DNA from: Pseudoclavibacter caeni
Lineage (GTDB): Bacteria; Actinomycetota; Actinomycetes; Actinomycetales; Microbacteriaceae
Assembly: GCF_008831125.1 (NCBI RefSeq)
Contig: NZ_WBKA01000002.1
Span: 124,001 to 188,000 of the forward strand
Length of the DNA: 64,000 nucleotides
Direction: 5' to 3'
A model generated the notes under the pieces. That model was not told the origin of the DNA. It did no database searches and saw only the letters and a program-made list of their open reading frames with translations. Position 1 is the stretch's first letter, and the number at the start of each line of letters is the position of its first letter. Shown piece after piece: positions 1 through 64,000 of the stretch. A program made the position numbers and the translations under genes.

Positions 1-330
1 CTCGCCGCCTGGCTCGTGCTCAGTCTGGGCGTGCCCGTGACGCTCGAGGCCGCCGACTCGCCCATATCGATCGCCGAGGTGGCGCTCACCCGCGCCGACG
101 GGGACATCACACTGATCGGCGACCCTGCTGCCGGGGTCACCCGTCTGCGGCTGCCGGACCTGCCCGAGCAGCATCTGCCGCTCACGCAGCGCACGGCCGC
201 GGAGTGTCTCTCCGAGGAGCTGCGCCGCCTCGACCAGGATCGCGTCTACGGCGACGTGCTGCGCCGCGGGCTGCCCCTGCTCGACGGCGGGCCACTGCGC
301 GACGCCGATGAGGACGGCCGCCATGTATGA
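1..330 (+). CDS. opcA: OpcA, glucose-6-phosphate dehydrogenase assembly protein (3' part only)
   Basis: The frame is open from the first base and ends at TGA 328-330, so this is the last 109 codons of a gene that starts outside the window. OpcA is an actinobacterial partner of glucose-6-phosphate dehydrogenase (Zwf), needed for its assembly or redox control. The visible part has the family's C-terminal strand-rich section, with 'ISIAEVALTRADGDITLIG' near the start and an acidic 'LSEELRRLD' helix before the end. It runs directly into pgl with a short overlap, as expected for a zwf-opcA-pgl block of the oxidative pentose phosphate pathway. The assignment rests on this short C-terminus and the neighbour. 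Confidence 0.85.
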   Translation, partial: LAAWLVLSLGVPVTLEAADSPISIAEVALTRADGDITLIGDPAAGVTRLRLPDLPEQHLPLTQRTAAECLSEELRRLDQDRVYGDVLRRGLPLLDGGPLRDADEDGRHV

Positions 331-1093
331 CGCACAGCAGGCGGGTGACGGAACAGGAGACAGGGCAGACCAGGCGGGCGACGGACCGAGCCGGGACGCG
401 TCCCCCGGGATCTGGCGGCATCTGGTCGCGCCCACGCCGGAGGCGGCCGTCGCCGCGGCGACCCGGGCGGTGCTGCTCGGCGTGCGCGACCGGCTCGCCG
501 CCGGAGCCGACCGGGTCACGGTGGGGTTGACCGGGGGCGGCGCGGGGTCGGCGATCACCCGGGCGCTCGGCGATGTCGCGGACGCGCCCTGGGACCGCGT
601 CGACCTGTGGTACGGCGACGAGCGCTGGGTGCGTGTGGACGACCCCGAGCGCAACGACGCCGTGGCGCGGGACGTCCTCCGACGGCATCCGGACGGCATC
701 GGCCGCGCCCGCCTGCACCCGGCCCCACAGCCGGCCGCGGGTTCGAACGACCCCGACGTCGCGGCCCGAGCCCTCGCCGCGGATCTGCCCGACCGGTTCG
801 ACGTGCTCGTGCTGGGCGTCGGCCCGGACGGCCATGTGGCGTCGCTGTTCCCCGACCGTGCCTGGGCCGTCGACCCGGCCGCCGACGCCTTCGCGGTGCG
901 CGACAGCCCGAAGCCTCCGCTGGTGCGGCTGACCGTGTCGATGGCGATGATCCGCCGCTCACGCCGGGTCGTACTCGTCGCCGTCGGCGCCGCGAAGGCG
1001 GCCGCGGTGCGGGGCGTGCTCGCCGGTGACCCCGCGCTGCCCGCCATGCACGCGACGGGGGTGGAGTCGACGCTGCTGGTCTCCACTGCCTGA
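323..1093 (+). CDS. pgl: 6-phosphogluconolactonase
   Basis: The 256-residue product hydrolyses 6-phosphogluconolactone to 6-phosphogluconate in the cytosol, the second step of the oxidative pentose phosphate pathway. Family motifs are visible in order: 'VTVGLTGGGAGSA' (sugar-phosphate loop), 'DLWYGDERWV' and 'LGVGPDGHVASLFP', the last being close to the signature of the Pgl/NagB-like fold. I chose ATG 323 because GAGGA lies 8 bases upstream. ATG 308 is in frame but has no comparable ribosome site. The start overlaps the opcA stop by 8 bases, so the two are translationally coupled. The first 30 or so residues are Asp/Gly-rich and look disordered. The stop is followed by 192 bases with no gene before the convergent MFS gene. 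Confidence 0.93.
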   Translation: MYDAQQAGDGTGDRADQAGDGPSRDASPGIWRHLVAPTPEAAVAAATRAVLLGVRDRLAAGADRVTVGLTGGGAGSAITRALGDVADAPWDRVDLWYGDERWVRVDDPERNDAVARDVLRRHPDGIGRARLHPAPQPAAGSNDPDVAARALAADLPDRFDVLVLGVGPDGHVASLFPDRAWAVDPAADAFAVRDSPKPPLVRLTVSMAMIRRSRRVVLVAVGAAKAAAVRGVLAGDPALPAMHATGVESTLLVSTA

Positions 1094-1285
1094 GCATCCG
1101 CTGGGCATGGGCAAGACCGAGCATCAGCAGGATGTCGCGAGGTGGGGCATCCCAGACGTCGTGGCAAGGGCGGCGGTCAGTCGTCGCCATGCCGGGCCTC
1201 TGCGAAGTGTCACGGGGTGAGCGTCTGCCACAACGTCGCCGGACAAGGCCTCGCAGGTCGTCGCGGACGAGCGAGCGGCCGACGC

Positions 1286-2515
1286 TCAGCGCAGGCCGGC
1301 GATCGACCGCGATTCCGGGGCGCACACGAGTGCCGAGAGCGCGGCGAGCAGCGCGCACACCGCCATCGTCACCGCGACGGTCGTCAGAGAGACCGAGCCG
1401 GTGATCGTCACGATCGGTGAGACCAGGGCGGCCATCCCGTACTGCAGGGCGCCCATGACGGCGCTCGCCATGCCGGCGCCGCGGCCGTGCCGGGCGAGCC
1501 CCAAGGTCATGCTGTTGGCCATGATGAGCGGGAACGGCGCGCCGACCAGGCAGGCCAGCACGAGCAGCAGCCACAGCGGGGGCAGCGTCCCGCCCCAGGC
1601 GAGCACGACCACGAGCAGCGCCCCGGCCATGACGACGTCGATCAGCAGCCCGCCGATGAGCAGCCGCCACATCGCGACCCGGCGCACGAGCCGGGTGTTC
1701 AGAGATCCGGCGACGAGTGTGCACACCGCGAACACCGCCATGCACAGGGCGAACCGGGTGCTGTCGAGCCCGTAGAGCAGCTGCAGCACCACCGACGAGC
1801 TGGAGATCCAGGTGAACAGCACGCCGAAACCGAAGACCTGTGAGAGGGTGAAGCCCAGGAACGACCGGTCGCGCAGCACCGTGGCCGTCGACCGGGCGAG
1901 GGCCCGCATCCCGCCGACGAGTCGGCGCTCGCCCGGCAGCGACTCGCCCAGCACGAGGACGCTCGCCACGAGCATCAGCGCGGCGATGCCGGTCAGCACG
2001 AGCAGCACGCCACGCCAGCCGATCAGGCCGATGAGCAGCCCCCCGAGGACCGGAGCGAGGACCGGGGCGAGCCCGTTGACGATGCCGATGAACCCGAACA
2101 GCCGGGCCAGCTCGACGCCACCGCTCACATCTCGGGCGATGGCCCGGCCGATCACGACGCCGGCGCTGCCGGTGAACCCCTGCACGAACCGCCACACGGT
2201 CAGCCAGGTGATGTCGGGCGCCAGCGCCGCCAGCAGGCTCGCGACGGCGAACACGGCGCCGGCGGCGACGAGCGGGCCGCGCCGGCCGACGATGTCGGAC
2301 AGCGGCCCCCAGACGAGCTGGCCGAGCCCCATGCCGACCATGAACAGCGACAGGGTCAGCTGCACGGCCCCGCTGGAGGCGTGCAGGTGCTCGGCCACCT
2401 GGGGGAAGCCGGGCAGGTACATGTCGGTCGCGAGCGGACCGACCATGCTCAGCAGCCCGAGCGTGCCGATGAGCGCCGGGCCGTACTTCGGCGCCGACGG
2501 ATGCAGTGAGGCCAC
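1286..2515 (-). CDS. Bcr/CflA-type multidrug efflux MFS transporter
   Basis: This 409-residue membrane protein has about twelve hydrophobic segments and belongs to the major facilitator superfamily, DHA1 group. The Bcr/CflA hallmark 'LATDMYLPGFP' is at residues 28-38 in the first helix, and motif A (GPLSDIVGRRGP) is near residues 70-81 in the loop after helix 2. Members export drugs such as bicyclomycin or sulphonamides, or cysteine, by proton antiport; the substrate here cannot be read from sequence. The start is GTG 2513-2515, only 7 bases after the secG stop, so it is probably co-transcribed with secG. A weak GAGCG/CGCTC stem (1273-1287) reaches into its stop codon and may help end transcription. 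Confidence 0.85.
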   Translation of the reverse strand: MASLHPSAPKYGPALIGTLGLLSMVGPLATDMYLPGFPQVAEHLHASSGAVQLTLSLFMVGMGLGQLVWGPLSDIVGRRGPLVAAGAVFAVASLLAALAPDITWLTVWRFVQGFTGSAGVVIGRAIARDVSGGVELARLFGFIGIVNGLAPVLAPVLGGLLIGLIGWRGVLLVLTGIAALMLVASVLVLGESLPGERRLVGGMRALARSTATVLRDRSFLGFTLSQVFGFGVLFTWISSSSVVLQLLYGLDSTRFALCMAVFAVCTLVAGSLNTRLVRRVAMWRLLIGGLLIDVVMAGALLVVVLAWGGTLPPLWLLLVLACLVGAPFPLIMANSMTLGLARHGRGAGMASAVMGALQYGMAALVSPIVTITGSVSLTTVAVTMAVCALLAALSALVCAPESRSIAGLR

Positions 2516-2522
2516 TGCGGGA

Positions 2523-2771
2523 TCAGATCTGGTTGAAGCGCACGAGAAGGCCGATGCCCACGATGCTCAGGAACCAGATGGTCGAGACGACGATCGTGAT
2601 GCGGTTCAGGTTGCGCTGGGCGACGCCCGACGCGTTGAAGCTGCTGGTGGTGCCGCCGCCGAACATGTCGCTCAGCCCGCCACCGCGCCCCTTGTGCAGC
2701 AGGATCAGCATCGTCAGCAGGATGCTGGTCAGCGCGAGGAGCACGTTGAGCGTGATGATGAGAGCAGTCAC
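2523..2771 (-). CDS. secG: Preprotein translocase subunit SecG
   Basis: The 82-residue product has two transmembrane helices (about residues 4-25 and 55-75) joined by a cytoplasmic loop carrying 'LHKGRGGGLSDMFGG', the conserved SecG loop. SecG joins SecY and SecE in the protein-conducting channel and assists SecA-driven export. The start is GTG 2769-2771, with GGAAGG upstream. Its place directly after gap-pgk-tpiA is the usual actinobacterial order. A strong promoter lies in the 66-base gap to tpiA, so it need not depend on the glycolytic transcript. Confidence 0.92.
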   Translation of the reverse strand: MTALIITLNVLLALTSILLTMLILLHKGRGGGLSDMFGGGTTSSFNASGVAQRNLNRITIVVSTIWFLSIVGIGLLVRFNQI

Positions 2772-2826
2772 AGTGGCCTTCCGTTCGATGCCGCGGGAGG
2801 ACGGACCTCGAGGCGGCGACAGTGCG

Positions 2827-2855
2827 AGTATACCGGGCTAGTCCCGCGCGGTCAC
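2827..2855 (-). promoter_or_regulatory. Promoter of secG
   Basis: On the minus strand TATACT (2832-2827) is a near-consensus -10 element, and GTGACC lies 17 bases upstream (2855-2850) inside the 3' end of tpiA. Predicted transcription begins about 50 bases before the secG GTG. This would let secG and the MFS gene be expressed apart from the glycolytic operon. Confidence 0.6.
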
Positions 2856-3688
2856 GACATGGCTGCGGAACCGGGCGATGTCGGCGAAGCTGCGGGCGTC
2901 GAGGCTGGCCCCGCCGACGAGCGCGCCGTCGATGTCCGGCTCGGCGAGGAAGCCGGCGACGTTCCCGACCGCGACGGACCCGCCGTACAGGATGCGCGTC
3001 GCGTCCGCGAGCCGGTCGGCCCGGTCGGCGCCGAGCGGGCCGGCGAGTCGCTCGGCGATCGTCTCACGCAGCCGGCCGATCACCTGCTGCGCCTGACCGG
3101 GAGTCGCGGCGTGGCCGCTGCCGATCGCCCAGACCGGCTCGTAGGCGACAACGATCTCGGCCGCCTCGTCGCCGAGCCGGTCGGCGATGCCGTCGAGCAC
3201 AGCCGCCAGCTGGGCCACAGGCACGGCTGCCGGCCCCTGCTGTTCGAGGTCCTCGGCCGTCTCACCGACGCAGATCACGGGGACGAGGCCGTGACGCAGC
3301 GCGGCCTGCGCCTTCGCGGCGACGACCGCGTCGTCCTCGTGGTGGTACGCGCGCCGCTCGGAGTGGCCGACGATGACGTAGTCACAGTCGAGGCGGGCGA
3401 GGAACGCCCCGGAGATCTCCCCGGTGTACGCGCCCTCGTCATGCGTCGACAGGTCCTGCGCCCCATAGCGGATGTGCAGGTGATCGGCCGCCACGAGTGA
3501 CTGGACGCTGCGCAGATCGGTGAACGGCGGGAACACGGCGACCTCGACGTCGTCGAAGTCGTGGCCGGCGTCCTTGAGCGTCCACGCGACCTTCTGCACG
3601 AGCGCGATCGCGTGCAGGTGGTCGATGTTCATCTTCCAGTTGCCGGCGATGAGCGGCCGGCGACCGGCGACCCGGGTGGCGTGCGCCA

Positions 3689-3689
<1 letters not shown>
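2838..3689 (-). CDS. tpiA: Triosephosphate isomerase
   Basis: The 283-residue enzyme interconverts dihydroxyacetone phosphate and glyceraldehyde 3-phosphate. The substrate loop GNWKMN is at residues 16-21, the catalytic histidine sits in 'VGHSERR' (His109) and the catalytic glutamate in 'AYEPVWAIG' (Glu184). 'YGGSV' near the C-terminus binds phosphate. It is somewhat longer than the usual 250-260 residues because of a short N-terminal extension and an added segment around 'RLAGPLGADRADRLADAT'. The ATG shares one base with the pgk stop (TGATG), so translation is coupled. Confidence 0.97.
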
Positions 3690-4909
<1,220 letters not shown>

Positions 4910-4912
4910 GGC

Positions 4913-5923
4913 TCAGCTCAGCTTCGAGGCGACGAGGTTCGCGAGATCGACGACCCGGTTGGAGTAGCCGTACTCGTTGTCGTACCAGCCGACGAGCTTC
5001 ACCGTGGTGCCGATGACGCGCACGAGCGGCACGTCGAAGATCGTGGAGTAGGTGCTGCCGACGATGTCACTGGAGACGATCGGGGCCTCGCTGTACTGCA
5101 GGTAGCCCTTGAGGGTCGTCTCGGCGGCCTGCCGGTAGAGGGCGAGGATGTCGTCGACCGAGACCCGCTGCGAGGACTCGATGGTCACGTCGGTCAGCGA
5201 CCCGTCGGGCACGGGCACGCGCACCGCGAACCCGTCGAGGCGACCCTTGAGCTCGGGGATCACCAGCCCGATCGCCTTGGCGGCGCCGGTGGTGGTGGGC
5301 ACGATGTTGACCGCGGCGGCGCGGGCGCGGCGCAGATCCTTGTGTTTGTTGTCGACGAGGCGCTGGTCGCCGGTGTAGGCGTGCACGGTGGTCATCAGGC
5401 CGCGCTCGATGCCGAACTCGTCGAGGAAGGGCTTGACGAGCGGGGCGAGGCAGTTCGTGGTGCACGAGGCGTTCGAGATGACGTCGTGGCGCTCGGGATC
5501 GTACTGGCCGTCGTTGACGCCCATGACGAAGGTGCCGTCCTCGTGCTTGGCGGGGGCGGTGATGATCACCTTGCGGGCGCCCGCCTCGATGTGTGCGCGG
5601 GCCTTGTCCGCGTCGTTGAACTTGCCCGTGCTCTCGATGACGATGTCGACGCCCAGGTCGCCCCAGCCGAGCTCCCTCGGGTCACGCGCGCTGAGCGCGG
5701 TGATGCGGCGGCCGTCGATGACCAGGTGGCCTTCCTCGGCGCTGACCTCGTGATCCCAGATGCCTTGCACGGAGTCGTACTTGAGCAGGTGTGCCTGAGT
5801 CTCCAGGTCTCGCAGGTCGTTCGCGGCGACGATCTCGAAGTCAGTCTCCCCCCGATCGATGGCGGCGCGCAGGACCATTCTGCCGATGCGCCCGAATCCG
5901 TTGATCCCGACTCGAACTGTCAC
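4913..5923 (-). CDS. gap: Glyceraldehyde-3-phosphate dehydrogenase, type I
   Basis: The 336-residue enzyme oxidises and phosphorylates glyceraldehyde 3-phosphate using NAD(P)+. The Rossmann motif 'INGFGRIGR' is at the N-terminus, the catalytic cysteine is Cys154 in 'SNASCTTNC', and its partner is His181 in 'TTVHAYTGDQ'. Asn35-Asp36 follows the second strand, which fits an NAD-preferring enzyme. The start is GTG 5921-5923 with AAGGAGAG 8 bases upstream. It leads the gap-pgk-tpiA operon. Its 5' region has a -10 box with an inverted repeat at the predicted transcription start. Confidence 0.98.
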   Translation of the reverse strand: MTVRVGINGFGRIGRMVLRAAIDRGETDFEIVAANDLRDLETQAHLLKYDSVQGIWDHEVSAEEGHLVIDGRRITALSARDPRELGWGDLGVDIVIESTGKFNDADKARAHIEAGARKVIITAPAKHEDGTFVMGVNDGQYDPERHDVISNASCTTNCLAPLVKPFLDEFGIERGLMTTVHAYTGDQRLVDNKHKDLRRARAAAVNIVPTTTGAAKAIGLVIPELKGRLDGFAVRVPVPDGSLTDVTIESSQRVSVDDILALYRQAAETTLKGYLQYSEAPIVSSDIVGSTYSTIFDVPLVRVIGTTVKLVGWYDNEYGYSNRVVDLANLVASKLS

Positions 5924-6014
5924 GAGTGCTCTCCTTCGTCATCCACGCGCTGCGTCGCGCGTCGTTCGCGGTGCGCCGCACACGGGGGACTCCTCGTCGC
6001 GTGCGGAGCTCGGT

Positions 6015-6045
6015 GCGTCCGAATGGCGGACGCGTGGTCATTCTA
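6015..6045 (-). promoter_or_regulatory. gap promoter -10 with inverted repeat at the start site
   Basis: TAGAAT (6045-6040, minus strand) is a good -10 element. Immediately downstream, where transcription should begin, lies GCGTCC-N7-GGACGC (6033-6015), a perfect 6+6 inverted repeat with a 19-base span. Its position from about +1 is typical of a repressor operator or a 5'-end stem-loop. No clear -35 is visible. The regulator is unknown. Confidence 0.5.
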
Positions 6046-6212
6046 CTGGAGGCGGCCGGACCGCGCGTGAACCGGGCTGGAACGGCGGGCCGGACCGTCG
6101 CCCCGCGGAGTCGGGACGACCGGAGGCGGGACGGTCTGGAGACGGGACGGACAGAAGGCGAGATGCCCCGCGTGCGCGCAGGCCCGGAGGTGCGAAGACC
6201 AGCGGGGACGAG

Positions 6213-6247
6213 ACGACCCCCGGCTCCGCGGGGAGCTCGGGGGTCGT
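6213..6247 (-). terminator. Stem-loop terminator after sodA
   Basis: A 10-bp outer stem (6213-6222 with 6238-6247) and a 5-bp inner stem (6223-6227 with 6232-6236) enclose a 4-base loop with one bulged base. It starts 27 bases after the sodA stop. There is no T-run after it, as is common for actinobacterial terminators. Confidence 0.65.
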
Positions 6248-6274
6248 GCGGGGGGCTGATCCGGGTCAGCGGGC

Positions 6275-6895
6275 TCAGCGGGCGATGAGCCCCTGGGTGC
6301 CGGCCTTGGCCGCGGCGAAGCGCTCGGCGACGTTCTGCCAGTTGGCGATCGTCCAGATGGCCTTCACGTAGTCGGCCTTCACGTTGAGGTAGTCGAGGTA
6401 GTAGGCGTGCTCCCACATGTCGACGAGGAACACCGGCACGGTGGCGGCCGCGTGGTTCGACTGGTGATCGTGCAGCTGCTCGATGACGAGCCGCTGGCCG
6501 AGCGAGTCCCACGACAGCGCGGCCCAGCCGGAGCCCTGGATGCCGAGGGCGGCGGCGGCGAACTGTGCCTGGAACTTCTCGAACGAGCCGAAGAACTCGG
6601 TGATGGCGGCGGCGAGCTCGCCCTCGGGGCGCTGCTCGTCGGGGCCCAGGTTCGTCCAGAAGATGGTGTGGTTAACGTGGCCGGCCAGGTTGAAGGCCAG
6701 GTCCTTCTCGAGCTGGTTGATCGCGCCGAAGTCGTTCGCGTCACGAGCGGCGGCGAGCTTGTCGAGCGCGGCGTTGGCGCCCTTCACGTAGTTCGCATGG
6801 TGCTTGTCATGGTGCAGCTCCATGATCTTGCCGCTGATCGCGGGCTCGAGCGCCGAGTAGTCGTAGGGCAGGTCCGGCAGGGTGTACACAGGCAT
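6275..6895 (-). CDS. sodA: Superoxide dismutase, Fe/Mn family
   Basis: The 206-residue cytosolic enzyme dismutates superoxide. Metal ligands are visible: a His in 'LHHDKHH' (about residue 28), His76 in 'NHTIFW', and Asp159 and His163 in 'DMWEHAYY'. The segment 'LHDHQSNH' carries the DHQ motif seen in actinobacterial Fe- or Mn-SODs, so the metal cannot be decided from sequence alone. GAGGAGAAG precedes the ATG by 2-3 bases. It is a single-gene unit with its own -10 box upstream and a stem-loop terminator downstream. Confidence 0.97.
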
Positions 6896-6947
6896 GACTT
6901 CTCCTCACAGTGGATGCGACGGCCGCGTCGACCGCCGTCGTCACCAG

Positions 6948-6953
6948 AGTGTA
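6948..6953 (-). promoter_or_regulatory. -10 element of sodA
   Basis: TACACT (6953-6948, minus strand) matches the T-A-N3-T pattern of the other promoters in the window. It would give a leader of about 45 bases carrying the ribosome site. No -35 consensus is visible. An 8-bp palindrome, AACATGTT, lies further upstream near 6999-7006 and may be a regulator site or chance. Confidence 0.4.
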
Positions 6954-7026
6954 GTAGTGCCTCGCCTCATCCCCAGCGGCTCGCCGACGCTTGTCGCAAC
7001 ATGTTCTCCCAGCGCGAAACCCGGGT

Positions 7027-7989
7027 TCAGCGGGCGTTTTCCGGCACGTTCGCCCGCGTGTCGGGCACGCCCAGCTCCCGGGCGCGGCGATCCGCCATCG
7101 CGAGCAGGCGGCGGATGCGGCCAGCCACCGCGTCCTTGGTCAGCTGCGGGTCGGCGAGATGGCCGAGCTCGTCCAGGCTCGCCTGCCGGTAGGTCAGCCG
7201 GAGCCGCCCGGCCGCGCGCAGATGGTCCGGCACGTCGTCACCCAAGATCTCCAGCGCCCGCTCGACCCGGGCGCTCGCCGCGACGGCCGCCTGCGCCGAG
7301 CGGCGCAGGTTCGCGTCGTCGAAGTTCACCAGCCGGTTCACGTTCGCGCGCAGCTCGCGGCGGTGGCGCGCCTCCTGCCACTCGGCGAGCGTGTGCCGCG
7401 CGCCAAGCCGCTCGAGCATCCCCGCGACTGCCTCGGGCTCGCGCACGACGACCCGGTGGGCGCCGCGCACCTCGCGGGCCTTCGCGGCGACGCCGAGCCG
7501 GCGAGCCGTGCCGACGAGCGCCATCGCGGCCTCCCCGACCGGGCAGGCGACCTCGAGCGCACAGCTGCGGCCAGGATCCGACAGCGAGCCGGCGGCGAGG
7601 AACGCGCCGCGCCACACGGCCGCGGAGATCTCCGGCGACCCGTTGACCAGGGCACTCGGCAGCCCGCGGACGGGCCGGTTGCGGCTGTCGATCATGCCTG
7701 TCTGCCGGGCGAGGACCTCGCCGCCGCGGGGCACCCGCAGCACATGCTCGCCGGGGCGGCCGATGCTGTCGACCGGTTGGGCCGGGGCACCGTACAGCTC
7801 CACGAGACCGCGCCGCACCCGCTCGGCGAGATCGGGCGAGTCCACCGCGACCTCGACGACGATGCGCCCCGAGATGTGGTGCAGCCCGCCGGCGAAGCGC
7901 AGGATGGTGGCGAGCTCCGCGGCCCGCTGCCGTCCGGTCTGGTATCGGTGCCTCATGAGCTCCTGTTTCACTTGGGCTGTCAATGGCAC
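7027..7989 (-). CDS. whiA: WhiA, sporulation/cell-division regulator
   Basis: The 320-residue protein has the WhiA layout: an N-terminal domain beginning '[12 protein letters not shown]', a LAGLIDADG-like core ('[15 protein letters not shown]', '[10 protein letters not shown]') without endonuclease catalytic residues, and a C-terminal helix-turn-helix around '[19 protein letters not shown]'. In Streptomyces WhiA activates sporulation septation genes; in non-sporulating actinobacteria it is linked to division and is usually kept next to rapZ and uvrC, as here. It follows rapZ by 6 bases and is the last gene of the uvrBAC-rapZ-whiA block. Confidence 0.96.
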
Positions 7990-7995
7990 CGCGCG

Positions 7996-8913
7996 TCATT
8001 CCTTTCCGAGGTCTCGATGGGTCACTTCGACGTTGAGGTCGGGATTGCGCCGCAGGCGTCGGGCCATCTCGTTCGCCATGGCGACCGAGCGGTGCTTGCC
8101 GCCGGTGCAGCCGAACGCGAACATCGCATGGCGCTTGTTCTCGCGGAGGTATCCCTCGAGCACCGTGGTGAGCACGTGCTCGTAGTCGGCCAGGAAGCGC
8201 TGCGCTCCCGGCTGGCCGAGGACATAGTCTCTCACATCCGCGTCCTGCCCGGTGTGCGACCGCAGCTCCTCGACCCAGAACGGGTTCGGCAGGAACCGCA
8301 TGTCGGCCACCATGTCGGCGTCGAGCGGGATGCCGTGCTTGAACCCGAAGCTCGTGACGGTGACGGTGACCCGGTCGGCCTGGCTGCCGCCGAACAGCTC
8401 GTAGCTGCGGTTGGTGAGCTGGTGGACGTTCATCCCAGTCGTGTCGATGATCGTGTCGGCCCGACCGCGCAGGGTCGCGAGCAGCTGCCGCTCGCGCCGG
8501 ATCGCGTCCACCAGCGGCGCCCCGTTCTGCAGCGGGTGCGGCCGGCGCACCTTCTCGAAGCGGCGCACGAGCTCGGCGTCGCTGGCCTCCAGGTACACGA
8601 CGCGCACGGGCACGGCGAGGCCGTGCAGGGCGTCGAGCTGGGCGTCCAGATCGCTGAACAGGGTGCCGCCGCGCACATCGAGCACGACCGCGAGCCGGTC
8701 GATCTCGTGCTCGCCGTCCTGGACGAAGTGCGCGAGGGGCACGAGCATCTTCGGCGGCAGGTTGTCGATGACGTACCAGCCCATGTCCTCCAGCGCGTTG
8801 GCGACGGTGGACCGGCCGGCGCCGGAGAGCCCGGTGAGGATGAGGATCTCGCTGCGCTGGTGCTCGTCAGACTGCTCGGTCACCCGATCGTTCCCGCTCG
8901 CTGTCATGGTCAT
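7996..8913 (-). CDS. rapZ: RapZ/YvcJ-type nucleotide-binding protein
   Basis: The 305-residue protein has a P-loop 'GLSGAGRST' at residues 28-36, with the lysine replaced by arginine as is usual in actinobacterial members, and the C-terminal 'GCTGGKHRSV' motif of the family. In E. coli RapZ is an RNA adaptor controlling glucosamine-6-phosphate synthesis; in Gram-positives the homologue YvcJ binds GTP/ATP and its target is unclear. I used ATG 8913. ATG 8907 and GTG 8883 (with GGGAAC upstream) are also possible. Any of them leaves the start inside the last codons of uvrC, so the two genes overlap by up to 47 bases. Confidence 0.93.
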   Translation of the reverse strand: MTMTASGNDRVTEQSDEHQRSEILILTGLSGAGRSTVANALEDMGWYVIDNLPPKMLVPLAHFVQDGEHEIDRLAVVLDVRGGTLFSDLDAQLDALHGLAVPVRVVYLEASDAELVRRFEKVRRPHPLQNGAPLVDAIRRERQLLATLRGRADTIIDTTGMNVHQLTNRSYELFGGSQADRVTVTVTSFGFKHGIPLDADMVADMRFLPNPFWVEELRSHTGQDADVRDYVLGQPGAQRFLADYEHVLTTVLEGYLRENKRHAMFAFGCTGGKHRSVAMANEMARRLRRNPDLNVEVTHRDLGKE

Positions 8914-10793
8914 CAAGAATAGCCCGATTCCGCCGCTGCCACTCCCCCAGTCTGGCCGCGGTGACCGCGCCGATGCCAGGCACTCCTTCGAGCTCCTCCG
9001 GGGTGGCCCGGGCCACCTGCGCCGGCGAGCCGAAGCGGCGCAGCAGATCACGCGCGCGGCGGGCGCCGACCCCGGGCACGGCGGCCAGATCGGTCTCGTA
9101 TGCCTTCGCCCGCGACCCGCGCTGATAGGTGATCGCGAACCGGTGGGCCTCGTCGCGGATCCGCTGCACCATGAACATCGCCTCGCCGCCACGCGGCAGG
9201 ATGATTGGGAAGTCCTCGCCCGGCAGCCACAGCTCCTCGAGGCGCTTGGCGATGCCGGCCAACGCGATGCGGTCGGCGAGCCCCGCCTCCTCGAGCGCCC
9301 GGTGCGCGGCGGCGACCTGGGGCGCGCCGCCGTCGACGAGGATCAGGTTCGGGAAGTACGAGAACGACTCCCGGCGCGGGTCGCGCTCCCCCGCCGGCCG
9401 GTCCTGCTCGGCCCGCAGATGCGCGAGCCGGCGGCTGATCACCTGGTGGATGCTGCGGGTGTCGTCGTTCGTGCCAACGATGCTGAACTTCCGGTAGTCG
9501 CGCTTCTTCGGCAGCCCATCCTCGAAGACGACCATGGAGGCGACCACGTCGGTGCCCGCCAGGTGCGAGATGTCGTAGCATTCCATCCGCAGGGGCGCCT
9601 CGGCCATCCCGAGGGCGTCGGCGAGCTCGGTGAGCGCCCGAGTGCGCGCGTCGTAGTCGCTGGCCCGCTTCATCCGGTACTGCCGCAGCGCTTCGGCCGC
9701 GTTGGCGGCGACCGTCTGCTGCAGCTGCGCCTTCTCGCCGCGCTGCGGGACGCGCAGGTGCACCGGCCCGCCCCGGCGGCGGCGCAGCAGCTCGGTCACC
9801 GCGGCCTCGTCGGCCGGATGCTCCGGCAGCAGGATCTGCACGGGCACCTCGAACGGCCGGTCGTCGTCGGCGAGGTAGACATGCTGCAGGGCCTGGGCGA
9901 GCAGCTCGGGCCGGGAGACGTCCTCCATCTCCTTGTCGATCAGCCAGGTGCGCACGCCGCGGATGCGGCCGCCGCGCACCCGGAACACGTGCACCGCGGC
10001 GGTCAGCTCGTCCTCGGCGACGCCGAGCACGTCGGCGTTCTCGTGCTCGGGCAGCACCACGGCCGACTCGGCGAGCACCGCCTGCAGCGCCTGCAGCCGG
10101 TCGCGCAGCAGGGCCGCCTCCTCGAAGTCGAGCCGGTCACTCGCCTCCTGCATGCGGGTGCGCAGGTCGCGCTCGACGGAGTGATCCTGCCCGGACATGA
10201 AGCGCACGAGCCGCTCGGCGATCTCGCGGTGCCGTTCGAGCGGCACCCGGCCGACGCACGGCGCCGCGCACCGGCCGATGTCGCCGAGCAGGCAGGGGCG
10301 CCCGGTGCGCTCGGCACGGTGAAGGGTGGACGCCTTGCAGCTGCGCATGGGGAAGACCTTGAGCAGCTGGTCGATCGTGCTGCGCAGCGCGTACACCTTC
10401 ACGTACGGGCCGAAGTAGCGATCGCCGCGGCGGTGCCGGCCGCGGGTGACCATCACGCGCGGGATCTCCTCGGAGAGCGTCACCGCCAGGTACGGGTACG
10501 ACTTGTCGTCCTTGAACTGGACGTTGAAGGGCGGGTCGTACTCCTTGATCCACGTGTACTCGAGCTGCAGCGCCTCGATCTCGCTGCCGACGATCGTCCA
10601 CCTCAGGTCGCGGGCGGTGGTGACCATGCGGCGGGTGCGTTCGTGCAGGGTCTCCAGTGGCGCGAAGTAGCTGCTCAGCCGCTGGCGGAGGTTCTTCGCC
10701 TTGCCGACGTAGAGCACGCGGCCGTGGGCGTCGAGCCAGCGGTACACCCCGGGGCGGTCGGGGATGTCGCCGGTGCGCGGCCGCCAGGCGAGG

Positions 10794-10804
<11 letters not shown>
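8867..10804 (-). CDS. uvrC: UvrABC excinuclease subunit C
   Basis: UvrC makes both incisions around a DNA lesion after UvrA/UvrB loading. The 645-residue product has a GIY-YIG nuclease domain at the N-terminus ('GVYRWLD...[13 protein letters not shown]'), a UVR motif near '[17 protein letters not shown]', the RNase H-like 3-prime half with '[10 protein letters not shown]' and 'ECYDISH', and two helix-hairpin-helix motifs at the end ('[13 protein letters not shown]', '[12 protein letters not shown]'). GTG 10804 is chosen because it gives the normal N-terminus '[19 protein letters not shown]' and overlaps the uvrA stop by 11 bases. A longer frame exists upstream but lies inside uvrA. Confidence 0.97.
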
Positions 10805-13735
<2,931 letters not shown>

Positions 13736-13739
<4 letters not shown>

Positions 13740-15829
13740 CGCATCCCTGCCTTCCGCGCGCTGCGCAGCTCGCTCTTGACGTCCTGCAGCTCGTCGCGCA
13801 GGCGCGCGGCCAGCTCGAACTGCAGCTCCTTCGCGGCGGCGAGCATCTGCGCGTCGAGCTCCTCCGCGAGCCGCTGCAGCTCCTCCACCCCGTGGGCCTC
13901 CCCGTGGCGGGGCGCGGGCCCGGCCAGCGGGACGTCCGCGTCCGCGCCGACCAGGTCGCGTCCCCCGGCGTGGCCGCGCCGGCCGCCGATCAGCTCGCGG
14001 GTGTCCTCGGCCTCGCGGACGATCTGGTCGGTGATGTCGGCGATCCGCTTGCGCAGCGGCTGCGGGTCGATGCCGTGCTCCTCGTTGTAGCGGATCTGGA
14101 TATCGCGACGGCGGTTCGTCTCGTCGATCGCCCGGCGCATCGAGTCGGTGACCGTGTCGGCGTACATGTGCACCTCGCCGCTGACGTTGCGGGCGGCGCG
14201 GCCGATCGTCTGCACGAGCGACGTCGTCGACCGCAGGAAGCCCTCCTTGTCGGCGTCGAGGATCGCTACGAGGCTCACCTCGGGCAGGTCGAGGCCCTCG
14301 CGCAGCAGGTTGATGCCGACGAGCACGTCGAAGGTGCCGCGACGCAGCCCGGTGAGCAGCTCGACGCGACGCAGCGTGTCGACGTCCGAGTGCAGGTACT
14401 CGACGCGCACGCCGTTCTCGGCGAGGAACTCGGTGAGGTCCTCGGCCATCTTCTTCGTCAGCGTGGTGACGAGCACCCGCTCGTCGCGCTCGACGCGCAG
14501 GCGGATCTGCTCGAGCAGGTCGTCGATCTGCCCCTTCGAGGGCTTGACGGCCACGAGCGGGTCGACGAGCCCGGTGGGGCGGATGATCTGCTCGACGACG
14601 CCGTCGGCATGCTCGAGCTCGTAGGGGCCGGGGGTCGCGGACATGTAGATCGTCTGCCCCACCCGCTCCTCGAACTCGGCCCAGCGCAGCGGCCGGTTGT
14701 CCAGGGCGCTGGGCAGCCGGAACCCGTGCTCGACGAGCGTGCGCTTGCGGGAGGCGTCGCCCTCGTACATGCCGCCGATCTGCGGGACGGTCACGTGCGA
14801 CTCGTCGATGATGGTCAGGAAGTCGTCCGGGAAGTAGTCGAGCAGGCAGTGCGGCGGCTCCCCCGGCGCGCGCCCGTCGATGTAGCGCGAGTAGTTCTCG
14901 ATGCCGCTGCAGAAGCCGATCTGCTCGAGCATCTCGAGGTCGTAGGTGGTGCGCATCTTCAGCCGCTGCGCCTCCAGGAGCTTCCCCTGCCGCTGGAACT
15001 CGGCGAGACGGACGTCGAGGTCGTCGCGGATCTCCGCGACGGCGCGACGCATCGTCTCCTCGCTGGCGACATAGTGCGACGCCGGGAAGATCGCCACCGC
15101 GTCCTCGGTCTTCAGCACGTCGCCGGTGACCGGGTGCAGGGTCGCCAGCGACTCGATCTCGTCGCCGAACAGCTCGATGCGGATCGCGTACTCGTCATAC
15201 ATCGGGATGATCTCGACGGTGTCGCCGCGCACCCGGAACATGCCCCGGGTGAACTCCACGTCGTTGCGCTTGTACTGCATGGCGAGGAAGCGGTGCACGA
15301 GCTCGTCGCGCTCGATGCGGTCGCCGACGTGTATCGGGAGCATCGCGCGCAGGTACTCGTCCGGTGTGGCCAGGCCGTAGATGCACGAGACGGTGGAGAC
15401 GACGACCACGTCGCGGCGGCTGAGCAGCGAGCGGGTCGCGGAATGCCTCAGACGCTCCACCTCGGCGTTGATCGAGGAGTCCTTCTCGATGAAGGTGTCC
15501 GTCTGCGGCACATACGCCTCGGGCTGGTAGTAGTCGTAATACGACACGAAGTACTCTACGGCGTTGTGCGGCAACAGCTCGCGCAGCTCGGTGGCCAGCT
15601 GCGCGGCCAGGGTCTTGTTGTGCGCGAGCACGAGGGTCGGCCGCTGCATCCGCTCGATGAGCCACGCGGCCGTGGCCGACTTGCCGGTGCCGGTCGCACC
15701 GCGCAGCACGACGTCCCGCTCGCCGTCGCGCAGCCGCCGCTCGAGCTGGTCGATCGCCCGGGGCTGGTCGCCGGACGGCTCGAACGGGCTCTCGACCTGG
15801 AACGGACGCACTTCACGCTGGGGCTGCAC
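13736..15829 (-). CDS. uvrB: UvrABC excinuclease subunit B
   Basis: UvrB receives DNA from UvrA, verifies damage and recruits UvrC. The 697-residue product has Walker A 'GATGTGKS' at residues 44-51, the DNA-gripping beta-hairpin '[12 protein letters not shown]', helicase motifs through 'TIGRAARN', and a C-terminal UVR coiled coil ('[13 protein letters not shown]'). An insert rich in Gly/Ala ('[16 protein letters not shown]') precedes the UVR domain. GTG 15829 is the correct start: a TACAAT promoter box lies only 6 bases upstream, implying a leaderless mRNA, and the N-terminus '[16 protein letters not shown]' fits the family. A LexA-type SOS box precedes the promoter. Confidence 0.98.
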
Positions 15830-15835
15830 GTGATG

Positions 15836-15876
15836 ATTGTAGCCGCAGCGGACGGCGCCACCCGAACAGATGTTCG
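15836..15876 (-). promoter_or_regulatory. SOS (LexA) box and leaderless promoter of uvrBAC
   Basis: CGAAC-N4-GTTCG (15863-15876) is a perfect inverted repeat that matches the actinobacterial/Gram-positive LexA box. Downstream on the minus strand TACAAT (15841-15836) is the -10 element, ending 6 bases before the uvrB GTG. The box occupies the region just upstream of where a -35 would sit, so LexA binding would block RNA polymerase. Damage induction of the whole uvrB-uvrA-uvrC-rapZ-whiA unit is inferred. Confidence 0.8.
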
Positions 15877-15887
15877 AACGCGTGTCG

Positions 15888-16193
15888 TCAGTGCGCGGCG
15901 GACGCGTCCACGAGCAGCGACGCGCGCTCGGGATGCCGCTCGAACCAGCGTGCCGCGTACCAGCAGGACGGGCGCACGCGCAGATCGCCCTGCTGGGCGA
16001 TGTGGTCGACGGTGTGCCGCATGGCCTCCGCCGCCCAGCCGCGCCCGCGCAGCGCCGGCGGGGTGAACACATGGGTCAGGGCGATGACCGGGCCGTTGAC
16101 GCGGTAGTCGACGGCGCTCAGCAGCGCCCCCTCCTCGTCGCGGAGCACGAAACGCTCTGACTCGGTGTCCTGCCTGAAGACGGTGCCACTCAT
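15888..16193 (-). CDS. Small GNAT-like N-acetyltransferase domain protein
   Basis: The 101-residue product matches the short 'Gcn5-related-like' family (YjdJ/NATD1 type): '[19 protein letters not shown]', then '[26 protein letters not shown]' with the acetyl-CoA-binding R/G-x-G-x-A loop, and a C-terminal '[16 protein letters not shown]'. The substrate is unknown. ATG 16193 is preferred because TACCAT lies 7 bases upstream, the leaderless pattern of this window. ATG 16202 and an upstream frame to 16256 (overlapping coaE) are less likely. It lies between coaE and the uvrB SOS box on the same strand. Confidence 0.85.
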
Positions 16194-16200
16194 GCCGTCC

Positions 16201-16206
16201 ATGGTA
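16201..16206 (-). promoter_or_regulatory. Leaderless -10 element of the small GNAT gene
   Basis: TACCAT (16206-16201, minus strand) ends 7 bases before ATG 16193, and the downstream bases contain no convincing ribosome site. Confidence 0.45.
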
Positions 16207-16225
16207 GCCCAGTGCGGTCCGGCGC

Positions 16226-16825
16226 TCACAGGAAGGCCGCCGCGATCTGGTGCCACACCTGCAGCGCGTGCCGCTCGGTGCCGGCCAGGTCTCCGGACGC
16301 GTCCACGACGTAGTCGGCGATCGCCTCGCGATCGGCGTCGCTCGCCTGAGCCGCCACGCGCTGCGCCGCCTCCACCGCGGTGTAGCCGCGCTCGGAGACG
16401 AGCCGACTGACCCGCTCCTCGGCCGGGGCGCTCACCGTGACCACGGCGTCGAACGGCTGCGGCAGATCCGCCTCGACGAGCAGCGGCACGTCATAGACGA
16501 CGATCGACTCGTCGGGCGCGGCGGCGATGCGCTCGGCGACCCGGTCGCGGATGCGCGGATGCGTGATCGCGTTGAGCCGGGCCAGTGCCTCGGGGTCGCC
16601 GAACACGCGCTCGGCGAGCGCCTTGCGGTCGAGGGAGCCGTCGGGGCGGATCACCTCGTCGCCGAACGCCTCGCGGATCTCGGCGAGCGCGGGACGCCCC
16701 GGCTCGACGACCTCGCGCGCGACCTTGTCCGCATCGACGATGCGGGCGCCCTGACGGGCGAAGACTCTGGCGACGGTGGACTTGCCGGCGGCGATCCCTC
16801 CGGTGAGGGCGATGACGGTTGGCAT
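16226..16825 (-). CDS. coaE: Dephospho-CoA kinase
   Basis: The 199-residue P-loop kinase phosphorylates the ribose 3'-OH of dephospho-CoA, the last step of CoA synthesis. Walker A 'GGIAAGKST' is at residues 9-17, 'VDADKVAREVV' follows, and the lid/base region 'HPRIRDRVAERI' with 'VVYDVPLLVEA' is typical. The bacterial length is normal (many actinobacterial CoaE have an extra C-terminal domain, absent here). The ATG lies 6 bases after a TAGACT promoter box, so the mRNA is likely leaderless and transcription separate from rpsA. Confidence 0.95.
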   Translation of the reverse strand: MPTVIALTGGIAAGKSTVARVFARQGARIVDADKVAREVVEPGRPALAEIREAFGDEVIRPDGSLDRKALAERVFGDPEALARLNAITHPRIRDRVAERIAAAPDESIVVYDVPLLVEADLPQPFDAVVTVSAPAEERVSRLVSERGYTAVEAAQRVAAQASDADREAIADYVVDASGDLAGTERHALQVWHQIAAAFL

Positions 16826-16831
16826 GCACCC

Positions 16832-16837
16832 AGTCTA
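16832..16837 (-). promoter_or_regulatory. Leaderless -10 element of coaE
   Basis: TAGACT (16837-16832, minus strand) ends 6 bases before the coaE ATG; no ribosome site lies between. Confidence 0.55.
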
Positions 16838-16928
16838 CCGCCGGTCGAGGGACGCCCGGCCGGCGCCCCGGCCCCGCGTCGGGCGTCTGGAGACCAGGGG
16901 ACCCCGCTGCGCCGGGGACCCGGAGACG

Positions 16929-16973
16929 GAGAACGCCCGGATCCCGTCGGGGTGACGGGATCCGGGCGTTCTC
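16929..16973 (-). terminator. Terminator of rpsA
   Basis: A perfect 20-bp stem (16929-16948 with 16954-16973) with a 5-base loop lies 45 bases after the rpsA stop. There is no T-tract on either side. It is the strongest hairpin noticed in the window and separates rpsA from coaE. Confidence 0.85.
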
Positions 16974-17018
16974 GGGACCGATGCGTTCGAGCGACCCGAG
17001 CCGCTCAGCGCGACGGGA

Positions 17019-18482
17019 TCAGCGGTGCTCCAGCTGCTCCTTGAGCGCGGCGAGCGTCGCGTCGTCGGCCAGCGTGCCCTCGTGATCCGAGGAGCTGTAC
17101 GAGGTGGCCTCGCTGATGCCGAAGCCGCCCTCGGCATCCTTGGCCTGCTGCTCGCGCACCTGCTGCTTGTGCCGCTCCCACAGGGCCTGGGCCTTGGCGT
17201 ACTCCTGCTCCCACTTGTCGCGAGCCTCTTCGTAGCCGGGCTTCCACTCGTTGGTCTCGGGATCGAAGCCCTCGGGGTACTTGTAGTTGCCCTGCTCGTC
17301 GTACTCGGTGACCATGCCGTACAGCGCCGGGTCGAAGTCCGTCGAGTCGGGGTCGACGCCGTCGTTGGCCTGCTTGAGCGAGAGGGAGATGCGGCGACGG
17401 TCGAGGTCGATGTCGATGATCCGCACGAACACCTCCTGGCCCACCTGCACGACCTGCTCGGCGAGGTCGACGTGATGGTGCGACAGCTCCGAGATGTGCA
17501 CGAGGCCCTCGATGCCGTCGGCGACGCGGACGAACGCGCCGAACGGGACGAGCTTGGTGACCTTGCCCGGGGTGATCTGCCCGATCGCGTGCGTGCGGGC
17601 GAACACCTGCCACGGATCCTCCTGCGTCGCCTTCAGAGACAGGGAGACGCGCTCGCGGTCACGCTCGACCGAGAGCACCTCGACGGTGACCTCCTGGCCG
17701 ACCTTGACCACGTCGGACGCGTGCTCGATGTGCTTCCAGCTGAGCTCGGAGACGTGCACGAGGCCGTCCACACCACCCAGGTCGACGAACGCGCCGAAGT
17801 TGACGATCGACGAGACGATGCCCTTGCGGATCTGGCCCGGACGCAGCTGGGCGAGGAACTGGCTGCGGGTGGCCGACTGGGTCTCCTCCAGCAGCGCGCG
17901 ACGCGAGAGCACCACGTTGTTGCGGTTCTTGTCGAGCTCCAGAATCTTCGCCTCGAGCTCGCGACCCAGGTAGGGGGCCAGGTCGCGCACGCGGCGCAGC
18001 TCGATGAGCGAGGCGGGGAGGAAGCCGCGCAGGCCGATGTCGACGATGAGGCCGCCCTTGACGACCTCGATGACGGTGCCCTTGACGACCCCGTCAGCCT
18101 CCTTGATCTTCTCCACGTCGCCCCAGGCGCGCTCGTACTGCGCGCGCTTCTTCGACAGGATCAGGCGGCCTTCCTTGTCCTCCTTCTGGAGCACCAGGGC
18201 CTCGACGGTATCGCCGACCTTGACGACCTCGTCCGGGTCGACGTCGTGCTTGATCGAGAGCTCGCGGGAGGGGATGACCCCCTCCGTCTTGTAACCGACG
18301 TCGAGGAGCACCTCGTCGCGATCGACCTTGACGACGGTGCCGGTGATGAGGTCACCGTCGTTGAAGAACTTCAGCGTTTTCTCGACCGCCGCCATGAAGT
18401 CCTCGGGCGAGCCGATGTCGTTCACGGCGATCTGCTCGGTGCCCGGGGTCACAGGGGCCTTCTGGTCGATTTCAGTTGACAT
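17019..18482 (-). CDS. rpsA: 30S ribosomal protein S1
   Basis: The 487-residue RNA-binding protein has four S1 domains (about residues 36-105, 123-188, 209-277 and 294-363), with repeated 'VHVSELSWKH'/'VHISELSHHH' motifs in the last two. A charged C-terminal tail ('EEARDKWEQEYAKAQALWE') follows, as in other actinobacterial S1 proteins. S1 guides mRNA to the 30S subunit; its importance may be lessened for leaderless messages, which this window seems rich in. ATG 18482 gives the family N-terminus. A promoter is predicted 145 bases upstream and a perfect 20-bp terminator lies downstream, so rpsA appears monocistronic. Confidence 0.98.
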   Translation of the reverse strand: MSTEIDQKAPVTPGTEQIAVNDIGSPEDFMAAVEKTLKFFNDGDLITGTVVKVDRDEVLLDVGYKTEGVIPSRELSIKHDVDPDEVVKVGDTVEALVLQKEDKEGRLILSKKRAQYERAWGDVEKIKEADGVVKGTVIEVVKGGLIVDIGLRGFLPASLIELRRVRDLAPYLGRELEAKILELDKNRNNVVLSRRALLEETQSATRSQFLAQLRPGQIRKGIVSSIVNFGAFVDLGGVDGLVHVSELSWKHIEHASDVVKVGQEVTVEVLSVERDRERVSLSLKATQEDPWQVFARTHAIGQITPGKVTKLVPFGAFVRVADGIEGLVHISELSHHHVDLAEQVVQVGQEVFVRIIDIDLDRRRISLSLKQANDGVDPDSTDFDPALYGMVTEYDEQGNYKYPEGFDPETNEWKPGYEEARDKWEQEYAKAQALWERHKQQVREQQAKDAEGGFGISEATSYSSSDHEGTLADDATLAALKEQLEHR

Positions 18483-18626
18483 TAAGCGGGTACTCCAGTG
18501 TGTGTGCTGCTCGGGTCGGGCGAGCGGGTCACCCCGCTCTGCTGCAAGCCGGCCGCGGGTCACGGTCGACTCTCCCGACGATGGATATCGTGCATGCGAA
18601 GCCTCCGACAAGGATGCTCCACTGGT

Positions 18627-18656
18627 ACACTACCGGCCGCGACGCGCCCGGGCAAA
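18627..18656 (-). promoter_or_regulatory. Promoter of rpsA
   Basis: On the minus strand TTTGCC (18656-18651) and TAGTGT (18632-18627) are separated by 18 bases. The predicted start lies about 140 bases before the rpsA ATG, leaving a long leader that could carry autoregulatory structure. Confidence 0.5.
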
Positions 18657-18672
18657 CGACCGGGCCGCGACA

Positions 18673-18698
18673 CGCCGCGGATGACAGGATCCGCGGCG
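18673..18698 (-). terminator. Possible terminator after thiL
   Basis: A perfect 10-bp stem (18673-18682 with 18689-18698) with a 6-base loop lies 96 bases after the thiL stop and just before the rpsA promoter. There is no T-tract. Confidence 0.5.
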
Positions 18699-18794
18699 AC
18701 CGGGATCCCGCCACGCCGGCCAGGCGAACCGCCCGGGCGTCCGGACCGGCGCGACGGGCCCACGACGCGTCCGAGGGCGATCGCACCCGCCCGG

Positions 18795-19802
18795 TCAGCG
18801 CCCGGCGAAGTGATCGAACCCCAGGTACTCGGTGGGTCGGCCGGAGAGCAGCACCCCGTGCTCCCCCCGTTCGACGACAGCCCCGAGCACCTCGAAGCCC
18901 TCCGGCGGGCGGGCGTCCGGCGCGAACACGGCGAGCAGGCCGTAGTCCTCGCCGCCGGCCATGACGAGCTCCCACGGGTCGATGTTCAGCGTGTGGCGGG
19001 CCCAGCCGAGGTCGGCGCAGCGGCCGGCCAGCGCTCCGGAGACCAGGTCCAGCGTGACCCCAGAGGAACGGGCGAGACGCGCCCCGTCCCGGGCCAGCCC
19101 ATCGGAGACGTCGATGAGCGCGTGGACGCCCGCGACGGCGGCCGCAGCGCCGAGCGCGATCGGTGGCCGGGGGCGCAGCTGGGCGTCGATGGCCTCCCGG
19201 ATCGTCCCGGTGCGCTCGAGCCCCCGCAGGTCGGGGTCGCCCGCGCGCTCCCCCAGCAGGATGCGCAGCCCGGCCGCCGCGAACCCGAGCCGCCCGGCAT
19301 AGGCGACCACATCCCCGGGCTCGGCGCCTGCGCGGGTGACCGGGATCTCGACCTCGCCGGTGCTCGTCGCCGCGGAGATGACGAGCCGCGAGGCGGAGAG
19401 ATCCCCACCCCAGACGGACACGCCGGGTGCCAGCGTCGCCACCGCGTCGCGCACCCCGCGTCCCCAGCCGACCAGGTCGGCGACCGTGCGGTCGCGGGGG
19501 ATGCCGAGAGTCATCAGCAGTCCCGTCGGCCGCGCACCCATGGCGGCGATGTCGGAGAGGTTCACCGCGGCCGTCTTCCACCCGACGTCGTACGGGGTGA
19601 ACTCGGGCAGCACGAAATCCTCGTGCTCGACGAGCAGGTCGGTGGAGGTGACCAGCCGGGAGCCGCGGGCGATCGTCGCGACGGCCGCGTCGTCGTCCGC
19701 GACCTCGGTCGGGTGCGCGCCGGTGGGATACGCCTGCCGCAGGATCGCGACGAGCTGCTCCTCGGCGAGCTCGTCGAGTCGGGTGCCGAGCGAGACCTTC
19801 AT
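18795..19802 (-). CDS. thiL: Thiamine-monophosphate kinase
   Basis: The 335-residue ATP-dependent kinase converts thiamine phosphate to thiamine diphosphate. It shows the PurM/ThiL-type fold: 'DDDAAVATI' and 'STDLLVEHEDF' near the N-terminus, 'WKTAAVNLSDIAAMGARP' (metal and phosphate loop), 'GRGVRDAVATL', 'SVWGGDLSAS' and 'LIDVSDGLARDG', with 'MAGGEDYGLLAVF' in the second domain. The ATG shares one base with the polA stop (TGATG), so thiL is translated from the polA message. Confidence 0.95.
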   Translation of the reverse strand: MKVSLGTRLDELAEEQLVAILRQAYPTGAHPTEVADDDAAVATIARGSRLVTSTDLLVEHEDFVLPEFTPYDVGWKTAAVNLSDIAAMGARPTGLLMTLGIPRDRTVADLVGWGRGVRDAVATLAPGVSVWGGDLSASRLVISAATSTGEVEIPVTRAGAEPGDVVAYAGRLGFAAAGLRILLGERAGDPDLRGLERTGTIREAIDAQLRPRPPIALGAAAAVAGVHALIDVSDGLARDGARLARSSGVTLDLVSGALAGRCADLGWARHTLNIDPWELVMAGGEDYGLLAVFAPDARPPEGFEVLGAVVERGEHGVLLSGRPTEYLGFDHFAGR

Positions 19803-22633
19803 CAGTGGGCCGCCCTCGCCCAGGTGGGGCCGATGCCGATGTGCACGTCGAGCGGCACGTCGAGCGTGGCGGCGTGCCCCATCGCGTCGGTGACGAGGTC
19901 GCGCACCCGGTCGAGCTCGCCGGGGGCGACCTCGAGGATGAGCTCGTCGTGCACCTGCAGCAGCATCCGCGAGGCAAGCCCGGCGTCGCGCAGCCGACGG
20001 TCGACGGCGATCATGGCGATCTTGATGATGTCGGCGGCGCTGCCCTGGATCGGGGCGTTGAGCGCGGCCCGCTCGGCGTTGTCGCGCACGCGGCGATCCC
20101 GGGAATGCAGGTCGCCGAACGGCCGCCGCCGGCCGAAGATCGTCTCGGTGTAGCCGTCAGAACGGGCCTGCTCGACGACGTCGCGCAGGTAGTCGCGCAC
20201 CCCGCCGAAGCGGCGGAAGTAGCCGGACATGAGGTCGCGGGCCTCCTCCCGGCTGATCCGCAGCTGGTTGGCCAGGCCGAACGCGCTCAACCCGTACACG
20301 AGCCCGTAGCTCATCGCCTTGACCTTGTTGCGCATCTCGGGGGTCACCTCGGCGGGTGTGACGCCGAACACCTTCGAACCGACGTACCGGTGCAGGTCCT
20401 CCCCCGAGTTGAACGCCTCGATGAGCCCCTCGTCACGCGAGACGTGGGCCATGATGCGCATCTCGATCTGCGAGTAGTCGGCGCTCAGCAGCGTCTCGTA
20501 CCCCTCGCCGGCGACGAACACGTCGCGGATGCGCCGGCCCTCCTCGCTGCGCACGGGGATGTTCTGCAGGTTCGGGTCGGTGGAGCTCAGCCGACCGGTG
20601 GCGGTGCCGGTCTGCTGGTAGGTGGTGTGGATGCGCCCGTCGGCGGCGACGACCCGGCTGAGGCTGACGACCATCTGGGCGAGCTTCGTGGTGTCGCGGT
20701 GGGCGCCGAGCAGCTCGAGGAAGGGGTGCCCGGTGCGCTCGTACAGGGTGGCGAGCGCCTGCTGGTTCGTCGAGTAGCCGGTCTTCGTGCGACGCGTCTT
20801 CGGCATGCCGAGCTCGTCGAAGAGCACCTCCTGCAGCTGCTTGGGGCTGCCGAGGTTGAACTCGTGGCCGATCATCTTGTACGCCTCGGAGGCGATGTCC
20901 CGGGCGCGGTCGGCGAACGTGTCGCCGAGCTGCTCGAGCCGGTCGGCGTCGACGGCGATACCGGTCGTCTCCATCCGCCACAGCACCGGGGAGAGCGGCA
21001 GCTCGATCTCGCGCAGCACCCGACCGCCGCGGGTGGTGTCGAGCGAGCGCACGAGCGCGCGGCCGAGCACGAGAGTCTGCCAGGCGGCCAAGGCCGTCTC
21101 CGCGTCGACGCCGGTGGCCGGCGTCTCGCCCGCGTCGTCTGTCGTGCCCGGGCCGGCTGCTGCGACCGGGCCGGCGGACGTGTCGGCCGGCTCCGCCTCG
21201 GCGGGGGCCGGGAACAGCGCGTCGCCGTCGTCCTCGTGGCGGAACGTCCAGGTGAAGAACTGCTGCTCGCTGGCCCGCAGCGAGTGGTCGGAGCGGGCGG
21301 AGTCGAACAGGTACCAGGCGAGCTCGCTGTCGATGACGACATGCGCGACGAGGCCGAGCCCGGCGCGGTCGAGCAGGTGGAGCATCTCCTTCAGCCCGTG
21401 GACGGCCTTGGCCCGGTCCCCGCCGAGCCACACGCGCAGGCGGTCGAGCGCCGGGTCGCCGGCGACGGGCAGCGGGGCCGTCCACGCCGCCGTCTCGGTG
21501 GCCACCCCGATGGCGACCGGCGCGTCGTCGGCGATCTCAAACGCGACGCCGACGGTCTCGCGCTCGGGCAGGGCCTCGACCCGGTCGAGCAGGGCCGCGA
21601 GCGTCGCCGTCAGACGCGGTTCGGGCGGCTCGGCGGTGATGACAGGCACTGGCATGCCGCCGCTGACGGCGGACGCCGGCTCGGCCGCGGCGGTGCCGTC
21701 GGTCTCGAGCGCGGCCGCGGGCACGGCCCGGCCGCTCTGCCTGTGCAGCTGGGCGTCGAGCGCCTGCACGCGGGCCTTCATCGTGCGCAGCTGCAGCTCG
21801 CTGAACACCTGCTCGACGCGCTCGTGGTCGACCTCGCGCACGCGCAGGTCGTCGAGCCCGACCGGCAGGTCGAGGTCGCGGCGCAGACGGTTGAGCCGGC
21901 GGTTGCGCTCGACGTCGGCGATGTGGTCGCGCAGGCTCTGGCCGACCTTGCCGCCGATCTCGTCGGCGTGGGCGATGATCCCGGCGACGTCGCCGTACTT
22001 CGTCACCCACTTCGCGGCGGTCTTGGGGCCGACGCCGGGCACGCCGGGGAGGTTGTCGCTCGTCTCGCCGACGAGGGCGGCGATGTCGGGATAGTGCTCC
22101 GGCGCGACGCCGTACTTCTCGCGCACGGCCTCCGGTGTGAACCGGGAGAGCTTCGACACGCCCCGCACCGGGTACAGCAGGGTGACGTCGTCGTCGACGA
22201 GCTGGAACGCGTCGCGGTCGCCGCTGACGACGAGCACGCGCTCCCCCGCCTGCTCGGCGGCGAGACTCAGCGTGGCGAGGATGTCGTCGGCCTCGAAGTT
22301 TTCCTTGGTGACGACGGTGATGTTCATCGCCTCGAGCACCTGCTGGAGGTGCTCGACCTGGCCCTTGAACTCCTCTGGCGTCTCGCCGCGCGTGCCCTTG
22401 TACTCGGGGTACTCGTCAGTGCGGAACGAGTGCCGGGAGAGATCGAAGGCGACGGCGATGCGGGTGGGTCGCTCGCTGCCGAGCAGGCTGAGCAGCATCC
22501 CGAGGAACCCGTGGATGGCGTTCGTGTGCAGCCCGGACTCGAGCTGGAAGCTCTCGGGCGGCAGGGCGTAGAAGGCGCGGAACGCGAGCGAGTGCCCATC
22601 GATGACCATCAGTGTGTCTCGGGTGTCTGTCAC
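19802..22633 (-). CDS. polA: DNA polymerase I
   Basis: The 943-residue enzyme fills gaps and removes RNA primers. Domains in order: a 5'-3' exonuclease (about 1-290; 'VIDGHSLAFRAFYALP', 'SDNLPGVPGVGPKTAAKW'), a 3'-5' exonuclease-like domain (about 330-540) lacking the usual DxE proofreading residues and holding an Ala/Pro/Thr-rich insert, and the polymerase domain (about 560-943) with motif A 'SADYSQIEMR', motif B 'KVKAMSYGLVYG' and motif C 'VHDELILEV'. Several in-frame GTGs crowd the start. I chose GTG 22633 because TACAGT lies 7 bases before it, the leaderless pattern, and 'VTDTRDTLMVIDGHS' fits actinobacterial PolA. Confidence 0.97.
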   Translation of the reverse strand: MTDTRDTLMVIDGHSLAFRAFYALPPESFQLESGLHTNAIHGFLGMLLSLLGSERPTRIAVAFDLSRHSFRTDEYPEYKGTRGETPEEFKGQVEHLQQVLEAMNITVVTKENFEADDILATLSLAAEQAGERVLVVSGDRDAFQLVDDDVTLLYPVRGVSKLSRFTPEAVREKYGVAPEHYPDIAALVGETSDNLPGVPGVGPKTAAKWVTKYGDVAGIIAHADEIGGKVGQSLRDHIADVERNRRLNRLRRDLDLPVGLDDLRVREVDHERVEQVFSELQLRTMKARVQALDAQLHRQSGRAVPAAALETDGTAAAEPASAVSGGMPVPVITAEPPEPRLTATLAALLDRVEALPERETVGVAFEIADDAPVAIGVATETAAWTAPLPVAGDPALDRLRVWLGGDRAKAVHGLKEMLHLLDRAGLGLVAHVVIDSELAWYLFDSARSDHSLRASEQQFFTWTFRHEDDGDALFPAPAEAEPADTSAGPVAAAGPGTTDDAGETPATGVDAETALAAWQTLVLGRALVRSLDTTRGGRVLREIELPLSPVLWRMETTGIAVDADRLEQLGDTFADRARDIASEAYKMIGHEFNLGSPKQLQEVLFDELGMPKTRRTKTGYSTNQQALATLYERTGHPFLELLGAHRDTTKLAQMVVSLSRVVAADGRIHTTYQQTGTATGRLSSTDPNLQNIPVRSEEGRRIRDVFVAGEGYETLLSADYSQIEMRIMAHVSRDEGLIEAFNSGEDLHRYVGSKVFGVTPAEVTPEMRNKVKAMSYGLVYGLSAFGLANQLRISREEARDLMSGYFRRFGGVRDYLRDVVEQARSDGYTETIFGRRRPFGDLHSRDRRVRDNAERAALNAPIQGSAADIIKIAMIAVDRRLRDAGLASRMLLQVHDELILEVAPGELDRVRDLVTDAMGHAATLDVPLDVHIGIGPTWARAAH

Positions 22634-22640
22634 GCCCACC

Positions 22641-22646
22641 ACTGTA
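22641..22646 (-). promoter_or_regulatory. Leaderless -10 element of polA
   Basis: TACAGT (22646-22641, minus strand) ends 7 bases before GTG 22633 and decides between several candidate GTG starts. Confidence 0.55.
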
Positions 22647-22677
22647 CCCGGCGCCTCGGACGGGCCGACGGGGACGA

Positions 22678-23346
22678 TCAGGCGGTGGGGCCGGCCGCGT
22701 CCTCGTGGTGATCGCCGCGGTGGCCGTGCTCCTTCCGGTCCTTCTTCGGCGGGGCGAGCTGGGCGATGACGGCCTGGGCGACGTCACGCATCGTCGCGCG
22801 GCGGTCCATGCTCGCCTTCTGGATCCAGCGGAACGCCTCGGGCTCGGTCATGCCCATGCGCTGGTTGAGCAGGCCCTTCGCCCGGTCGAGGAGCTTGCGG
22901 GTCTCGAACCGCTCGACGATGTCGCCGACCTCGGTCTCGAGCGCCTTGATCTGCGCGTGGCGGGAGAGGGCGATCTCGATGGCGGGGATGAGCTCGGCCG
23001 GGGTGAACGGTTTGACCACATAGGCCATGGCGCCGGCCTCGGTGGCCCGCTCGACCAGCTCCTTCTGGCTGAACGCGGTGAGCAGCACGACCGGGGCGAT
23101 GCCCTCGTCGGTGACGTGCTGTGCGGCGGTGATGCCGTCCATCTCGGGCATCTTCACGTCGAACACGGCCAGATCGGGCTTCAGCTCGCGCACGAGCTCG
23201 AGGGCCTTCGCCCCGTCGCCGGCCTCGCCGACGACGTCGAAGCCGGCGTCGCGCAGGGTGTCGACGATGTCCATCCGGATGAGCGATTCGTCTTCGGCGA
23301 CGACCACGCGCCGCGGGGTGCTGGGGGATACTGTCTGATCACTCAC
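22678..23346 (-). CDS. pdtaR: ANTAR-domain response regulator (PdtaR-like)
   Basis: The 222-residue protein has a receiver domain with the phospho-accepting Asp63 in 'LAVFDVKMPEMDG' and Lys112 in 'YVVKPF', followed by a coiled-coil linker and an ANTAR RNA-binding domain (about residues 130-195, 'LLDRAKGLLNQRMGMTEPEAFRWIQ'). ANTAR regulators bind paired hexaloop hairpins in mRNA leaders and act by antitermination or translation control. The C-terminus is charged and His-rich ('EHGHRGDHHED'). The cognate kinase (PdtaS type) is not in the window, as in mycobacteria where the two are unlinked. The start is GTG 23346, 6 bases after TAAGCT. Confidence 0.92.
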   Translation of the reverse strand: MSDQTVSPSTPRRVVVAEDESLIRMDIVDTLRDAGFDVVGEAGDGAKALELVRELKPDLAVFDVKMPEMDGITAAQHVTDEGIAPVVLLTAFSQKELVERATEAGAMAYVVKPFTPAELIPAIEIALSRHAQIKALETEVGDIVERFETRKLLDRAKGLLNQRMGMTEPEAFRWIQKASMDRRATMRDVAQAVIAQLAPPKKDRKEHGHRGDHHEDAAGPTA

Positions 23347-23352
23347 GCGAAC

Positions 23353-23367
23353 AGCTTACGGTATGAT
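23353..23367. promoter_or_regulatory. Overlapping divergent promoters of pdtaR and tRNA-Leu
   Basis: TAAGCT (23358-23353, minus strand) is the leaderless -10 element of the regulator gene, 6 bases before its GTG. TATGAT (23362-23367, plus strand) is a strong -10 element for the tRNA, about 45 bases upstream of it. The two boxes are 3 bp apart, so RNA polymerase cannot open both at once. Confidence 0.55.
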
Positions 23368-23411
23368 CTCCCGGGGTCGGCGGATGTCGATCACCGCCGG
23401 CGATCCGGCCG

Positions 23412-23497
23412 GCCCGAGTGGCGGAATGGCAGACGCGGGGCACTCAAAATGCTCTGCCCGTGAGGGCGTGTGGGTTCGACTCCCATCTCGGGCACCA
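23412..23497 (+). tRNA. tRNA-Leu (anticodon CAA)
   Basis: The 86-base sequence folds as a type II tRNA. The acceptor stem is GCCCGAG (23412-23418) with CTCGGGC (23487-23493), then A and an encoded CCA. The anticodon stem GGGCA/TGCTC holds the loop CTCAAAA with anticodon CAA at 23445-23447, reading UUG. A long variable arm (GCCC-GTGA-GGGC) and the T-loop 'GGTTCGACTCC' are present. It is the only RNA gene seen and points toward the convergent bactofilin-like gene, whose stop is 9 bases away. Confidence 0.97.
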
Positions 23498-23506
23498 CCC
23501 TCAGTG

Positions 23507-24769
23507 TCACTGCGACGGCGTCGCCGACACTCCCGGTGCCGGCGCGGAGGCCGTGGGCTCCGCCAGCGGGGCGCCAGTCGCCACACCCCCGGATGCGGTC
23601 TCGCCGCGGCGACGATCCCACCACGCGAGCACGGTCGCGCCGATGCCGGTGGCCTGGGCGACCAGGGCGACGAGCATGCCGACCCAGGGCACCAGCACCA
23701 CCACGACGAGGATCGGTGTGCCGACCAGGGTCTGCAGTGCGGGGCCGCGGCGGCGCAGGATCAGCGCGCCTATGACGCGCGCCGCGACCGGCCAGGCGAG
23801 CAGGTGCAGGGCGATGCCGGCGACCAGCAGCGCGCCGGCGACCGGCAGGCCGATCACGGTGACCGCGCTCAGCACCAGGGCGATCGGCAGGCCGGCCATC
23901 ACGAACGCGCCGATGCCGAGGCTCGCCCAGAGACGGCCGCGCAGGGTGTCGCCGATCGTGCGGATCGCCCGAGGGAGCAGGAGCACCGCGAGCATGGTGA
24001 GGGCGAGTCCGGCGGCGATCCAGTACAGGGCGCCGAGCGCCCAGCCGGCGATCCGCTCCCCCGCGGTGGGCTGCGGGGCGGGCTCGTCCGCGTCCACCTG
24101 AATGCGCGTCTCGCCGCCGATCTCGGCGGCGGAGCCGATGGCCGGCTGCTCGGAGACCTCGGCGACGAGATCGCGGCCGATGCGGCCGTCGACGGCGAGC
24201 GCACCCCCGCCGACGGTGACGTCGCGGTCGACCTGCCCGGCGACGGTGACCCGTTCGGCGGCCATGGTCGCATCCGTGCCGACCCGTCCGCCGGCGGCGA
24301 TGGTGACGCTCTGGCCGGCAAGGGTGACGGCACGGTCGACCTGGCCGGTGACCGCGACGGTCTCGGCAGCCGCGCGCACGCTGCCGCGGACGGTGCCGCC
24401 GATCTCCACGATCTGCGCGGCGGCGATGACGTCGCCGTTCACGGTGCCGGTGACGCGCACGAGACGCCCGGCAGCGAAGACGTCGCCGTCGACGGTGCCG
24501 GTGACGGTGATCGTGTCACCAGCACGGAAGACGGTGGCCGGGGTATCGCCCACGGTGAGGTCGCCCTCGGCGGCGCGGGCGGTCGCGGGGGCGGCGAGGC
24601 ACAGGAGCGCGGCGAGCAGGGCGGTGAGCAGCACGGCGGCCCGGCGGCGCGGCGGGCGGACGGCGCGGGATCGAGCGACAGGAGCCGATGCGATGGCGCG
24701 GGTCGCGGGGAGGACAGAGGTCGATGGGAGGGCTGGGGTGGTCTGGCGGGGCGGCGTTCTGTCGATCAT
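23507..24769 (-). CDS. Bactofilin-like repeat protein with signal peptide and membrane domain
   Basis: The 420-residue protein has a basic N-terminus and an apolar segment at about 44-66 ending in 'ATARAAEG', a likely signal peptide. Residues 72-225 are built from short repeats of the type 'VTGTVDGDVFAAGRLVRV', 'VNGDVIAAAQIVEIGG', 'VDRDVTVGGGALAVDG', the right-handed beta-helix pattern of bactofilins and polymer-forming cytoskeletal domains. After a short acidic linker come several transmembrane helices (about 240-390), then an Ala/Ser/Pro tail. The arrangement suggests an extracytoplasmic beta-helix anchored in the membrane, not a cytosolic filament. Function is unknown. TAGGCT lies 6 bases before the ATG. 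Confidence 0.75.
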   Translation of the reverse strand: MIDRTPPRQTTPALPSTSVLPATRAIASAPVARSRAVRPPRRRAAVLLTALLAALLCLAAPATARAAEGDLTVGDTPATVFRAGDTITVTGTVDGDVFAAGRLVRVTGTVNGDVIAAAQIVEIGGTVRGSVRAAAETVAVTGQVDRAVTLAGQSVTIAAGGRVGTDATMAAERVTVAGQVDRDVTVGGGALAVDGRIGRDLVAEVSEQPAIGSAAEIGGETRIQVDADEPAPQPTAGERIAGWALGALYWIAAGLALTMLAVLLLPRAIRTIGDTLRGRLWASLGIGAFVMAGLPIALVLSAVTVIGLPVAGALLVAGIALHLLAWPVAARVIGALILRRRGPALQTLVGTPILVVVVLVPWVGMLVALVAQATGIGATVLAWWDRRRGETASGGVATGAPLAEPTASAPAPGVSATPSQ

Positions 24770-24775
24770 GGGGCG

Positions 24776-24781
24776 AGCCTA
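24776..24781 (-). promoter_or_regulatory. Leaderless -10 element of the bactofilin-like gene
   Basis: TAGGCT (24781-24776, minus strand) ends 6 bases before ATG 24769. Confidence 0.5.
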
Positions 24782-24949
24782 CCGGAGACCGGTGACAGCT
24801 GGGTGACGCGGTCGGCTGCCGCTGGGCCCGCTGCGGCGGACGCGGCCCGGCCCGACCTGTGGCGGGACGTGACACGGCGGACGCGGCCAGGCCAGCTCCC
24901 GGGCGACCCGGGCTGCCCCTCGGCTCGCCTCGCTTCCCGGTCGACCCGC

Positions 24950-25210
24950 CGATCATGATGATCGCCGCGCCGGCGAGGGCCACCGCGGCCCCGGTCCAGT
25001 CCCACGCGGTCGGCCGGAAGCCGTCGACGAGCATCCCCAGGCCAGCGAGCCGGCGATGAACACCCCGCCGTAGGCGGCGAGGACGATCACGCCGAGTCCC
25101 ACCCACCACCAGGGACGCTGCTCGCGCACGGACTGTCACACCAGCCAGGACCCGCCGATCTCGGCGAGCGCGGCCAGGACGAACAGGATGACGATGCGCA
25201 GGGCGTGCAT
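24950..25210 (-). pseudogene. ynfA: Decayed ynfA (UPF0060 small membrane transporter)
   Basis: Translating from ATG 25210 gives 'LFVLAALAEIGGSWLV', which matches the start of YnfA-family four-helix membrane proteins. Three lesions follow. A TGA stands where the family has a Trp ('WLVWQ' becomes 'WLV-stop-Q', 25136-25138). The middle 'GFVATLQPDAHFGRIL' section is missing, with '[19 protein letters not shown]' joined across two AYG sites. One base is lost after 'SLAWG' (near 25034), so '[20 protein letters not shown]' continues in another frame. No proper stop is left at the 3' end. YnfA family members are small-multidrug-resistance-like exporters. Family comparison is from memory. Confidence 0.8.
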
Positions 25211-25239
25211 GGCGAGGATTGTCGCACGCCTCCGGCCGC

Positions 25240-26190
25240 TCAGTGCTCGCTCGCCTCGCCGTGGACGGCCTCGACCGTCCACCGCCAGGCGTGGGCCGGG
25301 ACGACCGGGTCGGGCCCGGTCACCGCGACGCCCGTCTCGTCTGGTCCGTGCCCGGCGGGGGCCGCCGCGTCGGCCCGGTCGGACTCGCCCACGGCGGATG
25401 TGTCCGACTCGCCGACCTCGGCCGCATCGGCATCGCCACGCAGCAGCACGAACCCGCCGTTGACCAGGTGCAGCGGCTCGGCGAAGCCGATCGCCTCCAG
25501 CGTGCAGCGGATGAGCGTGCCGTGCGCGACGGCGATGCCCGCCGAGGACGCGAAGCCGGCATCGACCGGGCCGCGCGCGTCAGCCGCCGGGGCGAGGGCG
25601 TCGTCAGGGTTACCGCCCCAGACCGGGCCCGCAGGCGCGACCGGGCCGGCGACGAGCCAGTCGGCCAGCGTCGCCAGGCCGGCGAGCCCTCGGGCGCGCA
25701 CGGCGTCGATCGGCTCGGCGCCCGGGATCGCGCCGCGGGCGATGAGCCAGTCGAGCACCATGCCCCGCCCGCGGCGCTCCTCGGGCACCTGCCAGCGGTC
25801 ATACAGCTCGGGGAAGCTGAGTCCCTCCGCGGCGCCGTAGCGACGCTCCCGCAGCTGCGGCACGCGCAGGCCGACCCCGCGGCCGACGTGCGCGGCGATC
25901 CGCTCGGCGGTCTGCACCGCGCGACGCTGCGGCGAGCTGGCGACGACCGCCCAGTCGGCGGCGAGGCCGGCGAGGGACTCCCCCGCCGCGTCCGCCTGCC
26001 GGCGCCCGAGCGCGCACAGCCCGGCCTCGCTCTCGCCCTGGACGCGACCGGCGAGATTGAGCTCGGTCGCGCCGTGGCGAACGAGGGCGAGGGCCACGCC
26101 GGCGCGGCCCGGTGCGGGGCGGGATCCGTCTCGCGGCGCCCGGCGGACGGTCACGGGGATGCGGGGCGGGGGAGACGAGGGACGGGTCAC
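25240..26190 (-). CDS. Histidine phosphatase (phosphoglycerate-mutase-like)
   Basis: The 316-residue protein has the RHG motif in 'LALVRHGATELN' (catalytic His39) and the second catalytic histidine in 'IAVAHGTLIRC', with 'SSPQRRAVQTAERIA' between them, so it belongs to histidine phosphatase clade 1. The substrate is unknown. The C-terminal 60 residues form a low-complexity acidic insert with a duplicated 'VGESD' unit before the final 'HAWRWTVEAVHGE'. The start is GTG 26190; the first 30 residues are basic and Pro-rich, so a later start is possible. It begins 10 bases after the oxidase stop and is probably co-transcribed with it. Confidence 0.85.
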   Translation of the reverse strand: MTRPSSPPPRIPVTVRRAPRDGSRPAPGRAGVALALVRHGATELNLAGRVQGESEAGLCALGRRQADAAGESLAGLAADWAVVASSPQRRAVQTAERIAAHVGRGVGLRVPQLRERRYGAAEGLSFPELYDRWQVPEERRGRGMVLDWLIARGAIPGAEPIDAVRARGLAGLATLADWLVAGPVAPAGPVWGGNPDDALAPAADARGPVDAGFASSAGIAVAHGTLIRCTLEAIGFAEPLHLVNGGFVLLRGDADAAEVGESDTSAVGESDRADAAAPAGHGPDETGVAVTGPDPVVPAHAWRWTVEAVHGEASEH

Positions 26191-26200
26191 CGCGGCGGCC

Positions 26201-27625
26201 TCAGAGCTTGCGGCCGGGGTTCAGGATGCCCCGGGGGTCGAACGCGGCCTTCACCGCGACCTGCAGGGCGCGCAGGCGGGGCGAGAACTCCTGGGCGATC
26301 GAGGCGTGCTTCATCGTGCCCACGCCATGCTCGCCGGTGACCGTGCCACCCAGCTCGATCGTGCGCTCGAGGATGAACGCGAACGCCTGACGGGCCCGCT
26401 CGAGGCTGGCCGGGTCGGCGCTGGTGTAGCCGATGATCGGGTGCAGGTTGCCGTCGCCGACGTGCCCCCCGGTGGCCACCGGGGCGCCGAAGGCGGTGGA
26501 CGCGTGCTCGATGACCTTCAGCAGCTTGAGCAGGCGGCCCCGCGGCACGGCGATGTCCTCGGTGAGCACCTCCTCGTAGGCGGCGAGGAGCCCCGGGTGG
26601 AGGTTCCGGCGGATCTCGAGCAGCCGGTCGACCTCGGCCGAGGTGCGGGCCACGTCCACGCGCAGGGCGTCATGGGCGCGGAAGATCCGCTCGTACTCGG
26701 CCACGTCGTCCACCGCGGCGCCCAGGGTGTCGGACTCGACGATGAGCATCGCGGCGGCGTCCTCGGGCAGATCCGCCGAGGCGTCGTACGCGTTGATCGC
26801 CCGGATCGACGGCTGGTCGAGCATCTCGAGGGCGCTCGGCCGGTGCTGGGAGGCGCCGGCCTCCGCGGCGGCCGCGAGCGCGGCCTCGAGCGTCGGGAAG
26901 TAGGCGGCGGCACCGGCGGCCTCGCCGGGCAGGGGCTCGAGGGCTATGGTCGCTTGGGTGACGACGCCGAGGGTGCCCTCAGAGCCGACGATGAGCCGGG
27001 TGAGGTCGAGGCCGGCGACGCCCTTGATGGAGTCGTGGCCGGTGCGCACGACGCTGCCGTCGGCGAGCACGACGGTGAGGGTGCGCACATGGTCACCGGT
27101 GACGCCGTACTTGACGCAGCGCATGCCGCCGGCGTTGGTGGCGATGTTGCCGCCGATCGTGCTGATGTGCACCGAGCCGGGGTCGACCGGGTAGTAGAGG
27201 CCGTGCTCGCGGGCGGCGCGGCCGAGGTCGGCGTTGATCACGCCGGGCTGGACGGTGGCCAGCTGGTCGGCCTCGTCGATGTGGAGGATGCGGTTCATGC
27301 CGCTCATGTCGAGCAGGATGCAGCCGGGCATCGCGGCGGCGGCGCCGACGACGCCGGTGCGGGCGCCCTGCGGGACGACGGGGATGACGAGGTCGTCGGC
27401 GATGCGCAGGACCTCGGAGACCTCCTCGGTGCTGCCGGGGCGCACGAGCGCGGCGGCGAGGGCGTCGGCGTGGTCGACGCTCATGTCATGGCCGTGCTCG
27501 AGGAGCACGTCCGGATCGGTGATGACCCGCTCGGCGCCCACCGCCTCGACGAGTCGCTCGACGGCCTCCTGCTGGAGGGCCGTGCGCGTGGGGAGTGCGG
27601 TGTCGCCATTGACGTTGATGCTCAT
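26201..27625 (-). CDS. FAD-linked oxidase, glycolate oxidase/D-lactate dehydrogenase (GlcD) type
   Basis: The 474-residue flavoenzyme has an N-terminal PCMH-type FAD-binding domain ('VVPQGARTGVVGAAAAMPGCI', 'VDPGSVHISTIGGNIATNAGGMRCVKYG', 'LIVGSEGTLGVVTQATIAL') and a C-terminal FAD-oxidase domain with 'GHVGDGNLHPIIG' and the final 'GEHGVGTMKH...FDPRGILNPGRKL'. Family members oxidise 2-hydroxyacids such as glycolate or D-lactate; the substrate cannot be fixed here and no GlcE/GlcF partners are present. The ATG lies 6 bases after TAGCAT, so the mRNA is probably leaderless. The next gene downstream is a histidine phosphatase; a link to phosphoglycolate is conceivable but unsupported. Confidence 0.88.
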   Translation of the reverse strand: MSINVNGDTALPTRTALQQEAVERLVEAVGAERVITDPDVLLEHGHDMSVDHADALAAALVRPGSTEEVSEVLRIADDLVIPVVPQGARTGVVGAAAAMPGCILLDMSGMNRILHIDEADQLATVQPGVINADLGRAAREHGLYYPVDPGSVHISTIGGNIATNAGGMRCVKYGVTGDHVRTLTVVLADGSVVRTGHDSIKGVAGLDLTRLIVGSEGTLGVVTQATIALEPLPGEAAGAAAYFPTLEAALAAAAEAGASQHRPSALEMLDQPSIRAINAYDASADLPEDAAAMLIVESDTLGAAVDDVAEYERIFRAHDALRVDVARTSAEVDRLLEIRRNLHPGLLAAYEEVLTEDIAVPRGRLLKLLKVIEHASTAFGAPVATGGHVGDGNLHPIIGYTSADPASLERARQAFAFILERTIELGGTVTGEHGVGTMKHASIAQEFSPRLRALQVAVKAAFDPRGILNPGRKL

Positions 27626-27631
27626 GTCGCA

Positions 27632-27637
27632 ATGCTA
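27632..27637 (-). promoter_or_regulatory. Leaderless -10 element of the GlcD-like gene
   Basis: TAGCAT (27637-27632, minus strand) ends 6 bases before ATG 27625. Confidence 0.55.
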
Positions 27638-27684
27638 CCCCCGAGGTCGGACCGTGCCGGGCGGCGGAGCGCGTGTGCCCGGCC

Positions 27685-27754
27685 GCGGCGCGACGACCGG
27701 GATGCGGCGGGACGACCGGGACGCGGCGGGACACCGGGACGCGGCGGACCGGGC
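27685..27754. repeat. Imperfect 18-19 bp tandem repeat between glcD-like gene and mrpA
   Basis: Units begin GCGGCG at 27685, 27704, 27723 and 27741. The first two are 19 bases and differ at two positions, the third lacks one base and the fourth is partial (14 bases). The consensus is GCGGCGGGACGACCGGGAC. It lies in the 267-base gap between two divergent transcription units. Confidence 0.7.
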
Positions 27755-27892
27755 GTGCCGGGCCGCGCGGCCATGCCGGAGCGTCATCGCACACGACGAG
27801 GAGTGATCCTGTGCGATGCATGGAATATCCGGCGGACGGCATCCGTTGGGCCAGACGAATCCCCGTTCGCCGACACTCCGTGAGGAGCGCCT

Positions 27893-30800
27893 GTGTCCCT
27901 GTCCCTGGTCGCCCTGCTCGTCGCCACGCTCGCCGCGTGGCCAGCGGTGCGGAGGCTGGGGTCGCGCGGGTTCCTCGTGCCGGCGGCCGGATCGACGATC
28001 GCGTTCACCGGGCTGGCCGCCGCCGCCCCGCGGGTGCTCGCGGGCGACGTCCCCGTCATCGACCTGCCGTGGATCCCGCAGCTGGGCGTCTCGCTGGCCT
28101 TCCGACTCGACCCGCTGTCGTGGCTGGTGGCGCTCGTGGTCACCGGCGTGGGCGCAGCAGTGCTCGGCTACTGCGTGACGTACTTCGGCGACGACGAGCC
28201 GGCCCTACCGCGGTTCGCGACCCTGCTGACGGCGTTCGCGCTGGTGATGCTGCTGCTCGTGACCGCCGACGACATCGTGGTGATGTTCGTCATGTGGGAG
28301 GCCACCAGCGTCCTGTCGTACCTGCTGATCGGGCACACCGCCGACCGTCGGGAGTCGCGCGGCGCCGCACTGCAGGCGCTGCTGGTGACGACGCTGGGCG
28401 GGCTCGTGATGCTCGTCGGCGTGGTGATGCTCGTCGTCGACGCGGGCACGACGAGCCTGGCCGGGATCGTGGCCGCCGCGGCCCCGGGCACCGGCACCAC
28501 AGTCGCCGTGCTGCTCGTGCTCGTCGGCGCGATCAGCAAGTCGGCGATCGTGCCGTTCCACTTCTGGCTGCCCTCGGCGATGGCGGCGCCCACGCCGGTG
28601 AGTGCGTACCTGCACTCGGCGGCGATGGTGAAGGCGGGCGTGTACCTGGTGCTGCGGCTGGCGCCCGGGTTCGCGACGACCCCCGGGTGGCACCAGACGC
28701 TGCTCACGCTGGGGTGCGCGACCCTGCTCGTCGGGGCGTGGCGGGCGCTGCGCCAGTTCGACCTGAAGCTGCTGCTCGCGTACGGCACGGTCAGCCAGCT
28801 GGGACTGCTCATGGTCGTCGCGTCGGTGGGCACCCGGGAGTCGACGCTCGCGGCCCTGACCCTGCTCGTCGCCCACGCCCTGTTCAAGTCGACGCTGTTC
28901 ATGGTCGTCGGCGTGATCGACCACTCCTGCGGCACCCGCGACTGGCGGGCGCTGAGCGGGGTCGGCAGGCGTTCCCCGCTGCTGGCGACCGTCGGCGTGC
29001 TCGCGGCGGCGTCGATGGCGGGGCTGCCGCCGCTGCTGGGCTTCGTGGCCAAGGAGACGGCGCTGACGGCGATCATCGACGCGGCGGCGCCCGGCGGCGT
29101 GACCGGGGCCGTCGTGCTCGTCGCCGTGGCGGCGGGGTCAGCGCTGACCGTCGCGTACGCCGCCCGGTTCGTCTGGGGCGCGTTCGCGACCCGGTCGATC
29201 ACGCACACGCCCCAGCACCGGCTCGTCGACTGCGAGCGCCCGCACGACCGGGGGCTCGCCGGGCTGACCGCACCCGTCGTGCTCGTCGCGGTGTCGCTGG
29301 GGCTGGCCCTGTGGCCGGCGCCGCTGGACGTCGCCGCGAGCGCCGCGGCGGCCGGGCTGCCCGATTCCGGGCATGACCTGCATCTGGCGCTGTGGCACGG
29401 GTTCACGCCGGCGCTGGGCGTGACCGCGCTCGTTCTCGCAGCGGGGCTCGCGCTGTTCGCCCTGCGCCGGCCGGTCGCCCGGCTGCAGGCGCGGCTGCCC
29501 GAGTGGGTGGATCTGGCCGACGGGTACACGGCGGCGCTGTCCTGGACGGACCGGGTGGCGGTGCGGGTGACGCTGCTCGCCCAGCGGGGCGGGCTGCCCG
29601 GGTACGTGGGGACGATCCTCGTCGTGTTCGCGGCGGGGCTCGGCGGGGTGCTCGCGGCCGGTGGGTGGACGCCTCCGGCGCTGGTGGGGGCCCGGTCGCT
29701 CGCGGAGGCGGGTGTAGTGGTGCTCGCGGCGGTCGCGGCGGTCGCGGCGGCCGCGGCGCGGCGACGGCTGCTGGCGGTGCTGCTGGCCGGGGTGACCGGG
29801 TACGGGATGGTCGCCCTGTTCGCCCTGGCGGGCGCCCCCGATCTCGCGCTCACCCAGCTGCTCGTCGAGACGGTGAGCCTGGTCGTGTTCGTGCTCGTGC
29901 TGCGTCGGCTGCCCCGCCACTTCGAGGCCGACGAGCCGCGGTCACGGCGGTGGCCCCGGGCGGTGATCGGTGTGGCCGTGGGCATGGTGATGGCGGGGCT
30001 CGCCCTCGCCGTGACGGGCGCCCGGCAGGCGACCCCGGTCTCGGTCGACCTGCCGGATCTGGCGTATCTGGAGGCGCACGGCCGCAACGTCGTCAACGTG
30101 CTGCTCGTGGACATCCGGGCGTGGGACACGCTCGGCGAGATCTCCGTGCTCGTGGCGGTGGCGACCGGGGTGGCGAGCCTGGTGTTCGTCACCGGGCGCG
30201 CGGGCCGCGTCCCCACCATCGGGGGCCGGCGGCGCGGGGCCGACCACCGGCGGGCGGCGGCGATCGAGCCGGTGACCGGGGCGATCCCGACGGTCGACCC
30301 GGAGACGGGTCGGCCGCTGACCCAGACGCGGATGCTGCGCACGATCGACGACGCCGACGCGGTCGACGACGACCGCACCCGGCGCAGCTGGCTGCTGGCG
30401 GGCCGCACCCTCGCGTCCACGCACCGGTCGCTGCTGGTCGAGGTGGTCGTACGGCTGACGTTCCTGCCGTTCATGCTCATCGCGGTGATGCTGCTGATCG
30501 CCGGGCACAACCAGCCCGGCGGCGGGTTCATCGCCGGGCTCGTGGCGGGGCTCGCACTCGTGCTGCGGTATCTGGCCGCGGGACGCTACGAGCTCGGCGA
30601 GGCGCTGCCGGTGCCGCCCGGCCTGCTGCTCGGCGGGGGGCTCGCCCTCGCGCTCGGCACGGGGGCCGTGTCGCTGCTGGTCGGCGAGCCGTTCCTGACG
30701 TCGCTGTGGTGGGAGGGGCACGTGCAACTGCTCGGCGAGATCGCCCTGGGCACGCCGACCCTGTTCGACATCGGCGTGTGCCTCGTGGTGGTCGGGCTCG

Positions 30801-30895
30801 TGCTCGACGTGCTGCGCTCGCTCGGGGCAGGTCTCGACGAGCAGGCCGTCGACGACCCGGAGCTCGTCGATGCCTGGACGGAGGGGGCCCGATGA
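27893..30895 (+). CDS. mrpA: Mrp-type Na+/H+ antiporter subunit A, with MnhB domain fused
   Basis: The 1000-residue protein is the large NuoL-like subunit of a multi-subunit cation/proton antiporter (Mnh/Mrp). Residues 1-500 hold the proton-translocating antiporter core ('FVMWEATSVLSYLLIG', 'KSAIVPFHFWLPSAMAAPTPVSAYLHSAAMV', given here in parts), 580-770 the MrpA-specific helices with 'GAPDLALTQLLVE', and about 840-1000 an MnhB domain ('LLIAGHNQPGGGFIAG', 'LFDIGVCLVVVGLV'). The A-B fusion explains the lack of a separate mrpB. The start is GTG 27893 with AGGAG about 5 bases upstream. The complex exchanges cytoplasmic Na+ or K+ for protons, giving salt and alkali tolerance. Confidence 0.95.
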   Translation: MSLSLVALLVATLAAWPAVRRLGSRGFLVPAAGSTIAFTGLAAAAPRVLAGDVPVIDLPWIPQLGVSLAFRLDPLSWLVALVVTGVGAAVLGYCVTYFGDDEPALPRFATLLTAFALVMLLLVTADDIVVMFVMWEATSVLSYLLIGHTADRRESRGAALQALLVTTLGGLVMLVGVVMLVVDAGTTSLAGIVAAAAPGTGTTVAVLLVLVGAISKSAIVPFHFWLPSAMAAPTPVSAYLHSAAMVKAGVYLVLRLAPGFATTPGWHQTLLTLGCATLLVGAWRALRQFDLKLLLAYGTVSQLGLLMVVASVGTRESTLAALTLLVAHALFKSTLFMVVGVIDHSCGTRDWRALSGVGRRSPLLATVGVLAAASMAGLPPLLGFVAKETALTAIIDAAAPGGVTGAVVLVAVAAGSALTVAYAARFVWGAFATRSITHTPQHRLVDCERPHDRGLAGLTAPVVLVAVSLGLALWPAPLDVAASAAAAGLPDSGHDLHLALWHGFTPALGVTALVLAAGLALFALRRPVARLQARLPEWVDLADGYTAALSWTDRVAVRVTLLAQRGGLPGYVGTILVVFAAGLGGVLAAGGWTPPALVGARSLAEAGVVVLAAVAAVAAAAARRRLLAVLLAGVTGYGMVALFALAGAPDLALTQLLVETVSLVVFVLVLRRLPRHFEADEPRSRRWPRAVIGVAVGMVMAGLALAVTGARQATPVSVDLPDLAYLEAHGRNVVNVLLVDIRAWDTLGEISVLVAVATGVASLVFVTGRAGRVPTIGGRRRGADHRRAAAIEPVTGAIPTVDPETGRPLTQTRMLRTIDDADAVDDDRTRRSWLLAGRTLASTHRSLLVEVVVRLTFLPFMLIAVMLLIAGHNQPGGGFIAGLVAGLALVLRYLAAGRYELGEALPVPPGLLLGGGLALALGTGAVSLLVGEPFLTSLWWEGHVQLLGEIALGTPTLFDIGVCLVVVGLVLDVLRSLGAGLDEQAVDDPELVDAWTEGAR

Positions 30896-31362
30896 CCGTC
30901 TCACTCGCGCTGATCGTCCTGATGGCGGTGCTGTACGCCGCGGGTGCGTACCTGCTGCTCGCGCGCAGTCTCAGCCGCATCCTCATCGGGGTGCTGCTCG
31001 TCGGCAACGCGACGAACCTGCTGCTGCTCGTCGTCGCCGGCGACCCCGGCGACGCCCCGATCGTCACCGACGGGGTCGACACGGCCGGGATGACCGACCC
31101 ACTCACGCAAGGGCTCACGCTCACCGCGATCGTGATCACGTTCGGGATGACCGCGCTGCTGCTGGCGCTCGTGCACCGCTCCTGGCGCATCGCCCGCCAG
31201 GAGCGCACCGACGAGCGGACGATGGTGCCCGGCTCCGACGCCCATGCGGACGACGAGGGCGCCCGGGTCGCCGCCGAGACCGCCGACGACGACCGGGCCC
31301 TGCACAAGGCGCTGGACGCCAGCGACGAGGACGAGGACAACGAGGACGGAGGCCGCCGATGA
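30892..31362 (+). CDS. mrpC: Na+/H+ antiporter subunit C
   Basis: The 156-residue NuoK-like subunit has three helices ('LALIVLMAVLYAAGAYLLL', 'ILIGVLLVGNATNLLLLVV', 'LTLTAIVITFGMTALLLAL'), with 'DPLTQGLTLTAIVI' as the family signature. The last 45 residues form an acidic cytoplasmic tail. Its ATG overlaps the mrpA stop by four bases (ATGA). Confidence 0.94.
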   Translation: MTVSLALIVLMAVLYAAGAYLLLARSLSRILIGVLLVGNATNLLLLVVAGDPGDAPIVTDGVDTAGMTDPLTQGLTLTAIVITFGMTALLLALVHRSWRIARQERTDERTMVPGSDAHADDEGARVAAETADDDRALHKALDASDEDEDNEDGGRR

Positions 31363-32921
31363 TCGCCCGGCTGCTGCCCCTGATCGTGGTGCTGCCCCTC
31401 GCGGGCACGGCCGCGTCGCTGCTGATCGGCCGCCGTCCGCGCGCACAGATGGCGGTGACTCTCGGCGTGCTGCTCGGGGTGATCGGCCTCGGCGTGTGGA
31501 CGATGGCCGCCGCGGACGCGCAGGGCGCGGTGTCGGTGGTGCTCGGCGGCTGGGAGGCGCCGTGGGGCGTGCAGCTCGCCGCCGACCGGCTGTCGGCGCT
31601 GCTCGTGGTGGTCGCCGCGGTCATGCTCGTCGGGGTGTTCGTGTACGCAGCCGGGCAGGGGCTCACCGACGGGGACGCGGAGACGCCGATCACGATCTTC
31701 CAGCCGACCTATCTGGTGCTCGCGGCGGGCTTGTTCGACGCGTTCCTCGCCGCGGACCTGTTCAACATGTTCGTCGGGTTCGAGATCATGCTCGCGGCCA
31801 GCTACGTGCTCATCACCCTGGGCGGCACGGGCCCCCGCATCCGGTCCGGGGTCATCTACATCGTCGTGTCGCTGGTGTCGTCGGTGTTCTTCCTGAGCGC
31901 CGTGGCCCTGCTGTACGGGGCGACGGGCACGGTGAGCATGGTGCAGCTGGCCGAGCGCATCCCCGACCTGCCGCAGCAGGTGCAGACGCTCGTGCACCTG
32001 GCGCTGCTGGTCGGCTTCGGGGTGAAGGCCGCCGTGTTCCCCCTGTCGTTCTGGCTGCCGGACTCCTACCCGACCGCGCCGGCGCCGGTGACCGCGGTGT
32101 TCGCCGGGCTGCTGACGAAGGTCGGCGTGTACGCGATCATCCGCACCGAGACACTGCTGTTCGCCCGCCACTCGGTCAACACCCCGCTGATGGTGCTCGC
32201 GGGGCTCACCCTGCTGGTCGGCATCCTCGGCGCGATCGCACAGGCGGACATCCGCCGGCTGCTGTCGTTCACCCTGGTCAGCCACATCGGCTACATGCTC
32301 TTCGGCATCGCGCTGGGCACCCCGGCCGCACTCGCCGCGACCGTGTACTACATCGTCCACCACATCACCGTGCAGACGACGCTGTTCCTGGTCGCCGGCC
32401 TCATCGAGCGGGTCGGCGGGTCGGCGTCGATCACCCGGCTGTCCGGGCTGCTGCGGGCGAGCCCGGCCGTGGCGACGCTGTATCTGATCCCGGCGCTGAA
32501 CCTCGGGGGCATCCCGCCGTTCAGCGGGTTCCTCGGCAAGCTCGCGCTGATCATGGCGGCCGTCGCCCAGCCGTCGCCGCTGGTGTGGACGCTCGTGGCG
32601 GTGATGATCCTCACCTCGCTGCTGACCCTGTACCCGCTGGCCCGTGTGTGGAACCTCGTGTTCTGGCGCCCCTCGGCCGACCCCGCCTCCCCCAGCAGGC
32701 TCGCCCGCGCGCTGCAGGAGAACCCGATCGCCCCGCCCGTCGCCCGCGAACGCCGCCGGGTGTCGGGGTTGATGTGGGCGAGCACGACGGGCATGGTCGT
32801 GCTGACGGTAGCGCTGACGGTGCTCGCGGGCCCCCTGTTCGGGTATGCGGACCGGGCAGCGGCGGTGCTCGCGGACCCAGACGCGCTGGTGGCGTTGCTC
32901 GGGCCGATGGGAGGCGCATGA
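31359..32921 (+). CDS. mrpD: Na+/H+ antiporter subunit D
   Basis: The 520-residue NuoN/NuoM-like subunit has about fourteen helices and provides a second proton path. 'FNMFVGFEIMLAASYVLI' carries the key transmembrane glutamate, and 'GVKAAVFPLSFWLPDSY' and 'FAGLLTKVGVYAIIR' carry the conserved lysines. The C-terminus contains a Pro/Arg-rich cytoplasmic loop ('ENPIAPPVARERRR') before the final helix. It overlaps mrpC by four bases (ATGA). Confidence 0.95.
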   Translation: MIARLLPLIVVLPLAGTAASLLIGRRPRAQMAVTLGVLLGVIGLGVWTMAAADAQGAVSVVLGGWEAPWGVQLAADRLSALLVVVAAVMLVGVFVYAAGQGLTDGDAETPITIFQPTYLVLAAGLFDAFLAADLFNMFVGFEIMLAASYVLITLGGTGPRIRSGVIYIVVSLVSSVFFLSAVALLYGATGTVSMVQLAERIPDLPQQVQTLVHLALLVGFGVKAAVFPLSFWLPDSYPTAPAPVTAVFAGLLTKVGVYAIIRTETLLFARHSVNTPLMVLAGLTLLVGILGAIAQADIRRLLSFTLVSHIGYMLFGIALGTPAALAATVYYIVHHITVQTTLFLVAGLIERVGGSASITRLSGLLRASPAVATLYLIPALNLGGIPPFSGFLGKLALIMAAVAQPSPLVWTLVAVMILTSLLTLYPLARVWNLVFWRPSADPASPSRLARALQENPIAPPVARERRRVSGLMWASTTGMVVLTVALTVLAGPLFGYADRAAAVLADPDALVALLGPMGGA

Positions 32922-33460
32922 TGGTGCGACGACTGCGGGACACGGCGCAGACCCTGGCGACCGTCGGGGTGCTGACAGTGCTGTGGTGTCTGCTGTGGGG
33001 GAAGGCCGACGCGTACACGGTGGTCGGTGGTCTCGCGGTGTCGGGGCTGCTGGTGTGGGCGTTCTACCTGCCGCCGCTGGCGCTGACCGGGCGGCTGCAC
33101 CCGCTGTGGGCGGCGTGGGCGTTCCTGCGGCTGACCGGGGACATCGTGGTCGCGTCGCTGACGGTGGCGGCCCAGGCACTGTGGCCGTGGTGGCATCCGG
33201 TGGGCGCGGTGGTGCGGCTCGACCTGCACTCGGCCGACGAGCTGATCATCACGCTCACGACCGAGGCGATCTCGCTGGTGCCGGGGTCGCTGGTCGTGGA
33301 GATCGACCGCAACGACGGGGTGCTGTATCTGCACGTGCTCGGGGCCCGCACGAGCGCGGACGTCGCCCGGGCCCGCCGGCACGCGCTCGCTCAGGAGGCG
33401 CGGATCATCATGGCGCTCGGCTCCCCCGCCGAGCGGGCGCAGGCGCGGAGGTGGGTGTGA
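32918..33460 (+). CDS. mrpE: Na+/H+ antiporter subunit E
   Basis: The 180-residue subunit has two to three N-terminal helices and a cytoplasmic domain containing 'LTTEAISLVPGSLVVEID' and 'LYLHVLGA', both characteristic of MnhE. Two adjacent ATGs (32918, 32921) could start it; the first overlaps the mrpD stop by four bases. Confidence 0.93.
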   Translation: MMVRRLRDTAQTLATVGVLTVLWCLLWGKADAYTVVGGLAVSGLLVWAFYLPPLALTGRLHPLWAAWAFLRLTGDIVVASLTVAAQALWPWWHPVGAVVRLDLHSADELIITLTTEAISLVPGSLVVEIDRNDGVLYLHVLGARTSADVARARRHALAQEARIIMALGSPAERAQARRWV

Positions 33461-33801
33461 TGCCGATGTGGCTGGTGGCAGTGCTCGTGGTCGTGTACAC
33501 GACGGCAGGCGGGCTGAGTCTGCTGCGGATCATCCGTGGGCCGAGCGTGCTGGACCGGGTGGTCGCCTCCGACGTGCTCGTGGCGACGCTCATGTGCGCG
33601 CTCGGCACCGAGATGGCGGTCACCGGGCACGTCTGGGCGATGCCGATCCTGCTGGTGCTGGCGATGTTCGGGGTGGTCGGGGCGTTCGCGGTCGCCCGGT
33701 TCCTGGCCACCGCCCGCGACCCGCTGCGCGACGGGGACGGACCCGCCGGGCCGGACCCGGCCGTCCCCGCGGGGCCGGACGGCGAGAGGAGGCGGCCATG
33801 A
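33460..33801 (+). CDS. mrpF: Na+/H+ antiporter subunit F
   Basis: The 113-residue protein has three helices and the family motif 'RIIRGPSVLDRVVASDVL' after the first. The tail is rich in Gly/Pro/Asp. The ATG shares one base with the mrpE stop (TGATG). Confidence 0.93.
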   Translation: MPMWLVAVLVVVYTTAGGLSLLRIIRGPSVLDRVVASDVLVATLMCALGTEMAVTGHVWAMPILLVLAMFGVVGAFAVARFLATARDPLRDGDGPAGPDPAVPAGPDGERRRP

Positions 33802-34250
33802 CGGACGCGGACCCGATCCGGCTCGTGATCGCCGGCGTGCTGCTGGGGATCGGGGCACTCATGTCGCTGTCGGCGGCGGTGGGGCTCATGCGGTTCCCGG
33901 ATCTGCTGTCGCGGATGCACGCGGCGACGAAGCCGCAGGTGCTCGGCGTGCTGTGCGTCACCGCGGCGATCGCGGTGCTCGTGCCGCGTCCGGCGGTCAT
34001 CGGCACGGCGATCGTGGTGATCACGCTGCAGATGCTCATGGCCCCGATCGCCGCGCACATGGTCGGACGCGCCCACTACCGCGGCGACGACCTGCGCCGG
34101 GACCTGCTCACGGTCGACGAGCTGGCCGATCGCGTCCGCGACGCCGACGCGGACGACGCCGGTGACGCAGTGCCGCCGGCCGCCCGGGCACGGACGACCC
34201 CGCGGGCCGGGGCCGCCGACTCGGGGTCAGCGGATGATCGTGGCGCGTGA
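33798..34250 (+). CDS. mrpG: Na+/H+ antiporter subunit G
   Basis: The 150-residue protein has three helices and the MnhG motif 'GLMRFPDLLSRMHAATKPQVLG', with 'QMLMAPIAAHMVGRAHY' after the last helix. It completes the AB-C-D-E-F-G operon. The last 24 bases overlap the 3' end of the convergent pyk gene, so the two reading frames share DNA and no terminator can lie between them. Confidence 0.94.
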   Translation: MTDADPIRLVIAGVLLGIGALMSLSAAVGLMRFPDLLSRMHAATKPQVLGVLCVTAAIAVLVPRPAVIGTAIVVITLQMLMAPIAAHMVGRAHYRGDDLRRDLLTVDELADRVRDADADDAGDAVPPAARARTTPRAGAADSGSADDRGA

Positions 34251-35729
34251 CTCGTCGACGGCGCCGCGCATGAGCTGCGCGGTCGTCCGCCGGTAGCCGG
34301 GGGCCGCCTGGCCGACCGCCTCGCCCACGGTGAGCACCCGCAGGTCGTTCGTCGACCCCGGGATGCCGGGCGGGGAGCCGGCCACGACGACGACCCGGTC
34401 GCCCGGCTGGGCGCGTCCGGAGTCGATGAGATACGTGTCGACGCTCAGCACGATCTCGTCGGTCGTCTGCAGGAACGGCACCCGCACCGACTCGATGCCC
34501 CAGATCGGGGTCATCGCGCGGCGGGTTGAGTCGTCATAGGTGAACGCGAGCATCGGCAACCCGTCGCGCAGCCGGCTCATCCGCCGGGCGGTGTTGCCAC
34601 TCGCCGTGAACATGCATAGGTAGCGGGCGCCGACGTGGTGGGCGACCTCGACGGCGGCGCGGGTGATCGCCCCGGCCATCGTGTGCGGCTGGGTGCCGAG
34701 CGGTGGGATGCGGTCGAGGCCGTGATCCTCGGTCGAGGTGATGATGTCGCTCATCACCTGCACTGCGGCGACCGGGTGGGCTCCGACGGACGTCTCGCCG
34801 CTGAGCATGAGTGCGTCGCCCCCGTCGAGCACCGCGTTGGCGCAGTCGGAGGCCTCGGCGCGAGTGGGCCGCGACGCGGTGATCATCGACTCGAGCATCT
34901 GCGTGGCGACGATGACCGGCCGGGCGGAGCGGCGGCACCGCTCGATCGCGCTCTTCTGCACGACGGGCACCTGCTCCAGCGGCATCTCGACGCCGAGATC
35001 GCCGCGGGCGACCATGATCATGTCGAACGCCTTGATGATCGCGTCGAGCACCTCGACGGCCTGCGGCTTCTCGATCTTCGCGATGACCGGCAGACGGACG
35101 CCGTGCCCGGCCATGATCTCGCGCACCCGGGTGACGTCGTCGGGGCTGCGCACGAACGACAGGGCGATCAGGTCGGCGCCCTGCTCGATCGCCCAGTGCA
35201 GGTTCTCCTCGTCGGCCTGGCTGAGCGCGGGCACGTCGACGGCGACGCCGGGCAGGTTGATGCCCTTGTGGTCGCTGATGCGCCCGCCGACCACCACCTC
35301 GCAGCGCACGTCGGTGTCGTCGACGGCGAGGGCGCGCAGCACGATGTTGCCGTCGTCGACGAGCAGCCGGTCGCCGGCGCTCACGTTGCGGGGCAGTCCG
35401 TCGAACGTGGTGCCCACGCAGGTCGCATCCCCCGGGACGTCGCGGGTGGTGATCGTGAACTCGGCGCCGGTGACGAGCTGCTGCGGGCCGTCGACGAACG
35501 TGGCGACGCGGATCTTCGGCCCCTGCAGGTCGACGAGCACGCCGACGGGCTTGTGCAGCCGGGCGGCGACCTCGCGGACGGTCGCGATGGAGCGGGCATG
35601 CTGGGCGTGGTCGCCGTGGCTCATGTTGATCCGGGCGACGTCCATGCCCGCGCGGATCATCCCCTCGATGATCGCAGGGTCGTCCGTCGCCGGACCGAGC
35701 GTCGCGATGATCTTCGCCCTGCGTCGCAT
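34227..35729 (-). CDS. pyk: Pyruvate kinase
   Basis: The 500-residue enzyme makes pyruvate and ATP from phosphoenolpyruvate. The substrate and metal motifs are present: 'RRAKIIATLGPATDD' at the start, 'VLVDLQGPKIRV', 'VIAKIEKPQAVE' (catalytic Lys), 'MVARGDLGVEMP' and 'VATQMLESMI'. The C-terminal allosteric domain runs to 'RGAVDESRATIIR'. GAGGAG stands 5 bases before the ATG. It is slightly longer than the usual 470-480 residues. It is transcribed away from the GNAT gene and runs into mrpG with a 24-base tail overlap. Confidence 0.98.
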   Translation of the reverse strand: MRRRAKIIATLGPATDDPAIIEGMIRAGMDVARINMSHGDHAQHARSIATVREVAARLHKPVGVLVDLQGPKIRVATFVDGPQQLVTGAEFTITTRDVPGDATCVGTTFDGLPRNVSAGDRLLVDDGNIVLRALAVDDTDVRCEVVVGGRISDHKGINLPGVAVDVPALSQADEENLHWAIEQGADLIALSFVRSPDDVTRVREIMAGHGVRLPVIAKIEKPQAVEVLDAIIKAFDMIMVARGDLGVEMPLEQVPVVQKSAIERCRRSARPVIVATQMLESMITASRPTRAEASDCANAVLDGGDALMLSGETSVGAHPVAAVQVMSDIITSTEDHGLDRIPPLGTQPHTMAGAITRAAVEVAHHVGARYLCMFTASGNTARRMSRLRDGLPMLAFTYDDSTRRAMTPIWGIESVRVPFLQTTDEIVLSVDTYLIDSGRAQPGDRVVVVAGSPPGIPGSTNDLRVLTVGEAVGQAAPGYRRTTAQLMRGAVDESRATIIR

Positions 35730-35759
35730 GTCGCTCCTCGCTCTCCCCGTGTGGCGCCC

Positions 35760-35765
35760 AGTCTA
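35760..35765 (-). promoter_or_regulatory. -10 element of pyk
   Basis: TAGACT (35765-35760, minus strand) is identical to the coaE and rpe boxes but stands 30 bases before the ATG, leaving a short leader that carries GAGGAG. Confidence 0.5.
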
Positions 35766-35905
35766 TGGCGGCGGGGATGACGCGTGGGTGAACGCGGGGG
35801 CGCCGCGGGTGTCGGGGCGGGTCAGGATGGCAGCCCCTCCTCGGCTCGGCGGCTGACGTCCGGGCAGCACGCCTGCAGACCGGGCAGCGGCAGAGCTGGC
35901 CCGGG

Positions 35906-35911
35906 TAGGAT
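35906..35911 (+). promoter_or_regulatory. Leaderless -10 element of the GNAT gene
   Basis: TAGGAT (35906-35911) ends 7 bases before ATG 35919, and the nearer in-frame ATG at 35910 overlaps it, which argues for the later start. Confidence 0.5.
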
Positions 35912-35918
35912 GCGGGGC

Positions 35919-36557
35919 ATGTCGTACTCCGTCCGCCGTGCCCATGATCCCGAGCTGCGCCGTCAGGCCCGCACCCTGCTGCAGCACGCCCTCGACACAG
36001 ATGACGGGCTGTTCGCCGACGCGCCGGACGCCCGGTTCGCCGAGGCGGTCGCGGCGCTCGGCGGGCTGCCGCAGACCGTGCTCGTCGCCGTGGCGCATGG
36101 GACGGCGGGTGCGGATGCCACCGCCTCCGCTCCCTCCCCATTCGTGATCGGCGCGGCGGTGGTCGGCTCGGATCTCGACGTGGGCCGGGCCATCGCCACC
36201 GGCATCGACGACCGCACCGCCGCGGCGTTCCTGCAGCAGTGGGCGGTGGTCTCGCACCTGGCCGTCGCCGCATCCCATCGCGGTCAGGGCGTCGGGCGCG
36301 CCCTGGTGGACGCCACGGAGGCGATCGCGGCGGTCGCCCCGACCCGGGCCGGGATGCACGCGTTCGCGCTGGACGCCGAGCACCCCTCGGCGCCGTTTTT
36401 CGCCGCCTGCGGCTGGAGGGTCGAGGACGCCGACCGGGTAACCCTGCCGATGCTGCCACCCGGGGCGAGCCGACCGCTGCCCGTGCCGCTGTCACGACCC
36501 GAGGGCGCCCGGCCCGGACGGTTCGTCACGCACAGCCTCAGTGCCCGGCGGCGCTGA
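35919..36557 (+). CDS. GNAT family N-acetyltransferase
   Basis: The 212-residue protein has a GNAT core with the acetyl-CoA loop in 'LAVAASHRGQGVGRALVDA' and the closing 'APFFAACGWRVEDADRVTLP'. An Ala/Ser/Pro loop ('TAGADATASAPSPF') interrupts the N-terminal half, and the last 35 residues are Pro/Arg-rich. The acetylated substrate is unknown. It stands alone on the plus strand between divergent pyk and a convergent MFS gene. Confidence 0.88.
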   Translation: MSYSVRRAHDPELRRQARTLLQHALDTDDGLFADAPDARFAEAVAALGGLPQTVLVAVAHGTAGADATASAPSPFVIGAAVVGSDLDVGRAIATGIDDRTAAAFLQQWAVVSHLAVAASHRGQGVGRALVDATEAIAAVAPTRAGMHAFALDAEHPSAPFFAACGWRVEDADRVTLPMLPPGASRPLPVPLSRPEGARPGRFVTHSLSARRR

Positions 36558-36676
36558 GGGGCCCCGGCCCGGACGCCGTCAGCGCACGACGAGAGACGCC
36601 CGTCCGTGAGCGACGGTCCACGCGGACGCCGAGCCGGTCAGGCGGTCGCCGCCGCGCGTCCTGCCACTGCCCCGGA

Positions 36677-38194
36677 TCACGCCGCCCGGGCCCCGCGGCG
36701 CAGCAGCACGGCGGCGCCGACCAGCCCGGCGGCCCCGGCGGCGGTCCACACGGTGTGGTAGCCGGACAGCGACCCGTCCGTGCCGACCTGCCCGACCGAG
36801 AGCGCGAGCGCGAACACGACACTGCCGACGAGCGAGCCGATCGTCTTGCACATGCCGCTGGCGCCGGTGGCCATCCCCGTGCGGTCGGCGGGCACGCGGG
36901 ACGCGGCGAGCGCCGGCAGGCCGGGCACGACGAGCCCCTCCCCCAGCCCGGCGACGACGAGGCCGGCGATCGCGACAGGGTCGGACGGCACGAGCAGTGC
37001 GAGGAATCCGACGCCCACGGCGACCAGCCCCACCGCCATCGCCCGGGTTCCCCGCCCACGCCGGCTGGCCGCCGCGGCACCGAGCGAGCCAAGGACGTCC
37101 GCGGCGCCCATCGCGGTGAGCACGAGCCCCGTCGCCCCGGCGTCGAGGCCCAGACCGTACCCGTGAACGGCGGGATCGGTGCGGGCGTACGTGGAGATCG
37201 CGGTGCGCGTCGCGAGCGCGGCCAGACCGAACAGCGCCGAGACCGCGAGCACCGGCAGCAGCGCGCGCTCGACCCCGCGCAGGTCGACGATCGGCCGGAC
37301 GCCGGCCCGCTCGACGCGCACGAGCGCCCCACCGGTCATGACTGCCACGAGAGCGCCGGCGAGCATCAGCCAGGCGCCGGCGGGCTGGCCGGCCTGCCGC
37401 CACATCCGGAAGCCGACCGGGATGACGCCGACGCCGAGCAGGGATGCGGTCAGCAGCAGCGCGCCGGGGACGTCCACGCGTGCGCGATGCACGGGCAGCG
37501 CCGGTAGCGCCCAGGTGGCGACGGCACCGATCGTCAGCAGCACGGCAGGCCCGACGAGCAGCCGGGTGACGTCGCCGCCCCAGCGGTCGGCGAGTGCGCC
37601 GGAGACCGCTCCGGAGGCCATCAGACCGAGCTGGAGCATCGCGACGATAAGGCCGGCATCGCGCCCCGTCCGGGCGGCCGAGGCAGTGCGGGCGGCCGAG
37701 CCTGCGACACGGATTCGGCATTGAGCCACGGACTCAGCGGCATCGCCTCCGTTCGCGCTGAGCCGGGATGCGGATGCTGAATCGGTGAAACGCCCGACAC
37801 CGGTGCCCTGCACCACGGCTGCGGTCGTTGCACCGGCGGCGTGGCCCAGCGCGAGAAGTGCGACGCCCAGCGGCAGCCAGCTGGCGAACACGCCCATCAC
37901 CGCCCACGCACCGACGAACACGACCGGCCCGCCGAGCGGCAGCAGCCACGCGCACGCAGCGACGATCACGGTGGTGACCCGCAGCATCCGCCGGTGCCCG
38001 ACGGCGTCGCCGAGCCGGGCGAGCACGGGCACGGCCGCCAGCGACACGAGGCTGCGGGCGGTGCCGAGCCAGTTGACCTCAGCATCGGTGACGCCCAGAT
38101 GTCTAGCGAGGTCGGTGTACAGCGGGGTGAACCATCCCTGCAGCACGCCGGAGGCGAGCTCGAGGATGGCGAGGACGATGAGCAGACGGCGCAT
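36677..38194 (-). CDS. MFS transporter with a central low-complexity insert
   Basis: The 505-residue protein has about twelve hydrophobic segments, with 'LARLGDAVGHRRML' (motif A, about 58-71) after helix 2, placing it in the major facilitator superfamily. The substrate is unknown. Residues about 130-181, between two apolar helices, are an odd Ser/Ala/Arg-rich stretch ('GRFTDSASASRLSANGG' to 'ASAARTGRDAG') that MFS proteins do not normally have at this place. AGGGAG lies 7 bases before ATG 38194. A promoter with an adjacent palindrome sits 165 bases upstream. The coding DNA keeps high GC, so there is no sign of recent foreign origin. Confidence 0.82.
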   Translation of the reverse strand: MRRLLIVLAILELASGVLQGWFTPLYTDLARHLGVTDAEVNWLGTARSLVSLAAVPVLARLGDAVGHRRMLRVTTVIVAACAWLLPLGGPVVFVGAWAVMGVFASWLPLGVALLALGHAAGATTAAVVQGTGVGRFTDSASASRLSANGGDAAESVAQCRIRVAGSAARTASAARTGRDAGLIVAMLQLGLMASGAVSGALADRWGGDVTRLLVGPAVLLTIGAVATWALPALPVHRARVDVPGALLLTASLLGVGVIPVGFRMWRQAGQPAGAWLMLAGALVAVMTGGALVRVERAGVRPIVDLRGVERALLPVLAVSALFGLAALATRTAISTYARTDPAVHGYGLGLDAGATGLVLTAMGAADVLGSLGAAAASRRGRGTRAMAVGLVAVGVGFLALLVPSDPVAIAGLVVAGLGEGLVVPGLPALAASRVPADRTGMATGASGMCKTIGSLVGSVVFALALSVGQVGTDGSLSGYHTVWTAAGAAGLVGAAVLLRRGARAA

Positions 38195-38356
38195 GGCGAC
38201 ACTCCCTGAGCGCTCCACCCGGAGGTCAGGGGTGCGGCGAGGGCCGTGTCGGGCACGCCGTGCTGATCCTCCGGTGCGCCCAGGCGTGCGACGCGAGTCA
38301 CTCGGGCATCCGCTCCCCGAGGGTTCCCCCTCTGCGCCAGTCACGGATACACGATC

Positions 38357-38409
38357 AGGATAGGCACACGGCCCAGCCCGAGGCAAGCACTTCCATGACG
38401 GCGTGTCAT
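38357..38409 (-). promoter_or_regulatory. Promoter and candidate operator of the MFS gene
   Basis: On the minus strand TTGCCT (38386-38381) and TATCCT (38362-38357) are separated by 18 bases. Just upstream, 9 bases from the -35 box, lies ATGAC-N5-GTCAT (38395-38409), a perfect inverted repeat. The position suits a local regulator, but no regulator gene is adjacent. Confidence 0.6.
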
Positions 38410-38538
38410 TGTGATGGGAGCAGGCCAGCACGGCCGAGCGGATGCGGGGCGGCCGAGCGGCGGCACAGCCACGGGACGCGGATCCAGCGAGGTGACGCCG
38501 ATGCAGCGGCATCGGCGGGGTTGGTGCTGAATCGAGGT

Positions 38539-38561
38539 GCGGACGCTGAAACCGCGTCCGC
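38539..38561 (-). terminator. Stem-loop after gltD
   Basis: GCGGACGC (38539-38546) pairs perfectly with GCGTCCGC (38554-38561) around a 7-base loop, 50 bases after the gltD stop. No T-tract follows. Confidence 0.6.
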
Positions 38562-38611
38562 GAGGAGGGCGCCCGACGTCCGGACGCCGCCGGCGACGGG
38601 CCGCCCCGCCG

Positions 38612-40076
38612 TCAGCGCAGCGAGAGCGCCCGCGTGTTCGCGGCGACCGGCGCCGGCAGGACGGTGTCGCCCTCGAGGAAGCGGTCGACCTGGGCTGCGG
38701 CCGCACGGCCCTCGGCGATCGCCCAGACGATGAGCGACTGGCCGCGGCCGGCGTCGCCGGCGACGAACATGCCCTCCTCATCGGTGGAGTAGTCGGGCCG
38801 TCGAGCGATCGTGCCGCGGCCGGTCACCCGCAGGCCGAGCTGCTCGTCCACGCCACCGAGCTCCGGGCCGACGAAGCCCATCGCGACGAGCACGAGATCG
38901 GCGGGGATGTCGTGGCTGGTGCCGTGTCGAGGGCCGCGCGTGCCATCGGGCAGGTATTCGGTCTCGGCCAGCCGCAGCGTGCGGACGTGGCCGTCCTCGC
39001 CGATGAGTTCCTCCGTGAACGCGAGGAACTCCCGGTCGAGACCGTGGGCCTCGCCCTCCTCGTGCGAGGTGGAGACCTCGAACAGCCTCGGCATCGTCGG
39101 CCAGGGCTCGTGCTCCGAGCGGGTGATGCCGGGACGACGGCCGATGGCGAGGTTCGTCACCGACCGTGCACCCTGGCGGATGGCGGTGCCGATGCAATCA
39201 GAGCCGGTGTCGCCGCCGCCGATGACCACGACGTCCAGCCCCTTCGCGTCGATCGGGTCGGCGACCTCGTCGCCGGCGACGGCGCGGTTGGCGCGGGTGA
39301 GATAGTCCATCGCGAAGTGCACGCCGTCGAGATCGGCGCCGGGCACGGCCAGCGGGCGCGGGGTCGTCGACCCAGTCGCGATGACGATCGCGTCGAACCG
39401 GTCGCGCAGCTGCGGCCAGGTGACGTCGCGGCCGACGTCGACCCCTGCGCGGAATCGGGTGCCCTCGGCCATCATCTGGTTGAGCCGCTGGTCGAGCACG
39501 CGCTTCTCGAGCTTGAAGTCGGGAATGCCGTAGCGCAGCAGGCCGCCGATGCGGTCGTCGCGCTCGTAGACGACGACGGTGTGCCCGGCGCGGGTCAGCT
39601 GCTGGGCGGCGGCGAGCCCGGCGGGCCCGGAGCCGACGACGGCGACAGACTTGCCGCTCAGTCGCTCCGGCGGATGGGGCTCGACCCAGCCGCGATCGTA
39701 CGCCTGGTTGATGATCGACACCTCGATCTGCTTGATCGTCACGGCCGGCTGGTTGATGCCGAGCACGCACGCCGACTCGCACGGCGCCGGGCACAGCCGC
39801 CCGGTGAACTCCGGGAAGTTGTTCGTCGCGTGCAGGCGCTCGATGGCGTCCTTGGGCAGCTGCCGCCAGGTCAGGTCGTTCCATTCAGGGATGAGGTTGC
39901 CCAGCGGGCAGCCGCTGTGACAGAACGGCACGCCGCAGTCCATGCAGCGCGAGGACTGCTCCTGCAGCTGCAGCGGATCCTGCCGCTCGTAGACCTCGCG
40001 CCAGTCCTGGATGCGCACGTCGACGGGGCGGCGGCTCGCGGTGGCCCGACTGCGGATGGTGAGAAAGCCGTGCGGA

Positions 40077-40084
<8 letters not shown>
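38612..40084 (-). CDS. gltD: Glutamate synthase small subunit
   Basis: The 490-residue NADPH-dependent subunit passes electrons to GltB. The N-terminal 4Fe-4S cluster cysteines are visible in 'CMDCGVPFCHSGCPLGN' and 'CPAPCESACVLG', followed by an FAD Rossmann motif 'VAVVGSGPAGLAAAQQL' and an NADPH motif 'VVVIGGGDTGSDC', with the closing 'FVAGDAGRGQSLIVWAI'. ATG 40084 gives the usual 'MADPHGFL' start and overlaps the gltB stop by 8 bases. Confidence 0.97.
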
Positions 40085-44672
<4,588 letters not shown>

Positions 44673-45200
44673 GTGGACTCCTTCGTGCGCACGGAACGGC
44701 GGGCGGAGGAGTCGGCGCACGGGGTTCACGCCGCGAGCCTCGACTGTCGGCGAGGACAGGTCTCGTGGACCCGCTCGCGACGCCGTCGGCCTGGACTGGT
44801 GGCGACGACGCCCGTCATTCACGGTCTGGGAGAACAGACGCTACCCAATCTGTGTTTCCGGATGTTTCCCGGGATGTTTCGGGAATGTTACACGGGGCTG
44901 TGCGGGAGCGGGAGCGGGTCATGAGGTGTGTGGTTGGGCGCCAGGTGCGGGACAGGCCCGGGTGCGGGTCGGAAACGGCTGGACCGCGGAAGGGCACGAC
45001 CACGAACGCGCCAGGCTCCTACCGGGCAGCCACCTGCGTGCCAGAGGGTGGTGCGGAAGCGGTCGAGTCAGATCGCAGTGGCGCAGCCGTGGTCGGACGT
45101 GGTGCGTGCGGCACGGCCCCTCCGCTGATCGGCTGCGGGACTCCCCTGCTCCGCTGGTCGACGGCGGCCCCGTCGGATCGGCGAAGACCCTGCTGCCGAA
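44673..45200. other. Intergenic region between gltB and lgt (528 bp)
   Basis: The left third is the gltB leader (about 160 bases), followed by the promoter and half-site array at 44838-44891. From 44900 to 45200 I found no gene, no strong hairpin and no known RNA motif. A lone GGAAAC near 44972 is not paired with a second half-site. The lgt transcript must end somewhere here. Confidence 0.55.
44838..44891 (-). promoter_or_regulatory. GlnR-type operator array and promoter of gltBD
   Basis: Reading the minus strand, GTAAC (44891-44887), GAAAC (44880-44876), GAAAC (44868-44864) and GAAAC (44858-44854) follow one another with spacers of 6, 7 and 5 bases, about one helical turn each. The first pair is exactly the GlnR consensus GTNAC-N6-GAAAC. 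TAGCGT (44843-44838) is a possible -10 box 10 bases downstream of the last half-site. GlnR is the global nitrogen regulator of many actinobacteria. Confidence 0.75.
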
Positions 45201-46214
45201 TCAGTCGCGGGCCGAGTCTGTGGGCGCTGACGTGCTGCGCTCTCCCGACGCGGTGGCGGCAGAGGCATCCGATGCGGTGGTCGCGGTGCCTTCTCCCTCG
45301 GCGAGGGCGACGTCGGCCGCGTCCTCGAACAGCTGCTCGCCGGCGTCAGGCTCGCCCTCCGCCGCGGCGATCGCCGCCAGATGTCTCGGCAGGTAGGGGC
45401 TCGGCTCGAGGCCCGGATGGCGGCGCGCCTGCACGACCATGAGGATCAGACCGATGATGACGACGAGGATGGCGGCCCACTGGTTGACGCGCACGCCCAG
45501 GTACACCTCGGAGGGATCGAGGCGGATGCCCTCGATGAAGAAGCGGCCCACGCCGTACCAGATCAGGTACAGGCCGAAGGTGCGCCCCCACTGCAGCAGG
45601 AAGCGGCGCCCGGCCCACAGCAGCACGAACACGCCGAGGAGATCCCACAGCGACTCGTACAGGAAAGCCGGATGGAAGAGCGTGCCGGAGGGCAGCCCGA
45701 TCGGGAACGCCGCGTTCGAGCTCGGGATCTCGATGCCCCAGGGCAGGTCAGTCGGCGTACCGAACAGCTCGTTGTTGAAGTAGTTGCCCCAGCGGCCGAG
45801 CGCCTGGGCCAGCAGCACGCCTGGTGCGGCCGCGTCGAGCAGTGCGGTGAACCGCAGCCCGGCCAGTCGGCAGCCGATCCACGCGCCGAACGCACCGAGG
45901 ACGAGCGCGCCGAAGATCGCGAGCCCGCCCTCCCAGACGTACAGGAAGCGGAACGGGTCGCCCGAACCGGTGAAGTAGTCGCCCGGGTGGGTGAACACGT
46001 GATAGAGACGCCCGCCGATGATGCCGAGAGGCACCGCCCACAGGGCGATGTCGAGGATCACCCAGCCGTCGGCGCCCCGCCGCTTCAGCCGCACCCCGGC
46101 GATGAGGCTGGCGAGCACGATGCCGATGGCGATGATGATGCCGTAGTAGTGGATCGTGAGCGAGCCGATGCTGAAGGAGCCGGTGCCGGGGGTGGGGAAG
46201 CTGGCGAGAGTCAC
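45201..46214 (-). CDS. lgt: Prolipoprotein diacylglyceryl transferase
   Basis: The 337-residue membrane enzyme transfers diacylglyceryl from phosphatidylglycerol to the lipobox cysteine of prolipoproteins. It has seven helices and the family motifs 'IHYYGI', 'YVWEGGLAIFGALV' and 'GRWGNYFNNELFG'. The last 60 residues form an Ala/Thr/Ser/Glu-rich cytoplasmic tail, as in other actinobacterial Lgt. The start is GTG 46214, with TAGGAT 7 bases upstream. It follows trpA by 30 bases, a common order, yet has its own leaderless promoter. Confidence 0.97.
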   Translation of the reverse strand: MTLASFPTPGTGSFSIGSLTIHYYGIIIAIGIVLASLIAGVRLKRRGADGWVILDIALWAVPLGIIGGRLYHVFTHPGDYFTGSGDPFRFLYVWEGGLAIFGALVLGAFGAWIGCRLAGLRFTALLDAAAPGVLLAQALGRWGNYFNNELFGTPTDLPWGIEIPSSNAAFPIGLPSGTLFHPAFLYESLWDLLGVFVLLWAGRRFLLQWGRTFGLYLIWYGVGRFFIEGIRLDPSEVYLGVRVNQWAAILVVIIGLILMVVQARRHPGLEPSPYLPRHLAAIAAAEGEPDAGEQLFEDAADVALAEGEGTATTASDASAATASGERSTSAPTDSARD

Positions 46215-46221
46215 GAGTCGT

Positions 46222-46227
46222 ATCCTA
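46222..46227 (-). promoter_or_regulatory. Leaderless -10 element of lgt
   Basis: TAGGAT (46227-46222, minus strand) ends 7 bases before GTG 46214, within the short trpA-lgt gap. Confidence 0.55.
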
Positions 46228-46244
46228 GTCGTTCGCGCTCTGGG

Positions 46245-47072
46245 TCAGCCCTGTGTCTTGCCGGTGGCGAGGCGGGCGGCCAGTTCGGCCACCGCATCCG
46301 CACCGCCGTCGGCGAGCGCGCGCACGAACGCCGAGCCGACGATCGCCCCGTCGGCGTAACCGAGCACGTCACGCACCTGGTCGGGCCGGGAGATGCCGAG
46401 CCCGACGGCCAGCGGCCGGTCGGTGACCGCGCGCAGCCGGGCGGTGAGGCGCCCAGCGCGGGCGTCGACCTCGCTGCGGGCGCCGGTGACGCCCATCGTC
46501 GACACGACGTACACGAACCCTCGGGAGACCGCGCTGATGCGCTCGAGCCGCTCGTCCGAGGACGTCGGGGCGGCCAGGAAGACCCGGTCGAGCCCGTGGG
46601 CCTCGGCGGCGGCGATCCAGGCCTCCCCCTCGTCGGGGATGAGGTCGGGGGTGATGAGCCCGGACCCGCCCGCCTGGGCGAGGTCGCGGGCGTACGCGTC
46701 CACCCCGTGCTGGAGCACGAGGTTCCAGTACGACATGACGAGCACGGGCACGTCGACCCGCGAACGGATCGCCTCGATCGCGCGGAACACGTCGGCGACG
46801 CGGAACCCGCCGTCGATCGCGGCGGTCGTGGCCCGCTGGATGACCGGGCCGTCCATCACGGGATCAGAATAGGGCACGCCCAGCTCGATCACGTCGACGC
46901 CGTGCTCGGCCATGGCGACCACGGCGTCCACGCTGCCGGACAGGTCGGGGAACCCGACCGGCAGGTACCCGATGAGCGAGCCGTGCTCGCCGGCCACCTG
47001 TGCGGGGCCGGCCCCGGCCGCGCGCTCGCGCAACAGCGGCTCGACGCTCCTGGTCTGCACCGTCTCCGCCAT
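46245..47072 (-). CDS. trpA: Tryptophan synthase alpha chain
   Basis: The 275-residue TIM barrel cleaves indole-3-glycerol phosphate to indole. The catalytic residues lie in 'VIELGVPYSDPVMDGPVIQ' (Glu and Asp), with 'YLPVGFPD' and 'GFVYVVSTMGVTGAR' also typical. ATG 47072 overlaps the trpB stop by one base and has GAGGAGG 7 bases upstream; GTG 47075 is an alternative. The product binds TrpB so that indole is channelled. Confidence 0.97.
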   Translation of the reverse strand: MAETVQTRSVEPLLRERAAGAGPAQVAGEHGSLIGYLPVGFPDLSGSVDAVVAMAEHGVDVIELGVPYSDPVMDGPVIQRATTAAIDGGFRVADVFRAIEAIRSRVDVPVLVMSYWNLVLQHGVDAYARDLAQAGGSGLITPDLIPDEGEAWIAAAEAHGLDRVFLAAPTSSDERLERISAVSRGFVYVVSTMGVTGARSEVDARAGRLTARLRAVTDRPLAVGLGISRPDQVRDVLGYADGAIVGSAFVRALADGGADAVAELAARLATGKTQG

Positions 47073-48400
47073 CACCGGGCCTCCTCTCGCTCATCGGCAG
47101 ACGCCCCGGATGCAGCGCCATCCGCCTTCACGGCGCCATCCGCACCGTCAGCCCGCACGCCGGCGGCAGCCTTCGCGCTCGCCCCGCCCGGCAGGTCGTC
47201 AGGGTCGGTCAGGTAGCCGAACCAGCGGGCCGCCGTCTCCATGTCTTTGTCACCGCGACCGGAGATGTTCACGAGCAGCACCGCATCGGGGCCGAGCCGG
47301 CGGGCCTCGCGGATCGCGCCCGCGACCGCGTGGGCCGACTCGATGGCGGGGATGATGCCCTCGGTGCGCGACAGCTCGCGGAACGCGTCCATCGCGTCTG
47401 TGTCGCTGACCGCCTCGTAGCGTGCGCGGCCGGTGTCGGCCAGCCACGAGTGCTCTGGGCCGACGCCCGGGTAGTCGAGCCCGGCGGAGATCGAGTGACT
47501 CTCGATCGTCTGCCCGTCGGCGTCCTGCAGCAGGTAGCTGTACGCGCCGTGGAGGGCACCGGGGCGGCCGCGCTCGATGGTGGCCGCGTTGCGGTCGGTG
47601 TCGACCCCCTCGCCGCCGGCCTCGATGCCGAGGAGGGCGACATCCGCGTCGTCGAGGAACGCGTTGAAGATGCCCATCGCGTTCGACCCGCCGCCGACGC
47701 AGGCGATCACCTCGTCAGGCAGCCGGCCGGCCTGGTCGAGCATCTGCTGGCGCGCCTCGCGGCCGATGACGGCCTGCAGGTCGCGCACGATCTCCGGGAA
47801 CGGGTGCGGCCCGGCGACAGTGCCCATCAGGTAGTGGGTGTCGTCGAGGTGGGCGACCCAGTCGCGCAGGCCCTCGTTGATCGCGTCCTTGAGCGTGCGC
47901 GACCCGGTGCGGGCGGGGATGACCTGAGCGCCGAGCAGCTCCATGCGGGCGACGTTGAGCGCCTGGCGACGCATGTCGACCTCGCCCATATAGATCTGGC
48001 ACTCCATGCCGAACACGGCCGCGGCGGTCGCAGTGGCCACGCCGTGCTGGCCGGCGCCGGTCTCGGCGATCAACCGGGTCTTGCCCATCCGCTTCGCCAG
48101 CAGCGCCTGGCCGAGCACGTTGTTGATCTTGTGCGACCCGGTGTGGTTGAGATCCTCGCGTTTGAGCCAGATGCGGGTGCCGCCGACGGCCTCGCTCAGC
48201 CGCGGCGCGAACGTCAGCAGCGACGGACGCCCCGTGTACTCACGGGCCATGCGGGTGATCTCGGCCTGGAACGCCGGATCGGCCTGCGCCTCGCGCCACG
48301 TGCGCTCGAGCTCGTCGAGCGCGGCGATGAGCGGTTCGGGCACGAACCGCCCGCCGTACGAGCCGAAATAGGGACCCGTGATCTCGCTCAGCCTGGTCAT
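47072..48400 (-). CDS. trpB: Tryptophan synthase beta chain
   Basis: The 442-residue PLP enzyme condenses indole with serine. The PLP lysine is in '[13 protein letters not shown]', with '[11 protein letters not shown]' and '[12 protein letters not shown]' for cofactor phosphate binding. It is about 40 residues longer than usual because of an Ala/Asp-rich tail ('[18 protein letters not shown]'). Its ATG overlaps the trpC stop by four bases. Confidence 0.97.
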
Positions 48401-49254
48401 GATCTCCTTTCACCGGCGGGGGCCGGGGGCGGCGGCCGGGGCGGCGTCCGCCCGCACCGGGCCACGACCGCATCGGTGCCGGCACGCAGGAACGCGTCAA
48501 GGGTCTCGGCGGGGTCGCCGGTGACGAGCGCCTGGCCGATCAGGACGGCGTCGGCGCCGGCCCGCCGGTAGTCGGCGACATGCCCGGGAGCGCGCACGGC
48601 CGACTCGGCCACGCGCACCGCGCCCTCGGGGATGGCGCGGGCGAGCTCGCCGAACCGCTCGGGATGCTCGTCGAAGGTGGTCAGGTCGCGGGCGTTGACC
48701 CCGATGATGCGGGCGCCGCTGGCGACCGCGCGCTCGACCTCGGATGCGGTGTGCGTCTCGACGAGCGCCTGCATGCCGAGCGATTCGGCCAGCTCACGCA
48801 GGGTGCGCAGCCGGTCGTCGTCGAGCCCCGCGACGATGAGCAGCACGAGATCAGCGCCGGCCGCGCGGGCCTCGACGATCTGGTACTCGGTGGCGATGAA
48901 GTCCTTGCGCAGCACCGGGATGTCGACCCGGGCGCGCACGGCCCGCAGGTCGTCGAGCGAGCCGTGGAACCGGGTGCGCTCGGTGAGCACGCTGACCACC
49001 GACGCGCCGTGCTCGGCGTAGACGGCGGCGAGCGCCGCCGGGTCGGGGATCTCGGCGAGCGCGCCGCGCGACGGGCTGGCACGCTTCACCTCGGCGATGA
49101 CGTGGACGGTGTCACGCGGGGCCAGCGCGGCGAGCACGTCACGGGCGGGCGGCTGCCCCTCCGCCTGCTCGCGCACGTGCCCGATCGGCTCGACGGCCTC
49201 GCGGGCGGCAGCGTCCGCGAGCGCCGCCTCATAGAGGCTGTCGAGGATGCTCAT
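48397..49254 (-). CDS. trpC: Indole-3-glycerol phosphate synthase
   Basis: The 285-residue TIM barrel converts CdRP to indole-3-glycerol phosphate. '[13 protein letters not shown]' carries the catalytic lysine, and 'VLRKDFI', '[12 protein letters not shown]', 'GVNARDL' and '[14 protein letters not shown]' match the family. A Pro/Arg-rich tail follows the barrel. It starts 8 bases after the small membrane gene at 49263-49505, so both are read from the TAGACT promoter upstream of that gene. Confidence 0.96.
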
Positions 49255-49262
49255 GCCGGTGC

Positions 49263-49505
49263 TCAGTGCCGAGGCTTGGGGGTGAACTTCGGGCCATGCA
49301 CGCCATAGCCCATCTTCGCCATGACGATGCCGACGATGACGCCGACGGCGGCGATGATCGCGGCGACGAGCACGCCGGTGGGGATGCCGCCGACGAAGAA
49401 GACGGCGCCGATGACGAAGGCGATCAGGATGATGGTCACGCTGGTCCACGCGGCCGGGGAACTCCCGTGGCCGGGGTTGACGATGTCTTCGCTGTACTCG
49501 CTCAT
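49263..49505 (-). CDS. Small membrane protein of the trp operon (HGxxPAAW family)
   Basis: The 80-residue protein has the signature 'HGSSPAAW' at residues 13-20, two closely spaced helices (about 21-42 and 45-63) and a basic end ('GVHGPKFTPKPRH'). The family is conserved beside trpC in many actinobacteria; its role is unknown. GAGGAGAAG precedes the ATG, and TAGACT lies 31 bases upstream, giving a promoter for this gene and trpCBA. Confidence 0.85.
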   Translation of the reverse strand: MSEYSEDIVNPGHGSSPAAWTSVTIILIAFVIGAVFFVGGIPTGVLVAAIIAAVGVIVGIVMAKMGYGVHGPKFTPKPRH

Positions 49506-49536
49506 TGCTTCTCCTCGAGGTGGGTGACGGTGTCTC

Positions 49537-49542
49537 AGTCTA
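49537..49542 (-). promoter_or_regulatory. -10 element for the small membrane gene and trpCBA
   Basis: TAGACT (49542-49537, minus strand) would start a short leader with a ribosome site. It splits the trp cluster into trpE-membrane gene and membrane gene-trpCBA units. Confidence 0.5.
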
Positions 49543-49582
49543 GTCGGTCGTCCGGGAGTGTCTGTGCAGGCGCCCGGGCTGT

Positions 49583-49608
49583 GGCCGCCGTGGCAGCGGA
49601 CGGCGGCC
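49583..49608 (-). terminator. Hairpin after the Trp-associated membrane gene
   Basis: GGCCGCCG (49583-49590) pairs with CGGCGGCC (49601-49608) around a 10-base loop, 14 bases after the stop of the upstream gene and before the next promoter. No T-tract follows; it could equally be an attenuating structure. Confidence 0.45.
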
Positions 49609-49622
49609 CGTGCAGCGTGGAC

Positions 49623-50339
49623 TCAGCGGCGATCACGCGGATCGTCGCCGCCACCCGCCGGTTCTTCGGCGGCCTCCGCGTCGCCTGCCTCGACCGTGGG
49701 GTCGAGCCCGACGGAGAGGGCGTCCCACGTCTGCGCGGCGGGGATCGCGCCCACGGGGCTCGGCCCGCGCACGGCCTCCGCAGTGGGCATCTGGAACCGG
49801 CGGACGGTGCGCCGCCAGCGTCCGGCGGCGACGAGCACCCACACGGCGTGCAGGGCGGCGAGGACGGCGGCCACGGCGGCGACCCACAGCCAGCCGCTGA
49901 AGGCGGGGTCGCCGACCATGCCGGCGAGCGTGTGGGGGCCGGTGACCCCGGTGGCCTCGCCGAGGGCGGCGGCGGACACGTCGAGCGGGTCGACGAGCAC
50001 CTGGCGGATCGCCCACAGCGCCCCGCCCGCGACAGCGAGCTCGATGACGGCGAGCACGCGGGCGAGCACCGGCCCGGCGAGCCCCATCACAGCGACGACG
50101 GCGAGCAGGGTGAGCCCCTCGGCCTGCACGACCGCGGCGGCCTGCTGACCCTTGACCGTCACCTCGACGCCGCCGGGCTCGACCGTCCAGGTGATCCACG
50201 ACTGCGAGACGGAGAGTGCGACCAGCGCCCCGACGACGAGGCCGGCGACGACGGCTCCACCCCGGCGGGTGCCGTGGCCAGCGGATCCGTTCCCCGGACG
50301 GGTGGAACCGGACCGGAATGACGCGGCGCGCTCAGTCAC
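49623..50339 (-). CDS. Trp biosynthesis-associated membrane protein
   Basis: The 238-residue protein has four apolar segments (about 28-48, 75-95, 100-115 and 150-172), an extracytoplasmic loop after the first with 'SQSWITWTV' and a charged cytoplasmic tail. Its place between trpE and trpC, and this helix pattern, fit the actinobacterial trp-operon membrane protein family (TP_oprn type). A transport or scaffolding role has been suggested for such proteins but not shown. The GTG start overlaps the trpE stop by 8 bases. Confidence 0.8.
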   Translation of the reverse strand: MTERAASFRSGSTRPGNGSAGHGTRRGGAVVAGLVVGALVALSVSQSWITWTVEPGGVEVTVKGQQAAAVVQAEGLTLLAVVAVMGLAGPVLARVLAVIELAVAGGALWAIRQVLVDPLDVSAAALGEATGVTGPHTLAGMVGDPAFSGWLWVAAVAAVLAALHAVWVLVAAGRWRRTVRRFQMPTAEAVRGPSPVGAIPAAQTWDALSVGLDPTVEAGDAEAAEEPAGGGDDPRDRR

Positions 50340-52083
50340 GCTCGCTCCCAGCGCTCGCCGCGGCCTCGCCGGCCGGCTCCGGGGACGCGGTGCCCGCCGC
50401 AGGATGCACGGTCGAGGCGATCGCGACGGCCCGCAGCGGCGCCATCGCCTTGTTGCGCGACTCCTGGTACTCGCTCTCGGGCACCGAGTCGGCGACGAGG
50501 CCGGCGCCCGCCTGCACGGTCGCGCGCCCGCCGCTGATCACGGCGGTGCGGATCGCGATGGCGAGGTCGGCGTCGCCGGCGAAGTCGAAGTAGCCGACCA
50601 CCCCGCCGTACACGCCCCGGCCGGCGGGCTCGAGCTCCTCGATGAGCTCCAGCGCCCGGGGCTTCGGCGCGCCGGAGAGGGTGCCGGCCGGGAACGTCGC
50701 GGCGAGCACGTCGACGGCGTCGAGCCCGTCGGCGACGTGGCCCTCGACCGACGAGCTGATGTGCATGATGTGGCTGAACCGCTCGATGAGCATGAACTCA
50801 CTCACCCGCACGCTCTCCGGGTCGCAGACCTTCATCAGGTCGTTGCGGGCCAGGTCGACGAGCATGAGGTGCTCGCTGCGCTCCTTCTCGTCGGCGAGCA
50901 GCTCCTCGGCGAGGGCCGCGTCCCGCTCCGGGGTGGCCCCGCGCGGGCGGGAGCCGGCGATCGGATGCGAGACGACATGCCCGTCGGTGACCTTCACGAG
51001 TGCCTCGGGCGAGGCACCCACGACATGCAGCGGGGCGCCGGTGACGTCCCGGTGCGTCTGCAGGTACATGTACGGGCTCGGGTTGAGCGTGCGCAGCACC
51101 CGGTAGACGTCGAGCGGGTCGGCGTCGGTGTCGAGGTCGAACCGCTGGCTGATGACAACCTGGAAGATGTCGCCGGCGCGCACGTGCTCCTTCGCCTGCT
51201 CGACCGAGGCGAGGAAGTCGGCCTTCGGCGTGCGGTGAGTGGGCGACGCGGGCACGTCGACGTCCACCTCGTCGAGCGTGGCGACCGCGGGACGCGCCAG
51301 CCGGCGGGCGAGGTCGTCGAGCGCCGCCTGGGCGCGCGCCCACACCGCGTCGAGGCCGGGGCGGGCGACCGCGCCGGCGACCGAGGCAGCGGCATCAGAG
51401 GCAGTGGCAGGCGACCCGTCCGGGTCGATGAGCGCGTTGTGCACGAGCCACACCGTGCCATACCGGTGGTCGATCGCGACCAGGTCGCGCACGAGCGACA
51501 GACTCAGCAGCGGGGCCGTGGTCTCGGCGGGGTGACGCCGCTCGATGCGCTCGAGCTCGCGGATCGCATCCCACCCGACGTAGCCGACCAGGCCGCTCGT
51601 CAGTGACGGCACGCCCGGCACCCGCTCGGTCGCCCAGCGGCGCACGACCTGCTGCACCGCGTCGAAGCAGCGGTCGGGCACGGGACCGCCGAACAGCCGG
51701 GTCGCGTCGACCTCCACCGGCGCGGCGGCAGCGCCCTGTGCCGCGACGGCGTCCGCATGCTGGGCCGCGTCGGGGTCGCCAGCGGCGCGCGCAGACGCGG
51801 CGGGCGCCGGTGCGGGATGCCAGACCGGGTGCCCGGACGCGTCCGCGGTGAGCAGCCCGTACGAGGAGGCGCCAATGAACGAGAACCGCCCCCACTCCCC
51901 CGCCGAGTCGGCGCTCTCCAGCAGGAACGTGCCGGGACGGTCGTCGGCGAGCTTGCGGTAGACGCCCAGCGGGGTCTCCGAGTCGCCGAGCAGCCGGCGC
52001 ACGACCGGGACGATCGCGTGGCCGGCGGCGAGCTCGGCGAAGCGCTCGCGGGTGGTCGCCGCGGATCCGAACGGTGCGTTCAT
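50332..52083 (-). CDS. trpE: Anthranilate synthase component I
   Basis: The 583-residue chorismate-utilising enzyme makes anthranilate with ammonia from TrpG. 'LLESADS' at residues 54-60 is the tryptophan feedback site, and the catalytic C-terminal part shows 'FQVVISQRF', 'PSPYMYLQ', 'SHPIAGSRPRG', 'EHLMLVDLARNDL' and 'TFPAGTLSGAPK'. Around residues 90-125 there is an Ala-rich insert. AGAGGA lies about ten bases before ATG 52083, with a hairpin just upstream. No trpG or trpD is in the window, so they are encoded elsewhere. Confidence 0.97.
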   Translation of the reverse strand: MNAPFGSAATTRERFAELAAGHAIVPVVRRLLGDSETPLGVYRKLADDRPGTFLLESADSAGEWGRFSFIGASSYGLLTADASGHPVWHPAPAPAASARAAGDPDAAQHADAVAAQGAAAAPVEVDATRLFGGPVPDRCFDAVQQVVRRWATERVPGVPSLTSGLVGYVGWDAIRELERIERRHPAETTAPLLSLSLVRDLVAIDHRYGTVWLVHNALIDPDGSPATASDAAASVAGAVARPGLDAVWARAQAALDDLARRLARPAVATLDEVDVDVPASPTHRTPKADFLASVEQAKEHVRAGDIFQVVISQRFDLDTDADPLDVYRVLRTLNPSPYMYLQTHRDVTGAPLHVVGASPEALVKVTDGHVVSHPIAGSRPRGATPERDAALAEELLADEKERSEHLMLVDLARNDLMKVCDPESVRVSEFMLIERFSHIMHISSSVEGHVADGLDAVDVLAATFPAGTLSGAPKPRALELIEELEPAGRGVYGGVVGYFDFAGDADLAIAIRTAVISGGRATVQAGAGLVADSVPESEYQESRNKAMAPLRAVAIASTVHPAAGTASPEPAGEAAASAGSERD

Positions 52084-52099
52084 GCGTGTGGTTCCTCTC

Positions 52100-52120
52100 C
52101 GCGCCCGCCGGACGGGCGCG
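52100..52120 (-). promoter_or_regulatory. Hairpin between hisI and trpE
   Basis: An 8-bp perfect stem (52100-52107 with 52113-52120) with a 5-base loop stands 16 bases before the trpE ATG and next to its ribosome site. It could end the his transcript or lower trpE translation. No leader peptide with Trp codons is visible, so classical attenuation is unlikely. Confidence 0.4.
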
Positions 52121-52157
52121 TCCTCGAATCTGTCAGCCAGATCGGCCTCGCCGCGGC

Positions 52158-52514
52158 TCAGACCTCGTCCCGCTCCCACAGCCGGCGGCCGGTGAAGCAG
52201 GTGCGGGTGCCGGTGTGGCAGGCCGCCCCGGTCTGGTCGACCCGGGCGAGCAGGGTGTCGCCGTCGCAGTCCATGTCGAGTGACACGAGGCGCTGCACGT
52301 GCCCGCTCGTCTCGCCTTTGCGCCAGATCTCGCCGCGGGAGCGGGACCAGAACACGGTGCGCCCCTCGTCGAGGGTCAGCCGCACGGTCTCGGCGTTCAT
52401 CCACGCGACCATGAGCACCTCGCCGCTGTCGAACTGCTGGACGACCACAGGCACCAGGCCGCGCGCGTCGTAGCGGATGTGCGCGACGTCGACCGTCTCG
52501 ACGGTGTCGCTCAT
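52158..52514 (-). CDS. hisI: Phosphoribosyl-AMP cyclohydrolase
   Basis: The 118-residue enzyme opens the adenine ring of PR-AMP, the third step of histidine synthesis. Typical motifs are 'VLMVAWMNAETVRLTL', 'WSRSRGEIWRKGETSGHVQ', 'DMDCDGDTLLARV' and the zinc cysteines of 'GAACHTGTRTCF'. Its ATG shares one base with the hisF stop (TGATG). The pyrophosphohydrolase step is a separate gene (hisE) here. Confidence 0.97.
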   Translation of the reverse strand: MSDTVETVDVAHIRYDARGLVPVVVQQFDSGEVLMVAWMNAETVRLTLDEGRTVFWSRSRGEIWRKGETSGHVQRLVSLDMDCDGDTLLARVDQTGAACHTGTRTCFTGRRLWERDEV

Positions 52515-53308
52515 CAGGCGACCTCCAGGATCTCCCGGGGCGGCACCCGCCGCACCTCGAAGCCGGCGTCGCCCAGGGCCTGCTTGACGTCGGCGATGGC
52601 GATCTGCCGGCGGTGGAACACGCTCGCGGCGAGCACCGCGTCCGCCCCCGCCCGCGCCGCGTCGACGAAGTGCTCGACCCGGCCGGCGCCGCCGGAGGCG
52701 ATGATCGGGGCGTTCACCACGCCGCGCAGCCGCTCGATGAGCTCGAGGTCGAAGCCGTCCTGCGTGCCGTCGGCGTCGATCGAGTTGACGAGCAGCTCGC
52801 CGGCGCCGAGGTCCACGGCCCGCTGCGCCCACTCGATCGCGTCGATGTCGGTCTCGGTGCGTCCGCCGCGGGTCGTCACGACGAACCCGGACTCGCCCCG
52901 GGGGCTGCGCTTGATGTCGAGCGACAGCACGGTCACCTGCGCGCCGAACCGGTCGGCGATCTCGGTGAGCACCTCGGGGCGCGCGATCGCGGCCGAGTTG
53001 ATGCTGATCTTGTCGGCGCCGGACGCGAGCAGCCGGGCCACGTCGTCCACCGTGCGCACGCCGCCGCCCACGGTCAGCGGGATGAACACCTGCTCGGCCG
53101 TGCGGCGCACGACGTCATGCATCGTCGCCCGGTTCTCGACGGTCGCGGTGACGTCGAGGAAGGTCACCTCGTCGGCACCCTCGTCGTAGTAGCGGGCGGC
53201 GAGCTCGACCGGATCGCCCTCGTCGCGGAGGTTCTTGAAGTTCACACCCTTGACCACCCGACCGTCGGCGACGTCGAGGCAGGGGATGACGCGGATCGCG
53301 AGGGCCAT
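52514..53308 (-). CDS. hisF: Imidazole glycerol phosphate synthase subunit HisF
   Basis: The 264-residue TIM barrel is the cyclase half of the HisH-HisF enzyme. '[17 protein letters not shown]' carries catalytic Asp11, '[19 protein letters not shown]' the second catalytic Asp, and '[14 protein letters not shown]' a phosphate site. HisH is not in the window. Its ATG overlaps the hisG stop by one base. Confidence 0.97.
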
Positions 53309-54165
53309 CAGATCCTCGCCGTGTTCAGCGTGCTGACCAGGATGGCGCGGGCGCCGATGCGGTACAGCTCGTCGACGGTGTCGTTGATGTGCTGCCGGGG
53401 CGCCATCGCGCGCACGGCCAGCCAGTCGGTGTCGGCCAGCGGCGAGACCGTCGGCGACTCGAGCCCCGGGGTGAGCGCGGTGGCCTCGTCGAGGTGCTCC
53501 TTGGGCACGTCGTAGTCGAGCAGCACGTACTCGCGGGCGACCCGCACCCCCTGCAGGCGCTCGCCGAGCACGCGGGCCTCGGCGTTCAGCTCCGCGTCGG
53601 TGCGCGCCCTCGGCGAGCTGACGAGTACCGCCGACGACTCGAGCACGACGGGGCCGAAGATCTGCAGGCCCGCGTACCGCAGGGTGGTGCCGGTCTCCAC
53701 GACATCCGCGACGACGTCGGCGACGCCCAGGCGGATCGCGTTCTCGACCGCGCCGTCCAGGTGCACGAGGTGGACGCTGATGTCCCGCTCGGCGAGGTAG
53801 TCGCCGAGCAGCTTCGAGTAGCTCGTCGCCACCCGCAGCCCGGCGATGTCGGCCAGGTCGTGGAAACGTCCCGGCTCGCCGGCCAGACGGAACTTCGAGC
53901 GGCCGAACTTGAGATCCATCTCCGCAGTCGCCTCGGTCTCGCTGTCGAGCAGGAAGTCACGCCCGGTGACGCCGACGTCCACCGCGCCGGATCCGACATA
54001 CGTGGCGATGTCGCGCGGGCGCAGGTAGAAGAACTCCACGCCGTTGTGCTCGTCGAGCACGTACAGATCGCGCGTGTCACGGCGGGTCGCGTACCCCGCC
54101 TGCTTGAGCATGTCGATGGCGGCCTGGCTCAGCACGCCCTTGTTCGGAATGGCCACACGAAGCAC
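53308..54165 (-). CDS. hisG: ATP phosphoribosyltransferase, long form
   Basis: The 285-residue enzyme joins ATP and PRPP in the first step of histidine synthesis. The length and the C-terminal regulatory ACT-like domain ('[19 protein letters not shown]', '[13 protein letters not shown]') mark the long, histidine-inhibited form that needs no HisZ. '[20 protein letters not shown]' carries the PRPP loop. The start is GTG 54165 with GAGGGAG 6 bases upstream. It follows hisE after 214 bases. Confidence 0.97.
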
Positions 54166-54379
54166 GTCGGCTCCCTCGTCTCTCTGTCGTCGCCTGTTGG
54201 TCGTCGCCCTGCTGTCGTGCCACGCGAGCCCCCACCCGGGCGGCGGTCTGCGGCGAACCCGCGCCGCGCCCGCGGTCGGATGCGCGGCTCAGCGCTGTCG
54301 CGTCCCGCACCCGGGCTGGAAGCCACGCCCTGTCCGGGGCCAGTGTCGTCGCGTCCCCATCGTGGCGCGCGGCCGGAGC

Positions 54380-54643
54380 CTACAGCTCGCGGTAGACGTC
54401 CTCGAGGCTGATGCCCTTCTTGATCAGCATCACCTGCACATGGTAGATGAGCTGGCTGGCCTCCATAGCGAGCGCCTGGTCGGTCTCGTGCTCGGCGGCC
54501 AGCCACACCTCGGCGGCTTCCTCGACGATCTTCTTGCCGATCGCATGCACGCCGGCGTCCAGCTCGGCCACGGTCTTCGAGCCCTCGGGGCGGCTGGCCG
54601 CCTTCTCCGTGAGCTCCTGGAACAGTCCCTCGAACGTCTTCAT
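54380..54643 (-). CDS. hisE: Phosphoribosyl-ATP pyrophosphohydrolase
   Basis: The 87-residue MazG-like helical protein hydrolyses PR-ATP, the second step of histidine synthesis. '[17 protein letters not shown]' and '[27 protein letters not shown]' carry the metal-binding acidic residues. ATG 54643 lies 7 bases after TAGGCT, implying a leaderless start for the hisE-hisG-hisF-hisI unit, although a 214-base spacer precedes hisG. Confidence 0.96.
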
Positions 54644-54650
54644 CGTCTCA

Positions 54651-54656
54651 AGCCTA
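54651..54656 (-). promoter_or_regulatory. Leaderless -10 element of hisE
   Basis: TAGGCT (54656-54651, minus strand) ends 7 bases before ATG 54643. Confidence 0.55.
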
Positions 54657-54868
54657 CCGCGCGTGGGCACCGCACGTCCCTGCCACGCGGCACGGTTTCC
54701 CCGCCAATGGGTCTCGGCCCGGGCACAGACCTGCCGCGGAGGCCCCAAGAGCATAGCCCCGCCTCCCCGTGGCACACCCACGCCCATCCGGCAGGTCGGG
54801 GCACGGGGCCTGCACAGGGGTGTTTGACGGAGGGCCTGCGCGAGGGTGGAACGGAGTGGGCGCGGCTC

Positions 54869-55582
54869 CTACCCCACGCTCTCGGCGACCTCGCGCAGCC
54901 CTGCGATCGCCGCGGCCGGATCCGCCGACCGGAACACACTCGATCCGGCCACCAGCGAGTCAGCCCCCGCCGAGACGGCGATCGCCGCGGTGTGCCTGGT
55001 GACTCCTCCGTCGACCTGCAGCACGAGATCGTCGAGCCCCTGCTCGCTCGCCCGTTCGCGCAGCCGCTCGAGCTTGCGGGTGGTGCCCGCCTCGATGTAC
55101 TGCTGCCCGCCGAAGCCGGGCTCGACGGTCATCACGAGCACCTGATCGAAGTACTCGAGCAGGTCGATGACGGTCTCGACCGGTGTCGCCGGCTTGAGCG
55201 CGACGCCGGCCCGGGCGCCGAGCGACCGAAGCGTCCGTGCGACCGACAGCGGCGAGGTGGCCGCCTCCATGTGGAACGTCACCGACCAGGCGCCGAGCTC
55301 GGCGTAGGCGGGAGCCCAGCGGTCGGGATCCTCGATCATCAGGTGCACGTCGAGCGGGATCGTCGTGTACCGCTGGATCCACTGGACGACCGGCGCGCCA
55401 AGGGTGAGGTTCGGCACGAAGTGGCCGTCCATCACGTCGATGTGCGCGGTGTCGGCGGTGGCGATGCGCGCGAGCGTGCCCTTGAGGTCGCCCAGGTCGG
55501 CGTTGAGGATGCTGGGGCTGATCAGAACGCCGGCGTGCGGCCGACGACCGGGGGTGCACCGGGCAGCGGGTTCCATGGTCAT
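54869..55582 (-). CDS. rpe: Ribulose-phosphate 3-epimerase
   Basis: The 237-residue TIM barrel interconverts ribulose and xylulose 5-phosphate. 'ISPSILNADLGDL', 'HIDVMDGHFVPNLTLGAPVV', 'DVHLMIEDPDRW', 'VMTVEPGFGGQ' and 'LQVDGGV' hold the metal and catalytic Asp/His residues. The N-terminus has about 18 extra residues, but ATG 55582 is supported by TAGACT 6 bases upstream. It serves the pentose phosphate pathway, to which pgl and opcA at the other end of the window also belong. Confidence 0.97.
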   Translation of the reverse strand: MTMEPAARCTPGRRPHAGVLISPSILNADLGDLKGTLARIATADTAHIDVMDGHFVPNLTLGAPVVQWIQRYTTIPLDVHLMIEDPDRWAPAYAELGAWSVTFHMEAATSPLSVARTLRSLGARAGVALKPATPVETVIDLLEYFDQVLVMTVEPGFGGQQYIEAGTTRKLERLRERASEQGLDDLVLQVDGGVTRHTAAIAVSAGADSLVAGSSVFRSADPAAAIAGLREVAESVG

Positions 55583-55588
55583 GGGTTC

Positions 55589-55594
55589 AGTCTA
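55589..55594 (-). promoter_or_regulatory. Leaderless -10 element of rpe
   Basis: TAGACT (55594-55589, minus strand) ends 6 bases before ATG 55582. Confidence 0.55.
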
Positions 55595-55706
55595 CGAGCG
55601 CGGCCCAGCGGTGCGTGGCATCGAATCGGCCCCGCACGCACCCCGGGCCCGGGGCGTGCGCCGGCCTGCCGCAGGCCCCGGGCAGCGCACGGACCTGCCG
55701 TACTGT

Positions 55707-55735
55707 GACACGTCCGTGCACGGCTGGCAGGCTCG
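55707..55735. repeat. 29-bp direct repeat, copy 1
   Basis: Matches the copy at 55768-55796 at 28 of 29 bases, with starts 61 bp apart. It contains the perfect palindrome CCGTGCACGG (55714-55723). It lies between rarD and rpe. Confidence 0.85.
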
Positions 55736-55767
55736 CATGGTGGCCGACTTCCGTCGGATGAGCGCGG

Positions 55768-55796
55768 GACACGTCCGTGCACAGCTGGCAGGCTCG
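55768..55796. repeat. 29-bp direct repeat, copy 2
   Basis: Second copy of the repeat at 55707-55735. One change breaks the internal palindrome (CCGTGCACAG). It ends 18 bases after the rarD stop on the transcribed strand. Confidence 0.85.
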
Positions 55797-55814
55797 TGCA
55801 TGAGGGCCCGGCCG

Positions 55815-56786
55815 CTATCCCCGCGGCACGTGCGCCCGCCGGGCCTGCAGCGCGCCGTCGACGAGCAGCAGCGCGATCGCGGCCCAGATGAGCGCGAACC
55901 CCGCGAGCCGGGCGGCTGGCATCGGCTCGTGCAGCACGAGCAGCCCGATCAGGAACTGCAGCGTGGGCCCCAGATACTGGATGAACCCGAGCCACGACAG
56001 CGGCAGCCGACGGGACGCCGCCGCGAACGTCATCAGCGGCACCGCGGTGACCACCCCGGTCGAGGCGAGCAGCAGGGCGTGGCCGACGCCGGTGCGTGCG
56101 AACGTGAGCCCGCCCATGCCGACCTCGACGACGACGAGTGCGGCGATCGCGACCGGCACGAGCAGTGTGGTCTCGACGGTGAGCCCGCCGATGGCGTCCA
56201 CCCGGTCGGCGACGCGCGACTTGATCAGCCCGTAGAACCCGAACGAGAGGGCGAGGCCGAGCCCGATCCAGGGCACCTGCCCGTAGGCGACGACGAGCAC
56301 CGCGATCGCGACCACGCTCACCCCGACAGCCGCCCACTGCATCCGGGTGAGCCGCTCGTGTTGGAAGATCACCGCGAGCAGCACCGTCACGATCGGGTTG
56401 ATGAAGTAGCCGAGCGACGCCTCGAGCACGTGCGCGGTCTCCACGGCGATCACGTACAGCTGCCAGTTCGCGTAGATGAGCAGCGCCGCGACCGCGAGCG
56501 GCCCGACCACATGCCGGTCGGCGAGCAGCGCGCCGATGTGCCGCCAGCGGCGTGTGACGGCGACGATGATCGCGCAGAACACCACGGAGAAGATCACCCG
56601 CGCGGCGACGAGCTCGACCGGTCCGGTCGGCGCCATCAGCACGAAGTACAGCGGCAGCACGCCCCAGATCAGGTAGGTGACGACGCCATAGACGAGCCCG
56701 GCTCGACGCGGCTGCCGTGCGGACGCCATGCCGCCTCCGCCGTGGGACGATGCCGCAGCCGCGGCGGTCGCCTCGCCCGCGCTCAT
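55815..56786 (-). CDS. rarD: RarD/EamA-family transporter
   Basis: The 323-residue membrane protein has ten apolar helices in two EamA-type halves, with 'GVVTYLIWGVLPLYFVLM' at the start and 'AHVLEASLGYFINPIVTVLLAV' in the middle, the RarD signature. RarD proteins export or import small molecules; the substrate is unsettled. ATG 56786 overlaps the rsmB stop by four bases (ATGA). The first 28 residues are Ala/Gly-rich, so ATG at residue 20 is an alternative. Confidence 0.9.
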   Translation of the reverse strand: MSAGEATAAAAASSHGGGGMASARQPRRAGLVYGVVTYLIWGVLPLYFVLMAPTGPVELVAARVIFSVVFCAIIVAVTRRWRHIGALLADRHVVGPLAVAALLIYANWQLYVIAVETAHVLEASLGYFINPIVTVLLAVIFQHERLTRMQWAAVGVSVVAIAVLVVAYGQVPWIGLGLALSFGFYGLIKSRVADRVDAIGGLTVETTLLVPVAIAALVVVEVGMGGLTFARTGVGHALLLASTGVVTAVPLMTFAAASRRLPLSWLGFIQYLGPTLQFLIGLLVLHEPMPAARLAGFALIWAAIALLLVDGALQARRAHVPRG

Positions 56787-58345
56787 GCCCGCCTCCGCAG
56801 CAGGCTGATGAACATGGCATCGGTGCCGTGCACGTGTGGCCACAGCTGCAGGCCGGGGGCACCTGTGCCGACCGGGGCGAACCCGGTGCCGGCGGCCGCC
56901 GCCGCGAGGTCGACGCCGGCGTCGGCGAGCACGGCGGCGGTGTCGAGCACCTCCAGCGCGCCCGGATGCCGTTCGAGCACGCCCTCGATCTGCCGGCGGG
57001 TCTCGGCGACGTGTGGCGAGCAGGTGATGTACGCGATCAGGGCGCCGGGATGCGCGCCGGCGACCGCCGCGTCCAGCAGCCGCCGCTGCAGGCCGGTGAG
57101 CGTGGCGAGGTCGGCGGGCGTCTTCCGCCACCGCGACTCGGGCCGGCGACGCAGCGCGCCGAGGCCGGTGCAGGGCGCGTCGATCAGGGCGCGATCCCAC
57201 TCCCCCGCCGCGAGCGCGGTGACGCCGTCGCCCTCGGCGACCGGCACGTCGGCGAACCCGGCCTCGGCGAGCGCGTCGCGCACGAGCTGGGCCCGGTGCG
57301 GCACCGGCTCGTTGGCTGCCACGGATGCATCCGGCTGGCGGCGGGCGGCGAGTGCGGCGAGCAGGGCGGTCTTGCCGCCCGGGCCGGCGCACACGTCGAT
57401 CCACCGCTCGGATGCGGTCGCGCCGCAGGTCTGGTCTGCTGCGGACCCAGGGGCCGTGGCGTCGCGGTCGGCTGCCGTGGCGGCGGATGCGGTGGCCGGG
57501 ACGTCCCCCGGTGCCGCGGCAAGGGCGAGGGCGGCGACCTGCGAGCCGGCGTCCTGCACCCGCACGCCGTGCCCGCACACGTCCGCCGGGTCGCCGTGGG
57601 CGAGCAGCGCTCCGAACGGCGAGACGGTGCCGGACTCGGCGCCCGGGATCGTGTCGCGGTCGGCGATGCCGGGCAGTGCGACGAGGTTCACGACCGGTGC
57701 GGCGTCGTCGGCGGCGAGGAGCGCCTCGAGCTCGCGGGCGTCATCGCCGGGCAGGCGGCCGTCGGCGGCGAGGGCGCGGCGCAGGGCGCGCACGATCCAC
57801 TCGGGGTGCGACCAGCGCACGCTGAGGTAGCGGTCGGCGGGCAGGTCGCGGCGCAGCTCGGCGTCCCAGTCGGCCGGGTCGCGGTCGACGAGGCGGTGCA
57901 TCACCGCGTTGACGAGGCCGGCGGCGCGATCCTCGCGGGTCTGGCGGGCCAGGCGCACGGTCTCGTTGACGGCGGCGTGGCCGGGCACGCGCATGTGCAG
58001 GGTCTGGTGGGCGCCGAGCCGCAGGATCCAGCGGACGCGGCGGGCGAGCCGGTCGGGATCGCGCCGGGCGGCCCGGCCGATCAGCTCGTCGTAGAGCCGC
58101 TGCCAGCGGATGGTGCCGTAGACGAGCTCGGTGGCGAACGCGCGGTCACGGGGGCTCAGGTCGGCCTCGGCGAGCCGGGCGGGCAGCAGGAGGTTCGCGT
58201 ACGCGTCGTGTGCCTCGACCTCTTCGAGCACGCCGAGGGCGACCCGGCGCGGGTCGGTGTCCCGGGGACGGCGCCGGTCGCGGTCGTGCGGGCGGCGACC
58301 GCGATCGCCACGCCGGTCGCCCCGGCGGCGGTCGTCGTGCGTCAT
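56783..58345 (-). CDS. rsmB: 16S rRNA (cytosine-967-C5)-methyltransferase RsmB
   Basis: The 520-residue enzyme methylates C967 of 16S rRNA. The first 35 residues are Arg/Asp/Gly-rich ('RRRGDRRGDRGRR'). A NusB-like domain follows, then a methyltransferase domain with the SAM loop 'DVCAGPGGKTALLAAL', the catalytic cysteine in 'DAPCTGLGALRRRPESRW' and the second cysteine in 'TCSPH'. Just before the SAM loop is a 25-codon low-complexity insert bounded by 10-bp direct repeats (57409-57418 and 57484-57493). Its ATG overlaps the fmt stop by four bases. Confidence 0.95.
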   Translation of the reverse strand: MTHDDRRRGDRRGDRGRRPHDRDRRRPRDTDPRRVALGVLEEVEAHDAYANLLLPARLAEADLSPRDRAFATELVYGTIRWQRLYDELIGRAARRDPDRLARRVRWILRLGAHQTLHMRVPGHAAVNETVRLARQTREDRAAGLVNAVMHRLVDRDPADWDAELRRDLPADRYLSVRWSHPEWIVRALRRALAADGRLPGDDARELEALLAADDAAPVVNLVALPGIADRDTIPGAESGTVSPFGALLAHGDPADVCGHGVRVQDAGSQVAALALAAAPGDVPATASAATAADRDATAPGSAADQTCGATASERWIDVCAGPGGKTALLAALAARRQPDASVAANEPVPHRAQLVRDALAEAGFADVPVAEGDGVTALAAGEWDRALIDAPCTGLGALRRRPESRWRKTPADLATLTGLQRRLLDAAVAGAHPGALIAYITCSPHVAETRRQIEGVLERHPGALEVLDTAAVLADAGVDLAAAAAGTGFAPVGTGAPGLQLWPHVHGTDAMFISLLRRRA

Positions 58346-59286
58346 GCGAACACCGCCTCGGCGTGCAGACCGTTCGCCCAGTCACGGGCGGCCATGGCCT
58401 TCCGGCCTGCCGGCTGCAGCTGACGCACCTCGAGCAGGCCGTCCCCGGTGCCGACGAGTACCCGACGACGTATGACCACGACCCGGCCGGGGGTGACGGG
58501 CGCGTCCACGGCGAGGGCTGCGTCCGCGGGGTCGGTGAGGCGGGCGAGCTGGGCGACCTTGACCGTCTCGGCGTCGAGGGTCGTCCACGCGCCGGGCTCG
58601 GGGGTCGCGGCCCGCCACCGATCGAAGACCTCGCGGGCGGGGCGGGCCCAGTCGAGGCGGCCGAAGTCGCGGTCGAGCTTGCGTGCCACGGTGACCTCGC
58701 CGTGCTGGGGGCGGGGGTCGGCGGTGCCGGTGACGATCGCGTCGATCACCGCGACCAGCCCGTCGGCGCCGACGTGCCCCATCCGGTCGAGCACCTCGCC
58801 CGCAGTGGCGTCGGCGAGGCCCGGCAGCACCCGCTGCTGCAGGATCTCGCCGGCGTCCAGCTCGCTGGTGACGCGGATGATCGAGTAGCCGAGTGCCTCG
58901 TCGCCGGCCGCGATCGCCCGTTGCACGGGCGCGGCGCCCCGCCAGCGGGGCAGCAGCGAGACGTGCAGGTTCACCCAGCCGTGGTCGGGCATCTCGAGCA
59001 GGTCGTCGGGCAGGATCGCCCCGTACGCGACGACGACGCCGAGGTCGACGCGGGCGACGGTGTCGGCGATCGCCGCGAGTGCCTCGTCGGTCACCCGGGC
59101 GGCGCGCACCACGGGGATGCCGGCCTGCTCGGCGACCTCGGCGACCGGGCTCGGCGTGAGCCGGCGGCGGCGACCAACCGGGGCGTCGGGGCGGGTGAGC
59201 ACGCAGGCCACCTCATGGGGCGAGTCGATGAGCCGACGCAGCACGTCGGCGGCGATGGCAGGGGTTCCAGCGAAGAGGATGCGCAC
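58342..59286 (-). CDS. fmt: Methionyl-tRNA formyltransferase
   Basis: The 314-residue enzyme formylates initiator Met-tRNA with 10-formyl-tetrahydrofolate. 'MRILFAGTP', 'VAYGAILPDDLL', 'NLHVSLLPRWRGAAPVQRAI' (catalytic Asn and His) and 'LDAGEILQQ' (catalytic Asp) are all present. GTG 59286 is fixed by TACACT 6 bases upstream. It heads an fmt-rsmB-rarD unit with ATGA overlaps. Confidence 0.97.
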   Translation of the reverse strand: MRILFAGTPAIAADVLRRLIDSPHEVACVLTRPDAPVGRRRRLTPSPVAEVAEQAGIPVVRAARVTDEALAAIADTVARVDLGVVVAYGAILPDDLLEMPDHGWVNLHVSLLPRWRGAAPVQRAIAAGDEALGYSIIRVTSELDAGEILQQRVLPGLADATAGEVLDRMGHVGADGLVAVIDAIVTGTADPRPQHGEVTVARKLDRDFGRLDWARPAREVFDRWRAATPEPGAWTTLDAETVKVAQLARLTDPADAALAVDAPVTPGRVVVIRRRVLVGTGDGLLEVRQLQPAGRKAMAARDWANGLHAEAVFA

Positions 59287-59292
59287 CGCACC

Positions 59293-59298
59293 AGTGTA
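59293..59298 (-). promoter_or_regulatory. Leaderless -10 element of fmt
   Basis: TACACT (59298-59293, minus strand) ends 6 bases before GTG 59286. Confidence 0.55.
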
Positions 59299-59318
59299 CG
59301 GCCGGGCGTCGCACCGCG

Positions 59319-61292
59319 TCAGGCCGTGGTCAGCATCCGCACGTCGTCGGCGTGCACCCGCAGCCGACGCTGGGCACGGGCCGGACCGGTCGTCGCACGC
59401 ACGACCGCCGCCTTCAGCGCGCGCGCCGTGGCCTCCCCGACCGCGTAGGGCACGCGCAGCAGGGTGACCTCCTCCATGCGCGGGCCGCCCTCGCCGGGCT
59501 CCGCGGGCAGCAGATCGGTGGAGACGACCTCGACCGTCTCGGGCAGCCGGGCGTCGGCGAGCGCCCGCTGGGTGCCACCCCGGTCGGTGGTGATCGAGAA
59601 GAACCGCACCGCGGGCGGGAACCCGAGGGCCGCGCGCTGGGCGAGCTCCTCGCGAGCGAACGGTCGGGCGTCCCACTGCACGAGCGCGTCGGCGAGCCGG
59701 CCCTGCACGCCGGTGAGCACGACGGTGCCGTCAGGTCGGGCGAGCGCGGCGGCGGTGAACCAGTGCCGGATGGCGTCCTCGGCCGCGGTGAGCCCCTCGC
59801 GCGAGACGATCGCGAGCGCGTCGAGCAGCAGCACGGCCCGGTAGCCGCTCGGGCAGCGGGGCTCGGCGCCGGCGGTGGCGACGACGAGGGCCGGGGCGGG
59901 GCCGACCTGCTCGCGCACCTGGTCGGCGGTCGCGACGATCACGGGCACCTCGCGGAACGCCCGGCCCAGCTCATCAGCGGTGCGGCCTGCGCCGGCGAGG
60001 GTGCGGGTGCCCTCCTCGGTGACCACCTCGCGCTGATAGCCGGCGCGGGCGACCTGGACGAGCACGGGTCCGGTGCGCAGCGCGTCGCGGGCGATGGCGT
60101 ACGCGATCTGCGGGATGCGGGCCAGCTGCAGCAGCGGGTCGTCGCCCCAGACCGCGGAGGCCGGGATCACCCGGGGATGCGGCACGGGCGGGCCCGGCTG
60201 GACGTAGCCGATCTCGATGAGCCGTTCGACGGCGACGGAGGGGGCGTTCGAGAGGAACACGAGCCGGCAGTCGGTCTGCCGCTGGCGGACGAGCGCCACG
60301 TCGCGGGTGTGCGCGTAGGGGGCGTGGGGCTCGCGGTATGAGGGGTCGCCGTCCTCAACGACGATGATCTGCCCGAGGTGGCGGGCCGGCGCGTACACGG
60401 CGGTGCGGGTGCCGACGATGATGCGGGCGATGCCGCCGCGGGCGTCGAGGTACGACCGGTAGCGGGGCTCGTCGTCGAGGCCGGCGTCGAGGCGGGCGAC
60501 CGTCTCGCCCGGGAACCGCTCGGCGAGCACGGCCGCGGCCTGTGCCACGTCGCGGAAGTCGGGCACGGCGACGATCGTGGTCTCGTCACGCTCAAGCGCG
60601 TCGGCGACGAGGGCGACCAGGTCGGTGGCCCAGGCGCCGATGACCCGGTTGTTCGAGATCAGGTCGCAGCCGACGTGCGGCTGGCGGTGCTGGCGTGGAA
60701 TGGGCCAGCCTGGGCGGGGCGCTGCGGAGTGGGATGTCATGGTGCCGCGACCCGGTCGAGGGCCGGATGCGGATGTCTGGGTCGCGCCCTCCGGCGCCGG
60801 CATCTGATCGGTCGAGGTGCCGGCCACCGGGACCGCGTCGGTCGGGGCGCCATCAGTCGAGGCCGTGTCAGTCGTGTCAGTCGGGGTCTCGCCTGCCGAC
60901 TCCCCAGCCGCCAGCAGCTCGGCCACGACATCCGGGTGGGCTGTGCACCAGGCCCTCTCGGCGCGGGCATGCCGGGGCGGGATCGCCAGACGCAGCACGT
61001 CGGCGGCGATGCCCGCCTGCCGGTCGGCGACCGCGCGCACGAGCGTCCACACGTCAGGGTCGAGCACGGGCAGCGTGCCGACGACCTTGCGCACCGGCTG
61101 GAGCGCGCCGTCGAACGAGGCCTGGTCGGCGCCGCCGATCACCCACGCGTCGAGCTGGCGGCGGTGCCCGAACGGCACCTTGACCCGACAGCCGACGCGC
61201 ACGCGCTCGAGCAGCTCGTCCGGCACCGCGTACTCGAACTCGCGGTCGAGATGCGGCAGCGGCGAGTCGATGCAGACACGGGCGACCTTCAT
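59319..61292 (-). CDS. priA: PriA-like primosomal protein without helicase motifs
   Basis: The 657-residue protein has the PriA 3'-DNA-binding domain at the N-terminus ('VCIDSPLPHLDREFEYAVP', 'RVKVPFGHR') and PriA-like strands ('VGTRTAVYAPARHLGQIIVVEDGD', shown in part). The Walker A lysine loop is absent: 'ISNNRVIGAWATDLVALV' stands in its place. The DEEH box reads 'VEDGDPSYREPHAPY', and the eight zinc cysteines are missing. This loss is known for actinobacterial PriA. Residues about 130-205 are a Thr/Asp/Pro-rich insert with repeated 'TDTTDTAS'. TATCCT lies 6 bases before ATG 61292. It probably acts in replication restart as a DNA-binding factor only. Confidence 0.93.
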   Translation of the reverse strand: MKVARVCIDSPLPHLDREFEYAVPDELLERVRVGCRVKVPFGHRRQLDAWVIGGADQASFDGALQPVRKVVGTLPVLDPDVWTLVRAVADRQAGIAADVLRLAIPPRHARAERAWCTAHPDVVAELLAAGESAGETPTDTTDTASTDGAPTDAVPVAGTSTDQMPAPEGATQTSASGPRPGRGTMTSHSAAPRPGWPIPRQHRQPHVGCDLISNNRVIGAWATDLVALVADALERDETTIVAVPDFRDVAQAAAVLAERFPGETVARLDAGLDDEPRYRSYLDARGGIARIIVGTRTAVYAPARHLGQIIVVEDGDPSYREPHAPYAHTRDVALVRQRQTDCRLVFLSNAPSVAVERLIEIGYVQPGPPVPHPRVIPASAVWGDDPLLQLARIPQIAYAIARDALRTGPVLVQVARAGYQREVVTEEGTRTLAGAGRTADELGRAFREVPVIVATADQVREQVGPAPALVVATAGAEPRCPSGYRAVLLLDALAIVSREGLTAAEDAIRHWFTAAALARPDGTVVLTGVQGRLADALVQWDARPFAREELAQRAALGFPPAVRFFSITTDRGGTQRALADARLPETVEVVSTDLLPAEPGEGGPRMEEVTLLRVPYAVGEATARALKAAVVRATTGPARAQRRLRVHADDVRMLTTA

Positions 61293-61298
61293 GCCGTC

Positions 61299-61304
61299 AG
61301 GATA
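61299..61304 (-). promoter_or_regulatory. Leaderless -10 element of priA
   Basis: TATCCT (61304-61299, minus strand) ends 6 bases before ATG 61292, in the 35-base gap after metK. Confidence 0.55.
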
Positions 61305-61327
61305 CCGGCGGGGTGCGACACCGTCGC

Positions 61328-62530
61328 TCAGAGGCCGGCGGCTGCGCGCACCTCGTCGACACGGTCGAGCGCCTCCCACGTGAACCCGGGCTCGTCACGG
61401 CCGAAGTGACCGTACGCGGCGGTGCGCTGGTAGATCGGCCGGCGCAGGTCGAGCCGCTCGAGGATCGCCTCGGGGCGCAGGTCGAACACCTGCTGCAGCA
61501 CCTCAGCGATCCGCTGGTCGGAGCCGAGCCGACCGGTGCCGAACGAGTCCGCGTACAGTCCGACGGGGCGGGCCTTGCCGATCGCGTAGGCAACCTGGAT
61601 CTCGAGGCGGTCGGCGAGCCCCGCGGCCACCGCGTTCTTCGCCGCGTATCGCAGCGCGTAGGCGGCCGAGCGGTCGACCTTCGAGGGATCCTTGCCGCTG
61701 AACGCACCGCCGCCATGATGTGCGGCCCCGCCATACGTGTCGACGATGATCTTGCGCCCGGTGAGCCCGGCGTCCGACCCCGGCCCGCCCTCGGTGAACC
61801 GCCCCGACGGGTTGATGAACGTCTTCATGCCGGACGCGTCGAGCCCGCTGGCCGCGACGACCGGGTCGATCACGAGCCGGCGCACCGCCTCACGGATCTC
61901 CTCGTTCGTGCGTTCCGGGTCGTGCTGGGTCGACACCACGACCGTGTCGACCGTGCGCGGCGTCGCACCGTCGAACCCGATGGTCACCTGCGCCTTGCCG
62001 TCGGGACGCAGCCACGGCAGCTCCCCCGAGTGCCGCAGGCCGGCCAGCCGGCGGGTCAAGCGGTGGGCCATCGCGATCGGGGCGGGCATGTACTCCGGGG
62101 TCTCGTTCGTCGCATACCCGAACATGATCCCCTGGTCGCCGGCGCCCTGCTGGTCGAACGGGTCGGTCGACCCCAGCTCACGCGCCTCGTACGAGGTGAG
62201 TACACCGTCGCGGATCTCCGCCGACTGCTGCCCGATCGACAGCGACACCCCGCAGCTGCGGCCGTCGAAGCCGACCTCGCTGGAGGTGTATCCGATGCCG
62301 GTGATCACGTCACGCACGATCTGCGGGATCTCGACATACCCCTCGGTCTTGATCTCACCGACCACGTGCACCAGCCCACGCGTGGCCACCGTCTCCACGG
62401 CGGTCAGCGCGTGCGGGTCGACGGCCAGCAGCGCGTCGAGGATCGCATCCGACACCTGATCGCAGATCTTGTCCGGATGCCCCTCGGTGACGGACTCACT
62501 GCTGACGAGTCTCAGCTCGCTGTCGCTCAT
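61328..62530 (-). CDS. metK: S-adenosylmethionine synthetase
   Basis: The 400-residue enzyme makes SAM from methionine and ATP. '[16 protein letters not shown]' (metal and ATP site), '[21 protein letters not shown]', '[25 protein letters not shown]' in parts, and 'GKARPVGLY' match the family. A purine-rich ribosome site (GAGGGAAGCAGGG) precedes ATG 62530. The 200-base upstream gap shows no SAM riboswitch that I can recognise. It sits next to coaBC and priA in the common actinobacterial order. Confidence 0.98.
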
Positions 62531-62730
62531 TGCCCTGCTTCCCTCGATCTCTGTGCGTGCCCGGCGCCCGACCAGCGCCCGTTCTGCCGTCGACGCCTGC
62601 CGCGCCGACACGGCCGCCCGGACGTCACACCACCGTCCAGTAGTCTCTCAGCTCATCCCTGGCGACGGGCGCACGTGTCGGCGCGTGTCCGCGAGCCCAC
62701 GATGCCACACCCCGCCGACATGCCGGCCGG

Positions 62731-63915
62731 TCACAGCGTCCGCACGATCTGGTCGATGATCGCTTCGGCGACATCGCGCTTCGTGCCCGAGACGGCCGCG
62801 AGCACCTCGCCGGACGCGTCGAGCACGGACACGGTGTTCTCATCGCGGCCGAAACCCTTCTCCTCGCCGACCTCGTTGACGGCCAGCAGATCGCAGCCCT
62901 TGCGGCGGATCTTCGCCCGCCCGAGCTCGAGCAGCGCGGCACCCGAGGCGGTCTCGGCGGCGAAACCGACGACCACGTTGCCGCGATCAGGCCGGTGCGA
63001 GATCTCCGAGAGGATGTCCGGGTTCGACACGAGCCGCAGCGTCGTCTCGTCGCCCTCGTCGATCTTTTTGATCTTCGTCGTCGTCTGGTTCGCGGGCCGG
63101 TAGTCGGCGATCGCGGCGGCCATGATCACCACGTCGGCCTCGTCGGCGAGCGAGGTGATCGCCTGCCGCATCGACTCGGTGTAGCGGGCGCTGATCACCT
63201 CGGCGCCGCGCGGGGCCGGCACGTCGAGGTGCCCGGCCACGACGACGACCTCGGCACCGCGGGCGAGCGCCTCCTCGGCGAGGGCCATGCCCTGCTTGCC
63301 GGACGAGTCGTTGCCCAGGTACCGCACGGGGTCGATGCGCTCGCGCGTGCCGCCGGCGCTGATGACGACGAGCCGGCCGGCGAGATCCTTCGGATGCTGG
63401 GCGCGGTCGACCTCGACGGCGATGTCCTCTGGCTCGACCATGCGCCCGACGCCCTCGTCGGGGCCGGTGAGCGCGCCGATGCCGGGGCCGAGCACCTGCA
63501 CCCCGCGGTCGTGCAGGGTCGCGACGTTCGCCTGGGTCGCCGGATGCCGCCACATCTGCGAGTGCATCGCCGGGGCGATCAGCACCGGGCACTCGGCGAC
63601 GAGCAGGGATGCGGTGAGCAGGTCATCCGCCCGCCCCTGCGCCATGCGGGCGATGAGATCGGCGGTGGCGGGGGCGATCACGACCAGGTCGGCGGCCGCG
63701 CCCATCCGCACGTGCCGCACGCCGGCGACGTCGGTGAACAGGTCGCGGTCGACGGGGTTGCGGGAGATCGCCTCCCACGTGGGCGCACCCACGAAGCGCA
63801 GTGCGTTCTCGGTGGGCACGACGTGCACGTCATGGCCGGCCCTCACGAGCAGCCGGACGGCCTGTACCGCCTTGTAGGCGGCGATGCCCCCGCCCACCCC
63901 GAACAGCACGCGCAT
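62731..63915 (-). CDS. coaBC: Bifunctional phosphopantothenoylcysteine decarboxylase/phosphopantothenate-cysteine ligase
   Basis: The 394-residue flavoprotein carries out two steps of CoA synthesis. The N-terminal CoaC half shows 'GVGGGIAAYKAVQAVRLL', 'VVIAPATADLIARMA' and 'APAMHSQMW'. The CoaB half shows 'VISAGGTRERIDPVRYLGNDSSGKQG' (in parts), 'AAAIADYRP' and 'VGFAAET'. The loop reads 'GALTGPDEGVGRM', without the cysteine of the E. coli enzyme, as in other actinobacteria. TAGCAT lies 6 bases before ATG 63915 and overlaps the stop of the upstream gene. CoaE at 16226 completes the pathway. Confidence 0.97.
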   Translation of the reverse strand: MRVLFGVGGGIAAYKAVQAVRLLVRAGHDVHVVPTENALRFVGAPTWEAISRNPVDRDLFTDVAGVRHVRMGAAADLVVIAPATADLIARMAQGRADDLLTASLLVAECPVLIAPAMHSQMWRHPATQANVATLHDRGVQVLGPGIGALTGPDEGVGRMVEPEDIAVEVDRAQHPKDLAGRLVVISAGGTRERIDPVRYLGNDSSGKQGMALAEEALARGAEVVVVAGHLDVPAPRGAEVISARYTESMRQAITSLADEADVVIMAAAIADYRPANQTTTKIKKIDEGDETTLRLVSNPDILSEISHRPDRGNVVVGFAAETASGAALLELGRAKIRRKGCDLLAVNEVGEEKGFGRDENTVSVLDASGEVLAAVSGTKRDVAEAIIDQIVRTL

Positions 63916-63921
63916 CGGCGG

Positions 63922-63927
63922 ATGCTA
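63922..63927 (-). promoter_or_regulatory. Leaderless -10 element of coaBC, overlapping the upstream stop codon
   Basis: TAGCAT (63927-63922, minus strand) ends 6 bases before ATG 63915. Its first three bases are the TAG stop of the upstream gene. Confidence 0.5.
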
Positions 63928-64000
63928 TTCCGCGTCGGAGGCGGCGGCGTCGCCCTGGTCGTCGGCGGGCTTCGCCGCGTCGGAGGCGTCCTGGGCCGCG
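63925..64000 (-). CDS. rpoZ: C-terminal end of a gene in the rpoZ position (partial)
   Basis: Only the last 25 codons lie in the window, ending at TAG 63927-63925. The tail reads 'AAQDASDAAKPADDQGDAAASDAE', acidic and Ala-rich. The RNA polymerase omega subunit normally sits directly upstream of coaBC in actinobacteria and often has such a tail, but no conserved omega residues are visible, so the name rests on position. Confidence 0.55.
   Translation of the reverse strand, partial: AAQDASDAAKPADDQGDAAASDAE

Follow-up and report, generated by a model that had tools for sequence, protein, structure and literature searches.

The window analysed herein, namely the whole stretch of 64,000 nucleotides from Pseudoclavibacter caeni, holds on its minus strand the two genes of glutamate synthase, and the region upstream of gltB carries a phased array of short half-sites followed by a predicted -10 hexamer. 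The features are listed below with their positions in the window.

38612 to 40150, minus strand: gltD open reading frame, glutamate synthase small subunit (TIGR01317, 642.4 bits)
40077 to 44672, minus strand: gltB, glutamate synthase large subunit (NF008730, 1649.7 bits)
44673 to 44837, minus strand: stretch from the -10 hexamer to the ATG of gltB, without Rfam match
44838 to 44843, minus strand: predicted -10 hexamer TAGCGT (TANNNT), spaced N10 as in the glnA promoters of relatives
44854 to 44858, minus strand: half-site b2, GAAAC, placed 22 bases beyond b1, with 10 bases left to the -10 hexamer
44864 to 44868, minus strand: third half-site, GAAAC, which takes the a2 slot but sits one base nearer to the -10 hexamer
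44876 to 44880, minus strand: half-site b1, GAAAC, starting 11 bases from a1
44887 to 44891, minus strand: half-site a1, GTAAC, present in all four genus genomes examined and in G004, a member of another genus of the family
45201 to 46214, minus strand: lgt, the upstream neighbour in the same direction (TIGR00544, 173.2 bits)

Read on the gltB strand from 44891 down to 44838, the layout is GTAAC-N6-GAAAC-N7-GAAAC-N5-GAAAC-N10-TAGCGT, where the half-sites start 11, 12 and 10 bases apart and so occupy slots 1, 12, 24 and 34, with the hexamer at 49. A first-pass annotation of this DNA had given the same half-sites, the same spacings and a TAGCGT box after 10 bases, and it is exact to the base; its statement that the first pair is the exact GlnR consensus is confirmed as well, since GTAAC-N6-GAAAC at 44876-44891 is a perfect a-b pair of the form GTnAC-N6-GAAAC. 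Further half-sites phased at about 11 bases follow this pair, with b2 placed 22 bases from b1. In slot 3, however, where the a-b-a-b order calls for an a-type site, a displaced GAAAC is found, which overlaps the calculated -35 position (bases 26-31, given a 17-base spacer). An a-type site in this slot was not taken as defining for a GlnR box, because published work describes the slot as dispensable and not conserved. The ATG of gltB, at 44672, lies 166 bases 3' of the hexamer, and the true start of gltD is probably later than that of its open reading frame, because the frame overlaps gltB. A search of 44500-45500 against Rfam with E values up to 1 returned zero matches, and therefore no known riboswitch or leader family is found in this region.

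Across the 2.06 Mb genome there are 8 exact boxes (GTAAC-N6-GAAAC), of which the gltB site is one, whereas the reversed pattern occurs 0 times; with the looser GTNAC-N6-GAAAC the counts are 13 and 1. Three of the 8 stand before the core targets glnA (TIGR00653, 635 bits) and amtB (TIGR00836, 370 bits) and before gltB, and five are at other loci. Outside the window, a 28 kb region (G000:C1:486148-514059, where G000 is the window's own genome; loci L001-L004 and L208) holds four exact boxes and one GTTAC variant. By their Pfam families, the genes near the exact boxes there are an amidohydrolase, a flavin/NAD oxidoreductase and a class V aminotransferase, and one exact box stands at the FAD-binding subunit of a molybdenum hydroxylase followed by its 2Fe-2S subunit; we infer from these names that the four boxes probably serve a GlnR-controlled breakdown of purines or allantoin. 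Another locus (L008:1490-1516, near 165079 of G000:C5), flanked by an ion channel gene on one side and an EamA-type transporter frame on the other, reads GTAAC-N6-GTAAC-N6-GAAAC, that is, three perfect half-sites 11 bases apart.

For comparison with relatives, a weight matrix was built from chosen sites at the glnA and amtB genes of genomes other than the window's own. Setting aside the window's own two regions, 58 glnA and amtB regions were considered, of which 46 (24 glnA and 22 amtB) built the matrix, while 12 failed the selection rule and were dropped; all the following counts of slots and spacings rest on these 46 selected sites. In 23 of the 24 glnA sites the fourth half-site is followed, after exactly 10 bases, by TANNNT, and in the remaining one after 11. 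The gltB site thus shares the register of the glnA promoters of its relatives, with only slot 3 off, by one base; a GAAAC within one base of slot 3 occurs in none of the 46 glnA and amtB sites. As for amtB, none of the 22 selected sites has TANNNT within 24 bases, and the looser YANNNT appears at a distance of 10 bases in 10 of the 22 and of 11 bases in 1. A scan with the full matrix recovers 29 of 30 glnA boxes and 30 of 30 amtB boxes, a result that is partly circular as the same sites built the matrix, and glnA was therefore also scored independently, by a matrix made from the 22 amtB sites only.

The regulator expected to read such sites is present in the genome. In fact, seven stretches match the OmpR-type DNA-binding domain, and one of them, G000:C1:75501-76166, is glnR, the gene on whose presence the first-pass annotation had made its reading depend. 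Its best solved relatives are 8hig (239 bits) and 8hih (236 bits), whose names in the table are just OmpR-family regulators and which we take to be GlnR structures; the segment FGGTRTVDVHVRRLRAKLG in its DNA-binding domain is identical to both of them. The chain 4o1h, named GlnR in the table, matches the product at 73 bits. Among 59 genomes, the own one included, 53 have a strong glnR match (at least 210 bits), and in the other six (G008, G018, G030, G037, G041 and G049) no such match was found. With the amtB-only matrix, the glnA box is detected in 46 of the 50 glnR-bearing genomes (29/30 and 17/20) versus 1 of 5 without the gene (Fisher p 0.001). Four of the 50 fall below the cut-off despite having glnR (G046, G054, G056 and L155), of which the glnA region of L155 is borderline (p 0.017 with 120 shuffles). 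The glnA locus L139, close to a contig start, carries a full box of 35.1 bits. A full glnA box is also seen in G049 (L215), a 500-contig draft where glnR was not found, and its glnR may lie in an assembly gap.

Other OmpR-type proteins could in principle recognise these sites instead. MtrA, which might read the gltB site in place of GlnR or compete with it there, has an orthologue in the genome (closest solved chain 2gwr, mtrA, 275.9 bits), and a coelicolor study by Zhu in 2019, which reportedly points the same way, was counted in favour of MtrA. A match to mtrA at the cut-off is found in 57 of 59 genomes, the own one included, although that of G047 (193 bits) may be a paralogue. But all five genomes without glnR in the above test, which scored the box of glnA and not that of gltB, carry mtrA, and across genomes the site does not follow this gene: since the box is present in 1 of these five against 46 of 50 with glnR, the glnA box follows glnR and not mtrA. 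A reading by MtrA is hence unlikely, and additional binding by MtrA in competition with GlnR would be compatible with the glnA co-occurrence data. A further candidate is the OmpR-type protein at G000:C1:177145-177798 (L014), with a GlnR-like DNA-binding domain and without an ordinary receiver domain. It is found at cut-off in 35 of 36 family genomes and in 2 of the 23 from outside the family, and could be a regulator peculiar to the family. Its recognition region, TIDVHVRRLRAKLGDF, differs little from the TVDVHVRRLRAKLGDL of GlnR, which would allow it to read sites of the gltB type; however, proteins of this type are present in G008 and G030, both with neither a detected glnR nor a glnA box, and are missing in 18 tested genomes of other families, 13 of which have the box nonetheless, so that this reader is very improbable. 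Both MtrA and the GlnR-like paralogue were set aside as readers of the site on this co-occurrence evidence, and GlnR is kept.

The remaining question is how far the gltB box is conserved, and whether it could be a chance resemblance within a GC-rich intergenic region. A gltB gene is present in 51 of the 59 genomes, the own one included, and 8 of these 51 have the box at p < 0.01 (5/30 and 3/20, plus G056, which was scored without a box), namely the four genus genomes, G004, and G039, G057 and G048 from other families. Within the family (G000-G035) the box is found in 5 of 32 genomes bearing gltB, and outside the genus and G004 in none of the 27 tested. When 80 further gltB loci of named genomes were taken, one of which was too short and was dropped, 1 of 79 passed, marginally (L072, 8.1 bits). 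The top matches to the window's gltB in named genomes carry, almost without exception, the label of Microbacteriaceae or of one of its genera, which points to this family. Therefore the box is not a general feature of gltB, and taken together with the glnA counts this suggests that among these relatives glnA boxes are nearly constant while gltB boxes come and go. That the box is absent from most gltB genes tested in the family, and that its half-sites are short, would both speak for chance. Nevertheless the gltB site scores 38.4 bits, a value that was never reached when the 300-base region was shuffled 5000 times at dinucleotide level (best 17.9), and it is the top match on both strands of the 64 kb window, where the best score elsewhere is 8.5 and two weaker matches (10.5 and 9.1) overlap the site itself; moreover, a box in promoter register is kept before the same gene in all four genus genomes examined, as it is in G004. 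A coincidence of this kind is hardly credible. The conservation in close relatives, on which the first-pass annotation had also staked its reading, is thereby found, and predicted GlnR control of gltB is well supported by the glnR gene, by the boxes kept within the genus and by a register common to this site and the glnA promoters of relatives, but no box is found in the 27 other gltB-bearing genomes of the family that were tested.

The site is very likely an activating-type GlnR operator at the gltB promoter. Under nitrogen limitation, the presumed signal, GlnR would bind a1-b1 and b2 head to tail, and a further protomer would probably occupy the displaced third half-site or a position close to it. 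The bound GlnR would then replace the missing -35 element, as the third half-site lies over -35 and b2 stands 10 bases before TAGCGT, and would recruit RNA polymerase, so that gltB and probably gltD would be transcribed. The direction of control might also be the opposite, since GlnR represses some genes, for example gdhA (PMC5826061), and would then act as a repressor at gltB. Against this, the 10-base distance to the -10 hexamer equals that of the glnA boxes of relatives, and in M. smegmatis glnA1, gltB and gltD are reported as up-regulated by GlnR (PMC3662644), so repression is improbable here and activation is the preferred reading. In two loci from another family (L189 and L192, of G057 and G039), GTAAC-N6-GAAAC before gltB stands 6 bases, rather than the usual 10, from TACAGT or TAGAGT, and this shorter distance could mean repression.

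As for the order of the half-sites, the a-b-b-b array which the first-pass annotation had pointed out is real in this genome but is not kept within the genus, where half-site number and spacing differ among the gltB promoters. In G002 and G003, GTAAC is located at 1, 12 and 33, so that b1 reads GTAAC; in G001 and G004, GTAAC at 1 is followed by GAAAC at 12, with an extra GTCAC further downstream in both and an extra GTGAC in G001. What is common to all five promoters (four genus genomes and G004) is a half-site 10 bases (11 in G004) before TANNNT. When 22 bases (12-33) are removed from the G000 promoter, its identity to G001, which is shorter by about 22 bases here, rises from 21/40 to 29/40. 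These extra bases amount to two b-type units, and all three b units start with GAAACA, the first two with GAAACATCC. It is plausible that the G000 lineage gained two units, because the 22 bases correspond to b-type units with shared starts; a loss of 22 bases in G001 is a conceivable alternative. The identity to G000 is 82% in GlnR for G002 and G003 and 73% for G001, and at the start of GltB it is 77% for G002, 77% for G003 and 74% for G001, which hints that G001 is more distant, and therefore, as far as pairwise identities rather than a tree can tell, the gain is favoured. We tentatively propose, as a rather doubtful possibility, that the operator began with two half-sites, the state seen in G001 and G004, and reached four by a b-type gain of 22 bases or two helical turns, with the proximal distance to -10 kept at 10, and that the resulting row of b-type sites after a single a-type one would make gltB respond to lower or more finely graded amounts of GlnR than the promoters of its relatives do. 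Graded or cooperative binding at the a-b-b-b array, to which the first-pass annotation had linked the order, is a conceivable but weak reading. The coexistence, within one genus, of promoters with two and with four half-sites whose distance to the -10 is equal offers a ready-made experiment on the role of additional half-sites.

For one genus of Microbacteriaceae, the probable GlnR regulon is thereby extended to glutamate synthase. Literature searches for GlnR with Microbacteriaceae or Microbacterium returned, among the records and excerpts they covered, no GlnR study in this family, and one lake community study with Microbacteriaceae names GlnR once. GlnR control of gltB in other actinobacteria, on the other hand, is already published. 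For example in M. smegmatis GlnR controls gltB, and gltB and gltD are raised (PMC3662644); in Saccharopolyspora erythraea direct control of glutamate synthase by GlnR is described (PMC10704036); and in S. venezuelae the glutamate synthase promoter is bound by GlnR, with GTAACCTGCACGAAAT given at Sven_1677, although the expression change tabulated there is only -1.1 (PMC3087709). The same regulator and the same target are therefore predicted for our site as in these three species, while the S. venezuelae table gives a single a-b pair and the gltB site has four half-sites.

With respect to architecture, the actinobacterial glnA operator is described as a1-b1-a2-b2, that is, gTnAc-n6-GaAAc repeated (PMC10704036), and in the complex of GlnR with RNA polymerase (Shi 2023) four GlnR DNA-binding domains are arranged head to tail (PMC10704036). 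Like that operator, the gltB site has four slots of about 11 bases on the coding strand, an exact a1 and b1, and b2 placed 22 bases from b1, and like the glnA promoters of relatives it has N10 before a TANNNT hexamer; unlike the glnA operator, its slot 3 lacks an a-type site and has a GAAAC, shifted by one base, in its place. At the amtB promoter of S. coelicolor, b2 is reported as essential and a2, at the -35 position, as dispensable (PMC5826061), and a2 is dispensable at the nas promoter of A. mediterranei too (PMC5826061; PMC10704036). The gltB site resembles the former in its a1-b1 core plus b2 with the a2 slot at -35, though S. coelicolor amtB has a further box upstream, and the latter in that about 16 bases intervene between b1 and b2; it differs from both in that its a2 slot is not degenerate, being occupied by a good b-type half-site displaced by one base. 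In M. smegmatis, half-sites moved three bases apart or together bind more weakly (PMC3662644). Because a2 is dispensable at S. coelicolor amtB and at the nas promoter, the a-b-b-b array is best read as a four-slot operator of the canonical kind whose least important slot holds an atypical half-site, and compared with these known systems the gltB site is unusual only in the composition of its array and in its variation within the genus.
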